DNA of 47,811 nucleotides from positions 1-47,811 of the forward strand of contig DYLM01000007.1 in assembly GCA_020722095.1 (NCBI GenBank). The letters are read 5' to 3'. The notes under the pieces are model-generated. The model saw only the letters and a list, made by a program, of their open reading frames with translations. It did not search any database and had not been told where the DNA came from. Made by a program: the position numbers and the translations under genes. Position 1 is the stretch's first letter; each line of letters opens with the position of its first letter. Positions 1 through 47,811 of this stretch are shown here, one piece after another. The stretch is from Chloroherpeton thalassium (GTDB lineage Bacteria > Bacteroidota > Ignavibacteria > Kapaibacteriales > UBA2268).

Positions 1-44
1 ACCAGCAATAAAATTAGCACTTTCCAACCACTTGATTTTAACAT

Positions 45-56
45 TTGTTACCTGCA
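45..56. repeat. Cassette 3'-end motif, copy 1
   Basis: TTGTTACCTGCA (plus strand) lies just beyond the stop of the 364-residue gene. Near-identical 12-mers lie beyond the PIN-toxin gene (1838-1849) and inside the end of the EcoRI-type methylase gene (4539-4550). The recurrence at gene 3' ends suggests a shared cassette boundary. The match is short, so chance similarity cannot be excluded. Confidence 0.4.
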
Positions 57-60
57 TTTT

Positions 61-1155
61 TTATTTTGGTAATACACTAAAATCCTTCAATTCTGTTACT
101 TTGTATTGGGTTTTATCCTTTTCCAAAATTGCATTTATAAGAACTGAATGATTGTTTTTAAAAGCATCGGCAGCTAATTTTATTTGGGCTGAATTCAATT
201 TTACTGAAATTTGTGATTTTACTTTCTTAATCTCACCTTCAATTATTATCATATTCTGGTCGCTATCAACGTCTTTTGATTTTAATTGAACAATTTTTCC
301 ATAAACATCGTTTTCTGATATTTCTTTCATTTTTTCACGAATAGTTTTTGAAAACGTGCTTAAATTATTTACCTTTTCTCTATTCAATTCTTTTGCTGTT
401 GTTATTTGGTTGATTTGAGTTCCTTTGAGTGAAATTTCAATATCGGCGTAATCAATTCCAGTATATAAGTCTTTTAACTTATTTGAAACATTTACACTTA
501 CTAAATCTCTGTTTTGTATCAAAAATTCATCAGTTGGCTCAAAATTATCATAACCAATTATTTCAGTATTTATGAAGTCAGTAATATTTATCAAATTTTT
601 GTTAATTTCACTTCCAATTATTGAATTTTCAAAAAGTGTTTTTTCTTTTATCTCTTCGTTGTTAGGTAGTTGAATTTTTGTTATTAAACTGCCTACATCG
701 TTTTTGAAAAAATTACAGTAATTTAAATATCTTTCTGCTTCGTCTTTATTGTCAAAGAAATGTGGCTGCTTGATAACTGAAAAATTTGCAACTTCTTGTA
801 ATAATTCTTTTGATTTGTTGATTATTGTATTAAAAAAAGGAATACTTGGATGTCCATTTTTAATATTTTCATTCTTAATATGTAATGATAATATTTGTCT
901 ATCTTCTATAATAATTGATGCTAATTCATCAATATCTTCATTGTAAATTTGAGAAATAATGTTTAGGCTTTTAATAATTTCTTTTTCGTAATCTGAATTC
1001 TCGAATTTATTGTACATATATAATTTATAAGTGTTTGAAAAACCCAATACAGAAGGTGGAACAAATAAATCATATTTTGCTTTAACTTCCTGTTTTTTCC
1101 AATCTCTGTTTAATAACAGGTCTGTGATGTTTTTATATATTAATTGAGTTTTCAT
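61..1155 (-). CDS. Hypothetical protein (364 aa), partner of DUF4365 protein
   Basis: I do not recognise this family. The protein is soluble-looking and rich in Lys, Asn and Ile, with no signal peptide or membrane segment. Its C-terminal third (about 265-364) alternates short strands and helices, including a stretch around residues 290-315 (KIVQLKSKDVDSDQNMIIIEGE) that looks like a small beta-barrel or sheet. Its ATG overlaps the stop of the upstream DUF4365 gene by one base (TAATG), so the two are probably translationally coupled and act together. The setting, an island of toxin-antitoxin and restriction genes, makes a defence or conflict role plausible, but nothing in the sequence proves it. 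The gene is followed by the shared cassette 3' motif. Confidence 0.75.
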   Translation of the reverse strand: MKTQLIYKNITDLLLNRDWKKQEVKAKYDLFVPPSVLGFSNTYKLYMYNKFENSDYEKEIIKSLNIISQIYNEDIDELASIIIEDRQILSLHIKNENIKNGHPSIPFFNTIINKSKELLQEVANFSVIKQPHFFDNKDEAERYLNYCNFFKNDVGSLITKIQLPNNEEIKEKTLFENSIIGSEINKNLINITDFINTEIIGYDNFEPTDEFLIQNRDLVSVNVSNKLKDLYTGIDYADIEISLKGTQINQITTAKELNREKVNNLSTFSKTIREKMKEISENDVYGKIVQLKSKDVDSDQNMIIIEGEIKKVKSQISVKLNSAQIKLAADAFKNNHSVLINAILEKDKTQYKVTELKDFSVLPK

Positions 1156-1664
1156 TAAGAATAATTATCAAATAATTGGTTTAGGGTTTCATTCGAAATA
1201 AAATTATTTCTGTTTATTGATATTCTTTTTGTTGCTGAATTAGCCGTTAATAATTCTGTTTTATCGGGAAAGAACCAATACGCACATTTTCGTGTAATTA
1301 ATTCTTTATCAGAAATATTTAACCATTCTTTTTTTTCAGTAGGAAGAACAAATAAGATAAGTAATAAAGGATGACAATCTTTGCTACGTTCAATTAAGTC
1401 ATTATAATTTTTTGCTTCTAAATCATATTTTAAAAAATTGTTATCATAAGATATGGAATTTTCAGTTGTTGCTTTTAATTGAAATTTTAATATACGACCT
1501 GAATTAATCAATCTTTTTCTATTTTCATTATATTCTACTTCAATAATATGCAAGTCCTCGCCATAATCTTTTTCAGGAACACTTGTATTAAATCCATTAA
1601 AGGCTGCAACCAATTCTATATATCTAATTGATAAAGATTCTTTTATATGCTCTTCTGTCATCAT
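1155..1664 (-). CDS. DUF4365 domain protein, PD-(D/E)XK nuclease-like
   Basis: This 169-residue protein fits the DUF4365 pattern: an early helix, then GEDLH (Asp37), a strand and QLKAT (Gln62, Lys64), followed by a hydrophobic strand (LLLILFVLP) and a WF element. The D...(Q/E)xK arrangement is that of the PD-(D/E)XK nuclease fold, in which Gln can replace the second acidic residue. DUF4365 domains are often found in mobile or defence-associated genes. Here the gene is the first of a coupled pair (TAATG overlap) with the 364-residue protein. The family call rests on motif pattern and size; nuclease activity and target are inference. The repeat copy at 1729-1793 lies directly upstream and could carry its promoter. 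Confidence 0.6.
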   Translation of the reverse strand: MMTEEHIKESLSIRYIELVAAFNGFNTSVPEKDYGEDLHIIEVEYNENRKRLINSGRILKFQLKATTENSISYDNNFLKYDLEAKNYNDLIERSKDCHPLLLILFVLPTEKKEWLNISDKELITRKCAYWFFPDKTELLTANSATKRISINRNNFISNETLNQLFDNYS

Positions 1665-1728
1665 AATTGTAAAACTGAAAATGCAAAAATAACAAATTTT
1701 TTCTTTTCTGATTATTTTTATTTAAAGT

Positions 1729-1793
1729 CTTATTTTTTATTTATTGCCAATAACTGATATATTTACGTATTTTCAATAAAATTATTACAAAAT
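1729..1793. repeat. Direct repeat family R1, copy 1
   Basis: This 65 bp stretch matches 2484-2548 at about 58 of 65 positions without gaps (counted by eye). Both copies sit immediately upstream, in the minus-strand sense, of the first gene of a two-gene module (DUF4365 here, the VapB-like gene at the other copy). The core reads ATTTATTGCCAATAACT on the plus strand. Confidence 0.8.
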
Positions 1794-1837
1794 TAGTGTT
1801 TTTTGGGAAAATAAAATAAATATTTTCCTCAAAGCAC

Positions 1838-1849
1838 TTGTTACCAGCA
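1838..1849. repeat. Cassette 3'-end motif, copy 2
   Basis: TTGTTACCAGCA lies a few bases beyond the PIN-toxin stop codon. It matches 45-56 at 11 of 12 positions and 4539-4550 at 11 of 12. Confidence 0.4.
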
Positions 1850-1852
1850 TTT

Positions 1853-2242
1853 TTATTTGTCATTTCTTTTGGGTTCAACTAATTTAACAGATTTATCAAT
1901 ATTTTGAAAATCTGAAATATCACTTGTTAGTAAATCCGCATTTAAATGTTTGGCAGTTGCAAAAATTAAAGCGTCAGGCAATTTTATCTTTTTTTGTTTG
2001 CGATAATCTATTGCTATATCTGCAATGTCTTTGTTAAGATTTACTACTTCAACGCTATTTAATATCTGATTTACAATTTCTTTTTCTTCATTATCGGAAA
2101 AATTATAGCCCTGTGTTTCAATATAACTAATGATTGAAGTATAAATATAATCATATTCATTAATAATATCTTGTGCTGAAATAATGCCTTTTGATGCGTC
2201 AATAATGACGTTGCTATCTAACAATCCTTTATTCCCACTCAT
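1853..2242 (-). CDS. PIN-domain toxin, VapC-like
   Basis: This 129-residue protein is a PIN-domain ribonuclease of type II toxin-antitoxin systems. The acidic metal-binding set is visible: Asp9 (LLDSNVIID), Glu42 (SYIET), Asp90 (KLPDALIFATA) and Asp108 (LLTSDISDF). Size and order match VapC-type toxins, which cleave RNA, often initiator tRNA or rRNA. The target here is unknown. The gene overlaps the upstream antitoxin-like gene by 14 bases, the usual translational coupling of such operons. It is followed by the shared TTGTTACCAGCA motif and lies between two R1 repeats, as a self-contained cassette. Confidence 0.85.
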   Translation of the reverse strand: MSGNKGLLDSNVIIDASKGIISAQDIINEYDYIYTSIISYIETQGYNFSDNEEKEIVNQILNSVEVVNLNKDIADIAIDYRKQKKIKLPDALIFATAKHLNADLLTSDISDFQNIDKSVKLVEPKRNDK

Positions 2243-2471
2243 CTCTTAATTGTTTTTGCCAAGTTACTGAATTAGTTATATTCTTAAAAACGCCTTTTTG
2301 TTGAGCTTTTGTAAAAGCAAGTGAGAGCAATTGTTTATTATAATTGCCTTTCGTTTCTGGTTCACTATATAGCAATATCACTTTTACTTTTGCATTATCT
2401 ATTATTTGATAGTGCATTGGTATCTGTATAGCCCTATGATTAACATAAGTTTCAAATTCTATTGCTTGCAT
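2229..2471 (-). CDS. Antitoxin-like protein upstream of PIN toxin
   Basis: This 80-residue protein sits directly before and overlaps the PIN toxin, the position of a VapB antitoxin. Its first half (IEFETYVNHRAIQIPMHYQ) resembles the short beta-strand N-terminus seen in many Bacteroidota antitoxins, where a strand-rich segment (xVxxRxIxIP) binds DNA. The C-terminal half ends in a Trp-rich helix (TWQKQLRDEWE), a plausible toxin-binding tail. Family assignment is by position and general pattern rather than a precise motif. The pair is probably autoregulated, as usual for these operons. Confidence 0.7.
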   Translation of the reverse strand: MQAIEFETYVNHRAIQIPMHYQIIDNAKVKVILLYSEPETKGNYNKQLLSLAFTKAQQKGVFKNITNSVTWQKQLRDEWE

Positions 2472-2483
2472 AATTTATTTTCT

Positions 2484-2548
2484 CTTATTTTTTATTTATT
2501 GCCAATAACTTATTTATTTACATACTCTCAATAAAATTATCTCAAAAT
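2484..2548. repeat. Direct repeat family R1, copy 2
   Basis: This is the second copy of the 65 bp R1 repeat (see 1729-1793), directly upstream of the VapB-like gene. Its upstream end runs into the stop of the 24-codon ORF remnant at 2537-2611, suggesting a module boundary or insertion point. Confidence 0.8.
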
Positions 2549-2611
2549 CAAAAAATTTTGATTTAATAAAACTGCATCAAATTCTTTCGGTTTGTTAATT
2601 GTTGTTTTCAT
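2537..2611 (-). pseudogene. Possible truncated antitoxin gene remnant (24 codons)
   Basis: An ATG-initiated 24-codon frame begins MKTTINKPKEFDAV and stops where the R1 repeat begins. The start looks like the N-terminus of small Bacteroidota antitoxins (K.FDAV...), but no toxin follows. It could be the stump of a lost toxin-antitoxin module. It is very short, so chance is a real alternative. The rest of the 393 bp gap (2472-2864) holds repeats R1 and R2 and otherwise nothing I recognise. Confidence 0.25.
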
Positions 2612-2742
2612 ATTTTAATTTCATTTTCAACAAAGACGCTAATTTTTAAAAATTACACAACTTGTTATATTAAACATTTTAATCAAATCGCAATAATTTA
2701 TTTGTTCGTTTCCCTTTCTTTCCCTTTAATTGACGCATCGCA

Positions 2743-2782
2743 ATTCTAACTATTGTAAATAATTTGTTTGGCTTGTGAGTGG
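2743..2782. repeat. Direct repeat family R2, copy 1
   Basis: The core CTAACTATTGTAAATAATTT continues into GTTTGGCTTGTGAGTGG. The same ~38 bp occurs at 3597-3634 (one change in the core) and 4447-4483. This copy lies downstream of hepT in the minus-strand sense and marks the boundary to the next module. Confidence 0.9.
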
Positions 2783-2864
2783 CGATAGTTCTTTATGTGG
2801 TTGGACGAAAAAACACCTTGTAGTCAACTGCTATGAAATCTTAACGTGTGATAAATACTGGCAA

Positions 2865-3203
2865 TTAGTTTGATTTTAGGAGTTCATCAATTTGATTTTT
2901 CAATAATGGTAATTGCTTGGATATTATCCCCCAAATTACGACATTATCAATTTTATCATATCCGTGAATTACCCAATTTCTTAAATCGATTATCTTTCTA
3001 ACATTATCAATTTTAATGGTAGAGTCAATTTTGTAAATTCGATTTGCGGCTTCTCCAATTATTTCAAGCTCTCTTTCGATACCACGTCTCAGCAGTTTAT
3101 TGCTTTCATATTCATTGAAATCTCTTGTGCTTCCTAAATATTCATTTATTGAATTTATAGAAGTTTGAATATCAAATAAATATTTTTCTATTTCAAGCTG
3201 CAT
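2865..3203 (-). CDS. hepT: HepT-like ribonuclease toxin
   Basis: This 112-residue all-helical protein carries the HepT (DUF86) signature RX4HXY as RNWVIHGY (Arg75, His80, Tyr82). HepT toxins are HEPN-type ribonucleases acting in the cytoplasm. They are neutralised when the partner MntA transfers AMP to the Tyr of this motif. The gene overlaps the mntA-like gene by 11 bases, the standard order of this type VII system. Length agrees with the family (about 110-140). All catalytic residues are present, so the toxin looks intact. It sits between two R2 repeats as one cassette. Confidence 0.92.
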   Translation of the reverse strand: MQLEIEKYLFDIQTSINSINEYLGSTRDFNEYESNKLLRRGIERELEIIGEAANRIYKIDSTIKIDNVRKIIDLRNWVIHGYDKIDNVVIWGIISKQLPLLKNQIDELLKSN

Positions 3204-3501
3204 ATATTAATTGCTTTGTTAAATCTAAACTTTTAATAAAGTATGGGTTAGATAATGATTTTTCGGTCAATAAATCAATATTTCTTCCAAATAAATCTTG
3301 TAGTTTATAATGTAATTCAAAATAATTATCAGAATATTCTTCTAATGATATAACATTGTCAAATGCTATAAGTATGTCAATATCGCTATTTTCATTGAAT
3401 TTATCTGTACAGACTGAACCGAAAACATACATATATTTAACTTTGTATGTCAAACATAGTCCTTTTAATTCTTCAATATTATCTGTTATTATTTTATTCA
3501 T
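3193..3501 (-). CDS. mntA: MntA-like nucleotidyltransferase antitoxin
   Basis: This 102-residue minimal nucleotidyltransferase has the exact GSX10DXD motif: Gly28-Ser29 followed ten residues later by Asp40-Ile-Asp42 (NENSDIDILIAF). A third acidic residue is probably Asp75 in NIDLLTE. MntA enzymes AMPylate a Tyr in HepT and so block its RNase activity. Gene order (mntA then hepT) and the short overlap fit a functional pair. The first gene of the unit begins about 95 bases downstream, on the minus strand, of an R2 repeat. Confidence 0.92.
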   Translation of the reverse strand: MNKIITDNIEELKGLCLTYKVKYMYVFGSVCTDKFNENSDIDILIAFDNVISLEEYSDNYFELHYKLQDLFGRNIDLLTEKSLSNPYFIKSLDLTKQLIYAA

Positions 3502-3596
3502 TTTAATTTATCTTTACAACAAATATGACATTCAATTTTTTTTAATGTTGGGTTTTTATTATGTTATTTGCTTGAATTTTAAGGACGCTTCTGAAA

Positions 3597-3634
3597 TCTA
3601 ACTATTGTAAATAATTTGTTTAGCTTGTGAGTGG
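3597..3634. repeat. Direct repeat family R2, copy 2
   Basis: This is the second copy of R2, with GTTTAGCTTG in place of GTTTGGCTTG. It lies between the DUF3368 gene and mntA, so it separates two toxin-antitoxin modules. Confidence 0.9.
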
Positions 3635-3685
3635 GGAGAGTTTGCTTTGCGTTTTTTTCTCTTCTCTTGTACTTCCAGATGACTT

Positions 3686-4141
3686 TTATTCGTTATTCAG
3701 CCTTAAAATTTCCTCAACAATATTTTCAGTAATATGAAAATCAGTTAACAACAACTTATCTATCAAAGGTTTTACTCTATCAATTATTTTCATTTGCTTT
3801 GCCTTGTGAATAATACCTAATGTTCCTGTTATCTTTAAGTTCAATCTTGTAGCAAGTTTACGAGCCTTTAAATCATCTAACAAAAGCAATACGTCATCGA
3901 ATTCCGAGGCTAAAGCAATTGCACTTGCCTCGCCGTAATCTACCTGCGTATAAAGAAAATTTTGATACTTCTTATCATTTGCAGATTGGATTTTAATCCA
4001 GTCAGGCAAGGTCTCTCCAAATTCCTTAGCTATTTCGGGCGTAGTAAGTAACTCGCCATAAACTTTTTGTAAAAGTTCAAGCTCTTCGATTTTATGGAAA
4101 ACTATAAGTGTACTTGTGTCGGATATAACTGTTTTAGGCAT
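3686..4141 (-). CDS. DUF3368 PIN-like toxin
   Basis: This 151-residue protein matches the DUF3368 family of PIN-like proteins. It starts ISDTSTLIVFHKI (Asp8), has a central Glu in YGEASAIALASE and the LLLDDLKARKLA segment with paired Asp, followed by the typical ITGTLGIIHKAK motif. DUF3368 proteins are predicted ribonuclease toxins paired with UPF0175 antitoxins. That partner lies directly upstream here with an 8-base overlap. Length and all acidic residues look complete. The RNA target is unknown. Confidence 0.9.
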   Translation of the reverse strand: MPKTVISDTSTLIVFHKIEELELLQKVYGELLTTPEIAKEFGETLPDWIKIQSANDKKYQNFLYTQVDYGEASAIALASEFDDVLLLLDDLKARKLATRLNLKITGTLGIIHKAKQMKIIDRVKPLIDKLLLTDFHITENIVEEILRLNNE

Positions 4142-4361
4142 TCGATATATCAGATTTTAAATCAGAAATTGAAGTGCTAAATATAGAAACATTGTACTTA
4201 CCAAGCATCTCAATAAATGCTCGTTTTGATAATCCAACAATATCAGCGGCTTGCCCTGCAGTAACTTTAGCTTCCTCATATAATCTTGAAGCAATTATCA
4301 TAGACAAGTCGTAGTCTCTCATATCTAAGCTGTCAGGTACATTTAATTGAATTGTTCTCAT
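4134..4361 (-). CDS. UPF0175 family antitoxin
   Basis: This 75-residue protein fits UPF0175: an N-terminal strand (IQLNVPDSL), then a helix-turn-helix-like stretch EAKVTAGQAADIVGLSKRAF that would bind the operator. Its C-terminal tail (STSISDLKSDI) is the likely toxin-interacting region. It overlaps the DUF3368 gene by 8 bases, forming the well-known UPF0175/DUF3368 pair. Autoregulation is likely from the family but not shown. An R2 repeat lies about 85 bases upstream. Confidence 0.9.
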   Translation of the reverse strand: MRTIQLNVPDSLDMRDYDLSMIIASRLYEEAKVTAGQAADIVGLSKRAFIEMLGKYNVSIFSTSISDLKSDISNA

Positions 4362-4446
4362 AACACTATTTTATAATTAATCGCAAGCAAAATAATAATT
4401 TATGATGATTTGATTTATTTTGCCTATATAAAATTGACGTTCTTTA

Positions 4447-4483
4447 ATTCTAACTATTGTAAATAATTTGTTTGGCTTGTGAG
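4447..4483. repeat. Direct repeat family R2, copy 3 (overlaps methylase 3' end)
   Basis: The third copy of R2 overlaps the last codons of the EcoRI-type methylase. On the minus strand it encodes LTSQTNYLQ and the stop codon. The other two copies are non-coding, so the reading frame has run into the repeat. Confidence 0.9.
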
Positions 4484-5563
4484 CAACATTTGGTTGAAAC
4501 TTTCTATAACAAACTGACTGCCAAATGTTTTATATAAGTTGCTACCAGCAGTAATTGCTTTATTTTCAGATAGCTTTGGGTTTTCAGTTTGTATTCGTTT
4601 ATTCCTGATTAATATTCTGAAATACGGATATTTCCCATTTACTGATAGATCTTTTTCATCATTCCCTTTTCTGAATTTAACTATTTCAAATTGGTCAGGA
4701 TTTAATTTATGTAAAAATGTTATTGGTACACCCATAACTCCTTCGTAGTCAAATGGAATATCTTGCGTTTTATTTACATTAATTCCATCATAATTGTCGT
4801 ATTTTGGATATTCAGCTTCGTTTCCAAAATATCTTTTTGTAAGAGCAATATCTTCGTGTCGTTTAGAAGTATCTAAGTTAGTCAACCAAAGACAATTATT
4901 TGGTGATATTATTCTGTTGCCTAAACTATCAATCCGAGCCTCTGTTCCATAAAGTTCATAGTGTTCGGGAACAATGAAACCAGAAATACCTCGACCAAGA
5001 TTTATTCCTAACCATGCCTTGTTTTCTTTAATTAGTTTGAAAATTTCTTTATAAGTTATTGCATTAATATTACCAATTATCAAAAACTTTTTATCGTATT
5101 TAACTAATTGAGCGATATGTTCTCTAAATAAAGAAAATGGTGGATTGGTAACAACAATATCAGATTGCTTTAATAGTTTAACACTTTCTTCACTACGAAA
5201 ATCTCCATCTCCCTTAAAGTAAACTAAGTCAGTCGAACTTGGTTTTTTACTTTCTCCATCTTTTCCTGTATATTCATAGTAAAAACCATTTTCATTTTCT
5301 TTTGTATTGAATAAATCCCTTGTTTGTTCTCTATAACAAGAGGCTATTATTTTTTTAAGACCTAATTCTTTAAAGTTTGAGGCAAAATAATTGAAAAAAT
5401 TACTAATACGTGGGTCATCGCAATTGCAATACACTACTTTATCTTTAAAATGATTTTTATAATGTTGCAATTCACTTTCAATATCAGAAAGTTGTGTATA
5501 AAACTCATCGCTTTTTGATTTTTTAGCGTTTTGTAATAATTCATTTGTTGCGTTTCTTGCCAT
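4454..5563 (-). CDS. ecoRIM: EcoRI-type adenine-specific DNA methyltransferase
   Basis: This N6-adenine methylase is expected to modify GAATTC and protect it from the EcoRI-type nuclease encoded just upstream. It starts MARNATNELLQNAKKSKSDE and keeps long blocks I recognise from M.EcoRI, including the CNCDDPR segment, the catalytic NPPF (140-143), LGRGISGFIVPEHYELYGTE and the SPNNCLWLTNLD stretch. M.EcoRI is about 326 residues; this protein is 369. The extra ~44 residues begin after the NKRIQ segment, and their last part is encoded by repeat R2. The shared 3' motif TTGCTACCAGCA also lies inside this tail. The methylase core looks intact. Close similarity to an enterobacterial plasmid system in this genome background suggests horizontal transfer. 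Confidence 0.95.
   Translation of the reverse strand: MARNATNELLQNAKKSKSDEFYTQLSDIESELQHYKNHFKDKVVYCNCDDPRISNFFNYFASNFKELGLKKIIASCYREQTRDLFNTKENENGFYYEYTGKDGESKKPSSTDLVYFKGDGDFRSEESVKLLKQSDIVVTNPPFSLFREHIAQLVKYDKKFLIIGNINAITYKEIFKLIKENKAWLGINLGRGISGFIVPEHYELYGTEARIDSLGNRIISPNNCLWLTNLDTSKRHEDIALTKRYFGNEAEYPKYDNYDGINVNKTQDIPFDYEGVMGVPITFLHKLNPDQFEIVKFRKGNDEKDLSVNGKYPYFRILIRNKRIQTENPKLSENKAITAGSNLYKTFGSQFVIESFNQMLLTSQTNYLQ
4539..4550. repeat. Cassette 3'-end motif, copy 3 (inside methylase tail)
   Basis: TTGCTACCAGCA, one base different from copy 2. It lies in the extra C-terminal part of the methylase, near where similarity to M.EcoRI ends. This fits the original gene having stopped nearby, with the tail being read-through of cassette-end DNA. 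Confidence 0.35.
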
Positions 5564-5604
5564 TTTCGACCTTATTTTGTTTCAATCAATCTTCTATTTG
5601 TTAG

Positions 5605-6339
5605 TTATTTACTTTTAGTTATCTGTTTAAATATTTCACTGCCTAATATTTGAAGAGAAGTTTTAGAAATTTCAAGCATAATATCAAACATTTTTTTCTT
5701 ATCCCATTTTTCGCCATTCCCTTGCGTGTATATAGAAGTTGCTTGAAGCATTATTGTTTTATCTTTATGCTTGACAAACTTATTTTTACACAAATTGGTA
5801 TTGATTGGCATCCCATAATTTGCAGAAGTTAATCTATCTAATCTATTTAACATACCTGAATTGTATTCAAGTATTACAACCCTTCCGTCTGGTCTTTTAA
5901 TAGAAATAGTTTCTGTTAAAAAATTTGAGCCTTCAAGAAATAGAACATAAGGAAAATGAGATTCAGATAACATAAAATTAGCAATTTCTGATATATTTTT
6001 ATGCGATCGTTCTATCGCATTGCCAGCTGCCATCAAGTCTTGATTGTTGTCCGTACCTACTTGTTCTCCATTTTTGATATTTTCAATATCTTTCCCTTGG
6101 TGTTTAGCCTCCGATACCAAAACAACTCTCCAATTTCCGTTATCGTCTTTTACTTCTATTATGCCACCATCAGGAATAATACTTGAATTAGCAACAAAAA
6201 GGGTTTGTCCTAATTCCGGGTCAACTTTCTTTAATGCTTCGTTTATTTCTTCTTTTTTTATGCTTGTTCTGTGTTGAAATGATAATTGAGGAAACTCATT
6301 TTTTACGTTGTTCAATAACATAATGTGAAATTTCACCAA
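5605..6339 (-). CDS. ecoRIR: EcoRI-type restriction endonuclease, main part (frameshifted gene)
   Basis: This 244-residue frame encodes most of an EcoRI-type nuclease, which would cut GAATTC. Recognisable blocks include FPQLSFQHR, EINEALKKVDPELG, the catalytic PDGG (Asp57) and EAKHQGKD (Glu77, Lys79), and DLMAAGNAIERSHKNISEIA, which holds the recognition-helix residues. These residues correspond to EcoRI Asp91, Glu111 and Lys113 with an offset of 34. The frame can only begin at a TTG, and the missing N-terminus lies in another frame at 6296-6442. Removing one A from the A6 run at 6299-6304 gives a 278-residue protein, against 277 in EcoRI. The gene lies 41 bases upstream of the methylase, in the same R-then-M order as the classical system. 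Activity depends on whether the frameshift is real. Confidence 0.9.
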   Translation of the reverse strand: MVKFHIMLLNNVKNEFPQLSFQHRTSIKKEEINEALKKVDPELGQTLFVANSSIIPDGGIIEVKDDNGNWRVVLVSEAKHQGKDIENIKNGEQVGTDNNQDLMAAGNAIERSHKNISEIANFMLSESHFPYVLFLEGSNFLTETISIKRPDGRVVILEYNSGMLNRLDRLTSANYGMPINTNLCKNKFVKHKDKTIMLQATSIYTQGNGEKWDKKKMFDIMLEISKTSLQILGSEIFKQITKSK

Positions 6340-6442
6340 CTGTTAGGTCGTGTGATTTTGCTTTATCTCCAAATATACCAACTACACCCTTAGATTCTTT
6401 ATGTTGATTCGTTAATCTTTCAGATCGATTCTTTTTAGACAT
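6296..6442 (-). pseudogene. ecoRIR: Out-of-frame N-terminus of the EcoRI-type endonuclease
   Basis: This 48-codon frame starts at an ATG with a GAGAGAG ribosome-binding site. It encodes MSKKNRSERLTNQHKESKGV and then VGIFGDKAKSHDLTVGEISH, clearly the EcoRI N-terminus. It stops at a TGA just after the A6 run (T6 on the plus strand at 6299-6304). With five A's it would read EQRKNEFPQLSF straight into the main part. This is either a genuine inactivating or phase-variable change, or a homopolymer sequencing error. Confidence 0.85.
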
Positions 6443-6712
6443 ATTTGTCTCTCTCTAAATATTACTTAAATGCAAAAATACAAAAATTATATTGCTAAGA
6501 ACACAAAAAAACAAATTAAAATTGCGATGTTGTCCGTACCTATGCTTGCTACATCCCGTTTATTTGCGAAATTGGAATTTAAAATAAATATAAATTACTA
6601 ACTTTTCCTTAAATATTTATATTTATTTTGATAAATTTTTCAATTAATAATTTTGGATTATTCACTTCGCTTAAAAATGACTTATTGTTCTTATGATTAT
6701 GTAAATAGAAAA
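6443..6712. other. Gene-free AT-rich spacer
   Basis: I see no gene, RNA or repeat here. It separates the accessory island from the giant secreted-protein gene and contains the ribosome-binding site of the endonuclease at its left edge. Confidence 0.6.
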
Positions 6713-6742
6713 AGGCAGCCAAATTGACTGCCTCTTTTTTTC
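6713..6742 (-). terminator. Rho-independent terminator of the giant T9SS gene
   Basis: An inverted repeat AGGCAG (6713-6718) / CTGCCT (6728-6733) is flanked by T-rich DNA on both sides. It lies about 25 bases past the stop of the 1881-residue gene. Runs of T follow in either direction, so it may work both ways. Confidence 0.75.
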
Positions 6743-6764
6743 TCGCAAGTAGAGAGATTATTGA

Positions 6765-9700
6765 TTATTTAACAATGTTAATTCTCTTGACGAATGTAAT
6801 GCCATTTATTGTAATGATTGCATTATATGAACCATTAGCAATTTGATTTACATTCAATTCAATTGATTTTGTTCCTGCGGACAACTCACCTTCAAACAAG
6901 TTAGCAACAAAGCTACCATCAACATTGTAGAGAGCAACAGAAACATTAGCATTTGAGGATAAATCAACATTTAAGTAGGAAATTGAATTTGCAGGATTTG
7001 GCTCGAATTCACTAACGGAAACCACTCCTTCGTTGCCAGTCAAAGTAACAGAATTTACTTGGCTGTATTCATAACTACCATTTTTGTCAATCATCTTCAA
7101 ACGATAATCGTAAGTTTGATTCAAGTTCAAATTCTTATCAACAAAAGGTCCGTAATGTGAAATTGTTCCAGAATTGCCCTTTGTTTGTTCTTCGCCAATC
7201 TTAGTAAATGTATTAGCATTATCTGTGCTGCGTTCGATATCAAATCTTAAACCGTTAACTTCGCTTGCTGTAGTCCAATTCAAAGCTACGGAATTAGTCC
7301 CAACTTGTTTAGCATTGAATGACAATAAATCGATTGGCACAACATAGCCTTCGTTTGCATCGGCATAATCAATCATTGAACGAAGAACGCTTTCGATTCC
7401 AGCAAAATGTCTCCATTCCACACCAATTAATGCTAAGTTAAAATCAACTGCATTATTTGTAATTGCAGCGATTTTCAAGTTTTCAGGAACTAATTCGATT
7501 TTAGAATAAACTCTATTGTCAAACCAAACATTATCGTATAGCATACCAATACGAGCAACACCATTACCAACAACTTGAATATCTAATAAACCAGGCATTG
7601 GATAATTATTTGGATAAGTTGCAGCATTATTGATTTCAAAGAATGTTTCAGTTACAGGGAATTTTTGCAATCTACCGATATAAGTTCCATCTAAACCATT
7701 ACCAGCATAATTATCCGCTGGAGCTTTTAGTGGAGTTGGCAATACAGCACTTTCAGTAGCATGGAAGTAGTCCGAAAAATCTTCATACAAAGGTTCATTA
7801 TTTCTAACGAAATCTTGCGAACTTAAGAAGATGTTCTTTTTATTGCCCAATAAAGCATTTCCAGTATTTAAGAAATCTAATAAATTGCGATATTCATAAA
7901 TGCTTAATTGATTTAAAACTCCAGGAGCAACTTCGTCGTGTCCGTCCACCCAGAACATAGTTTTGTAGAGTGAATAGTCAATCGATCTTCTTTCCCAAGC
8001 TTTTCTATCGATTACATCATAATCGTAGCGAGGATTTTCTAAGTTTAAGTTATTGTAGAAACCTAATCTAAATAAACCAGCTTGCAATGAGTCTAAGTTT
8101 AAATTAGCAGCTACTTGATTTGCACCGCTAATAGTAGCATCAATATTTGCCCAATCTTCAGTTGAAATCAACATTTTGTATCTTGAGCGTTGTAAGAAGA
8201 AGCGAACAACTTGCGAAATTTGGTTATTCAAGTTGTTTTGGTCATACTGCAAATCTATTGACATCAAATATCTTGGTGTAACATTTGCTTTCATTTTTAC
8301 AAATTGAGCAGGAATATTTGTATATTCGTCTGGAGTTCCATCAAAGTCACTATAAGTTTTAGGAATAAAGTCGTCTGGAATACCATCAGCTAAGTCAAAT
8401 GATAATTCAGCAACTTCACCTGCGATTAAGTCATTAACATTGATTTGCTTAGTAAGAACAACAGTTCCATTATCAAATCTGTTTGCATTTGATTCGCGTG
8501 TGATAGTTAATGTCGCAACCACACCTGATTGTAATTGAGTGCCATTGTTGCGGAATTGTGCCTTAACTTCAACAGGAACTTGTGTCACAATATATTGTGC
8601 ATCATCAAAAGGTAAGCCTTCAGTTGCACGATATACTAATGGCTCGGTGAAGTTAATGGATTCAACATCAACTACATAAGGAGTGCCTGTGAATTGTTCA
8701 GCACCAACATCATAACGATGACCAGCATCGCCACGAAGCACACCGTCAATATCGTATTGAACATAATCTAATGTTAAGCCACGTCCGTCTAATGATGAGC
8801 CAAATGGCACAGGATTATTCTTGCTTCTTAATTTATTTGGATTGCCTGGGTAAATTGTTAAATCTTGTGTGAAGTCATAAATTTCAACTGAAGTTTTTTC
8901 TTGACCTGTCCAAGCTGTCCATTGATCTAAACGGGTAAATTCTGTTGGAACACCAAATTCAACAACATCGGAATTTTGATTAGTTTCAATAAATCTTACT
9001 AAATCAACATTTGCCGATCCTTTTGTGTAATAAACATTATTGTTGAAAGTATTTTGGTCGTCATTTGGTTGCATTCCATATACGAACATAGCGGCAGTAA
9101 TTTCATTACCTGCCTTAACCAATCCATCTTTGATTGCAACTGCATTATTGATAACGCTTGTGTTTTGTGCTTGCAATACAGCAATACCAGCAATTTCACC
9201 ATCATTTAGAAGGAATTCTTCGTTTGCATCATTAATAATAATTGTATTATTTGCAATTTTTGTATTCTGAATTCTGTAGTCAGTTGATTTTGGAGGATTT
9301 GTAAAGTAAGCAGCGTTTCCAATATCGGTTCTATTTGTAAGAACTGCAATACCCAACAAATCTGTGTTAGTTGTTGTTGCATTCAAATCACGAATAACAT
9401 TATTTGTAATTATGAAGTTATCATCTGTATTTGGGTAGAATACTGTAGCAGATCCTGTTCCAAATGTAAATCCAGCTTGTTCAACAAAAATGCCCGCAGC
9501 ACCAACAGGAGATTTGATGTTACTTATTTCATTCCCGTTAATGGTAATGTTTGTGTTGAAATATCCAAAATAGTTTTTGGTTTGCAAGCCACCCATACGG
9601 ATGCCTGCAGTTTCGAGAATATTATTTTGAACTAAATCAATTCTATTATGATTATAGCTTGAATTATCGGCAAATCCAGCAAAAATACCAGCGCCGCCTA

Positions 9701-12410
9701 AATTCACAAAAGTATTTTTTTCTACTAAATTATTACTGTTGAAGAATTTTAGTGTATTATCTGTTAAACCTTCTTTAAGTAAGCCAATACCTAAATCAAC
9801 CAACCCAAATCCAAATCCATTAACAACATTCCCAATGATTTTGTTGTCTTTATTAGTTAAAGTATCAATCTTGTAAGTATTGGAATTAGTTTTAGGATCG
9901 AATGGAGGAACACTTCTAACCAAGAAAGCCGACGAGAAATTGTTAATTGGTTGATGATTAAATTCAACTAAAGCTCCGGCATTATATGTGATGGAAGGAA
10001 TTTGGGTTAAGAATAGCGGATTAGCATCGCTTATTAACAAATTCTTGATAGATATATTGCTTGCACCATTTCCAAGATAGAATGGCACTCTCACTTTGTT
10101 ATTTGGCGATTGCATAATAACTTGAATAGTGTATAATTCACCACCATCAAAAGTAATATAACCAGCATTATTTGCTAAATCTTTCTTTCTTGTATCAGTT
10201 GCTTTATTTATTGGAGCTTCTAAATTTTCCGGATTTATATTCTGACCAAATAAGAAACCAATACCGCTACCAGATTTAATATAAATTTTAACATAACCAC
10301 GAGTACTAATATTTTCAGATGCTTTAAAAGTAACTGTATTAGTTGCACTCATACCTGGAATATTAGAAGTCATATCAATTGCAGGAGCTGTTGTATTATA
10401 AGAATAACCAACTTCATAATAATTGCTAATGAATTTGAAAGTTACTGGAGCTGTTATACCTTTTTTGTACATCGCATCAACAGCATCTTGAATTGTAGCA
10501 AAATTACCACCCACACCGATTGTATAATTACCTGCTAATCCCGAAGAAACATTAAATGAATAATTCAAAGTATTATTTGAAGGAATTTCATCGCCAGTTA
10601 CGGGTGCTTTGAAAGATATAACATAAGTTCCAGTTGTTTGTGGAATAAAGACATCATCGAAATAATAATCAATAGCATTTCCCTCGCCTGATGGAAGAGC
10701 TTCGATTAAGCCAGTCTTTGAATAAACGACTACGTTATTTTTAGAAATTGTAACTGTTGTAGTTAAGTTTGATATATCAGTAGCACCGAAGTTAAAGATT
10801 CTAAAACCAGGTCTGATTGGTACATTAGCATAAGATGTAGACGATGGTGCTAATACTTGTGTAATTGCGGCTTCGATTTCATAAGCAACTTCAAAAACAT
10901 GTTTTGGATCTACAGCAAGAGGAATATCATTATTGATTAAATTTCCATCTGGAGTATATTGACTTGGAGTTACTTTGTAGGTTACATAATAATCACCGAT
11001 ATATTGAGGATCAAAGTCTTCCAAACTAATATCAACCCATTCGTTTCTTGATAATGGGTCTAATTGATTTTGCCAAATTTCGTTTTTTGTAGATACTAAT
11101 TGATTAGAAGTTGCATTATAAATTTTAGCTTGAACTTCGAAATATGAAATATCTTTTTTACCAACATTTGTTATTCTAACTGTTAAAGGCACACTATGAT
11201 CGCCATAGCGATAAGCAGATGCTTCCTTTTTAACGGGTTGCAAAATCCTTGTTGCTTCCAAATCGTAATCTAATGCAATATAGAATCTTGATTTTACAGT
11301 TTGATTCAAAGCAGGATAACCTTCAATCTCGAGAGTAGCCGTAACTTCGTACAAACCACCTTCTATCAAATCTTGCTTTGTTTTTAAATCAAGAGAACCG
11401 TTATCGCCAGCAGCAATACCTTTTGCGGCAGCAATGTCGAACCTATAAGCAGGACCGACTGGTTGCGGATTGAAGTTGACTACTTCATCGTCAGGATTAT
11501 TTATGTCCTGAATAGCTGTGTATATTGTTTGAGGATTGTCCGAGCCAATTGGACCAGTTATTGTATATCGTAATGCAACTGGATATTGAGCATCTTCTCT
11601 TGAAATCAATACATAAGGATGGTTGATTGCATCGCTATAAATATAGTCCTTTGTTAGTATATATTTCCCATCTGGATTCACTTTTATCAATGAAGGTAAT
11701 ACTTTCAATGAATATGTCCTTCCTTTTGGAATTTTGAAAGGTGCATCAGCTAAAATAAAGCGACTTATGTTTGGATTAACATTGCTGTAATAGAATGTAG
11801 ATGGATCATTAGGATCGTTTGGTTGAACATTGATGTAGTTGCTTGCTACCGATCCAGTAAAGTAAATCCAGCCGTAAGTATATTTTGCTCCTAAACCTTC
11901 GTTGTCGCCATATTGAATTTTGATTTCGTTTGATGTTTCGTAGAATTTAATTTGAACATCAAATGTGGCGCCACCGCCGTTATTATATGTACGAGCATCT
12001 TTTTGCTCGATTGTTAACACTCTAAACGGAGCCGAACCTGTAACTGCATAATATAAGCCGCCTTCAGTAACCAAATCTGCAGCATACCAAGAAATAATGT
12101 TCGGATATGAAAACAATTTTGGAATAGCTAATGCAGTGGGCTCACGGTAAGTGTTCAATGAAATATAGCCATTACCATAAACATATAGTTTGGTTATATT
12201 TTGATTGTCGTATCGGAAAGTAAAAGGCATACCTATTTCATACCAAGGGTCATCGCCTTCTCCCATAAATGTTCCGTTTGTGATTGGGCTGAATAATTCA
12301 AAATTTTCTGCCATTTGTGATCCCAAAAGCGACTGCGAATAGCTTCTTGTGGTTCCAAATACCAAAAAAATGAATAAAATAGCTCCAAGAACGAGTTTTG
12401 CTCTTTTCAC
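6765..12410 (-). CDS. Giant T9SS-secreted beta-helix protein (1881 aa)
   Basis: This is a secreted or cell-surface protein of unknown role. It starts at GTG with a GGAG box; the signal peptide is roughly residues 1-26 (hydrophobic LVLGAILFIFLVFG, then SYSQS). Residues ~30-240 resemble the beta-rich N-terminal domain of secreted FCB proteins (FTFRYDNQNITKLYVYGNGYISL). About 390-640 are two CARDB/Ig-like modules. About 640-1200 form an Asn-rich parallel beta-helix (repeated N-x-I/V turns such as NNVIRDLN, NNTIIIND). Another Ig-like module follows. About 1440-1700 is a region with WVDGHDE and a FLNTGNALL block. Near 1715-1800 is an Fn3-like domain (ALNWTTASEVNGLRFDIERS). The C-terminal ~80 residues are a T9SS type A sorting domain (FEPNPANS...ITFVKRINIVK). 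Possible roles are adhesin or polysaccharide binding. It stands alone, with its own terminator. Confidence 0.88.
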   Translation of the reverse strand: MKRAKLVLGAILFIFLVFGTTRSYSQSLLGSQMAENFELFSPITNGTFMGEGDDPWYEIGMPFTFRYDNQNITKLYVYGNGYISLNTYREPTALAIPKLFSYPNIISWYAADLVTEGGLYYAVTGSAPFRVLTIEQKDARTYNNGGGATFDVQIKFYETSNEIKIQYGDNEGLGAKYTYGWIYFTGSVASNYINVQPNDPNDPSTFYYSNVNPNISRFILADAPFKIPKGRTYSLKVLPSLIKVNPDGKYILTKDYIYSDAINHPYVLISREDAQYPVALRYTITGPIGSDNPQTIYTAIQDINNPDDEVVNFNPQPVGPAYRFDIAAAKGIAAGDNGSLDLKTKQDLIEGGLYEVTATLEIEGYPALNQTVKSRFYIALDYDLEATRILQPVKKEASAYRYGDHSVPLTVRITNVGKKDISYFEVQAKIYNATSNQLVSTKNEIWQNQLDPLSRNEWVDISLEDFDPQYIGDYYVTYKVTPSQYTPDGNLINNDIPLAVDPKHVFEVAYEIEAAITQVLAPSSTSYANVPIRPGFRIFNFGATDISNLTTTVTISKNNVVVYSKTGLIEALPSGEGNAIDYYFDDVFIPQTTGTYVISFKAPVTGDEIPSNNTLNYSFNVSSGLAGNYTIGVGGNFATIQDAVDAMYKKGITAPVTFKFISNYYEVGYSYNTTAPAIDMTSNIPGMSATNTVTFKASENISTRGYVKIYIKSGSGIGFLFGQNINPENLEAPINKATDTRKKDLANNAGYITFDGGELYTIQVIMQSPNNKVRVPFYLGNGASNISIKNLLISDANPLFLTQIPSITYNAGALVEFNHQPINNFSSAFLVRSVPPFDPKTNSNTYKIDTLTNKDNKIIGNVVNGFGFGLVDLGIGLLKEGLTDNTLKFFNSNNLVEKNTFVNLGGAGIFAGFADNSSYNHNRIDLVQNNILETAGIRMGGLQTKNYFGYFNTNITINGNEISNIKSPVGAAGIFVEQAGFTFGTGSATVFYPNTDDNFIITNNVIRDLNATTTNTDLLGIAVLTNRTDIGNAAYFTNPPKSTDYRIQNTKIANNTIIINDANEEFLLNDGEIAGIAVLQAQNTSVINNAVAIKDGLVKAGNEITAAMFVYGMQPNDDQNTFNNNVYYTKGSANVDLVRFIETNQNSDVVEFGVPTEFTRLDQWTAWTGQEKTSVEIYDFTQDLTIYPGNPNKLRSKNNPVPFGSSLDGRGLTLDYVQYDIDGVLRGDAGHRYDVGAEQFTGTPYVVDVESINFTEPLVYRATEGLPFDDAQYIVTQVPVEVKAQFRNNGTQLQSGVVATLTITRESNANRFDNGTVVLTKQINVNDLIAGEVAELSFDLADGIPDDFIPKTYSDFDGTPDEYTNIPAQFVKMKANVTPRYLMSIDLQYDQNNLNNQISQVVRFFLQRSRYKMLISTEDWANIDATISGANQVAANLNLDSLQAGLFRLGFYNNLNLENPRYDYDVIDRKAWERRSIDYSLYKTMFWVDGHDEVAPGVLNQLSIYEYRNLLDFLNTGNALLGNKKNIFLSSQDFVRNNEPLYEDFSDYFHATESAVLPTPLKAPADNYAGNGLDGTYIGRLQKFPVTETFFEINNAATYPNNYPMPGLLDIQVVGNGVARIGMLYDNVWFDNRVYSKIELVPENLKIAAITNNAVDFNLALIGVEWRHFAGIESVLRSMIDYADANEGYVVPIDLLSFNAKQVGTNSVALNWTTASEVNGLRFDIERSTDNANTFTKIGEEQTKGNSGTISHYGPFVDKNLNLNQTYDYRLKMIDKNGSYEYSQVNSVTLTGNEGVVSVSEFEPNPANSISYLNVDLSSNANVSVALYNVDGSFVANLFEGELSAGTKSIELNVNQIANGSYNAIITINGITFVKRINIVK

Positions 12411-12471
12411 GTTATAACTCCATATTTATTGAAATAAAAATCTTTTTTCTATACTTATATAATCCAAATTA

Positions 12472-12479
12472 CAAATTTA
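12472..12479 (-). promoter_or_regulatory. Possible FCB-type -7 element (TAAATTTG)
   Basis: On the minus strand TAAATTTG matches the Bacteroidota TAnnTTTG consensus, about 60 bases before the giant gene's start. No TTG at the usual -33 spacing was found, so this is weak in AT-rich DNA. Confidence 0.25.
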
Positions 12480-12646
12480 AAAAAAACTTACAAAATTTAC
12501 TAATATTTTATTAATTTATTTTTGCACGCTTCTTTCTAAATTTTTAGTTATTTTTGTTTTTTTAAAATTTCGAATTTCGATTCTAAAATATAAAATCGTC
12601 AATTCCTTATTTTAAATTTTACTAAATTACTAATAAATAAACAATT

Positions 12647-13129
12647 ATGGAAATTAATACTTATAGTTCCAAAAAAAAACCGCTACTTTTTTTAGGCTAT
12701 GGTCTGATTATTATTGGAATTGCAGTATTTTTGCACTTTAATTTAAAATCTAATAGTGTGGAAAATTTTACACAATTCAACTACCTTTACCTATTAATTT
12801 CCTTGCTGGGCATTATCTTGGTGTATTTTGGCAATATTTATCACTATTTTTTATTTAGCGACACATTATTAGAATATTGGGACAATAAACTCAAATTCTC
12901 GTGTGCCTATAATGATATTTATCATATCAAAATTTTCAATGAAGGAAATTCCTCGCAATTCACTATTGCCATAGCAAAAGATTCAGATAAATCTGTTTTT
13001 AAAATTTCAACTTCTTTTTTTGAATCAAAAGAATTACTCAAAGTTGCTCGCAGACTGAAAAATCTATCTGTTGAATTTTCTTTTTTGTTCGAGGATGAGC
13101 CAAATTGGTTAAAAGAAAATAATTATTAA
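12647..13129 (+). CDS. Small membrane protein, unknown function
   Basis: This 160-residue protein is not one I recognise. Two membrane helices are clear: residues ~12-30 (PLLFLGYGLIIIGIAVFLHF) and ~47-68 (YLLISLLGIILVYFGNIYHYF). The rest, about 70-160, looks cytoplasmic and beta-rich (YWDNKLKFSCAYNDIYHIKIF), with the flavour of a PH-like membrane-associated domain, but I see no firm signature. It lies 28 bases before cysS on the same strand and may be co-transcribed with it. Confidence 0.7.
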   Translation: MEINTYSSKKKPLLFLGYGLIIIGIAVFLHFNLKSNSVENFTQFNYLYLLISLLGIILVYFGNIYHYFLFSDTLLEYWDNKLKFSCAYNDIYHIKIFNEGNSSQFTIAIAKDSDKSVFKISTSFFESKELLKVARRLKNLSVEFSFLFEDEPNWLKENNY

Positions 13130-13157
13130 CACATTATTACATATAAATAACAATATT

Positions 13158-14624
13158 ATGCAAATCTCACTTTATAATTCTTTATCACGCCGTATCGAAC
13201 CTTTTACTCCCCTAAAGGAAAATTTAGTGCGTATTTATTCTTGCGGACCAACTGTTTATAACTTTGCTCACATTGGTAATATGCGTGCATTTTTATTCGC
13301 CGATTTGCTTCAACGCGCTATGAGGTTTGTGGGCAACTACGATGTTAAATGGGTTATGAACATTACAGATATTGACGATAAGACAATACGCGACAGCAAG
13401 TTAGGTTCATCTGCTTGGCTACCCGAAATGGGCGAGCAAACCGAGGATCCAAAGGAGAATTTAAGGAATTTTACAACCTATTACGAGCAGAAATTTTACG
13501 AAGATATTCGCTCTTTGGGAGTTAATACTGACCACTTTTACGCTAATCCACGTGCTACAGATTTTATTTGGCAAATGCAAAATTTAATCAAAAAAATCTA
13601 TGATAATGGTTACGCTTATATTTCCGGTGGCTCGGTTTATTTTAATGTTTCCAAATGGGCGCAAGCAGATACTTATGGCAGATTGAAAAAGATTGATTGG
13701 GAAAATTTCCAACAAGGCTCACGCGTTGATGCCGATACTTACGAAAGGGAAGATGCAAGCGACTTTGTGCTTTGGAAGGAACAGAAGGAAGGAGAACCAA
13801 TTTGGGAATTCGAACTTGATGGCAAGAGTTTGCCCGGTCGTCCTGGTTGGCACTTGGAATGCTCTACAATGGAGTATGAAATTTTGGAATTGCCATTTGA
13901 TATTCATACAGGTGGAGTTGATTTGAAATTTCCACATCACGAGGACGAAATCGCCCAAAGCAAAGCAGGGTATGGAATTGACCCAAATCCTTTTTGGTGC
14001 CATAATGAATTTTTGGAAGTTGAAGGAAAAAAGATGAGCAAGTCGCTTGGCAATTTCTTTACCATTCGTGATTTAGTTGCAAAAGGATTGGACACTCGGG
14101 ATATTCGTCTTGCAATGCTCTCGGCTCATTACAGCACAAAATATAATTTCACTTTTGACGGCGTAGAATCTGCCCGAAAAGCAAGATTGAAGGTTCAAGA
14201 TTATATTTACAAATTATTTGAACTTTCCGAATCGGATAATATTGAAGTCCCAGATGAAAAATTACCTGCAAACCAAGTTTTTAGCGAACTTGCAAACGAC
14301 CTACATTCACCTAAAGCATTGGCTCGCTTATTTGAATTTATCAATGAATTTCCTGCTAATAAATTATCCGAGCAATCCAAGAAGAACGTCATTAATGATT
14401 TGGAAAGAATAAACGGCATTTTTGCTGTTTGGGAAATAAGTGCCAAACCAGAAGAAGAAATAATAATTCCATCTGAAATTATTGAATTAGCAGAACAAAG
14501 AAAGGTTGCAAAAGCAAATAAAGATTACGCAGCAGCTGATGCTTTAAGAAAGCAAATTGCCGAATTAGGCTACAATGTGTTAGATAAAAAAGATTCTTAC
14601 GATATAATTCCAATAAATAAATGA
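13158..14624 (+). CDS. cysS: Cysteinyl-tRNA synthetase
   Basis: A class I aminoacyl-tRNA synthetase that charges tRNA-Cys with cysteine using ATP. The HIGH motif is HIGN (38-41) and KMSKS is at 292-296 (GKKMSKSLGN). Zinc and cysteine-binding elements are visible: Cys29 in SCGPTVYN, Cys in HLECSTM and the HHEDEIAQS segment. The 488-residue length fits the family, with a C-terminal helical DALR-like region ending in the typical ADALRKQIAELGYNVLD. Its stop overlaps the next start by four bases (ATGA), so the downstream DUF2520 gene is coupled to it. Confidence 0.98.
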   Translation: MQISLYNSLSRRIEPFTPLKENLVRIYSCGPTVYNFAHIGNMRAFLFADLLQRAMRFVGNYDVKWVMNITDIDDKTIRDSKLGSSAWLPEMGEQTEDPKENLRNFTTYYEQKFYEDIRSLGVNTDHFYANPRATDFIWQMQNLIKKIYDNGYAYISGGSVYFNVSKWAQADTYGRLKKIDWENFQQGSRVDADTYEREDASDFVLWKEQKEGEPIWEFELDGKSLPGRPGWHLECSTMEYEILELPFDIHTGGVDLKFPHHEDEIAQSKAGYGIDPNPFWCHNEFLEVEGKKMSKSLGNFFTIRDLVAKGLDTRDIRLAMLSAHYSTKYNFTFDGVESARKARLKVQDYIYKLFELSESDNIEVPDEKLPANQVFSELANDLHSPKALARLFEFINEFPANKLSEQSKKNVINDLERINGIFAVWEISAKPEEEIIIPSEIIELAEQRKVAKANKDYAAADALRKQIAELGYNVLDKKDSYDIIPINK

Positions 14625-15460
14625 AATACTCAATAATTGGTTTTGGGCAAGTAGGCAAAAATTTAGCTTTAAAATTAGCAAGCAAAGAACTGCTGCAAAA
14701 TGTTTTTGTTCGTAATTTAACCCTTGCCCAGAACCAAGCAATTGGAATCGATTTTGACGCTAATTTCCTTACCGATGATTTAGGCAAAATACTAAATTCT
14801 GATATTATCATCATTGCTATAAGCGATAATCAAATCAAAAACTTTGCATTAGAACTTTCAAAATTTCATAAAGATAATGCTGCTCAAAAATCTTCAACTC
14901 GTTTAATTTTTCACACATCTGGTTTGCAAAATGCAGATATTTTAGATAGTCTAATTTATCTAAATTTTTCGATTTTTGCCGCTCATCCAATTCAGACATT
15001 TTTTTTTAATAGTCAAAATTTATTAAATAACATTTATTGGGGAATAGATTCGGGTAATACAAATCCAGAATTGATTAAAGATATAATTGCGGAATTAGAT
15101 GGAAAGCCATATTTTTTAGATGAAAATGCAAAAAATAACCGAGCCTTGTATCATTTGATGTGTGTGGCAACTTCCAATTTTTCTGTAGCAACAATGGAAT
15201 TTGCTAAAATGTTAGCCCAAGAGATTGATATATCTGATAAAATAATTTTGAGCAAATTATTAGAACAAACAACTCAAAATATAATTGCGAATATTAATTC
15301 AGATACAATGCCTTTAACTGGTCCATTTGCCCGAAATGATTATGAGGCGATTGAAAAATATTCAGATAGCTTAAAATGCAATCAAAATTTATTAGATATT
15401 TTTGAAAATTATAAACAAGCAATTACTTTGATAATGGAAAGTAAAATTCAATCAAAATAA
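14621..15460 (+). CDS. Rossmann-fold DUF2520 protein
   Basis: This 279-residue protein begins with a dinucleotide-binding motif, YSIIGFGQVGKNLALKLA (GxGxxG at residues 7-12). An NAD(P)-binding domain follows up to ~120, then a helical DUF2520 domain (ALYHLMCVATSNFSVATMEF). The motif GPFARNDYEAIEKY near residue 225 is typical of the family, as is AAHPIQTF around residue 120. DUF2520 proteins resemble ketopantoate and pyrroline-carboxylate reductases. Their substrate is not established, and in many Bacteroidota they sit near lipid or tRNA genes. It overlaps cysS by ATGA. Its 3' end overlaps the convergent orphan antitoxin gene by 13 bases. Confidence 0.88.
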   Translation: MKYSIIGFGQVGKNLALKLASKELLQNVFVRNLTLAQNQAIGIDFDANFLTDDLGKILNSDIIIIAISDNQIKNFALELSKFHKDNAAQKSSTRLIFHTSGLQNADILDSLIYLNFSIFAAHPIQTFFFNSQNLLNNIYWGIDSGNTNPELIKDIIAELDGKPYFLDENAKNNRALYHLMCVATSNFSVATMEFAKMLAQEIDISDKIILSKLLEQTTQNIIANINSDTMPLTGPFARNDYEAIEKYSDSLKCNQNLLDIFENYKQAITLIMESKIQSK

Positions 15461-15672
15461 TTATTTCTTCCCCAGGATTTCTCTCTTAAAATGTCAATGT
15501 CAATTTCATAATTGTTCCATAAACCTGATAGTTCTAATAGAATTGAAGAACTGTTTTTGCTTTTTGGAGATTCGTTTGAATCGATAATTTTTATAAAATC
15601 ATATTTTGCCAATAAATCACTAATAAATGACTTATTTTTTTCATCAGTAAATTCAATTAATAATGTGCTCAT
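15448..15672 (-). CDS. Orphan antitoxin-like small protein
   Basis: This 74-residue protein has a short acidic N-terminal half (LLIEFTDEKNKSFISDLLAK) and a tail with LSGLW...IDILREKSWGR. The W.....LREK.WGR tail is common in small antitoxins that precede PIN or RelE toxins in cyanobacteria and Bacteroidota. No toxin follows; its 3' end overlaps the end of the convergent DUF2520 gene, so the partner may have been lost. The start is preceded by repeat copy D, like the other modules of this array. Confidence 0.6.
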   Translation of the reverse strand: MSTLLIEFTDEKNKSFISDLLAKYDFIKIIDSNESPKSKNSSSILLELSGLWNNYEIDIDILREKSWGRNNYFD

Positions 15673-15675
15673 TTA

Positions 15676-15740
15676 TTTCACTCTTCAATTTTTCCTTTTC
15701 AGACTAATATTTTTCAATTTATTTTGTGGTGGTGTGGCTG
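15676..15740. repeat. Module-header repeat, copy D
   Basis: This ~65 bp repeat ends in TTTATTTTGTGGTGGTGTGG on the plus strand. It is almost identical to 16311-16374 and similar to 17021-17079 and 17791-17850. In the minus-strand sense it directly precedes the antitoxin-like gene and supplies its leader. Confidence 0.92.
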
Positions 15741-15778
15741 ATACAACAACAGAGGATGTAATCTTGTGAATCTCACAT

Positions 15779-16042
15779 TTATAAATACAATCCTTTTGCC
15801 AATTTGCCAGTTACTTTGTAATACAAAGTTTCTGGAGAAATATCTAATCCGTTTTTCCAAACAATTGTTCCCAAATCTTTGTCAACAGAAAAATCTTTAA
15901 AAAAGTCAATACTTTCTAATGCTTTGAAAAGTCCATTATATTTAGTATAATTAGAAAAATCAACAACCCCCATAACTCCATCTGTGAAGGTAATATTAAT
16001 TAAATAAGAATTAATATATTCGGCATTAATTATTTCAACCAT
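15779..16042 (-). CDS. DUF2442 protein, module 1
   Basis: This 87-residue protein fits DUF2442: a first strand followed by FTDGVMGVVDF, a central FKALESIDFFKDFSVD, and the hallmark GTIVWKNGLDISPETLYY. DUF2442 proteins are commonly encoded after DUF4160 proteins in what look like toxin-antitoxin pairs. Which partner is toxic is not settled. The gene lies 8 bases after the DUF4160 gene with a GAGGTGA ribosome-binding site. A second, diverged pair occurs at 17267-17783. Confidence 0.88.
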   Translation of the reverse strand: MVEIINAEYINSYLINITFTDGVMGVVDFSNYTKYNGLFKALESIDFFKDFSVDKDLGTIVWKNGLDISPETLYYKVTGKLAKGLYL

Positions 16043-16050
16043 AAATCACC

Positions 16051-16308
16051 TCAAAGCGGTTCTATACTATGAAGAATACCGCCATTTCGAGCATTATTCC
16101 AATTATCAGTTAATTCTGAAGTATGCTGAGATGCCCATTCCATCACTAAACCTAATGCCTTTGGTGGAAGGTTGCCGTTAATTACTGCAAGATCGCTAAT
16201 TCTAATGAGTGATTTATATTGGTTATATTTAGCATGAAAATGAGGTGGATTATGATCATCATAATACATCAATATCTGAATTCCATAAAACATTGAGATA
16301 ATTGGCAT
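16051..16308 (-). CDS. DUF4160 protein, module 1
   Basis: This 85-residue protein matches DUF4160: MPIISMFYGIQILMYYDDHNPPHFHAKY, the conserved PHFHA with neighbouring acidic residues, then ISDLAVINGNLPPKALGLVMEWA. I place the start at the MPIIS methionine, as in the family and the second copy. An upstream ATG would add eight residues encoded by the repeat. Together with DUF2442 it forms a putative toxin-antitoxin pair. The second copy (17514-17783) is only moderately similar, so this is not a recent duplication. Confidence 0.9.
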   Translation of the reverse strand: MPIISMFYGIQILMYYDDHNPPHFHAKYNQYKSLIRISDLAVINGNLPPKALGLVMEWASQHTSELTDNWNNARNGGILHSIEPL

Positions 16309-16310
16309 TC

Positions 16311-16374
16311 TTTCACTCTTCAATTTTTCCATTCAGACGAATATTTTTCAATTTATTTTGTGGTGGTGTGGCTG
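16311..16374. repeat. Module-header repeat, copy C
   Basis: This is the second copy of the header repeat, directly upstream (minus sense) of DUF4160 module 1. It continues without a break into the RHS-core remnant at 16353-16502. Confidence 0.92.
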
Positions 16375-16502
16375 TTCCCTGCATATTGCCACGGGGTCAG
16401 CCTAAGATACTTCTCCCACAGCGGATCCACACTCGTAAATCTCTCCCGACAAGTCGGGGTTTCCGCTTCGCTCCAACCAGTCATATAATCGTATTTTCGC
16501 AC
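16353..16502 (-). pseudogene. RHS/YD-repeat core 3'-end remnant, copy 1
   Basis: The minus strand encodes VRKYDYM, then RFTSVDPLWEKYLRLTPWQY and AGNSHTTTK before a stop. RHS-family proteins have a core ending like RFxSxDPLxEKYPxLxPYxYAxNNP, so this is a fragment of an RHS core. A CCCGACTTGTCGGG palindrome has been inserted in its middle. It joins the end of the upstream RelE-type toxin gene region to the next module. No RHS gene body remains in the window. A near copy is at 17058-17258. Confidence 0.65.
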
Positions 16503-16547
16503 TTCGCTTGCACTGAGCGAAGTCGAAGAGTGCTGTTCAAGTTGATT

Positions 16548-16814
16548 TTAATAAACTTCATCGTGAGTACCAATATTAAGAAGTATAATGATTTCACTCT
16601 TAATTTCAAAAATAATTCTATAGTAATAATTAATTGATGCAGAATAACAGCAACTTAAACTGCCTTTTAATTTGTGCGTTTTTAAAATTGGATTAAAGGG
16701 ATCAACTTCAATTTGAGTAATTCCAGACTTAAAAAACTCTATCAATTCTGGGTTTTTCTTTAAGAACTTTTCAGATGCCTTAATAAACTTTGGTGTCCAA
16801 ATAAGTTTTCTCAT
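16548..16814 (-). CDS. RelE/YafQ-type mRNA interferase toxin
   Basis: This 88-residue protein looks like a RelE-superfamily ribosome-dependent mRNA nuclease, closest in pattern to the YafQ or RelE/StbE group. Evidence is the KLIWTPKFIKASEKFLKK N-terminus, HKLKGSL, the central NYYYRIIFEI strand and the C-terminal IGTHDEVY, with the usual His and Tyr near the end. It overlaps the upstream antitoxin gene by four bases (ATGA). Size and order are those of a complete type II module. Confidence 0.88.
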   Translation of the reverse strand: MRKLIWTPKFIKASEKFLKKNPELIEFFKSGITQIEVDPFNPILKTHKLKGSLSCCYSASINYYYRIIFEIKSEIIILLNIGTHDEVY

Positions 16815-17014
16815 ATTCCTAAAGATTTGAATAAATCACCAGAATTTCCAATTGTATAGTTTTCTTCTAAGTACTCTTGACGAGATTGCAAAGTCTCAGT
16901 AATCAAACTTTGCCTACTTTTTTCTGCAAATCTTTTATTTGCAATATCAAGAAAAATTTTTTGATTTTCTAATGGTAAATTATCAACAAAATCCAATAAT
17001 TCAGAAAATTCCAT
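16811..17014 (-). CDS. Antitoxin of the RelE/YafQ-type module
   Basis: This 67-residue helical protein (MEFSELLDFVDNLPLENQKI then DIANKRFAEKSRQSL) is the antitoxin of the RelE-type pair by position and four-base overlap. I start it at ATG 17014, which has a GAGAGAGG box, rather than at an upstream ATG (17110). Extending to that ATG would add residues encoded by the header repeat. The C-terminal tail (EENYTIGNSGDLFKSLGI) is a likely toxin-wrapping segment. The family name is unclear. Confidence 0.78.
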   Translation of the reverse strand: MEFSELLDFVDNLPLENQKIFLDIANKRFAEKSRQSLITETLQSRQEYLEENYTIGNSGDLFKSLGI

Positions 17015-17020
17015 TTTAAC

Positions 17021-17079
17021 CTCTCTCATTTTTCCATTCAGACGAATTTTTTTGAATTTATTTTGTGGTGGTGTGGCTG
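17021..17079. repeat. Module-header repeat, copy B
   Basis: The third copy of the header repeat ends within 7 bases of the antitoxin start codon and contributes its ribosome-binding site (CTCTCTC on the plus strand). It runs into the second RHS-core remnant. Confidence 0.9.
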
Positions 17080-17258
17080 TTCCCTGCATATTGCCACGGT
17101 GCCAGCCCAAGATACTTCTCCCACAGCGGATCTATGCTCGTAAACCACTCCCGACAAGTCGGGATTTCCACTTCGTTCCAACTCGTCATATAGTCATATT
17201 TTCGTACACCGTGGTCGGCTAAGTTGCTTTCCAAATATAGTTTCATTGTTAATAGCAC
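17058..17258 (-). pseudogene. RHS/YD-repeat core 3'-end remnant, copy 2
   Basis: A 66-codon frame ends YDYMTSWNEVEIPTCREWFT, then SIDPLWEKYLGLAPWQYAGN and SHTTTK. It is about as long as copy 1 plus an upstream stretch LYLESNLADHG. The DPLWEKY...YAGN pattern marks the end of an RHS core. It starts with ATG but has no RHS body or toxin tip, so I treat it as a degenerate fragment. Confidence 0.65.
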
Positions 17259-17266
17259 AATATAAA

Positions 17267-17509
17267 TTAATGTACAGGTTCGCTATCAATATATAATGTG
17301 TCTGGGCATATATCCTGACCGTTGGGCCACGATATTGTTCCATTCTCTACCTTTACTTTTTTAAAATAATGCAAATCTTTTAACTCTTTAAATATTCCAA
17401 AGTCTAACAATGGAGTAAAATTATATATTCTGTGTTCTCCATTCTTAAATTCAAGGAATACTCTATAATCTTCTATAGGTTCTACTTTTATTACTCTGGG
17501 ATTCATCAT
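17267..17509 (-). CDS. DUF2442 protein, module 2
   Basis: This 80-residue DUF2442 protein (EFKNGEHRIYNFTPLLDF, FKELKDLHYFKKVKV, then GTISWPNGQDICPDTLY) is the second member of the upstream DUF4160 pair. The gap to that gene is 4 bases. Residues around the WPNGxDICPDTLY signature are closer to the family consensus than in module 1. The role within the pair is not known. Confidence 0.9.
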   Translation of the reverse strand: MMNPRVIKVEPIEDYRVFLEFKNGEHRIYNFTPLLDFGIFKELKDLHYFKKVKVENGTISWPNGQDICPDTLYIDSEPVH

Positions 17510-17513
17510 AGCC

Positions 17514-17783
17514 TCATTTTAAGGGATCAATACTATAAATATTTTGACCTGAAACAGCAAGAGACCAATTAGCGATTAATTCGTCACGATGCAATTCAAT
17601 CCATGCTTGTACTAAGCGGAGTTTGTTGTTTGGCAATTTGCCATCAAGAACATCGCCACTTTGAATATCAAAAACCGCCTCAAGATCTTGATAGTTTACA
17701 TGAATATGTGGTTTTTTATGTTGTTTATTATCATTATAATACATTGAGACTATAATTCCATAAAACATTGAGATAATTGGCAT
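17514..17783 (-). CDS. DUF4160 protein, module 2
   Basis: This 89-residue DUF4160 protein starts MPIISMFYGIIVSMYYNDN, followed by KKPHIHVNYQDLEAVFDIQ and GDVLDGKLPNNKLRLVQAW. The PHIHV segment corresponds to PHFHA in module 1. The start codon is preceded by the GAGAGAGGGAAAG sequence that ends header repeat A. It pairs with the following DUF2442 gene. Confidence 0.92.
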   Translation of the reverse strand: MPIISMFYGIIVSMYYNDNKQHKKPHIHVNYQDLEAVFDIQSGDVLDGKLPNNKLRLVQAWIELHRDELIANWSLAVSGQNIYSIDPLK

Positions 17784-17790
17784 TCTTTCC

Positions 17791-17850
17791 CTCTCTCATT
17801 TTTCCTTTTCAGACGAATTTTTTTGAATTTATTTTGTGGTGGTGTGGCTG
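17791..17850. repeat. Module-header repeat, copy A
   Basis: The fourth header repeat lies between the coiled-coil nuclease-like gene and DUF4160 module 2. Just upstream (minus sense), a short stretch can be read DLESNLNSHTTTK. It shares LESNL and HTTTK with RHS remnant 2, so this copy looks like an RHS remnant with an internal deletion. Confidence 0.9.
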
Positions 17851-17884
17851 TTCAAATTGCTTTCTAAGTCCTGTTCCTTGCCGA

Positions 17885-18499
17885 TTACCATAGCTTCGGT
17901 TGGAATGATTCTCGATTGATTATTCTGGCACTTTCATTGGTGGCTTTGATTACAAATAATCCATTTCTTGCAGCATATCTGTGTGCTTCTCCTTCAACAG
18001 AAATATATGCTACTGCCCCAATAATCTCATTTGTTGAAAAAACAGGAAAAACTTCTTTGAATACATTTAATTTTGAAAGAAATCTTTTAACATCATCAAT
18101 ACTTAATGTTGTTTTTACTTCTACTGCCACGACCTGCTGTCCATTTTTTGCAATTATATCAATTTCGTATTGTTTATTTTGTAAGCTGCCTTTTGCCCGT
18201 AGAAAAGTTTGATGCACATCAATTCCTTTTTCATTTAATATGTTGATTAAGGTTCCATCAACCAAAGCCTCGACAAACTTTCCCCAACGTGTTTCAATTT
18301 CACTCAACTTTTTCATCAGTTTTTGGAATTCTTTTCTTGTTTCTAACGAAGATTTAGCAAGAATTTCTTTAGTTTCTTGCAGTTTTTTATCTGATTCTTG
18401 AAATTGCTGTCGTGTTTCTTGAAACTTCTTATCTGTTTCTTGAAACATTAACCATACTTTCTCGAAATCAAGTTTTTCTGTATTTCTTTCTGTTGCCAT
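17885..18499 (-). CDS. Coiled-coil PD-(D/E)XK nuclease-like protein (DUF3782-like)
   Basis: This 204-residue protein has an N-terminal coiled coil (about 15-70) made of repeated FQETxKK/FQESDKK units. A nuclease-like domain follows, with Asp114 in YEIDIIAKNG and Glu127-Val-Lys129 in VVAVEVKTTL. This is the PD-(D/E)XK arrangement of DUF3782-type proteins, which are common in cyanobacteria and FCB genomes. They often have no known partner. It is preceded by a normal AT-rich promoter region rather than a header repeat and is the outermost gene of the array. DNA-cleavage activity is inference. Confidence 0.8.
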   Translation of the reverse strand: MATERNTEKLDFEKVWLMFQETDKKFQETRQQFQESDKKLQETKEILAKSSLETRKEFQKLMKKLSEIETRWGKFVEALVDGTLINILNEKGIDVHQTFLRAKGSLQNKQYEIDIIAKNGQQVVAVEVKTTLSIDDVKRFLSKLNVFKEVFPVFSTNEIIGAVAYISVEGEAHRYAARNGLFVIKATNESARIINRESFQPKLW

Positions 18500-18643
18500 T
18501 TTATACTCAAATATACTTTGATATTTACGTAAACACTAAATTACAAAAATTATTGTAAAGATATGGAAACTTATTGAAGCGTATTGATACTCGTAAATTG
18601 CAATATCTAATAATTCTTATAGAATTTTGTTTATAAAAAAAAA

Positions 18644-18670
18644 TGGGCTTTACCTTTTAAGCTAAGCCCA
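18644..18670 (-). terminator. Rho-independent terminator after FKBP gene
   Basis: The inverted repeat TGGGCTT (18644-18650) / AAGCCCA (18664-18670) lies about 30 bases past the FKBP stop. On the minus strand a T-rich tract follows. Confidence 0.75.
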
Positions 18671-18701
18671 TTAATAAAAATTTATCTAAATGATTACGAT
18701 A

Positions 18702-19505
18702 TTATCTTGGTTGACCTTGTTGTGGAGGTGGTTGCATCTGCATACCTTGGGGCATTTCAATTTTCTTGGAATCAATTAATTCCAATTCAAAAATAATTGG
18801 TGCATTTGGAGGAATAGGTCCGCTACCTTTATCGCCAAATGCTAAATTTGCTGGAAATACGAACTTATACTTTCCACCAACTTTCATCAAGCGAGCTGCT
18901 TCTTCCCAACCTGGAAAAAGTCCACGAACTGGGAATTGTACAGGATTATTTTTAGCCATCGAATCAAAAACTTCACCATTTGTAAATGAAGCAACAAATT
19001 TTAAAGTAAGAACATCATCAACATTTGGAGTTGCACCACTGCCAGCCTTTATTACTTGATACATCAGACCAGATTTAGTTGTTTTCACGCCTGGTTTAAC
19101 TTTGAAATCCTCAAAGAATTTATTTGCTGTTGCAGCAAGTTCTTTTGATTTTGCTTCTCTTTCCTTCATTGCTTTTTCTTCGTTTTGCATTTGACGCATC
19201 TGAGCTTGTTCTTGTAATTTAGCCATTACTTTTTGAATTGCTGAATCTGGAAGTGCAATATTTGTACTATCCATAGCATCTTTATAGCCTTTTTCGTAAT
19301 ATGCAAAATTGAGTTTAAGCGAGTCGCGGCGAGCATAACCGCCCAATTGCAATCCAAGAGCATAACTCAATGAATCTTCGAAAGTAGAAAATTTTGCTTT
19401 TCCCGAACCGTCTTGTGGAACTGAATCCTTGGAATCACATCCAAAAATAAGTAAACTTGCAAATGCAGAAAGAGCAATAATTTGTAAGAGTGTTTTGAAT
19501 TTCAT
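18702..19505 (-). CDS. FKBP-type peptidyl-prolyl isomerase lipoprotein
   Basis: This 267-residue lipoprotein has a signal peptide with lipobox LIFGC (Cys23). An N-terminal helical dimerisation domain of the FkpA/Mip kind spans about 40-140 and includes a Gln/Met/Glu-rich helix. An FKBP domain (about 145-250) carries GEVFDS, FPGWEEA and AFGDKGSGPIPPNAPIIFELEL. It would catalyse proline isomerisation and assist folding of periplasmic or outer-membrane proteins. The proline- and glutamine-rich tail is unstructured. It is a single gene with its own terminator. Confidence 0.93.
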   Translation of the reverse strand: MKFKTLLQIIALSAFASLLIFGCDSKDSVPQDGSGKAKFSTFEDSLSYALGLQLGGYARRDSLKLNFAYYEKGYKDAMDSTNIALPDSAIQKVMAKLQEQAQMRQMQNEEKAMKEREAKSKELAATANKFFEDFKVKPGVKTTKSGLMYQVIKAGSGATPNVDDVLTLKFVASFTNGEVFDSMAKNNPVQFPVRGLFPGWEEAARLMKVGGKYKFVFPANLAFGDKGSGPIPPNAPIIFELELIDSKKIEMPQGMQMQPPPQQGQPR

Positions 19506-19783
19506 ATAAATCCTAAATTAAAAAATTACAATTTACAAAATTACAATTCTTTTTAGGAAATCAAATAAATTTATCGTAATTATTAAATAAATATATTCAA
19601 AAAATATTAAAATTTTAGAAAAACAAAGAAAATTTGCTAAAAAAAGTAATTTTTTAAAAAAAATTGTTCAATATTGAACAAAAATTTGCCAAAATTCATT
19701 TTTTTTTCTTAATTTAATATATTAGATTTAATGTAATTTAACAATTTATTTTATGATTGTTTCATAAAAAAATGTGAGGAAAA

Positions 19784-21214
19784 GTGGCAAAAAATTACAC
19801 AATAGTGATTATCGAGGACGATCCTTTAGTTAATGAATCTGTTCAGAATGTACTATTAAGCAAATATACACGAGTAGAAGCATTTACCGACCCCAATGAA
19901 GGCATTAATCAGTTACACAAGATTGCACCAGACTTGCTTGTTTTAGATATTTTTTTAGGTTATGCCAATGGTTTGGATATTTTAGAACAATTGCGAAAAC
20001 AAGGCTACACTATGCCCGTTGTGATTATGACTGCATTTTCTGATATTAAGATGGCAGTTAGAGCAATGAAACTCGGCGCCGAAGATTTTATTGTAAAACC
20101 ATTGGACTTAGACCAATTAGAAGTAACTGTTGAAAGAGCATTAAGGAATTACGAATTAAAAAGAAAAGTAGATTTATTAAGCGAACAAATAAAAAAAGAA
20201 CAACCAGACGAAATAATTGGTAATAGCATTGGAATACGAAAAGCATTAGAATTAGGAAAATTAGTCGGTAAAACAGACGATACAACTGTGTTGATATACG
20301 GCGAGACAGGCACTGGTAAGGAATTGATGGCAAAATATATCCACGATAATTCACCAAGAAGTAATGGACCATTTGTAAGTGTTAACTGCGGTGCAATTCC
20401 CCGCGAGCTTGCCGAAAATGAATTCTTCGGATACGAAAAAGGTGCATTTACAGGAGCTACCGAAAAGATGCGACCCGGAAAATTTGAACAGGCACAGCAC
20501 GGAACAATTTTACTTGATGAAATAAGCGAATTAAGTATGGATTTGCAAGTAAAACTTTTACGTGTACTTCAGGAAAGAAGATTCTATAGATTGGGCGGAA
20601 CTAAGGAAATATCGGTTGATGTCCGAGTAGTTGCCTCTACTAATAAAGAATTGGAAGCATTGGTTGAAGAAGGAAAATTTAGAGAAGATTTGTACTATCG
20701 TTTGAATGTTGCAAAAATCGTTCTTCCTCCATTGCGTGATAGAGGCGAAGATATATTGCAAATTGCAACTGCATTTGTAAATGAATTCAACAAAAAATTT
20801 GGCAAAAATACAAAAGGATTTGATAATGATGCCACCTCTATTTTGCTAAATTATCATTGGAAAGGAAATATTCGCGAATTACGAAATGCAATAGAAAGAA
20901 TAGTTTTAATGGAAAATAAAGAATTAATTGATGCCGAAGCTTTATCATTTTTACGCGGCCTTAGCTCGCTGAATACAAATAAAACAGCAAGTTCAGAGGC
21001 AATGATTGTTCCACCTCCAGGCAAGCATTTTCTAAAAGTGTCTGCCACTGGAGCAAGCTATAATGAAGTTAGCAAAGATTTGATAGAGCAAGTTCTGAAG
21101 ATTGTTAAAGGCAATCAAATCAAAGCAGCAAAAATTTTAGGAATTTCCCGAGCGAAGTTAAGATATAGAATAGAACAATTAGCAATTAATCCCACAAGCA
21201 AGGGATTTGAATAA
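19784..21214 (+). CDS. Sigma-54-dependent NtrC-family response regulator
   Basis: This 476-residue activator has a receiver domain (1-120; phospho-acceptor Asp55 in LLVLDIFLG, Lys in IVKPL). The AAA+ domain has Walker A GETGTGKE, the sigma-54 contact GAFTGA and LLDEISEL. The C-terminal Fis-type helix-turn-helix is GNQIKAAKILGISRAKLRYR. It should activate sigma-54 promoters after phosphorylation. It starts at GTG (19784) with a GAGGA box. The gene opens a same-strand run with the HEAT-repeat and chemotaxis genes, but the ~100 bp gap leaves co-transcription open. No cognate histidine kinase is adjacent. Confidence 0.95.
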   Translation: MAKNYTIVIIEDDPLVNESVQNVLLSKYTRVEAFTDPNEGINQLHKIAPDLLVLDIFLGYANGLDILEQLRKQGYTMPVVIMTAFSDIKMAVRAMKLGAEDFIVKPLDLDQLEVTVERALRNYELKRKVDLLSEQIKKEQPDEIIGNSIGIRKALELGKLVGKTDDTTVLIYGETGTGKELMAKYIHDNSPRSNGPFVSVNCGAIPRELAENEFFGYEKGAFTGATEKMRPGKFEQAQHGTILLDEISELSMDLQVKLLRVLQERRFYRLGGTKEISVDVRVVASTNKELEALVEEGKFREDLYYRLNVAKIVLPPLRDRGEDILQIATAFVNEFNKKFGKNTKGFDNDATSILLNYHWKGNIRELRNAIERIVLMENKELIDAEALSFLRGLSSLNTNKTASSEAMIVPPPGKHFLKVSATGASYNEVSKDLIEQVLKIVKGNQIKAAKILGISRAKLRYRIEQLAINPTSKGFE

Positions 21215-21314
21215 AATTTTTGAATTATACTCATTTTTTTTAAATTTTTTTTTAATTTGCAAAAATATATTTTTGATTTTATAGACAAAAAATTTAGATA
21301 ACATTAAAAGTAAA

Positions 21315-22634
21315 ATGGAATTGAAAGAATACATTAAAGTAATCAGAGAAAGTTTGGTAGCAGCCGACCGAAGAATTGCAGTAGAAGAGATTTTACGTAA
21401 TCCAGAACTCTTTGATGGAGAAGTAGTTACAACATTATGCGATTGCATCGCAGACATTGATTATGGAGTTAGGGATATTGCTGGAAGTGGATTGATGCAA
21501 ATCGATGAAGTCTGGAAAGATTTAGTTTGTGAAAATTTAGCAAAGTATTCTACGAGTAGTGATATTGAAGTTAGAAATATGGCTTCGGACATACTTCTAA
21601 AGATAAAACCCGATAATATTTCGCCTTTAATAGACCTGTTTTTAGATAGCAATCACGATAATGTTAAATTTGCAATGGATATCGCTGGGCAAATTGCTAA
21701 TGCAGATTATATCGATTTGTTTTTAGATCATATTCAACATTATGATTCAAATGTGAGATGCTCTGTTGTGGAGGCAGTTGGAAATATTTTTGCCAATTTC
21801 CCCGAAAATAATTACGACAAAGGCGAAATCATAAAAGTGTTCGAAGAAGCATATTGGTCTGACGAGGATCTAAAACCATTTATAATTGAAGCCTTAGGTA
21901 AAATTGGTGGCGAAGAAGTTCAAGATTTCTTGATAAATCTTATTAATAATGAACCCAATTTCTTCTTGCGAGTTGCATCAGTAGATGCTTTGGCAATTTG
22001 CAGTGATAATATCGGTGTTTGCTATACATTATTGGATTTATTACCAACGGTAAATGATGAATTGAAAATATTATTCCTCAAAACAATTTACGCAATAGCA
22101 TTTAGATTAGGAGTAAATATTGAACTACCTGACAAATTTAGGTATGTAGCTCAACTTGCACTTTTGGATAATAATCCCGATAGTTATGGTGCAGGACTTG
22201 TAGCACTTGGCAATTCCTATACCAAAGAGGATGTTCCCTATTTATTGAAAATTATTTTGAGAAATGATCCTGAAATCCAGAAGTTTATGATTCACAATTT
22301 AATGAATTTTTCCGAACCAATAGTTATCGAAGAGTTTATTAAAGCATTTTTCAATAAGTTTGATCTGACCGATTCGGAAAATTTAGACTTCTTAAGCTTT
22401 GTTGTTGCCGAAGCACCTTATTCTCCCGAAAGGAATTTAATTTCGTTAGTAAAGAGTTTGATAAAAAATACAATAAACAATCAACCAGTTTATTGGGAAT
22501 CGATAATATCAACTTGTATGGATATTTCAAAAGAATTGACGATAAAAGAATTACAAAAAATGAAAAGTATTTCTGATGCAAGCGACGAAGAATTTTTAAA
22601 TGAATTATTAACAAGATTTGAGATTAACTTATAA
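21315..22634 (+). CDS. HEAT-repeat protein in chemosensory operon
   Basis: This 439-residue alpha-solenoid consists of repeated helix pairs of ~30-38 residues with HEAT-like spacing, e.g. DIDYGVRDIAGSGLMQI, SDIEVRNMASDILLKI, DSNVRCSVVEAVGNI and PNFFLRVASVDALAIC. No enzyme motif or signal peptide was seen. HEAT/PBS-lyase repeat proteins typically act as protein-binding scaffolds. Its place 22 bases before cheR suggests a scaffold or adaptor for this chemosensory system. That role is inferred from position alone. Confidence 0.85.
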   Translation: MELKEYIKVIRESLVAADRRIAVEEILRNPELFDGEVVTTLCDCIADIDYGVRDIAGSGLMQIDEVWKDLVCENLAKYSTSSDIEVRNMASDILLKIKPDNISPLIDLFLDSNHDNVKFAMDIAGQIANADYIDLFLDHIQHYDSNVRCSVVEAVGNIFANFPENNYDKGEIIKVFEEAYWSDEDLKPFIIEALGKIGGEEVQDFLINLINNEPNFFLRVASVDALAICSDNIGVCYTLLDLLPTVNDELKILFLKTIYAIAFRLGVNIELPDKFRYVAQLALLDNNPDSYGAGLVALGNSYTKEDVPYLLKIILRNDPEIQKFMIHNLMNFSEPIVIEEFIKAFFNKFDLTDSENLDFLSFVVAEAPYSPERNLISLVKSLIKNTINNQPVYWESIISTCMDISKELTIKELQKMKSISDASDEEFLNELLTRFEINL

Positions 22635-22656
22635 CTGAAACAGAAAAGTAAGCATT

Positions 22657-23568
22657 ATGGCAAATGGATTATTCAAGTTTGGTGCTCAGCAGCCAGAACC
22701 AACGCGAACGAAGAGCGGTGATTTTGGTTTAGAGGAAAACCAATTTACAATTTCTGATAGTACTTTCAATACTTTTAGGGATTTTATATACACAAAAAGT
22801 GGTATCTTTTTTAATGAATCAAAAAAATATTTATTCGAAAGTCGTCTTGAAAAAAGGATTAAGGCAATCGGTGTAAAATCATTCGAAGAATATTTTACTT
22901 ATGTACAAAACCCGAATAATGTTCAAGAGCTGCATCAATTATACGATGCGATAACTATCAACGAAACTTATTTTTTTAGAGCACCGCAACAATTTGAAGC
23001 TGTCGAAAAAATAATTGTTCCCGAGTTAGTAAATAATCGAGCTGGAAAATCCAACTTTGTCCGCTTTTGGAGTGCGGCATCTTCAACTGGCGAGGAGGCT
23101 TACACCCTTGCTCTATTAATTAATGAATACTTAAAGCCAAAATATCCACATATAACATTTCAGATTTTGGCAAGCGATATCAACACAGCTGTGATTGAAA
23201 CTGCCAAGAAAGGTATATACAAGGAATATGCTGTTAGAAATATTCCTCCTAATTTATTAAACAAATATTTCAAAACCAATGGAATGTCTTATGAATTAAA
23301 TCCCGATATTCGCAAGATGGTAAGATTTGCCAATATTAATTTATATGACGAAAGAGCCGTTAAAACAATAACGGGTGTAGATGTGATCTTTTGTGCCAAT
23401 GTATTGATTTATTTTGATATACCATCTAAGCAAAAAGTAGTTCAGCATTTATATGATGTTCTAAATCCAGAAGGATATTTGTTTATTGGATACTCCGAAT
23501 CTTTACACGGAATATCAAAAGCATTTTCTTTAATTCATCTGCCAAAAGCATTGGCTTATAAAAAATAA
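22657..23568 (+). CDS. cheR: CheR-type chemoreceptor methyltransferase (operon 1)
   Basis: This 303-residue SAM-dependent methyltransferase of the CheR family would methylate receptor glutamates. The N-terminal helical domain spans about 30-100 and the catalytic domain follows, with FWSAASSTGEEAYTLA as SAM-binding motif and VIFCANVLIYFD. Compared with the second CheR in this window (WSAGCSTGEEPYT, FCRNVMIYFD), the Arg of the RNV motif is Ala and the GCSTGEEPY motif is changed. The protein may be specialised. An N-terminal ~30-residue extension (FKFGAQQPEP) is disordered. It lies 11 bases before the first cheY. Confidence 0.93.
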   Translation: MANGLFKFGAQQPEPTRTKSGDFGLEENQFTISDSTFNTFRDFIYTKSGIFFNESKKYLFESRLEKRIKAIGVKSFEEYFTYVQNPNNVQELHQLYDAITINETYFFRAPQQFEAVEKIIVPELVNNRAGKSNFVRFWSAASSTGEEAYTLALLINEYLKPKYPHITFQILASDINTAVIETAKKGIYKEYAVRNIPPNLLNKYFKTNGMSYELNPDIRKMVRFANINLYDERAVKTITGVDVIFCANVLIYFDIPSKQKVVQHLYDVLNPEGYLFIGYSESLHGISKAFSLIHLPKALAYKK

Positions 23569-23579
23569 TGAGGTGAAAA

Positions 23580-23945
23580 GTGTCAAGAACAATTTTAATA
23601 GCAGAAGATTCAGCATCAATTAGAAAATTCATAACAATAGCTTTAAAAATGGCTGGATACAACGTAATCGATGCGGTTGATGGGATGGATGCTTTAGAAA
23701 AAATGAGCGGACAAGAGATTGACTTAGTCGTAACCGATTTGAATATGCCAAATATCGATGGCTATAAATTAATCAGAACTATCAGGGAAAATCCCAAAAA
23801 TTCTGAATTACCAATAATTATATTAACATCATTGAATACTGAAAGAGATATAAGAGAAGCAATGGACGCTGGAGCTAATTCATATCTAATAAAACCCTTC
23901 AATGATAAAAAAATATTATATGAGATTTCTAAATATCTTAACTAA
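23580..23945 (+). CDS. cheY: CheY-like single-domain response regulator A
   Basis: This 121-residue receiver has acidic pair Glu9-Asp10, phospho-acceptor Asp53 (VVTDLNMPNIDG), Thr in ILTSLN and Lys in LIKPF. It has no output domain, so it should act by protein contact, as a CheY or phosphate sink. It starts at GTG 23580 with an AGGTGA box. The next receiver gene starts 60 bases on. The two differ enough (D-L-N-M-P versus D-W-N-M-P) to suggest different jobs. Confidence 0.92.
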   Translation: MSRTILIAEDSASIRKFITIALKMAGYNVIDAVDGMDALEKMSGQEIDLVVTDLNMPNIDGYKLIRTIRENPKNSELPIIILTSLNTERDIREAMDAGANSYLIKPFNDKKILYEISKYLN

Positions 23946-24005
23946 TTGGACGAAAAGAGCAATAAATAATAAAAATAAACTGAAAATAAAAAAAGGAAAA
24001 AATAT

Positions 24006-24380
24006 ATGAAATTCTTAGTAGTAGATGATTCACCAACTATGCGTAGAATTGTTATTAACGCATTAAAAACATTTGGACATACTGAATTTGTTGAAGCAGG
24101 TGACGGACAAGAAGCATTAACCAAATTAGGCGGGGAAACTGTTGAATTTGTTATTACCGACTGGAATATGCCCGTTATGAATGGATTAGAATTAACCAAA
24201 GCAATCCGTTCTACTGCCAGCATCGCCCATCTACCGATACTTATGGTTACTACTCGTGGTTTAAAACAAGATATCATCGAAGCATTAAAAGCTAAAGTAA
24301 ATAATTATGTTGTAAAACCATTTACTCCGCAAGTTCTGAAAGAAAAAATCGATGCTGTTCTAAATACCGTTAAAGCATAA
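24006..24380 (+). CDS. cheY: CheY-like single-domain response regulator B
   Basis: This 124-residue receiver is closest in pattern to canonical CheY: FLVVDDSPTMRRIVINAL N-terminus, Asp52 in VITDWNMPVMNG, MVTTRG and the YVVKPFTP segment. The DWNMPxMNG stretch is that of flagellar-type CheY. It is followed 18 bases later by the CheZ-like phosphatase gene, an expected partner. It is the likely main CheA1 target. Confidence 0.95.
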   Translation: MKFLVVDDSPTMRRIVINALKTFGHTEFVEAGDGQEALTKLGGETVEFVITDWNMPVMNGLELTKAIRSTASIAHLPILMVTTRGLKQDIIEALKAKVNNYVVKPFTPQVLKEKIDAVLNTVKA

Positions 24381-24398
24381 TTATTGCAAGGAGTTAAA

Positions 24399-25484
24399 AT
24401 GAAGAAGAATTTGAAGGAAATGTTAGATAAAGCAAATGAATTGCGTGCTTTATTTGTTTTTGGTCAAAGAGTTATCCCTTTTTTAGAGGAAATTTTCATA
24501 TTTGTTAATGACATCGAACCTTTACTTGAAGAGATTAATGTTTCTATTGCCGAAAATCTAAAAAAAATGCCTTCTGCAACAAAGCAATTATCCAAAGTTA
24601 CTGAAGCTACAGAATTAGCAACTACTGAAATTATGGATATTTTAGATAATCTTAGTTTTAAAACTGACGTGATTTCACAAAACCTCAATTCATTACGAGT
24701 TATTAAAGATGAGCATCATCAATCAGTGGAAAGATTATTAGATATTTTACATAAAGCAATACAATCAAACGAAAATTTAAATGATTATTTACCAGAAATT
24801 TCATCGATTGTTGGTTTAATTAAAGAAAATCATTTGGAAAAGTTTGATAATACCGTTACAGAAACTAAATCAATTCTTGATAGCATTAATATGGATTCAA
24901 GCTCAATAATGATGAGCTTGCAAGTACAAGATATTACCAGCCAGCAATTAGCTGCTGTTAACCATCTTATCGAAGCAGTGCAAGGGAAATTGATACACAT
25001 TACAGAGAAATTTGAAACTACGAGCATTGATACATTAATGGCACAAGAAGATAATGTATCTTACAACACTAATGTATCTAAAATGCACAGAGCAATTGCT
25101 TTTGACCCCGATGCAGTAAAAACTACTGCAGAAAAAGAACAAATGCAATCTTCTGTTGATGATTTGATAAAAATGCACAAAGCAGAAATTAGTGGCGAAG
25201 AATTGCAGGAGTCTGCAAGCCAAGAAGCAGCTGACGAATTTTTTTCTGGAGATATTGATATTGAAGCATTACAGAACGAAATTGAGCAAGAACTTGCTAA
25301 TCAAAACACTTCAACTACCGATAATAGTAAGAGTGAACAAGTTGAGGAAAATGTTCTTGAATCAGATGCAAATGAATCGACAGAACAAGTAACAAACAGC
25401 GAAGAGGATATTCTGGCAAATGTAGATTTGGAAAATTTAGACGAACCATTTTCGCAAGATGATATTGATGCTCTTTTTAAGTAA
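24399..25484 (+). CDS. cheZ: CheZ-like phosphatase with FliM-like CheY-binding tail
   Basis: This 361-residue protein has a long helical bundle (~1-200) with the CheZ active-site pattern QDITSQQ near residues 177-183 (CheZ has QDLTGQ, with Asp and Gln attacking CheY-P). An acidic, disordered linker follows (about 205-345). The extreme C-terminus reads EPFSQDDIDALFK. That resembles both the CheY-binding tail of CheZ and the FliM N-terminal peptide (LSQAEIDALL). I choose ATG 24399, behind an AAGGAG box, rather than a TTG 15 bases earlier. Its role would be to dephosphorylate CheY-P in this operon. The CheZ identity is strong by motif and position, but overall similarity was not measured. Confidence 0.75.
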   Translation: MKKNLKEMLDKANELRALFVFGQRVIPFLEEIFIFVNDIEPLLEEINVSIAENLKKMPSATKQLSKVTEATELATTEIMDILDNLSFKTDVISQNLNSLRVIKDEHHQSVERLLDILHKAIQSNENLNDYLPEISSIVGLIKENHLEKFDNTVTETKSILDSINMDSSSIMMSLQVQDITSQQLAAVNHLIEAVQGKLIHITEKFETTSIDTLMAQEDNVSYNTNVSKMHRAIAFDPDAVKTTAEKEQMQSSVDDLIKMHKAEISGEELQESASQEAADEFFSGDIDIEALQNEIEQELANQNTSTTDNSKSEQVEENVLESDANESTEQVTNSEEDILANVDLENLDEPFSQDDIDALFK

Positions 25485-25549
25485 TCTTAATGTTTATAAA
25501 TGATTTGCATATATTGAACCATATTTAATTATAATTGTAAGAGGTAAAA

Positions 25550-27661
25550 ATGGCAATAAATTTAGACCCTGAAATGCAAGAAATCTTTGAGGGATTTCTT
25601 ATTGAAACACAAGAGTTATTAGATTCTCTTACAAATGATTTAATGGAAATTGAATCAAATCCAAATGATGAAGAACTAATTAATAAAATTTTTAGAAGTT
25701 TCCACACAATCAAAGGAACTTCATCTTTTATGAATGTTGGTAAAATTTCACATATTACTCATAATGCCGAAGATTTACTCAACAAAATCAGAAGAAAGGA
25801 ATTACCAATCACTCGCGAAACAATTGACGTTTTGCTTGAAGTGCAAGATTGGATTCAACTGATGCTAAATGAATTGAGAGTAGGCGAAGATATTGTTGCC
25901 GAGTATGACGAAACTTTTGCTAAGTTAGAAATTCTCAAAAATGGCGGAACGCTTGGAGAGATTCCTACTAATTCCTCTGCACCAACACCACTTGCTGCAA
26001 GTAATGTGATTGAAGATAAAACAAACGAGGAACTTGGATCTGCTTGGGACGATACTTATGATTCCACGCAAGAACAAAACCAAGAAATAAATGCTTTAGA
26101 CAAAGTATTGACAGATACAAGCATTACCGCACACCCAGGTGATTTCACACCTGACGAGTATTCTCTATTAGACCAAGCTTTTGCTGAATTAAATAAATCT
26201 TTTGGGCAAGAATTCAAGCAAGTTGCTGAAGAGCAAAAAAGTATCAATGAAAATGATTCCCAAAATAAAGAGAAAGTTATTTCAGAACAATTAGAAGAAG
26301 TGGGACCAATTGAAGTTATAGCCGGAAATACACAACCAACACATATTGAACCAAATCAACCTATCCTGCAACAACTTCAGCCAGCTCAAGCTGTAGCAGC
26401 TCACCCAACTCAAACCAAAGATAAATCTCCGGGTAATGCTGCAATTTCTACTGATACAATCAGGATTGATGTTTCAAGGGTGGAATCTTTGATGGATTTG
26501 AGTGGTGAATTAGTGCTTAGCAGAAATCGTTTGATGCAAATAAGCGAAAATTTAGATGGCAAAGTAGAAAATAAAGATATAATTAGAGATTTAATTGATT
26601 CCACTGCTCAATTAGATTTCATTACTTCGGAAATTCAAACTGCAGTAATGAGAATGAGAATGGTGCCAATAGCTAAATTGTTCCAAAAAGCACCAAGAAT
26701 TGTTCGCGATATATCAAAAGAATTTGGAAAGAAAATTAAGTTAGTTTTGCAAGGTGAAGAAACCGAAATTGATCGTGGAATAATCGAAGAATTAAACGAT
26801 CCGCTTGTACACATGATACGAAATTCTTGCGATCACGGAGTGGAATTACCTGCCGATAGAGTTGCTAAAGGCAAGCCCGAAGAAGGAACAGTTACTCTTG
26901 ATGCTTCGCAAGAAGGGAACAATATTGTTCTTAAAATTATAGATGATGGTGCTGGAATGGACCCACAAAAATTAATTAACAAAGCACTTGAAAAAGGAAT
27001 AATCACTGCAGATGAAGCACGCAGTTATACTCCTCGCGAAGCTTTTCAATTAATTTTTGCTCCTGGATTTAGCACTGCTAAAGTAGTTACTTCCGTATCG
27101 GGACGTGGTGTTGGAATGGATGTTGTGAGGACAAATATTCAATCCCTAAAAGGAATGATAGATATTGATTCCGAAATCAATAAGGGCACAACATTTACAA
27201 TAAAATTACCATTAACTTTAGCAATTATTCAGGGATTATTAGTAAGAATTCATAACGAAACTTATGCTATTCCTCTAAGTTCAGTTATTGAAGTAGTTTC
27301 AACAAGCAACTGCGAGATTTCATCAATTAACAAGAAGGAAGTAATTAGAATTCGTAATGATGTATTTCCATTAATTAGAATGGATTACGCATTGAAGCAT
27401 CCAAATCCTACTTCGGAATTAACTAATCGATATGTTGTAATAGTTGGATTAGGAGCCGAAAAATATGGATTAGTTTGTGATGAATTGTTAGGACAACAAG
27501 AAATTGTAATAAAATCCCTCGGTGAATATCTGGGAAATATCAAAGGAATTGCTGGCTCTACAATCTTAGGCGATGGGCGTGTGATAATGATTATTGATAT
27601 TGGCGATTTTATTGCTAAACTAACAGATAATAAACCAAAATATGTAATGTTATCAGCATAA
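25550..27661 (+). CDS. cheA: CheA-type histidine kinase (operon 1)
   Basis: This 703-residue chemotaxis kinase has an HPt domain (1-115, phospho-His52 in SFHTIKGTSSF), a long linker (115-300) and a dimerisation segment from ~303 (IRIDVSRVESLMDLSGELV). The ATPase domain has IRNSCDHGVELPADR as N-box, DDGAGMD and GRGVGMDVVRTN. The C-terminal CheW-like domain is about 560-703. No clear P2 domain is seen in the linker. All catalytic boxes are present. It would phosphorylate the CheY proteins of this operon. It is the last gene and is followed by a hairpin terminator. Confidence 0.96.
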   Translation: MAINLDPEMQEIFEGFLIETQELLDSLTNDLMEIESNPNDEELINKIFRSFHTIKGTSSFMNVGKISHITHNAEDLLNKIRRKELPITRETIDVLLEVQDWIQLMLNELRVGEDIVAEYDETFAKLEILKNGGTLGEIPTNSSAPTPLAASNVIEDKTNEELGSAWDDTYDSTQEQNQEINALDKVLTDTSITAHPGDFTPDEYSLLDQAFAELNKSFGQEFKQVAEEQKSINENDSQNKEKVISEQLEEVGPIEVIAGNTQPTHIEPNQPILQQLQPAQAVAAHPTQTKDKSPGNAAISTDTIRIDVSRVESLMDLSGELVLSRNRLMQISENLDGKVENKDIIRDLIDSTAQLDFITSEIQTAVMRMRMVPIAKLFQKAPRIVRDISKEFGKKIKLVLQGEETEIDRGIIEELNDPLVHMIRNSCDHGVELPADRVAKGKPEEGTVTLDASQEGNNIVLKIIDDGAGMDPQKLINKALEKGIITADEARSYTPREAFQLIFAPGFSTAKVVTSVSGRGVGMDVVRTNIQSLKGMIDIDSEINKGTTFTIKLPLTLAIIQGLLVRIHNETYAIPLSSVIEVVSTSNCEISSINKKEVIRIRNDVFPLIRMDYALKHPNPTSELTNRYVVIVGLGAEKYGLVCDELLGQQEIVIKSLGEYLGNIKGIAGSTILGDGRVIMIIDIGDFIAKLTDNKPKYVMLSA

Positions 27662-27697
27662 TCTATTCAGTAGATTTTAAGTAAATTTTCAAAGATA

Positions 27698-27719
27698 ACC
27701 TTCATTCAAGGTATTTTTT
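27698..27719 (+). terminator. Rho-independent terminator after cheA (operon 1)
   Basis: A short hairpin ACCTT (27698-27702) / AAGGT (27708-27712) with a 5-base loop is followed by T6. The stem is short, so efficiency is uncertain. Confidence 0.5.
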
Positions 27720-27891
27720 ACCATTTACACAAGAGCGGAAATAACTCTATCTTACTTTGAATGCTTACTTGCATAGGATTGAAAATTGTACATTTAAAAA
27801 CTAATAAGACAACTCCTATATTAATATATTTATTGTAAAAAATATAGAGAATTATAAGTAAGATATTCATAATTAAATAAACACTATCAAT

Positions 27892-28434
27892 TTAAATAAC
27901 TTTCTCTTTTAATTCTTCAATTAAATTTGAAATATCATATAAATCATTTAAACTTATTGTTAGTTTTAAATTTACGTGATTATCTGGGTTCATCTGCACA
28001 AGCTGTCTTTTATAATCACCTTGAATAATAAAATGTGATCTTTCCTTATGAAGATATTGTATTTCAGATTTTGCAAAAATACGGTAAAGCAATTTATCTT
28101 CACAAATACCTAAGCATATAAGATAATCATAATTATATCTTGGATTAAGTCCATTAAATTGGAATGTATTATTACTTCTACCCTTCCTTGCTGTTTTAAC
28201 TTCTATCAATTTTCCACTTTTTGTCTTAATATCATATTCATTATGAATTATTCCATCATCAATAATTTCCGTAATTGTGGAAAGTATCCATTTAATATAT
28301 TCTTCCCCAATTTGACCAATAGCATTGCCCTCAAAATCCCTAATTAGTGAAAACTTTGCTTTATAATCTTTGCCTAAATTTAGTTCTTTATGTTTTCGTT
28401 CTATTATCTCAATAAATTTTTTATCTAAATTCAT
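27892..28434 (-). CDS. Putative type II restriction endonuclease (PD-(D/E)XK)
   Basis: This 180-residue protein has a PD-(D/E)XK active site: Glu44/Glu45 in IGEEYIKWI, Asp68 in EYDIKTKSGK and Glu78-Val-Lys80 in LIEVKTAR. The following segment (NTFQFNGLNPRYNYDYLICLG) is common in restriction nucleases. It starts one base after the stop of the methyltransferase gene, so the two are an M-then-R operon. The recognition site cannot be read from the sequence. Base composition is AT-rich like the surroundings. Confidence 0.82.
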   Translation of the reverse strand: MNLDKKFIEIIERKHKELNLGKDYKAKFSLIRDFEGNAIGQIGEEYIKWILSTITEIIDDGIIHNEYDIKTKSGKLIEVKTARKGRSNNTFQFNGLNPRYNYDYLICLGICEDKLLYRIFAKSEIQYLHKERSHFIIQGDYKRQLVQMNPDNHVNLKLTISLNDLYDISNLIEELKEKVI

Positions 28435-28435
28435 T

Positions 28436-29440
28436 TTAAACCTCTGTTGTTCTTATTTGATTAATATTATCCTGTATTAATTGATATACATTGGATTTTC
28501 CTAAATGATAGCACGAGTTGGTTGCTAAACTGGCATACTTTTTCCAATCTGCATTTTTCAGTAAATCAATTAACCTATTTTTCATTTCAGAATCTTTTGT
28601 TGTAAGAATAATTGCAATGCCCGATTTATATTTTACTTCTTCAAATTTGTCAACGACTGTAATGTTCCCGTGAAATGTTGAAGATATATAAAAATCAGCT
28701 TTTTCATTGAATATCCATCTTTTACCACACTCGCGATTTTTGGCAAGCGATACAGTATGAACTTTTAAAAGGTCTAAAAATGGCTCTTTGTATCTATTTC
28801 TATACCAGTTGAACTCTTCGTTCTCGGCTTTATGATTTTTACTCCAAATTTGAAATACACATTTTACATCTATGATTTTACCATCTTTTGGTGTATAAAA
28901 TGAATCTTTGGGTAAAATCTCCGAATGAATTAGATTTAGGTTCTTTACTCTATATTTTACCGACCCTTTTCCTTTACTTTCAAAGAACATTGGCAAAATA
29001 AAACAAACATAATCAGCACTACTTGAGTGATTAATAAATTTTAAGGCAGTCACGCCTCTATGACCAAATGGAGGATTACCAATTACAATTATTTTTTTGT
29101 TTTTAGGTAAAGTATAATTTAAATAATCAGAATGAATAAAATCACTTCTGCGAGGATTAATATCTATTCCTATTCTCTTGTCAATTGGCAACAGGTCATA
29201 AAAAACACCGTTCCCCGCACTTGGTTCTATCCAATAAAAATCATCTATATTTTTTTCATAATTCGATATTCTCTCGCGAGTTTTAGAATACAGTTCAATT
29301 GCTACGGATTCTTTTGTAAAATACTGATCTAGAATATTATTGGAATTGATTTTCATCGAATTCCCATTTACATATTTTAGCATTATGTTTTTATAAGATA
29401 TTTCATTATTGAACAAATCTTTTGTTAGCAAATTTTCCAT
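28436..29440 (-). CDS. N6-adenine DNA methyltransferase (RM system 2)
   Basis: This 334-residue methylase has the order of a gamma-class N6-adenine enzyme: QYFTKESVA (39-47), SAM motif IEPSAGNG (71-78), GIDINP, and the catalytic GNPPFG (121-126), with the target-recognition region after it. It is unrelated in detail to the EcoRI-type methylase of this window. With the downstream nuclease it forms a second type II restriction-modification pair, placed between cheA and an unrelated lipid-metabolism operon. Specificity is unknown. Confidence 0.9.
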   Translation of the reverse strand: MENLLTKDLFNNEISYKNIMLKYVNGNSMKINSNNILDQYFTKESVAIELYSKTRERISNYEKNIDDFYWIEPSAGNGVFYDLLPIDKRIGIDINPRRSDFIHSDYLNYTLPKNKKIIVIGNPPFGHRGVTALKFINHSSSADYVCFILPMFFESKGKGSVKYRVKNLNLIHSEILPKDSFYTPKDGKIIDVKCVFQIWSKNHKAENEEFNWYRNRYKEPFLDLLKVHTVSLAKNRECGKRWIFNEKADFYISSTFHGNITVVDKFEEVKYKSGIAIILTTKDSEMKNRLIDLLKNADWKKYASLATNSCYHLGKSNVYQLIQDNINQIRTTEV

Positions 29441-29825
29441 AGTGTATTTTTATTCACTTATTAATTTTTCTAATATTAATTCTTTAAAAAATAGAAATTT
29501 AAATTCCAAACAAAACAATAATAAAGTATTTGAAATCAAAGAAATTCAGACAAAACAAGTTCCGCTCTTTGTAATTTACTTACTACAAAATGTTGATAAA
29601 CAAAATTACAAAAAAATAGCCTTTTGACAATATGTTTAAGTTCTGAATTTAATTAATTTTTTCTAATAAAGAAATAATTTTGTCAATTAATTTTTTGTAT
29701 ATATATTTACTAAATAGTTCTTCATAATTTTAATAACATTTTTACTTATATTTTGTTGAAATTAATTAATTTAGTATTTTATGTAAAATGAATTTTGTTC
29801 ATTTATTTATTTAGGGGAAAAATTT
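29441..29825. other. Gene-free AT-rich divergent promoter region
   Basis: This 385 bp spacer separates the divergent methylase and SDR genes. It presumably carries both promoters. I see no RNA gene, repeat or convincing frame. An AGGGGAA ribosome-binding site for the SDR gene lies at its right edge. Confidence 0.6.
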
Positions 29826-30653
29826 ATGGAAAATAGAAATATTGCAGATAGAAACCTATGGGCATTAATCTTGGGCTGTTCAAGTGGATTTGGCAAAGAA
29901 ACTGCATTAGAATTAGCAAAATCTGGTTATAACATTTATGGCGTTCATTTAGATATGGGCACCAACAAAGAAAAAGCCGAGCAATTCCGTCAGGTTTTAG
30001 AGCAAATTGGCGTAAAAGCTGTTTTCTTTAATGTGAATGCTGCAGATGATAAAAATCGTGCTGACATAATTGAATTTATTAAATCTCAGCAAACAAAAGA
30101 TCCAAATCACGTGCTTAGAGTTGTAATTCACTCCTTAGCTTTTGGAGCAATTGGTCCTTTTTTCTCTAAAGAGCCAAAGGAAATGCTAAACAAACGCCAA
30201 ATCGAAATGACGATGGACGTTATGGCAAATTCATTGATTTATTGGGTACAAGATTTGTTCAAAAACAAATTATTAGCCGAAAATTCTCGCATTTTTGCAA
30301 TGACAAGTATTGGTTCGGAACGTGCTATAATTAGTTATGGAGCTGTGTCGGCTGCCAAAGCAGCTGTAGAGGCTTATATTCGTCAAATAGCAGTGGAATT
30401 AGCACCATATAAAATTACTGCAAATGCAATTATGGCGGGTTTAACGGCAACTCCTGCTGCTGCCAAAATTCCTGGATTCGAGAAAATGTTAGCTCACGCT
30501 CGCGAACAAAATCCTTTCCAAAGAAATACCGTTCCTCAAGATGTGGCTAAAGCAATTTCGCTATTAGTAGACGAAAAATTTTACTGGATTACGGGAGCAA
30601 CTATCAAGGTTGATGGTGGCGAAAGTATCCTTAATTTTATTGAAACTGCATAA
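29826..30653 (+). CDS. SDR-family enoyl-[acyl-carrier-protein] reductase-like protein
   Basis: This 275-residue short-chain dehydrogenase has the nucleotide motif GCSSGFGKE (GxxxGxG type). It has the YX6K pair Tyr171/Lys178 (SYGAVSAAK) instead of the usual YX3K. YX6K is the hallmark of FabI/FabL enoyl-ACP reductases. Length and the GLTATPAAAKIPG loop are closer to FabL than to FabI. It would reduce trans-2-enoyl-ACP with NAD(P)H in fatty-acid synthesis. The acyl-CoA dehydrogenase gene follows 30 bases later, so a role in acyl-CoA turnover is also possible. Confidence 0.85.
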   Translation: MENRNIADRNLWALILGCSSGFGKETALELAKSGYNIYGVHLDMGTNKEKAEQFRQVLEQIGVKAVFFNVNAADDKNRADIIEFIKSQQTKDPNHVLRVVIHSLAFGAIGPFFSKEPKEMLNKRQIEMTMDVMANSLIYWVQDLFKNKLLAENSRIFAMTSIGSERAIISYGAVSAAKAAVEAYIRQIAVELAPYKITANAIMAGLTATPAAAKIPGFEKMLAHAREQNPFQRNTVPQDVAKAISLLVDEKFYWITGATIKVDGGESILNFIETA

Positions 30654-30683
30654 TTTATATATTATTAACTAAATTGAACGAGT

Positions 30684-31832
30684 ATGTTTGAATTAACTTT
30701 TACTGAAGAGCAAAGAATGCTCCGCGAAATGGTTCGCGATTTTGTTAACAACGAATTGAAGCCTATTGCTGGGCAAATTGATGAGCAAGAGTTCATCCCA
30801 GAACATATAATTAAAACAATCGGCGAACTTGGTTTGCTTGGTGCTGCCTTTCCTATCGAATATGGTGGAAGTGGATTTGGCGAAGTAGGTTATTGTTTAA
30901 TTCAAGAAGAAATTGGTAGAGCTTGCGCCTCTACAGCTACATTTATTGGAGCTCACGTTTCTATTGGAACGAACTCATTGTATTTGGGTGGTAGCGAAGA
31001 ATTAAAGCAAAGATTTATGCCTGACTTGTGTGCTGGGAAAAAAATCGCAGCTTTTGGCTTGACCGAACAAGGTGCGGGCTCGGACGCATTTGATTTGAAA
31101 ACACACGCAGCCCAAGATGGCGATTATTGGGTGATTAATGGCGAGAAACAATGGATTACAAATGGTCCTATTGCAGATGTTGTTGCTGTTTATGCACGCA
31201 CAAAAAAAGGAATTAGTGCATTTGTTGTCGAGAAAGGAATGGAAGGTTTCACCCCAGGTGCTCCCGAAAAGAAATTAGGTATTCGTGGTAGTAAAACTTC
31301 CACACTTAAATTTGAAAATGTTAGAGTTCACAAAGATAATATGATTGGTCGTGATGGATATGGCTTTCCTCTTTCAATGAAAGTATTGAATACAGGCAGA
31401 TTGGGTTTGGGTGCAGCTTGTTTGGGTACAATGAAAGAATTATTGGAAATGTCCACTAATTACGCTAAGAATCGTTACCAATTTGGCGAACCAATATCAA
31501 ATTTCCAAGCAATACAATTTATGTTAGCCGATATGGCAACAATGATTTATGCTTTGGAATCAATGTTATACCGCACAGCCACACTTTACGATTTGGGCAA
31601 GATGACTTCAGCCCAAGCTGGATATATCAAGTATTTTGCTTCGGATAGTTTGGATAAAATTGTGGATATGGCAATGCAAATTCACGCTGGTATGGGCTAT
31701 TCACGCGAAATGCCAATCGAAAGATATTATCGTGATTCGCGAATTAATAGAATTTTTGAAGGAACAAACGAAATTCAAAAAATCGTGATTGCTCGCGATG
31801 TAATCAAAAAGAATGGAGCATTATTCTCATAA
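30684..31832 (+). CDS. Acyl-CoA dehydrogenase
   Basis: This 382-residue flavoprotein is of the short/medium-chain type. Visible are FGLTEQGAGSDAFDLKT (FAD/substrate motif), WVINGEKQWITNGPIA, and the C-terminal IFEGTNEIQKIVIARDVI. The Glu of the EGTNE stretch is the expected catalytic base of SCAD/butyryl-CoA-type enzymes. It oxidises acyl-CoA to enoyl-CoA and passes electrons to ETF. It is co-directional with the enoyl-reductase-like gene and followed by a bidirectional terminator. Confidence 0.95.
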   Translation: MFELTFTEEQRMLREMVRDFVNNELKPIAGQIDEQEFIPEHIIKTIGELGLLGAAFPIEYGGSGFGEVGYCLIQEEIGRACASTATFIGAHVSIGTNSLYLGGSEELKQRFMPDLCAGKKIAAFGLTEQGAGSDAFDLKTHAAQDGDYWVINGEKQWITNGPIADVVAVYARTKKGISAFVVEKGMEGFTPGAPEKKLGIRGSKTSTLKFENVRVHKDNMIGRDGYGFPLSMKVLNTGRLGLGAACLGTMKELLEMSTNYAKNRYQFGEPISNFQAIQFMLADMATMIYALESMLYRTATLYDLGKMTSAQAGYIKYFASDSLDKIVDMAMQIHAGMGYSREMPIERYYRDSRINRIFEGTNEIQKIVIARDVIKKNGALFS

Positions 31833-31855
31833 GCATAATTAGCAAAGAAATAAAA

Positions 31856-31887
31856 AAAGCCCCTTCTCAGTTTTGAAAAGGGGCTTT
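31856..31887. terminator. Bidirectional Rho-independent terminator
   Basis: A strong inverted repeat AAAGCCCCTT (31856-31865) / AAGGGGCTTT (31878-31887) with A- and T-rich flanks lies between the convergent acyl-CoA dehydrogenase and T9SS protein genes, serving both. Confidence 0.9.
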
Positions 31888-31909
31888 GTTTTTTAATGAT
31901 ATTCCAAAA

Positions 31910-33280
31910 TTATTTAACAATTATCATCGTATGGGATTTTGAATATTTTCCAGTTGATAATGTATAGAAATATGCGCCTGCGGGCAACGACATTGTCTCG
32001 AAGTTTGATTCGTAAGTTCCAACATTCATAAATTCATCAACTAAATTCGCTACTTCCTGACCCATTTGATTGTATACTTTCAAAGAAACATAAGATGGTT
32101 CGTTGATTGCAAAAGTAATTCTTGTACTATTTATAGCTGGGTTTGGTGAATTTTGCGATAATGAAAAAGCATCAGCCGAATTATTTAATTCGCGAACACT
32201 AACTGATGGATCATATTCACCAGTATAACGACCATAAACAAAGAAACGGTAATTTTTACGAACATATTCTTCAGCCATAAATGAAGGATACATAGAAAGC
32301 CAAGTATTATAATCGGGTGAAGAAGTTGATGGTTTGCTGGGAAGAATTGTAGCACTCAAGAAACTACAACTATCAATTTGGTCGCCATAGTGACGAATAG
32401 TTCCAGCATAACATTTTTGGTATGGTTCTGTCCATTCCCAAGCACCAATCATACTCACAGTATCACTTAAATCATTTAAATCATCTTTAGTAATTAAAAA
32501 CATTATTCTATCACTGCTTTTGTAAGCATTCATCTCGCCTAAATCACTTGAATCTAAAGAAGTATTTCTAATAAAATAGTGTCCACCTTCTTCATATACT
32601 CTTGAATTTATATAACTTGCCTCCAATGTAATTGCATTTGTTAATTTATCATAAACATCTTGATTGTAATCAGCATCAAAAGCAAACGGATTAAATTCGG
32701 CAGTTCCAAAGTTCGGCATATTAAAATGATTTGCATTTAAAATTGAGAATAAGAAAGAATTTTTAATTGGCCTTTTTGGATAACTATACAATGTAAAGAT
32801 AACCGAATCTATTGTAAAGTCGCCATTAACTAATTGAGGATAAACCCAATTTACAGAAGGTATAATTTGGAAATATCCATTTAATTTAAATACTGAATTT
32901 CCATTTTGATCAACCACATCCAATGGCATACGAGTATCACCAATAAAATAATAATAATCTTCATTATTAGTATCGTTCACATTGTAAATAATTCTTGCAG
33001 TATCCACTGAATTATCTTCAGGATATGGATGCTGACGAGTGCTGAAGTTAACATCAATGTTTTCTACTGGTTCTCCTTGTAGGAAGAACTTTTGTAGATC
33101 TTGATTTTTTACTTCAATGGTTGAAACTGCTTCGTGAGTAGCAGGAACAGCTAATTGAGCTTCGTGAATATTCATTTGTGGGCTTAAAGTTATTGGCATA
33201 TTTTCCACAAATTTTTTCTCTGCATAAGTATTGCTAACAAATAACAATGCTACAGCAATAAAGAGGATTAATTTTTTCAT
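31910..33280 (-). CDS. T9SS-secreted protein, unknown function
   Basis: This is a secreted protein of about 456 residues. I start it at ATG 33280 (MKKLILFIAVALLFVSNTYA), a clean signal peptide behind an AAAAGG box. A frame extends upstream to 33343, but that start would put a charged stretch before the signal. The middle is beta-rich with no recognised enzyme motif. The last ~75 residues (SLSQNSPNPAINSTRITFAI, then SLPAGAYFYTLSTGKYS) are a T9SS type A sorting domain. It is therefore likely exported by the Por system. It is unrelated to the giant protein outside the tail. Confidence 0.88.
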   Translation of the reverse strand: MKKLILFIAVALLFVSNTYAEKKFVENMPITLSPQMNIHEAQLAVPATHEAVSTIEVKNQDLQKFFLQGEPVENIDVNFSTRQHPYPEDNSVDTARIIYNVNDTNNEDYYYFIGDTRMPLDVVDQNGNSVFKLNGYFQIIPSVNWVYPQLVNGDFTIDSVIFTLYSYPKRPIKNSFLFSILNANHFNMPNFGTAEFNPFAFDADYNQDVYDKLTNAITLEASYINSRVYEEGGHYFIRNTSLDSSDLGEMNAYKSSDRIMFLITKDDLNDLSDTVSMIGAWEWTEPYQKCYAGTIRHYGDQIDSCSFLSATILPSKPSTSSPDYNTWLSMYPSFMAEEYVRKNYRFFVYGRYTGEYDPSVSVRELNNSADAFSLSQNSPNPAINSTRITFAINEPSYVSLKVYNQMGQEVANLVDEFMNVGTYESNFETMSLPAGAYFYTLSTGKYSKSHTMIIVK

Positions 33281-33340
33281 AAAATACCTTTTTGTTTTAA
33301 TGTTGAAATTATATTTATCTTTTAACGTTTTAACTAAATA

Positions 33341-33348
33341 CAAAGTTA
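33341..33348 (-). promoter_or_regulatory. Possible FCB-type -7 element (TAACTTTG)
   Basis: TAACTTTG on the minus strand fits TAnnTTTG, 60 bases before the T9SS protein's chosen start. No well-placed -33 TTG was found. Confidence 0.3.
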
Positions 33349-33415
33349 CAAATTTACAACAATTTTAACGTATATTAACACATTATTCGTAATATCGTAT
33401 TAAATTTTTTAGAAA

Positions 33416-34030
33416 ATGGTAGAATCAATTATAAATTACATCAGCACTATTCCCACTCCATTGATGGCAATAGCAATTTTCTTAATCGCTTATGTTGAAA
33501 ACGTCTTTCCTCCCTCGCCCAGCGATGCATTGATATTATTTTCAGGAACATTAGTTCCCAGCGGTAATGTTGATTTTGTTTTACTGTGGATTTTTGCCAC
33601 TCTCGGCTCTTTAGCAGGATTTCTTACGATGTTTGCTATTGGAGTGAGCTTTGATAGAAAAGTGATTGAGCAAGGCAAATTGAAATACATCAAGTATGAA
33701 ACAGTGATGAAAGTTGAAAAATGGTTCCAGAAATGGGGTTATAGTTTGATTGTTATCAACAGATTTCTATCGGGCACTCGTGGAGTGATTTCATTTTTTG
33801 CAGGAATGTCTTTACTAAAAGTACGGACAACAACAATATTAAGTGGAATTAGTGCGGCAATTTGGAATTTCATTTTAATTTATCTGGGAATGACTTTTTC
33901 TAATAATTGGCAAGAAATTAACAAACAAATAGAAAAATACGGCACATTTATTTTCTATGCCGTATTAGCAATTCTAATTGTTTTTGTAATTTATACTTTA
34001 AATAAAAAAAACAAAAGTCTCAACAAATGA
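33416..34030 (+). CDS. DedA-family membrane protein
   Basis: This 204-residue inner-membrane protein is of the DedA/SNARE-associated (VTT) family. It contains AYVENVFPPSPSDALILFSG near the N-terminus, FQKWGYSLIVINRFLSGTRG with the conserved Arg/Gly residues, and multiple hydrophobic helices including the last ~30 residues before the Lys-rich end. DedA proteins are proposed lipid-scrambling or undecaprenyl-phosphate transporters. The exact substrate is unknown. It is the last plus-strand gene before the second chemosensory operon, which is convergent. Confidence 0.92.
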   Translation: MVESIINYISTIPTPLMAIAIFLIAYVENVFPPSPSDALILFSGTLVPSGNVDFVLLWIFATLGSLAGFLTMFAIGVSFDRKVIEQGKLKYIKYETVMKVEKWFQKWGYSLIVINRFLSGTRGVISFFAGMSLLKVRTTTILSGISAAIWNFILIYLGMTFSNNWQEINKQIEKYGTFIFYAVLAILIVFVIYTLNKKNKSLNK

Positions 34031-34040
34031 CCAAGCCAAA

Positions 34041-34433
34041 TCAGATTAGATATAGATTCTTGAGCGATTCTGCGACTTTCTCGGCAGTAATTGGTTTTAC
34101 CAAATAGCCATCACATTGATTAGAAAAAGATTTCTTTACAGTTCCATAATCATCTAAGGCTGTACACATAATGATTTTGGTTCTATCCTTGCCTTCAATA
34201 TTGTGGTTTGATTCAAGCTCTCGAATTTTTTCCAATGCTTCCATTCCATCCATTTCGGGCATCATAATATCAGAAAAAATCACATTATATGGAGCATTAG
34301 CAAGAATACTTTCTTCTACAGCCTTAATGGCCAATAAACCATTTTCTGCTACATCGGCAGTGCCATAAGCTAATAAAATTTCTTGTAATACCATCGAGGT
34401 GATATAATCATCTTCTATTACTAATGATTTCAT
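34041..34433 (-). CDS. Single-domain response regulator at end of operon 2
   Basis: This 130-residue receiver has EDDYITSMVLQE, a phospho-Asp in NVIFSDIMMPEMDG, MCTALDD and the YLVKPIT Lys. There is no output domain. It follows the hybrid kinase gene by 13 bases and is the likely end point of a phosphorelay through that kinase's C-terminal HPt-like domain. A small insertion after the fourth helix (NHNIEGKDRT) is unusual but tolerable. Confidence 0.9.
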   Translation of the reverse strand: MKSLVIEDDYITSMVLQEILLAYGTADVAENGLLAIKAVEESILANAPYNVIFSDIMMPEMDGMEALEKIRELESNHNIEGKDRTKIIMCTALDDYGTVKKSFSNQCDGYLVKPITAEKVAESLKNLYLI

Positions 34434-34446
34434 AAAATATCTATTT

Positions 34447-36873
34447 TTAATTTATTTCTTTAATTTGTTTTGCTATTTGTTCAACTTCCCATCTAAGAGC
34501 ATTGAACAAAACATCTACATTAGACATATCCTTTTGTATAGCTTTCTTTGAAATTTTTGTTGCTAAACCAACGGTTCTAAGCACTCCAAAACCCGACAAA
34601 CTATGTCGTATTTTATCTGAAGCTTCAAAAATTGACTTATAATCCTCAAGCTCAATAGACTTTTCCAAATCTGATAATAATGGTTGATACATTTGTGAAA
34701 AATGTTCAATTACTTTGAAAATTATTTCTTTTGAATTAGTATTTATTATTTCTTTGATATCGAAATCAAATAATTGATTTTTGAATTTCAAGCTTATTTC
34801 GTTAAGTAAGTTCATTACTTGATTTGCATTAAATGGAATATCGATATAGTAATCAATGCCGTAAGTGTAAGCCGATTCAATATCAAATGTACTGTTAAAA
34901 TTATTAACAGCAATAATTGGAGTATGCTTATTAAAATCTACTTCCTTTTTTCGAATTTCAACAGTTGTGTCAATAATATTTGTCTGTTCAATTTGTGTAT
35001 TAATTAATACAATATCAGAAGGCTTTAATGAATAAAAGTCGATAGCTTCTCTGCCTGAATCCACCGAATAAATTGTTATACCCGAACTTGAAAGGAGGTT
35101 TGCTAATTGAGTTTGATTTTGTTTGTTCGAATCAGCATAAAGAATGAACCTTATTGAATTCTGCATTTCTAATTGATTAATCAGTTCGGCTGAAGGCAAC
35201 TCAATAGTTAAATTTTGCTCAGGTAAATCTGATTGGGAATTTTTATCTAAAACAACAGAAAAGAAAAATGTAGTCCCCGAGCCAAGTTTGCTCTCGAAAA
35301 ATATTGTTCCCTGCATTAAATCAACTATTTCTTTGGAAATTGATAAACCTAAACCTGTTCCTCCGTAGTTTCTGGTCATTAATGGCTCTAATTGCATAAA
35401 ACTTTCGAAAATCCAATTTTTCTTGTTTTCTGGAATTCCAATTCCTGAATCTTGAACAACAAATTCAATTTTTACATTATCATCAGTCTCGTCAACTCTT
35501 TTAATTTCAATATTAACAAATCCCTCCTTTGTAAATTTTATTGCATTTCCAGCGATATTTGTAATTAATTGCTTTAGCTTGCCTGCATCGCCAAAAAGTA
35601 ATTTTGGAATAGTTTCATCGATGCGATAGAAAAACGATAAATTTTTGTTTAATGCAATTTGTTCGAGCAAAGTTAAAGTTTCATCAATTTCATTATAAAA
35701 ATCAAATGCCACTTTAACTGCTTCAAACTTGCCCATTTTTATCTTCGAAAAATCAAGCAAATCGTTGATAATTGAAAGTAAATTTTCGGAAGATGAATAA
35801 ATAGTATCAATAAATTTTTTGGTTTTATCATCAAAATTCATATTTTTAAGGATACTGGAAATTCCCAAAATTCCATTCATTGGTGTTCGCAATTCGTGGC
35901 TTACTTTAGCTAAAAAAATGCTTTTAGCTTCATTTGCTTTTTCGGCAAAATCCTTAGCTTCGGTTAATTCCAATTCATATTGAATTCGCTTGGCAATTTC
36001 TTCATTCAAGGCTTGATTGGTTGCTTCGAGTTCGGCAGTTCGCTTTTTTACTAATTTATCTAAAACAGTGTTAAGCTTAATTAATTGATCTTCGTGTAGT
36101 TTTTTATTTGTAATGTCATCTAAAATAACAATTGAATATGAATGATCCCCATTTTCATCAAAAAATGGTGTGTAAGTAATTGTTGCCCAAAATGGATCCG
36201 TCAAACTACTACTGAATAAAATTTCTCCTTGATAAGGTTGGTGATTATCCACAGAGTTTATAAAATTATTAAAGTCATCGGGAGTTCGGGCATCAAAAGC
36301 ATAATCTGTCAAATATGTTCCTATTATTTGGTCTGGTTGTTGATTAAGGAATTTTGACAAACTTTTATTTACGAATTGTATTTTATTATCCTTATTTATA
36401 ATTGCAACTAAAGAAATACTTTCTTGCAATGCCTTAGATAAAATATTATTATATTCAATATTTTTCTTATGTTCTATACAAATTTGCTTATTCTTGTAAA
36501 TATTTTCAAGAATTATTTCTAAATTTTTGATATTTATGGGCTTTAGGAGATGTTGATAAACACCCAATTCAATAGCTTTCAATAAAATTTGTTTGTCATC
36601 AAAAGCAGTTTGAAGAACTATTGGTATCTCTCGATTAAGTTCACGAATTTTTTCAGCCAAACTTAGTCCATCCATATTTGGCATATTTATATCCGTTATA
36701 ACAACATCTATCTTATCTTTATTTTCTTGGAAATATGCCCAGGCTTGTAATCCATCTTCGGCAACAAAGAAATTATTAACATATCTTTTTAATGTTTTTT
36801 TAAGGAAAATATTAGATGCGATTTCATCTTCGGCAGCCAAAATGAATAAATCCATTGGTGATTCGACATTCAT
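34447..36873 (-). CDS. Hybrid histidine kinase (REC-PAS-HisKA-HATPase-REC-HPt)
   Basis: This 808-residue soluble kinase starts with a receiver (about 5-130; phospho-Asp in VVITDINMPNMDG). A PAS domain (~145-265) and a coiled coil precede HisKA (FLAKVSHELRTPMNGILG) and the HATPase (NIAGNAIKFTKEG, GIGIPENKKNWIF, GGTGLGLSISKEI). A second receiver (~575-690) is degenerate: IVLINTQIEQ has Asn where the phospho-Asp belongs. The C-terminal ~100 residues form an HPt-like bundle with KIRHSLSGFG. No membrane segment is seen, so it is cytoplasmic. It lies between cheB and the single-domain regulator and may link chemosensing to another pathway. Confidence 0.92.
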   Translation of the reverse strand: MNVESPMDLFILAAEDEIASNIFLKKTLKRYVNNFFVAEDGLQAWAYFQENKDKIDVVITDINMPNMDGLSLAEKIRELNREIPIVLQTAFDDKQILLKAIELGVYQHLLKPINIKNLEIILENIYKNKQICIEHKKNIEYNNILSKALQESISLVAIINKDNKIQFVNKSLSKFLNQQPDQIIGTYLTDYAFDARTPDDFNNFINSVDNHQPYQGEILFSSSLTDPFWATITYTPFFDENGDHSYSIVILDDITNKKLHEDQLIKLNTVLDKLVKKRTAELEATNQALNEEIAKRIQYELELTEAKDFAEKANEAKSIFLAKVSHELRTPMNGILGISSILKNMNFDDKTKKFIDTIYSSSENLLSIINDLLDFSKIKMGKFEAVKVAFDFYNEIDETLTLLEQIALNKNLSFFYRIDETIPKLLFGDAGKLKQLITNIAGNAIKFTKEGFVNIEIKRVDETDDNVKIEFVVQDSGIGIPENKKNWIFESFMQLEPLMTRNYGGTGLGLSISKEIVDLMQGTIFFESKLGSGTTFFFSVVLDKNSQSDLPEQNLTIELPSAELINQLEMQNSIRFILYADSNKQNQTQLANLLSSSGITIYSVDSGREAIDFYSLKPSDIVLINTQIEQTNIIDTTVEIRKKEVDFNKHTPIIAVNNFNSTFDIESAYTYGIDYYIDIPFNANQVMNLLNEISLKFKNQLFDFDIKEIINTNSKEIIFKVIEHFSQMYQPLLSDLEKSIELEDYKSIFEASDKIRHSLSGFGVLRTVGLATKISKKAIQKDMSNVDVLFNALRWEVEQIAKQIKEIN

Positions 36874-36875
36874 AA

Positions 36876-37979
36876 TTATCGTTTTCCTTCAAATACTTTC
36901 TTATCGGATTCAATTTGGTTAATAAGTCTTTTTGAGATTTCTTCTAATGGTAACTGAATATCAACTGCTCCTAATTCATAAGCCACTTTAGGCATTCCAT
37001 ATACAACTGATGTTGCTTGGTTTTGACCGATAGTTTTAGCTCCACTTTGTTTCATTAGCTTTAATCCTTGTGCTCCATCATTGCCCATTCCCGTAAGAAT
37101 GATTCCATAAGCATTAGGTCCAACATACTGAGCTACTGATTTAAATAGCACATCTACGCTTGGTCTATGTCCGTTAACCTTATCAGATTGATTTAACTTT
37201 ACAATATATCTGCCACCAGATCTTTCTACAGTCATGTGATAATCACCTGGGGCAACCAATATGCGCCCGTTCATTATTCTATCTCCATCTTCGGCTTCTT
37301 TAACAGTCATCATTGATACTTGATTTAATCTATCTGCAAGAGCCTTGGAAAATCCAGATGGAATATGTTGTACGATAACAATACCAGGAGTATTTGGAGG
37401 TAACACGCTTACAACTTTGCGGATAGCCTCGGTCCCACCCGTAGAAGCACCTATTGCAATTAATTTGTCAGTAGATTCAGATAAAGCCTGCGAACCTGTA
37501 ATGTTAGGCTTCGATTCTTGGTCTTGTTGGAACTTTTTATTTTTCCAATGAGAAACATTTGCAGTTGAGGCAATTTTTATTTTGGTTGTTAATTCTTTTA
37601 TCATTGCCATCAAACCTTCGGCAACATTTGACATAGGTTTTGGCACATAATCAACTGCACCAGCTTCCAAAGCCTGCAAAGTAATATCTTTGCCTTTTTG
37701 AGTAAGTGAACTAACAACAACCACTGGTATTGGAAATTGTGGCATAAGTTTACGTAAGAACTCAATCCCATCCATTCGTGGCATTTCCACGTCTAATGTT
37801 AAAACGTCTGGGCGTAGTTTAACAATTAAATCTCTTGCTACGTACACATCGGGTGCAGCACCAACTACTTCAATTCCTTGGTCTGCACTCAAACCTTTTT
37901 TTAAAATATCTCGAACTAATGCAGAATCATCTACAATTAGCACTCTAACTTTTTTAATTGTTTCATTTGAATTGTTCAT
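36876..37979 (-). CDS. cheB: CheB protein-glutamate methylesterase
   Basis: This 367-residue enzyme has a receiver (phospho-Asp in VLTLDVEMPRMDG) joined by a linker to the methylesterase domain. The Ser-His-Asp triad is visible: IAIGASTGGTEA, VQHIPSGFS and GMGNDGAQGL. It would remove methyl groups from, or deamidate, receptor residues when phosphorylated by CheA2. It lies 15 bases after cheR, giving an adaptation pair. The next gene starts 2 bases after its stop. Confidence 0.97.
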   Translation of the reverse strand: MNNSNETIKKVRVLIVDDSALVRDILKKGLSADQGIEVVGAAPDVYVARDLIVKLRPDVLTLDVEMPRMDGIEFLRKLMPQFPIPVVVVSSLTQKGKDITLQALEAGAVDYVPKPMSNVAEGLMAMIKELTTKIKIASTANVSHWKNKKFQQDQESKPNITGSQALSESTDKLIAIGASTGGTEAIRKVVSVLPPNTPGIVIVQHIPSGFSKALADRLNQVSMMTVKEAEDGDRIMNGRILVAPGDYHMTVERSGGRYIVKLNQSDKVNGHRPSVDVLFKSVAQYVGPNAYGIILTGMGNDGAQGLKLMKQSGAKTIGQNQATSVVYGMPKVAYELGAVDIQLPLEEISKRLINQIESDKKVFEGKR

Positions 37980-37994
37980 ATTAATTTATTTTTA

Positions 37995-38852
37995 TTAAAC
38001 TTTTTGATATGCTGCTGGCATTATATATTTGAAATCAGATCTTTTTCTATCTATTGTTTCGCTATGTCCAATATAAAAATATCCGTTATTTACTAAGTTG
38101 TTATAAAATTTATTTATAAGATTAACTCGAGTATCAGTGTCAAAATAAATCATCACATTTCTGCAAAAAATTATATCAAATTCATGTTTGAATGGGAAAA
38201 AATCATTCATCAAATTGAATCTTTTGAATGTAACTTCCCGTTTGATTTCATCTTTTACCGACCATTTGTCGCCATTTTGTTTAAAATATTTATCTCGTAA
38301 TTTTACATCAAAATTGTGCAATTTTGTACTTTCATATACTCCCGCAATTGCTTTTCCAAGTGCTACGGTGGAAATATCTGTTGCTAAAACTCCAGCGTCC
38401 CATTGTTTGTAACTGTCGCCAAGATACTCTTTCATCAAAATTACAAGAGTATAGGGTTCTTCGCCCGTGCTACATCCAGCACTCCAAATTCGAATATCGC
38501 GAGAATTTTCTTTGTTCTTTCTGGCTACAAGTTCAGGCAAAGCAACTTGCTGGAAATGGTTGAAATGTTCAAATTCTCTTCCAAAAAACGTATGATTTGT
38601 GGAAATTTTATCTACAAGATTACTTAATGCTTGTCCCGATTTATCATTGAGAACAAAATTGTAATAATCTGAAAAAGATGAAAAATTATTATCTCTGAGT
38701 ACTTTTAGTAATCTTCCAGTAACTAAGGCTTTTTTCTCAATAGTTAGGTTTATTCCTACTTTCTCATAAATTAAATCACGAATTAAAGTAAAATCAGAAT
38801 CACTTATTAAGTTAATTTTTCCTTGGTTTATTTCTTTATATCCTTGCTCCAT
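37995..38852 (-). CDS. cheR: CheR-type methyltransferase (operon 2)
   Basis: This 285-residue CheR has the canonical motifs IWSAGCSTGEEPYTL for SAM binding and DIIFCRNVMIYFD, with the helical N-terminal domain (~15-90) ending in NHTFFGREFEHF. It is more conventional than the CheR of operon 1. It should act with the downstream CheB on the same receptors, none of which are encoded in the window. It lies about 37 bases after cheW. Confidence 0.96.
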   Translation of the reverse strand: MEQGYKEINQGKINLISDSDFTLIRDLIYEKVGINLTIEKKALVTGRLLKVLRDNNFSSFSDYYNFVLNDKSGQALSNLVDKISTNHTFFGREFEHFNHFQQVALPELVARKNKENSRDIRIWSAGCSTGEEPYTLVILMKEYLGDSYKQWDAGVLATDISTVALGKAIAGVYESTKLHNFDVKLRDKYFKQNGDKWSVKDEIKREVTFKRFNLMNDFFPFKHEFDIIFCRNVMIYFDTDTRVNLINKFYNNLVNNGYFYIGHSETIDRKRSDFKYIMPAAYQKV

Positions 38853-38889
38853 ACGTATTTACACAGTTTATTTATTATTTATATTTGAA

Positions 38890-39399
38890 TCAATTTAATT
38901 CTGGATTCTGACTTAAGTCTTCGAAAAGCAATTTTTCAAGGTCAAGTAAAATCTTCACTTCTGTACCTAACTTTGCAATTGATTTGATAAATTTACTTTT
39001 CGAGCCTTTGTAAGTTTGCGGTTGCGGGAATATTTTATCTACATCTATTCTCATTACTTCGGCTACATTATCAACAATCATTCCAACACCCATATTGCGA
39101 GACCTAACTAATACAATGCAAGTTCTATCGGTATATGGCACTGCTTCAATGCCGAATCTTTCTCTTATTTCGATAACAGGGTAGATAATTCCTCTCAAAT
39201 TTATTATTCCTTTAATGTAATTTGGAATATTTGGAACTTTTGTGATTTTCTGCATTCCTATAATTTCGGTTACATACATTATCTCAAAACCATAAGTTTC
39301 CTCACCAATATTGAATGTTAAATATCGGTTTAATAAGGTTTCTTCATCTTCTTGCGAAAAATCAAGAAGGTCATTATTTTCATTTAGTTTCTCGTCCAT
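38890..39399 (-). CDS. cheW: CheW coupling protein
   Basis: This 169-residue coupling protein links receptors to CheA. It shows the CheW core: YLTFNIGEETYGFEIMYVTE, then NIPNYIKGIINLRGIIYPVI and MGVGMIVDNVAEVMRI. It lies nine bases after cheA2. An acidic leader (NENNDLLDFSQEDEETLL) and a short tail extend the usual ~150 residues. It is the only CheW in the window. Confidence 0.96.
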   Translation of the reverse strand: MDEKLNENNDLLDFSQEDEETLLNRYLTFNIGEETYGFEIMYVTEIIGMQKITKVPNIPNYIKGIINLRGIIYPVIEIRERFGIEAVPYTDRTCIVLVRSRNMGVGMIVDNVAEVMRIDVDKIFPQPQTYKGSKSKFIKSIAKLGTEVKILLDLEKLLFEDLSQNPELN

Positions 39400-39408
39400 A
39401 TTATCTCC

Positions 39409-41802
39409 TTAAGCCATTACTAAATTTGAATTATTAAAACTAAGTGGATTTTCAGCCAATGTCAGAGTGCCTTCGATGTCCAAAATTAATCCAATACCTC
39501 CATCGCCAAGTATCATACAGCCAATAATTCCAGGAACTTTTCCGATATATTCCGACAAGCCCTTGATTACAGCCTGTTGCTGACCTATCAATTCATCAGC
39601 AAATAAACAGAATTTTTTATTTCTCGATTCCACTATCAAAATTATTCCTCTTTCAAGGTCTGTAAATCTTGGTTTAATATTGTATAATTCGTGTAATCTA
39701 AACACAGGCAATATTTCATCGCGAACCTTAATCATTTCCAAGCCATCCATTGTTTTGCTAATTGCAGAGCTTGCAACACGGAAAGTTTCGCTAACGTTCA
39801 TCAATGGTAAAGCAAAAGTTTCTACACCCACATTTACTAAAAGTGCTTCCATAATTGCTAATGTAAGTGGTATTCGTAATGTTACTGTTGTTCCTTTGTT
39901 TAATACGCTTTCCACATCTATCGCACCACGCAACTTTTCGATGTTCTTACGGACTACATCCATACCAACTCCGCGCCCTGAAATATCGGTAACTTGGGCA
40001 GCAGTAGAAAACCCTGGTTCAAAAATTAATGCAAATATCTCTTTGTCGGTCATTTTTTCGGCTGGGACTTGCAATAATCCTTTCTCTTCGGCTTTTTGCA
40101 ATACTCTTTCTTTGTTAATTCCCGCTCCATCATCTTTTACTGAAATTAGAATTTCGTTTCCTTCATATCTTGCGGATAGATGCACTGCACCGGTTTCGGA
40201 TTTACCTAATGCAACTCGGACGTCTGGACTTTCAATTCCATGATCCATTGAATTTCGTAGAATATGAACCAACGGGTCAGATATTTCATCAATTACATTC
40301 TTATCCATCTCTGTTTCTTGTCCCGAAATGGTTAAATCTACTTTCTTTCCTAATTTGATTGAAACATCTCTTATCAAGCGTTTCATCTTATTGAACAAAC
40401 CCTCAAGCGGCATCATTCTAACACTCATTGTAATTTCTTGCAATTCACGAGTAATTTTGTTCAATTGATTAGCAGCTTTCACAAAGTTCGGCATAATCAA
40501 TCCATTTAAATCCGGATTTTTCGTAACCATTGTTTCGATGGTAATTAATTCACCAACTAAATCAAAAAGTTTATCAATTTTGACTGTTTCAACTCTAATA
40601 TCTTGCTTTTGAGTTTGCTGAAAATTCTTGGAAATATTCTGTGTGTCCTTTTTTTCGTTAGCAGTGGTGGGAACAGCATTTGGCTTCGCAACTGGCTTAG
40701 GTGCTACTTTTTCAGAAGGTGCATTTTGCACTGGCTCAACTTTATCGGGAACTTTTTTAGGAGGTGTTGCAACAGATACTTCAGGTGTTGTTTGCACTTG
40801 TTCTACTTCGGTAGCAGGTGGATTCGGTGCATCATTTCCAATATTATTAACTCTGTTTATAAGTGTTTCAACGTTACTCAATAATAGCGAAATAACATTT
40901 GGATCCGCGTCTAATTCCTTTTTTCTTATAGAATCCAAAATCATTTCGGTATCCATAGAAATTTCTTGAATTTCCTCAAATCCCATAAAGCCGGAATTAC
41001 CTTTAATGCTATGAATTCCTCCAAAAATAGTAGCAATTAAATCAAAATTATCGGGTTCTTTTTCTAATTTTAATAAATTATTCTCAATGGTTTCGAGTAG
41101 ATCTTTAGAGTCGGCAATAAATTGAACTACCATATCTTCGGAGATAAGCCCACCCAAATCCATTCCAAGACTCGGTTCTGAACTACTTCCAGCAGATTCA
41201 TCAAAAGTAAAATCGGTTTCACTTTTTGGTTCGGAAGTATCTAAACTTTGTTCAACAACTTGATTATCAGATGAATCTAAAGCATTAGCCTGCAATTCGT
41301 TTGACATTTGTGTCTCGTCTGGAGCAACACTTGAGGGAGCCATAAATTCAGCAAAATCATTTTCTGACTCAGTTGCATTACTGCCACCATTTTTGATTTT
41401 TTCTATTGCATCGATAATTATCAATTTCATACTTTCGGCTTCGTCTTCGCCTGCTTGGTCAGTATACTCATTGGCAATCAAATGCAATAAATCTCTTAGC
41501 AAATCAAATGTGGTGTAAATCAATGTGATTAATTCATCTGTTACAGGCGCTGTATGCTTTCTTAGCAAATCCAATAAAGTTTCTGCTTCGTGTGTAAGTC
41601 CATTTACAATCTTCATTCCAAAAAAACCTGAGAGCCCTTTTAGAGTGTGAAATACACGAAAAATTGTATTTATCACCTCTGGGTCGGACGAAGTTTTTAT
41701 TTCTTCTACTAATGGCTCTGCGTTATCCAATGAGTCAATTGCTTCGGAGACAAACGCACCAATCATCTCCATTGTTTCATTATCAAGTTTATTTTCACTC
41801 AT
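39409..41802 (-). CDS. cheA: CheA-type histidine kinase with two HPt domains (operon 2)
   Basis: This 797-residue kinase has two N-terminal HPt domains, with phospho-His52 (VFHTLKGLSGFF) and His264 (GIHSIKGNSGFM). An acidic then Pro/Lys-rich linker spans about 320-400. P3 starts at ~402 (IRVETVKIDKLFDLVGELI). The ATPase boxes are LRNSMDHGIESPDV, DDGAGIN and GRGVGMDVVRKN, and a CheW-like domain ends the protein. Two HPt modules, both with a good His, suggest a branched phosphotransfer system. It is the first gene of operon 2, with its promoter in the divergent gap before 41949. Confidence 0.96.
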   Translation of the reverse strand: MSENKLDNETMEMIGAFVSEAIDSLDNAEPLVEEIKTSSDPEVINTIFRVFHTLKGLSGFFGMKIVNGLTHEAETLLDLLRKHTAPVTDELITLIYTTFDLLRDLLHLIANEYTDQAGEDEAESMKLIIIDAIEKIKNGGSNATESENDFAEFMAPSSVAPDETQMSNELQANALDSSDNQVVEQSLDTSEPKSETDFTFDESAGSSSEPSLGMDLGGLISEDMVVQFIADSKDLLETIENNLLKLEKEPDNFDLIATIFGGIHSIKGNSGFMGFEEIQEISMDTEMILDSIRKKELDADPNVISLLLSNVETLINRVNNIGNDAPNPPATEVEQVQTTPEVSVATPPKKVPDKVEPVQNAPSEKVAPKPVAKPNAVPTTANEKKDTQNISKNFQQTQKQDIRVETVKIDKLFDLVGELITIETMVTKNPDLNGLIMPNFVKAANQLNKITRELQEITMSVRMMPLEGLFNKMKRLIRDVSIKLGKKVDLTISGQETEMDKNVIDEISDPLVHILRNSMDHGIESPDVRVALGKSETGAVHLSARYEGNEILISVKDDGAGINKERVLQKAEEKGLLQVPAEKMTDKEIFALIFEPGFSTAAQVTDISGRGVGMDVVRKNIEKLRGAIDVESVLNKGTTVTLRIPLTLAIMEALLVNVGVETFALPLMNVSETFRVASSAISKTMDGLEMIKVRDEILPVFRLHELYNIKPRFTDLERGIILIVESRNKKFCLFADELIGQQQAVIKGLSEYIGKVPGIIGCMILGDGGIGLILDIEGTLTLAENPLSFNNSNLVMA

Positions 41803-41948
41803 ATTAATTACTAATTTGAATTTTCAATAATATTCGAAACTTAAATTAATAAAAAAAATTGAATATTTAAACAAATTTGTGATTTTTTTTGCCTTAATTG
41901 ATAATTTTGTACTTATATTTTTCTCAAAGAATAAAAAAGCAGAGTTTT

Positions 41949-43067
41949 ATGAGTAAATTTAAAATTGCATGGTTGCCCGGCGATGGAATTGGCAACGATG
42001 TTTTAGAAGCAACTAAAATTGTTTTAGACAAGTTGAATTTAGATGCAGAATATATTCACGGCGATATCGGCTGGGAATTTTGGTGCAAAGAAGGTGATTC
42101 TTTTCCTCAAAGAACCATTGATTTATTAAAAAATGTTGATGCGGCATTATTTGGTGCAATTACTTCCAAGCCTGTAAAAGATGCTGAAAAGGAATTAGTT
42201 CCCGAATTGCAAGGCAAAGGATTAGTTTACCGTTCGCCAATTGTTAGAATGAGGCAAATGTTTAATTTATATAACAATATGCGCCCTTGCAAAGCCTACG
42301 ATGGCAACCCACTAAATTACAAAGAAAATATTGACATTGTAATTTTCAGAGAAAATACCGAAGACTTATATTCAGGTGTGGAATTCAATCCTGTTCCCGA
42401 AGATCTACAAAGTTTATTGACCACAATCAGCAAAAATTTTGCTCCATTTTCTAATCTCAAGCGTGATGAATACGCAATTTCTTGCAAAGTAAATACCAAA
42501 AAAGGTTCCGAGAAAATTATCCGAGCTGGATTTGAATTTGCTAAAAATAATAATCGCAAAAAAGTGACAATTGTTCATAAAGCTAATGTTGTAAGGGCAA
42601 CAGATGGTATGTTCTTGGAAACTGCCAAAGAAATTGCTAAAGAATATCCTGAAATTATTTTTGATGAAGCAAATGTTGATGCCATTACAATGTGGCTACT
42701 CAAAAATCCATATAATTATGATGTAATGATCGCTCCAAACCTTTATGGAGATATTGTCAGTGATTTAGTAGCGCAGCTTGTGGGCGGTTTAGGTTTTGCT
42801 TGCAGCGGCAATATTGGGGATAATCTTGCAGTATTCGAGCCAAGTCATGGCTCTGCTCCAAAATATGCGGGGCAATACAAGGTAAATCCAATTGCTACAT
42901 TTCTAAGTGCTAAAATGATGTTAGATTGGTTAGACGAAACCGAGAAAGCACAAAAATTAGAAGAAGCAATTTCATTAGTGATTAAAGAAGGAAAAGTGCG
43001 AACTTACGATATGGGTGGAAGTTCCTCAACTATTGATATGGCAAATGCAGTAGCCGAAAAATTGTAA
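41949..43067 (+). CDS. Isocitrate/isopropylmalate dehydrogenase family protein (ICDH-like)
   Basis: This 372-residue beta-decarboxylating dehydrogenase starts at ATG 41949; an upstream ATG in frame at 41898 adds a non-conserved leader. Family motifs are LPGDGIGNDV, IVIFRENTEDLYSGVE, VHKANVVRATDG (catalytic Lys) and APNLYGDIVSDLVAQLVGGL. The segment HGSAPKYAGQYKVNP keeps the Lys-Tyr and Val pattern that in E. coli isocitrate dehydrogenase selects NADP. ICDH-like use of NADP+ is therefore my best call, but substrate is uncertain (isocitrate, homoisocitrate or tartrate). It is shorter than the 416-residue E. coli enzyme. It stands alone on the plus strand. Confidence 0.88.
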   Translation: MSKFKIAWLPGDGIGNDVLEATKIVLDKLNLDAEYIHGDIGWEFWCKEGDSFPQRTIDLLKNVDAALFGAITSKPVKDAEKELVPELQGKGLVYRSPIVRMRQMFNLYNNMRPCKAYDGNPLNYKENIDIVIFRENTEDLYSGVEFNPVPEDLQSLLTTISKNFAPFSNLKRDEYAISCKVNTKKGSEKIIRAGFEFAKNNNRKKVTIVHKANVVRATDGMFLETAKEIAKEYPEIIFDEANVDAITMWLLKNPYNYDVMIAPNLYGDIVSDLVAQLVGGLGFACSGNIGDNLAVFEPSHGSAPKYAGQYKVNPIATFLSAKMMLDWLDETEKAQKLEEAISLVIKEGKVRTYDMGGSSSTIDMANAVAEKL

Positions 43068-43082
43068 TAAATCATATTCAAT

Positions 43083-43117
43083 GCATTAGGCTGGTCAGTA
43101 CAGAATCAACCTAATGC
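43083..43117. other. Perfect 8-bp inverted repeat overlapping convergent gene ends
   Basis: GCATTAGG (43083-43090) and CCTAATGC (43110-43117) can form a hairpin with a 19-base loop. The right arm encodes the last codons of the ZIP gene. No T-run follows on either side, so terminator function is doubtful. Confidence 0.35.
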
Positions 43118-43915
43118 AACATCTAAAAACATCATTACTGCAAAGCCTAACATTGCGCCAATTGTTGCTGTATCAGTATCTTTGTTCTGCTGAGATTCGG
43201 GAATTAATTCCTCGATGACTACATAAATCATCGCTCCGGCAGCAAATGACAAAGCATAAGGCAAAATCGGCTTTGCTAATACAACTAATGCTGCTCCCAA
43301 AACGCCGGCTATTGGCTCAACTAATCCAGATGCTTGACCATACATAAAAGATTTCCTTCTCGATAATCCCTCGCGTCTTAGTGGGATTGAAACTGCTGCA
43401 CCTTCAGGGAAATTTTGTATTCCAATTCCTATTGCTAATGCGATTGCACCAGCAGTCGTAAATCCAGGAATATTATATTGCAAAGCACCAAATGCAACGC
43501 CGACAGCAAGCCCTTCGGGAATATTGTGCAATGTAATGGCAAGAACTAAGAGAATCGACCTTCGCCAACTTGTTTTGATACCTTCAGCTTGAGTCATTGG
43601 CAAACCCATGTGCAAGTGAGGCAGAGTTTTATCAATTATCCATAAGAAAAATCCACCACCAAGGAAACCGACAACGGCTGGTAACCACGAAATTCCACCT
43701 GATTGTTCCGACATTTCTATTGCTGGTGCTAATAATGACCAAAAACTTGCGGCAATCATCACTCCCGCTGCAAAACCCAGCATTCCATCTAAAATATGCC
43801 TTTCAATTTCTTTGAAAAAGAATACCATTGCCGCACCAAGTGCAGTAACAAACCAGGTGAATAAAGTAGCAATCAATGCTTGTTGAATAGGCGTTAAACT
43901 TAGAAAAAATTCCAT
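43106..43915 (-). CDS. ZIP-family metal transporter
   Basis: This 269-residue inner-membrane protein has eight predicted helices and the ZIP metal motifs [14 protein letters not shown] in helix 4 and [13 protein letters not shown] in helix 5. A conserved EELIPES stretch lies near the end. A His-containing loop (LPHLHMGLP) joins the early helices. It resembles the GufA/ZupT branch and likely imports Zn(II) or other divalent metals. The gene is convergent with the dehydrogenase, and its last codons form one arm of an inverted repeat. Confidence 0.94.
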
Positions 43916-43975
43916 ATTTCAAATTATTATCAATTTTATAAAGCAAATTTAACAAAAAAAATGACAATCATAGTT

Positions 43976-44370
43976 ATTTTTACTAATAATTTGTCTTGAT
44001 AATTATTCAATTTGAATAAATTATGGATAATTTGAAAATGTTGATTGGGTATTGGGTTCTGGGTGTTGGGCATTAGCTATTGCACGTCATCGCGAGTCCC
44101 GATTTATCGGAACGAAGCAATCTAATTTAATTTGAAAATTTTAAAATTTAAAAATGTAGGATCAAATAATCATAGCCCACGAATTTATTCGTGGGAAAGT
44201 GGATTCCCGTTTGCATGGGAATGACAATTTAGAAATATTTTGGACTTATCAGACAGCCTCCTATTGAATTAATTTTCATATTCTCAAATTGAATGAGATT
44301 GCATCGTCCCGATACATTGGGACTCGCAATGACAATCTGACCACATTCCCCACAAATTTATTCGTGGGCT
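43976..44370. repeat. Palindrome-rich intergenic repeat region
   Basis: This ~460 bp gene-free gap (43916-44375) holds several palindromes. One near-perfect hairpin, 44176-44195 (CCCAC...GTGGG), recurs at 44349-44368 with one change. A GATTGC...CTCGCAATGAC unit at 44298-44337 has an inverted partner at ~44080-44122 and another copy at 45163-45200. I see no coding frame. These resemble dispersed REP-like repeats common in environmental genomes. Confidence 0.75.
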
Positions 44371-44375
44371 ATGGA

Positions 44376-44930
44376 TTAATATTTGATTATTTTATCTTGA
44401 TTTTGAATAGCAAAATCTTTCCAAGATTTCACTTTCTTTGTAGTGGAAAAATTTATATTGCTTGATTTGTGGATATGGCATAAGGCTATTGCCAAAGCAT
44501 CGGTTGCATCAAAAAAGTCGGGCGTTTCCGAGATATTCAACATACTCCGAACAAAATACTGAACTTGCTGCTTGCTGGCATTTCCTCTGCCCGTTATTGA
44601 CTTTTTTACTTCACGAGGTGAGTATTCAATAATTGGCACGCTGTGCTGGGCTGCCACAAGCATAGCAATAGAACGGGCTTGAGCTAATTTGATTAATGAT
44701 TGTGCATTTTTATGATAGAACATTGTTTCGAGCGAGATAGCATCGGGCGATACTCTATCAAATACTCTTTGTAAGTTAATATATATTTCCAATAACCTCG
44801 CAGAAAATTCTTGGGTTTTTGCCCCAGTTTTAATTACTCCATATTCCACTAATTGCTTAGAAGAATTTGAAGTCTTTACAGCACCATAGCCCAATATCAC
44901 AGAGCCGGGATCAATACCAAGAATAATCAT
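44376..44930 (-). CDS. ruvC: Crossover junction endodeoxyribonuclease RuvC
   Basis: This 184-residue Holliday junction resolvase has the acidic active site Asp7 (LGIDPGS), Glu68 (ISLETMF), and Asp141/Asp144 (FFDATDALAIAL). It acts with RuvAB to cleave junctions during recombination repair. The RGNASKQQVQ segment binds the junction. No ruvA/ruvB are adjacent. Length is typical. Its 5' side faces a second repeat-rich gap, and YebC follows in the usual neighbourhood order of ruvC and yebC. Confidence 0.97.
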   Translation of the reverse strand: MIILGIDPGSVILGYGAVKTSNSSKQLVEYGVIKTGAKTQEFSARLLEIYINLQRVFDRVSPDAISLETMFYHKNAQSLIKLAQARSIAMLVAAQHSVPIIEYSPREVKKSITGRGNASKQQVQYFVRSMLNISETPDFFDATDALAIALCHIHKSSNINFSTTKKVKSWKDFAIQNQDKIIKY

Positions 44931-44984
44931 TTAATTTATTTTTTAAGATATTTATTAACTTCAAAAAAGGAATATTTTTATCAG

Positions 44985-45200
44985 AACCTCCCCCTATATC
45001 CCCCTCTTTGAGGGGGAATAAAAGGGGGAGGTTCTATCGCGGTCAGAGCAAGCTCTGCCCCTACAAATTTGGATGTTTTTTGTCAGAACCTCTCCCTAAC
45101 CCTCTCACAGAGAAGAAATATAAATTTGTCCGAATCTTTCCGAATTTTCAAATTGATTTTTAGATTGCTTCGCTCCGATACATCGGGACTCACAATGACG
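44985..45200. repeat. Palindromic intergenic repeats between ruvC and yebC
   Basis: This gap (44931-45222) contains a CAGAACCTCC...GGGGGAGGTTCT inverted repeat, a GGGGCAGAGCTTGCTCTG-type palindrome, and a GATTGCTTCG...CTCACAATGACG unit (45163-45200) matching the units at 44080-44337. No gene is seen. Confidence 0.7.
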
Positions 45201-45222
45201 TACATCGCCCAACGCCCAGCAC

Positions 45223-45972
45223 CTATTCTAACATATCGGCAATTGAATCATCAATATCTGCATTTGTGAATAAATTTTGGACATCTTCGTGTTCTTCGAA
45301 CATATCGTTGAATCTCATAAATTTCTTTGCAGCTTCCAAATCAGTAATTTTCACCATATTTAGAGGAATATATTCTAATCTGCTCGACTCCAATTCAATT
45401 TTATTGTCGTTGAGGTATTTATTTACTGCTCCATACTGATCCATAGCACAAATAATTCTGGTTGTATCATCATCATATTCCATATCATCTGCTCCACATT
45501 CAAGCACAAGTTCCATCATTTCATCTTCAGATTTGCCATTGGTAGGCAATGTGATAACGCCTTTACGACTAAAATTCCATGCAACAGAATTGGCTTCACC
45601 AATATTACCACCATATTTACTAAATAGGGCTTTGATTTCAGGAAATGTTCTATTCTTATTATCAGTTGCTGTTTCTACAATTACCGCAATTCCACCTGGA
45701 GCGTATCCCTCGTATGTGTATTCTTCAATCATAGCTCCGGCAATTTCGCCCGTTCCTTTTTTGATAGCTCTTTGTATATTTTCATTTGGCATATTCTGAG
45801 CACGTGCATTTTGGACTGCTAATCTTAAACGTGCATTCATATCAGGATTACCGCCTCCTTCACGAGCTGCGATTGTTACTTCTTTAGCTAATCTTGTGAA
45901 TATTTTACCACGTATGGCATCTTGTCTTCCTTTTTTGTGTTTAATATTTGCCCATTTACTGTGTCCAGACAT
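45223..45972 (-). CDS. yebC: YebC/PmpR-family protein
   Basis: This 249-residue protein starts MSGHSKWANIKHKKGRQDAI, the universal YebC start. I use ATG 45972 with a GAGGAA box, not the in-frame upstream ATG at 46005. Further family blocks are IFTRLAKEVTIAAREGGGNP, EEYTYEGYAPGGIAVIVE and KYGGNIGEANSVAWNFSRKG. YebC proteins are transcriptional regulators or translation factors that help with polyproline stalling. The C-terminal acidic tail (DDSIADMLE) is slightly extended. Confidence 0.97.
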   Translation of the reverse strand: MSGHSKWANIKHKKGRQDAIRGKIFTRLAKEVTIAAREGGGNPDMNARLRLAVQNARAQNMPNENIQRAIKKGTGEIAGAMIEEYTYEGYAPGGIAVIVETATDNKNRTFPEIKALFSKYGGNIGEANSVAWNFSRKGVITLPTNGKSEDEMMELVLECGADDMEYDDDTTRIICAMDQYGAVNKYLNDNKIELESSRLEYIPLNMVKITDLEAAKKFMRFNDMFEEHEDVQNLFTNADIDDSIADMLE

Positions 45973-46157
45973 AATTTCCTCTTTTGCAATAATAAAGAAT
46001 TGCAAATTAACAATTTTGAAAAGATTAATAAAATTTCCATTATCATTTTTTTTCTTTCAACATTTTAATTAAAGAAAATTTTTTTATTTAGTATTATAAT
46101 TTGTATCTTTTAACTTAATTTTGTAATATATATTTTTAAGATTTTTATTATTATTAG

Positions 46158-47294
46158 ATGAATATTATGCAAAACATTTCAAGTAAAATTGCATTTTTTT
46201 TGCTTGTTTTTAATTTGATTTTTTCCCTTTCTTGTTCCGAGAACATTAAACCAGAAAAGCAAGATATAGCAACCAAAGAAAAAGAGCGTGATAGCATTGA
46301 TTTATTGCCACAATTTTTAGATACTTTTCCCAAAATTAATTACAATTTAATTAAATTTAAAAGTAATTCTGAACGAATTAGATTTCTCGATTCCTTATCA
46401 GATGTTCCGAATTTCAATAAATATGTATTGATGACTCTCAACCGCAAGCAATGGAGTTTCCTTGCGGGAGCACGCGAAATTCTTGTGCCCGACCAATTTT
46501 TCGACTCAAATTTGCCATATTCAATTTTTCCAACATATTACGAAGCAGCACGCAGAATTCCAAAAATTATCATTGTATCCAATCATTACCAAGCGATGGC
46601 GGCTTATGAATATGGGAATTTAGTTAAATTTTCCCCCGTTAGTTCGGGCAAAGAAAAAACACAAACATATCCAGGAAAATATTCGTTAATTTTCCGTCAA
46701 AGAGTACGACATTCTTCGGTTGATAGCAATTGGGTGCTGAATTATTATTTCAATTTCCATCCACAAGCAGGAATGGCTATGCACGAATTTACACTGCCCG
46801 GATACCCTGCTTCTCACTCGTGCGTAAGAATGCTGATGGACGATGCAAAATGGGTTTATGATTGGGGCAAGCAAACAAAAGTAGATACATCGGGCAGAAG
46901 AATTGACAATACTGGCACTCCTGTGCTGATAGTTGACCACTATCCATTTGGTGCAGAATTCCGCCCTTGGATGCAACTCACCAACAATAAAGATCTGAAA
47001 GTTCAATTACCCGATAATCCCTTGGAATTTGACGAGCCATTAATTCCAATCATACAAATACCCAAAGAAATTCGTGGTTCACTTGTCAATAAACATAGAT
47101 ACGAAATTGCTGAGGATTCGCTCCGCAAACTTGGAATAATCAGACAAGGAGTGGTAATCACGCCATCAGTGAATTTCAATAAATTAAGAAGACAAAAAGA
47201 AGCAGAAGAAAGAAGAAAGCAAGCCGAATTGGAAAAACTTCAACAATTAGAACAAAAAACAACCGAGCCAGAACAAGAAGAAGGGAATCAATAA
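46158..47294 (+). CDS. L,D-transpeptidase (YkuD-like) lipoprotein
   Basis: This 378-residue lipoprotein has lipobox LSLSC (Cys26). A YkuD-type domain lies about 130-250 (KIIIVSNHYQAMAAYEYGNL, PGKYSLIFR). The catalytic region is MHEFTLPGYPASHSCVRM, with Cys222 and His220. The canonical motif is SHGC; here Gly is Ser (SHSC). The C-terminal ~50 residues are a charged coiled coil rich in Gln, Glu and Lys, likely disordered or involved in binding. It would cross-link peptidoglycan or attach proteins to it, anchored in a periplasmic membrane. The Gly-to-Ser change may alter activity. Confidence 0.88.
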   Translation: MNIMQNISSKIAFFLLVFNLIFSLSCSENIKPEKQDIATKEKERDSIDLLPQFLDTFPKINYNLIKFKSNSERIRFLDSLSDVPNFNKYVLMTLNRKQWSFLAGAREILVPDQFFDSNLPYSIFPTYYEAARRIPKIIIVSNHYQAMAAYEYGNLVKFSPVSSGKEKTQTYPGKYSLIFRQRVRHSSVDSNWVLNYYFNFHPQAGMAMHEFTLPGYPASHSCVRMLMDDAKWVYDWGKQTKVDTSGRRIDNTGTPVLIVDHYPFGAEFRPWMQLTNNKDLKVQLPDNPLEFDEPLIPIIQIPKEIRGSLVNKHRYEIAEDSLRKLGIIRQGVVITPSVNFNKLRRQKEAEERRKQAELEKLQQLEQKTTEPEQEEGNQ

Positions 47295-47344
47295 ACCGAT
47301 ATAATTGAATATTAAAAGCAATTAAAATTGAATTATCTTTTTTG

Positions 47345-47352
47345 TAAATTTG
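47345..47352 (+). promoter_or_regulatory. Possible FCB-type -7 element (TAAATTTG)
   Basis: TAAATTTG lies 29 bases before the KilA-N start and matches TAnnTTTG. The nearest upstream TTG is only 14 bases away, closer than expected, so this is weak. Confidence 0.3.
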
Positions 47353-47381
47353 TGTTATTGAAAATTGGGAAAATTGAATAG

Positions 47382-47811
47382 ATGAAAAAAAAAATAAAAG
47401 TAATAGGAAATGAGATAGTCCTATTTAAAAATCATAGTGAAGACTATATATCCCTAACAGATATTGCTAAATCAAAGAACTCTGATGATCCCAGATTTGT
47501 TGTACAAAATTGGATGAAGACACGATATACAGTTGAGTTTTTGGGCTTTTGGGAAATAATACATAATCAATCTTTTAACCGTGTCGAATTCGATACGTTT
47601 AAAAATGAATCTGGGTCAAATGCCTTTGTGCTTACTCCACAAAAGTGGATTGACAGGACTAATGCCATTGGGATTATATCAAAATCAGGTAGGTATGGGG
47701 GAGGCACCTACGCACATAAGGATATTGCATTTGAGTTTGCTTCATGGATAAGCCCTGAATTCAAAATTTATCTAATTAAGGAATTTCAACGCTTAAAAGA
47801 TGAAGAAAATG
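47382..47811 (+). CDS. KilA-N domain protein, cut by window end
   Basis: An open frame of 143 codons runs off the right edge. It begins MKKKIKVIGNEIVLF and has the KilA-N core: DYISLTDIAKSKNSDDPRFV, NWMKTRYTVEFLGFWE and the GRYGGGTYAHKDIAFEFASW segment, then SPEFKIYLIKEFQRLKDE. KilA-N is a DNA-binding domain found in phage and mobile-element proteins; many bacterial homologues sit alone as accessory genes. The 3' end, and so the C-terminal domain, is not in the window. Confidence 0.92.
   Translation, partial: MKKKIKVIGNEIVLFKNHSEDYISLTDIAKSKNSDDPRFVVQNWMKTRYTVEFLGFWEIIHNQSFNRVEFDTFKNESGSNAFVLTPQKWIDRTNAIGIISKSGRYGGGTYAHKDIAFEFASWISPEFKIYLIKEFQRLKDEEN

Follow-up and report, generated by a model that had tools for sequence, protein, structure and literature searches.

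In the window, i.e. the whole stretch of 47,811 nucleotides that was analysed, ordinary type II toxin-antitoxin (TA) modules are located behind the ends of RHS core fragments, as a preliminary description of this DNA had proposed, and at least four further genera of the family showed the same. This arrangement, its recurrence throughout the family, a leader common to the TA units, sharp boundaries between RHS sequence and leader and differences in module content between sister species were all observed directly. The explanation considered reasonably probable here is that the slot of tip and immunity gene in RHS orphan arrays is held by TA pairs, which have a promoter-like leader and are moved by homologous recombination between core fragments. 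No description of TA modules in RHS arrays of this kind was found in the full-text literature searched, where subscription papers mostly fall outside; the arrangement is real and family-wide and, as far as this literature shows, apparently undescribed, yet built from known parts.

Modules, RHS fragments and repeat copies of the window

A 68-nt repeat is present in four copies of about 65-68 bp, designated D (15673..15740), C (16307..16374), B (17012..17079) and A (17783..17850), which are 76-94% alike and span 15673-17850. All four are read on the minus strand, which also carries the module genes, the RHS fragments and the DUF3782-like gene of the window. The preliminary description of four small modules, each headed by one repeat that supplies the ribosome-binding site, was confirmed: the next start codon is located 0-10 bases from each copy, and each contributes a purine-rich ribosome-binding site (GAGAGAGG, GAAGAG). 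Within the repeat lies the leader, here in its version from this genome and a sister species (CAAAATAAATTGAAAAATATTCGTC), at 16309-16360 in copy C, 17015-17065 in copy B and 17784-17836 in copy A; in copy D, where the upstream RHS core is absent, it reads CAAAATAA-N13-AGTC within 15673-15726. A stretch of 187 nt with 89% identity is common to copies B and C, both of which, as previously noted, continue on their upstream side into one and the same RHS core end (SIDPLWEKYLGLAPWQYAGNSHTTTK). The repeat tract also enters the two DUF4160 genes of the window by about 35 nt, past which point these genes diverge, and this fits recombination tracts rather than a fixed cut.

Behind copy A, a DUF4160 (DhiT-like) toxin gene (17514..17783; PF13711, E=1e-25; NF048015, 99.7 bits against a cut-off of 100) is followed by a DUF2442 (DhiA-like) antitoxin gene (17267..17509; PF10387, 7e-16). 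The same toxin-first order is seen in module C, with a DhiT-like gene at 16051..16308 (PF13711, E=4e-22; NF048015 DhiT, 7.6e-23, 80.9 bits) and a DhiA-like gene at 15779..16042 (PF10387, E=9e-13; NF048016 DhiA, 2.5e-8, under its cut-off). Because the NCBIfam equivalog cut-offs were missed, by the DhiA-like genes with scores of 16.9 and 34.5 against 200, both pairs are named DhiTA-like. Module B has the RelBE/YafQ layout: an antitoxin gene of 67 aa (16811..17014), assigned by position only, overlaps by four bases the start of a downstream YafQ/YoeB/RelE-type toxin gene (16548..16814) with scores at or just under the curated cut-offs (PF15738, 9e-6; PF06769, 1e-5; TIGR02385 RelE/StbE, 2e-6, at its cut-off). 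The orphan antitoxin-like gene of module D (74 aa, 15448..15672) was labelled from its size and position only; its 3' end is cut against the adjoining oxidoreductase gene, and the partner toxin is absent. The earlier module labels thus stood with Pfam and NCBIfam for the DUF4160/DUF2442 pairs and the RelE-type toxin, while the module D gene and the module B antitoxin matched no Pfam or NCBIfam family and keep labels of size and position. Based on these assignments, the modules of the window are predicted to be type II TA units with toxin and antitoxin activity.

RHS core-end fragments stand in tandem and in one orientation, two long ones and one short one in the window and more on contigs C116 and C140. 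The fragment ahead of module C (16356..16538), part of the 187-nt repeat of copies B and C, gave 77% in tblastn against the genome consensus core end, and the fragment ahead of module B (17061..17258), ending in FTSIDPLWEKYLGLAPWQYAGNSHTTTK and a stop, was found by open reading frame and core-end searches. At copy A only a short remnant is left (VIGKEQDLESNLNSHTTTK and a stop; 17829..17888), in which the core middle is deleted; its deletion junction recurs in a copy beside nuoE on contig C140. Upstream, a gene at 17885..18499 encodes a DUF3782-like protein with a nuclease-like domain (PF12644, 5e-5; PF01870, 7e-6), a recurrent companion of the arrays that is also present in those of genomes G012, G031 and G032. 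In the window the RHS fragments stop at SHTTTK, TA operons come next, and no in-frame polymorphic toxin tip with immunity gene is present; such in-frame tips and immunity genes are found behind RHS fragments in the relatives G010, G027 and G031.

Distribution of the repeat and of its leader

The genome to which the window (contig C126) belongs, G000, was assembled to 2.46 Mb in 222 contigs and is 94.7% complete. It holds 11-12 copies of the repeat, confined to three array contigs (the window, C116 and C140) and the end of C56, and a 24-bp repeat core with up to three mismatches gave 8 matches, where the reversed pattern gave 0; this restricted occurrence indicates that the repeat is not due to chance. 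TA units headed by the repeat were found at three or more further chromosomal sites of G000 and at five sites of the sister-species genome G011. The preliminary description had raised the possibility of other small modules behind further copies, and all 16 copies with a readable downstream gene in the two genomes indeed precede a TA unit, never unrelated genes; one unreadable copy on C140 enters an assembly gap, and C56 ends within the repeat. The families behind the repeat include DUF4160/DUF2442, YafQ/RelBE-type, HicBA, DUF433-DUF5615, MNT-HEPN and others. On C116 it heads DUF433-DUF5615, DUF4160-DUF2442 and nucleotidyltransferase-HEPN units, with VapBC-like and YoeB-type units further on, each behind additional core fragments; C140 carries a broken VapBC, a ParE/RelE-type unit and two HicBA units. 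RHS core-end fragments coincide with the repeat sites on C116 and C140, and fragments of other RHS lineages in G000 (C57, C73, C149) likewise precede TA units. TA clusters without RHS were also seen on contig C33. An intact RHS parent gene was not found in G000, as far as assembled: no match scored over the TIGR03696 cut-off and the largest open frame was 132 aa. Longer RHS frames whose core end is of this kind exist in G010 and G012 of the same genus.

The leader consists of two blocks, TAAAATAW and, about 14 bases further on, CGTC, TGTC, AGTC or CGTT, with the octamer 41-63 bp ahead of the start codon in most cases. Of 35 array TA units from several genera, a set on which the motif had itself been partly defined and in which the window and the arrays of C116, C140 and G011 are not represented, 26 had a leader score of at least 12.5; among other genes it was reached by 6 of 244 (p=2e-23), and among shuffled sequences by 0.9%. 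Among 25 TA units at loci unused for motif finding, 15 reached a score of 11, compared to 16 of 244 controls (p=4e-10), and only 4 reached the strict threshold of 12.5 (p=0.008). The leader precedes 15 of 17 array copies of DUF4160 versus 5 of 33 non-array copies, one of the latter being actually near an RHS fragment. It is weak or missing in some arrays (G022, G051 and parts of G027). In G031 it heads DUF4160, ParDE-like, HicBA, VapBC-like and DUF3782 units with unrelated upstream sequences, and both there and in G000/G011 leaders that head differing TA families resemble one another over the greater part of their length; those of G027 have only two short blocks in common, at fixed spacing. 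The short pattern TAAAATAAT-N4..14-TTCGTC, searched in nine genomes, was specific in G031 only, where 8 of 9 matches fell within its two TA arrays; a single fixed pattern misses the other genera because they carry variants. No structured RNA was found in the repeat by Rfam search up to E=0.1.

In nearly all of 31 matched units, the end of RHS homology falls -23 to +14 bp from the leader (one at -33), and these end points lie at differing places in the RHS sequence. Homology restarts mostly 0-55 bp past the TA stop codon, and no 3' boundary motif was visible in the sequences after these stop codons. Based on these boundaries, the variable unit extends from the leader to the stop codon and is framed by RHS fragments. 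The leader also occurs without RHS, as in the G011 copies C15a, C142 and C196, which have no recognisable upstream RHS core end. The earlier view of the repeat as RHS-core debris was therefore abandoned: copies lacking RHS exist, RHS homology stops at the repeat, and across genera the leader is found again behind RHS fragments that end at varying positions, which assigns the repeat to the TA unit. On this sequence evidence, header and RHS core end are two distinct parts.

Arrays in related genomes and exchange between sites

The arrays of G010, G027, G020, G002 and G031 contain cassettes of RHS core, tip and immunity gene that alternate with TA units. DUF4160-DUF2442 is the commonest of these units, and VapBC, MazEF, RelBE, HicBA, BrnTA and an MqsA-like pair also occur. 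The RHS orientation is kept in 24 of 25 array TA units of the relatives, as counted manually from maps (binomial 8e-7). In a scan of 54 family genomes, 12 of 69 DUF4160 genes outside G000 and G011 had an RHS core end at a distance of up to 3 kb, where 0.59 would be expected from the area covered, and all 15 DUF4160 genes near an RHS core end agreed with it in strand.

Comparison of G000 and G011, which was based on stretches free of N-gaps, showed array sites in common with differing contents. On contig C142, G011 has module A, with an 87% identical counterpart of its DUF2442 gene in the same relative place, and the next core fragment, followed by YefM-YoeB and proC; in the window the order is modules B, C, D and proC. 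The counterpart of this YoeB in G000 is 95% identical and located on C116, at the TonB-receptor site. Order is reversed between C140 of G000, which carries VapBC then RelBE, and C85 of G011, which carries RelBE then VapC. For many G000 modules G011 lacks a counterpart, and searches of G012 and G013 did not yield any. The array flanks that were examined, at nuoE, gpsA, der, purB, the TonB receptor gene, uvrB and FKBP, are free of arrays in the congeners G010, G012 and G013, with the exception of an RHS scrap and a DUF3782 gene beside a proC-like gene in G012. The main weakness is that nearly all genomes are fragmented metagenome assemblies in which repeats invite mis-joins, and N-gaps are present in or at the arrays of C140 and C116. 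Contig C142 of G011 joins proC to nuoE rather than FKBP, which could be either an array-mediated rearrangement or a mis-join.

Origin of the arrays and relation to known systems

TA-rich integron cassette arrays resemble the present ones in having many TA pairs in one orientation with repeats between them, and the sharp left boundary at the leader, the varied TA families behind one sequence and the constancy of the leader in G000/G011 and in G031 would all agree with a site-specific recombination site and an integron-like array of TA cassettes. The repeats here, however, are RHS coding fragments plus leader. Neither strand forms a stable hairpin (about -1 kcal/mol, no better than shuffles), no matching motif is found at the 3' ends of the units, and the two blocks of the G027 leaders at fixed spacing are more promoter-like. 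Only two tyrosine recombinases were found genome-wide (C74 and C14), none of them on the array contigs, some of whose array ends lie at contig breaks. An integron-like origin is consequently very unlikely, and the attC reading as such was dismissed for the missing hairpin and the array contigs without recombinase. Somewhat less improbable, and still doubtful, is a simple clustering of RHS debris and TA modules in variable islands, with the header produced by local tandem duplication. Variable regions frequently contain TA modules, and likewise RHS remnants, and the TA clusters on C33 are free of RHS; yet clustering leaves the strand agreement, the end of RHS homology at the leader and the recurrence in several genera without a cause, and unrelated genes behind one leader, which precedes at least six unrelated TA families, are not explained by duplication.

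The leader is more probably a promoter than a recombination site; this reading is favoured by the fixed spacing, the fixed distance to the start codon, the missing hairpin and the lack of a nearby recombinase. As a sigma-70 promoter it was rejected, since its matches were no better than shuffled expectation. The leader might also be the regulatory element of a dedicated regulon, in which an alternative sigma factor or regulator switches the array TA units jointly and selection keeps the motif. Two blocks at a fixed spacing of 14-15 bases, a constant distance to the start codon and the rarity of the motif before other genes and non-array DUF4160 genes speak for such a regulon. The leaders of G000/G011 and of G031, however, are alike over most of their length, which needs copying besides selection, and no sigma factor or regulator for the leader was found, so that a regulon as the whole explanation appears rather unlikely; it is compatible with the TA-unit exchange favoured here as its promoter part.

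The nearest described systems are the orphan rhs-CT/rhsI and cdiA-CT/cdiI arrays (Poole et al. 2011, PMC3150448), which likewise consist of tandem fragments of toxin-gene ends with toxin/antidote pairs in one orientation and show exchange of modules between strains. Here the cargo is an ordinary type II TA operon that brings a leader and a start codon of its own, in place of an RHS tip and immunity gene, and the parent RHS gene is absent from G000 as assembled. In polymorphic toxin systems, a constant gene body likewise has standalone toxin/antidote cassettes recombining at its 3' end (Zhang et al. 2012, PMC3482391), and orphan pairs of RHS and CDI systems are displaced, and loaded anew, through recombination at the conserved core (PMC3150448, PMC3482391). 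A classical RelE domain as polymorphic-toxin tip is reported only once in that survey (PMC3482391), while the RelE, HicA, PIN, DhiT and MazF units found here are free operons and not fused tips. Orphan RHS toxin/immunity pairs can act as type II TA systems, according to the portion of Starsta et al. 2020 (PMC7043789) consulted, which does not describe ordinary TA operons in an RHS array; by such TA-like work inside the cell the slot becomes functionally interchangeable. The DUF4160/DUF2442 pair dhiTA of Dickeya dadantii is an experimentally supported TA system with toxin activity and autoregulation (PMC8198452). It has the toxin-first order and domain pair of the window copies, which score just or well under the NCBIfam equivalog cut-offs, and its description makes no mention of rhs.

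Taken with these precedents, ordinary chromosomal TA pairs have probably taken over the toxin-tip/immunity slots of an RHS orphan array, the fragments of which would then be a platform into which antidote-paired toxins are swapped. Each TA unit would be compact, with a promoter-like leader and two genes, set between RHS core fragments in RHS orientation. As the units lie between near-identical RHS fragments, and in this lineage also behind a near-identical leader, homologous recombination could delete, swap or copy them, both inside one array and from one array site to another. Their loss would be slowed by TA addiction, so that the arrays could outlast the RHS gene. In the simplest extension, any toxin-antidote pair between two core fragments would become a cassette of the same system. 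Homologous recombination as mover, addiction as cause of persistence and the first arrival of each TA pair are what we infer from the arrays; recombination of this kind accounts for the shuffling and not for unrelated TA pairs first landing behind the same leader.

RHS orphan arrays are usually studied separately from chromosomal TA modules, and the occupation of the same slots together with a common leader links both evolutionarily. The arrays offer a route other than integrons to the gathering and shuffling of many TA modules, as well as a testable case for the persistence of orphan arrays once the RHS gene is lost. More tentatively, RHS orphan arrays might be a general platform for the exchange of all kinds of toxin-antidote pairs in this Kapabacteria-like family, in which a dedicated leader, either a promoter or a capture site, marks the TA units. 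If this is true, secreted-toxin tips and intracellular TA modules would belong to one cassette system.

A DUF3782-like companion gene and a second leader

A gene for a DUF3782-like protein, with a C-terminal nuclease-like domain and coiled-coil repeats, was found repeatedly adjoining the RHS/TA arrays of several genera (window 17885-18499; loci L067 3831-4430, L157 6482-7075, L158 and L218). In the family relative G031, this gene and the TA units have the same leader. A second common leader, TCTTTACAATAWTTTTTGTAATTTARTGTTTAYGTAAATRTCAAA, is situated upstream of the DUF3782-like gene in the window (18500-18560), and upstream of a YefM-YoeB unit in the sister-species genome (L103 2141-2200).

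Inserts and assembly gaps within the arrays

Short inserts, CTTCGACTTCGCTCAGTGCAAG and the palindrome TCCCGACTTGTCGGGA, are carried by some copies of the RHS fragments and missing from others (window 16440-16540; L030 6430-6460 and 10310-10340). They resemble small palindromic repeats inserted in frame. N-gaps were located within or at arrays at L031 1982-2081 and 3578-3677 and at L030 6019-6118; one of these has the same 55 bp on either side, so that the flanking sequences probably overlap and no real gap exists there.

Array flanks and further TA clusters

In L103 (contig C142 of the sister genome G011) proC is linked to nuoE via an array, while the counterparts in the window's own genome, G000, are arranged as proC-array-FKBP and nuoE-array-gpsA. 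The proC-nuoE link represents either an array-mediated rearrangement or a mis-join. Additional clusters of DUF4160-DUF2442, RelBE and MazEF units are present in G000 at L152 (C73) and L151 (C33), some of them without RHS fragments.
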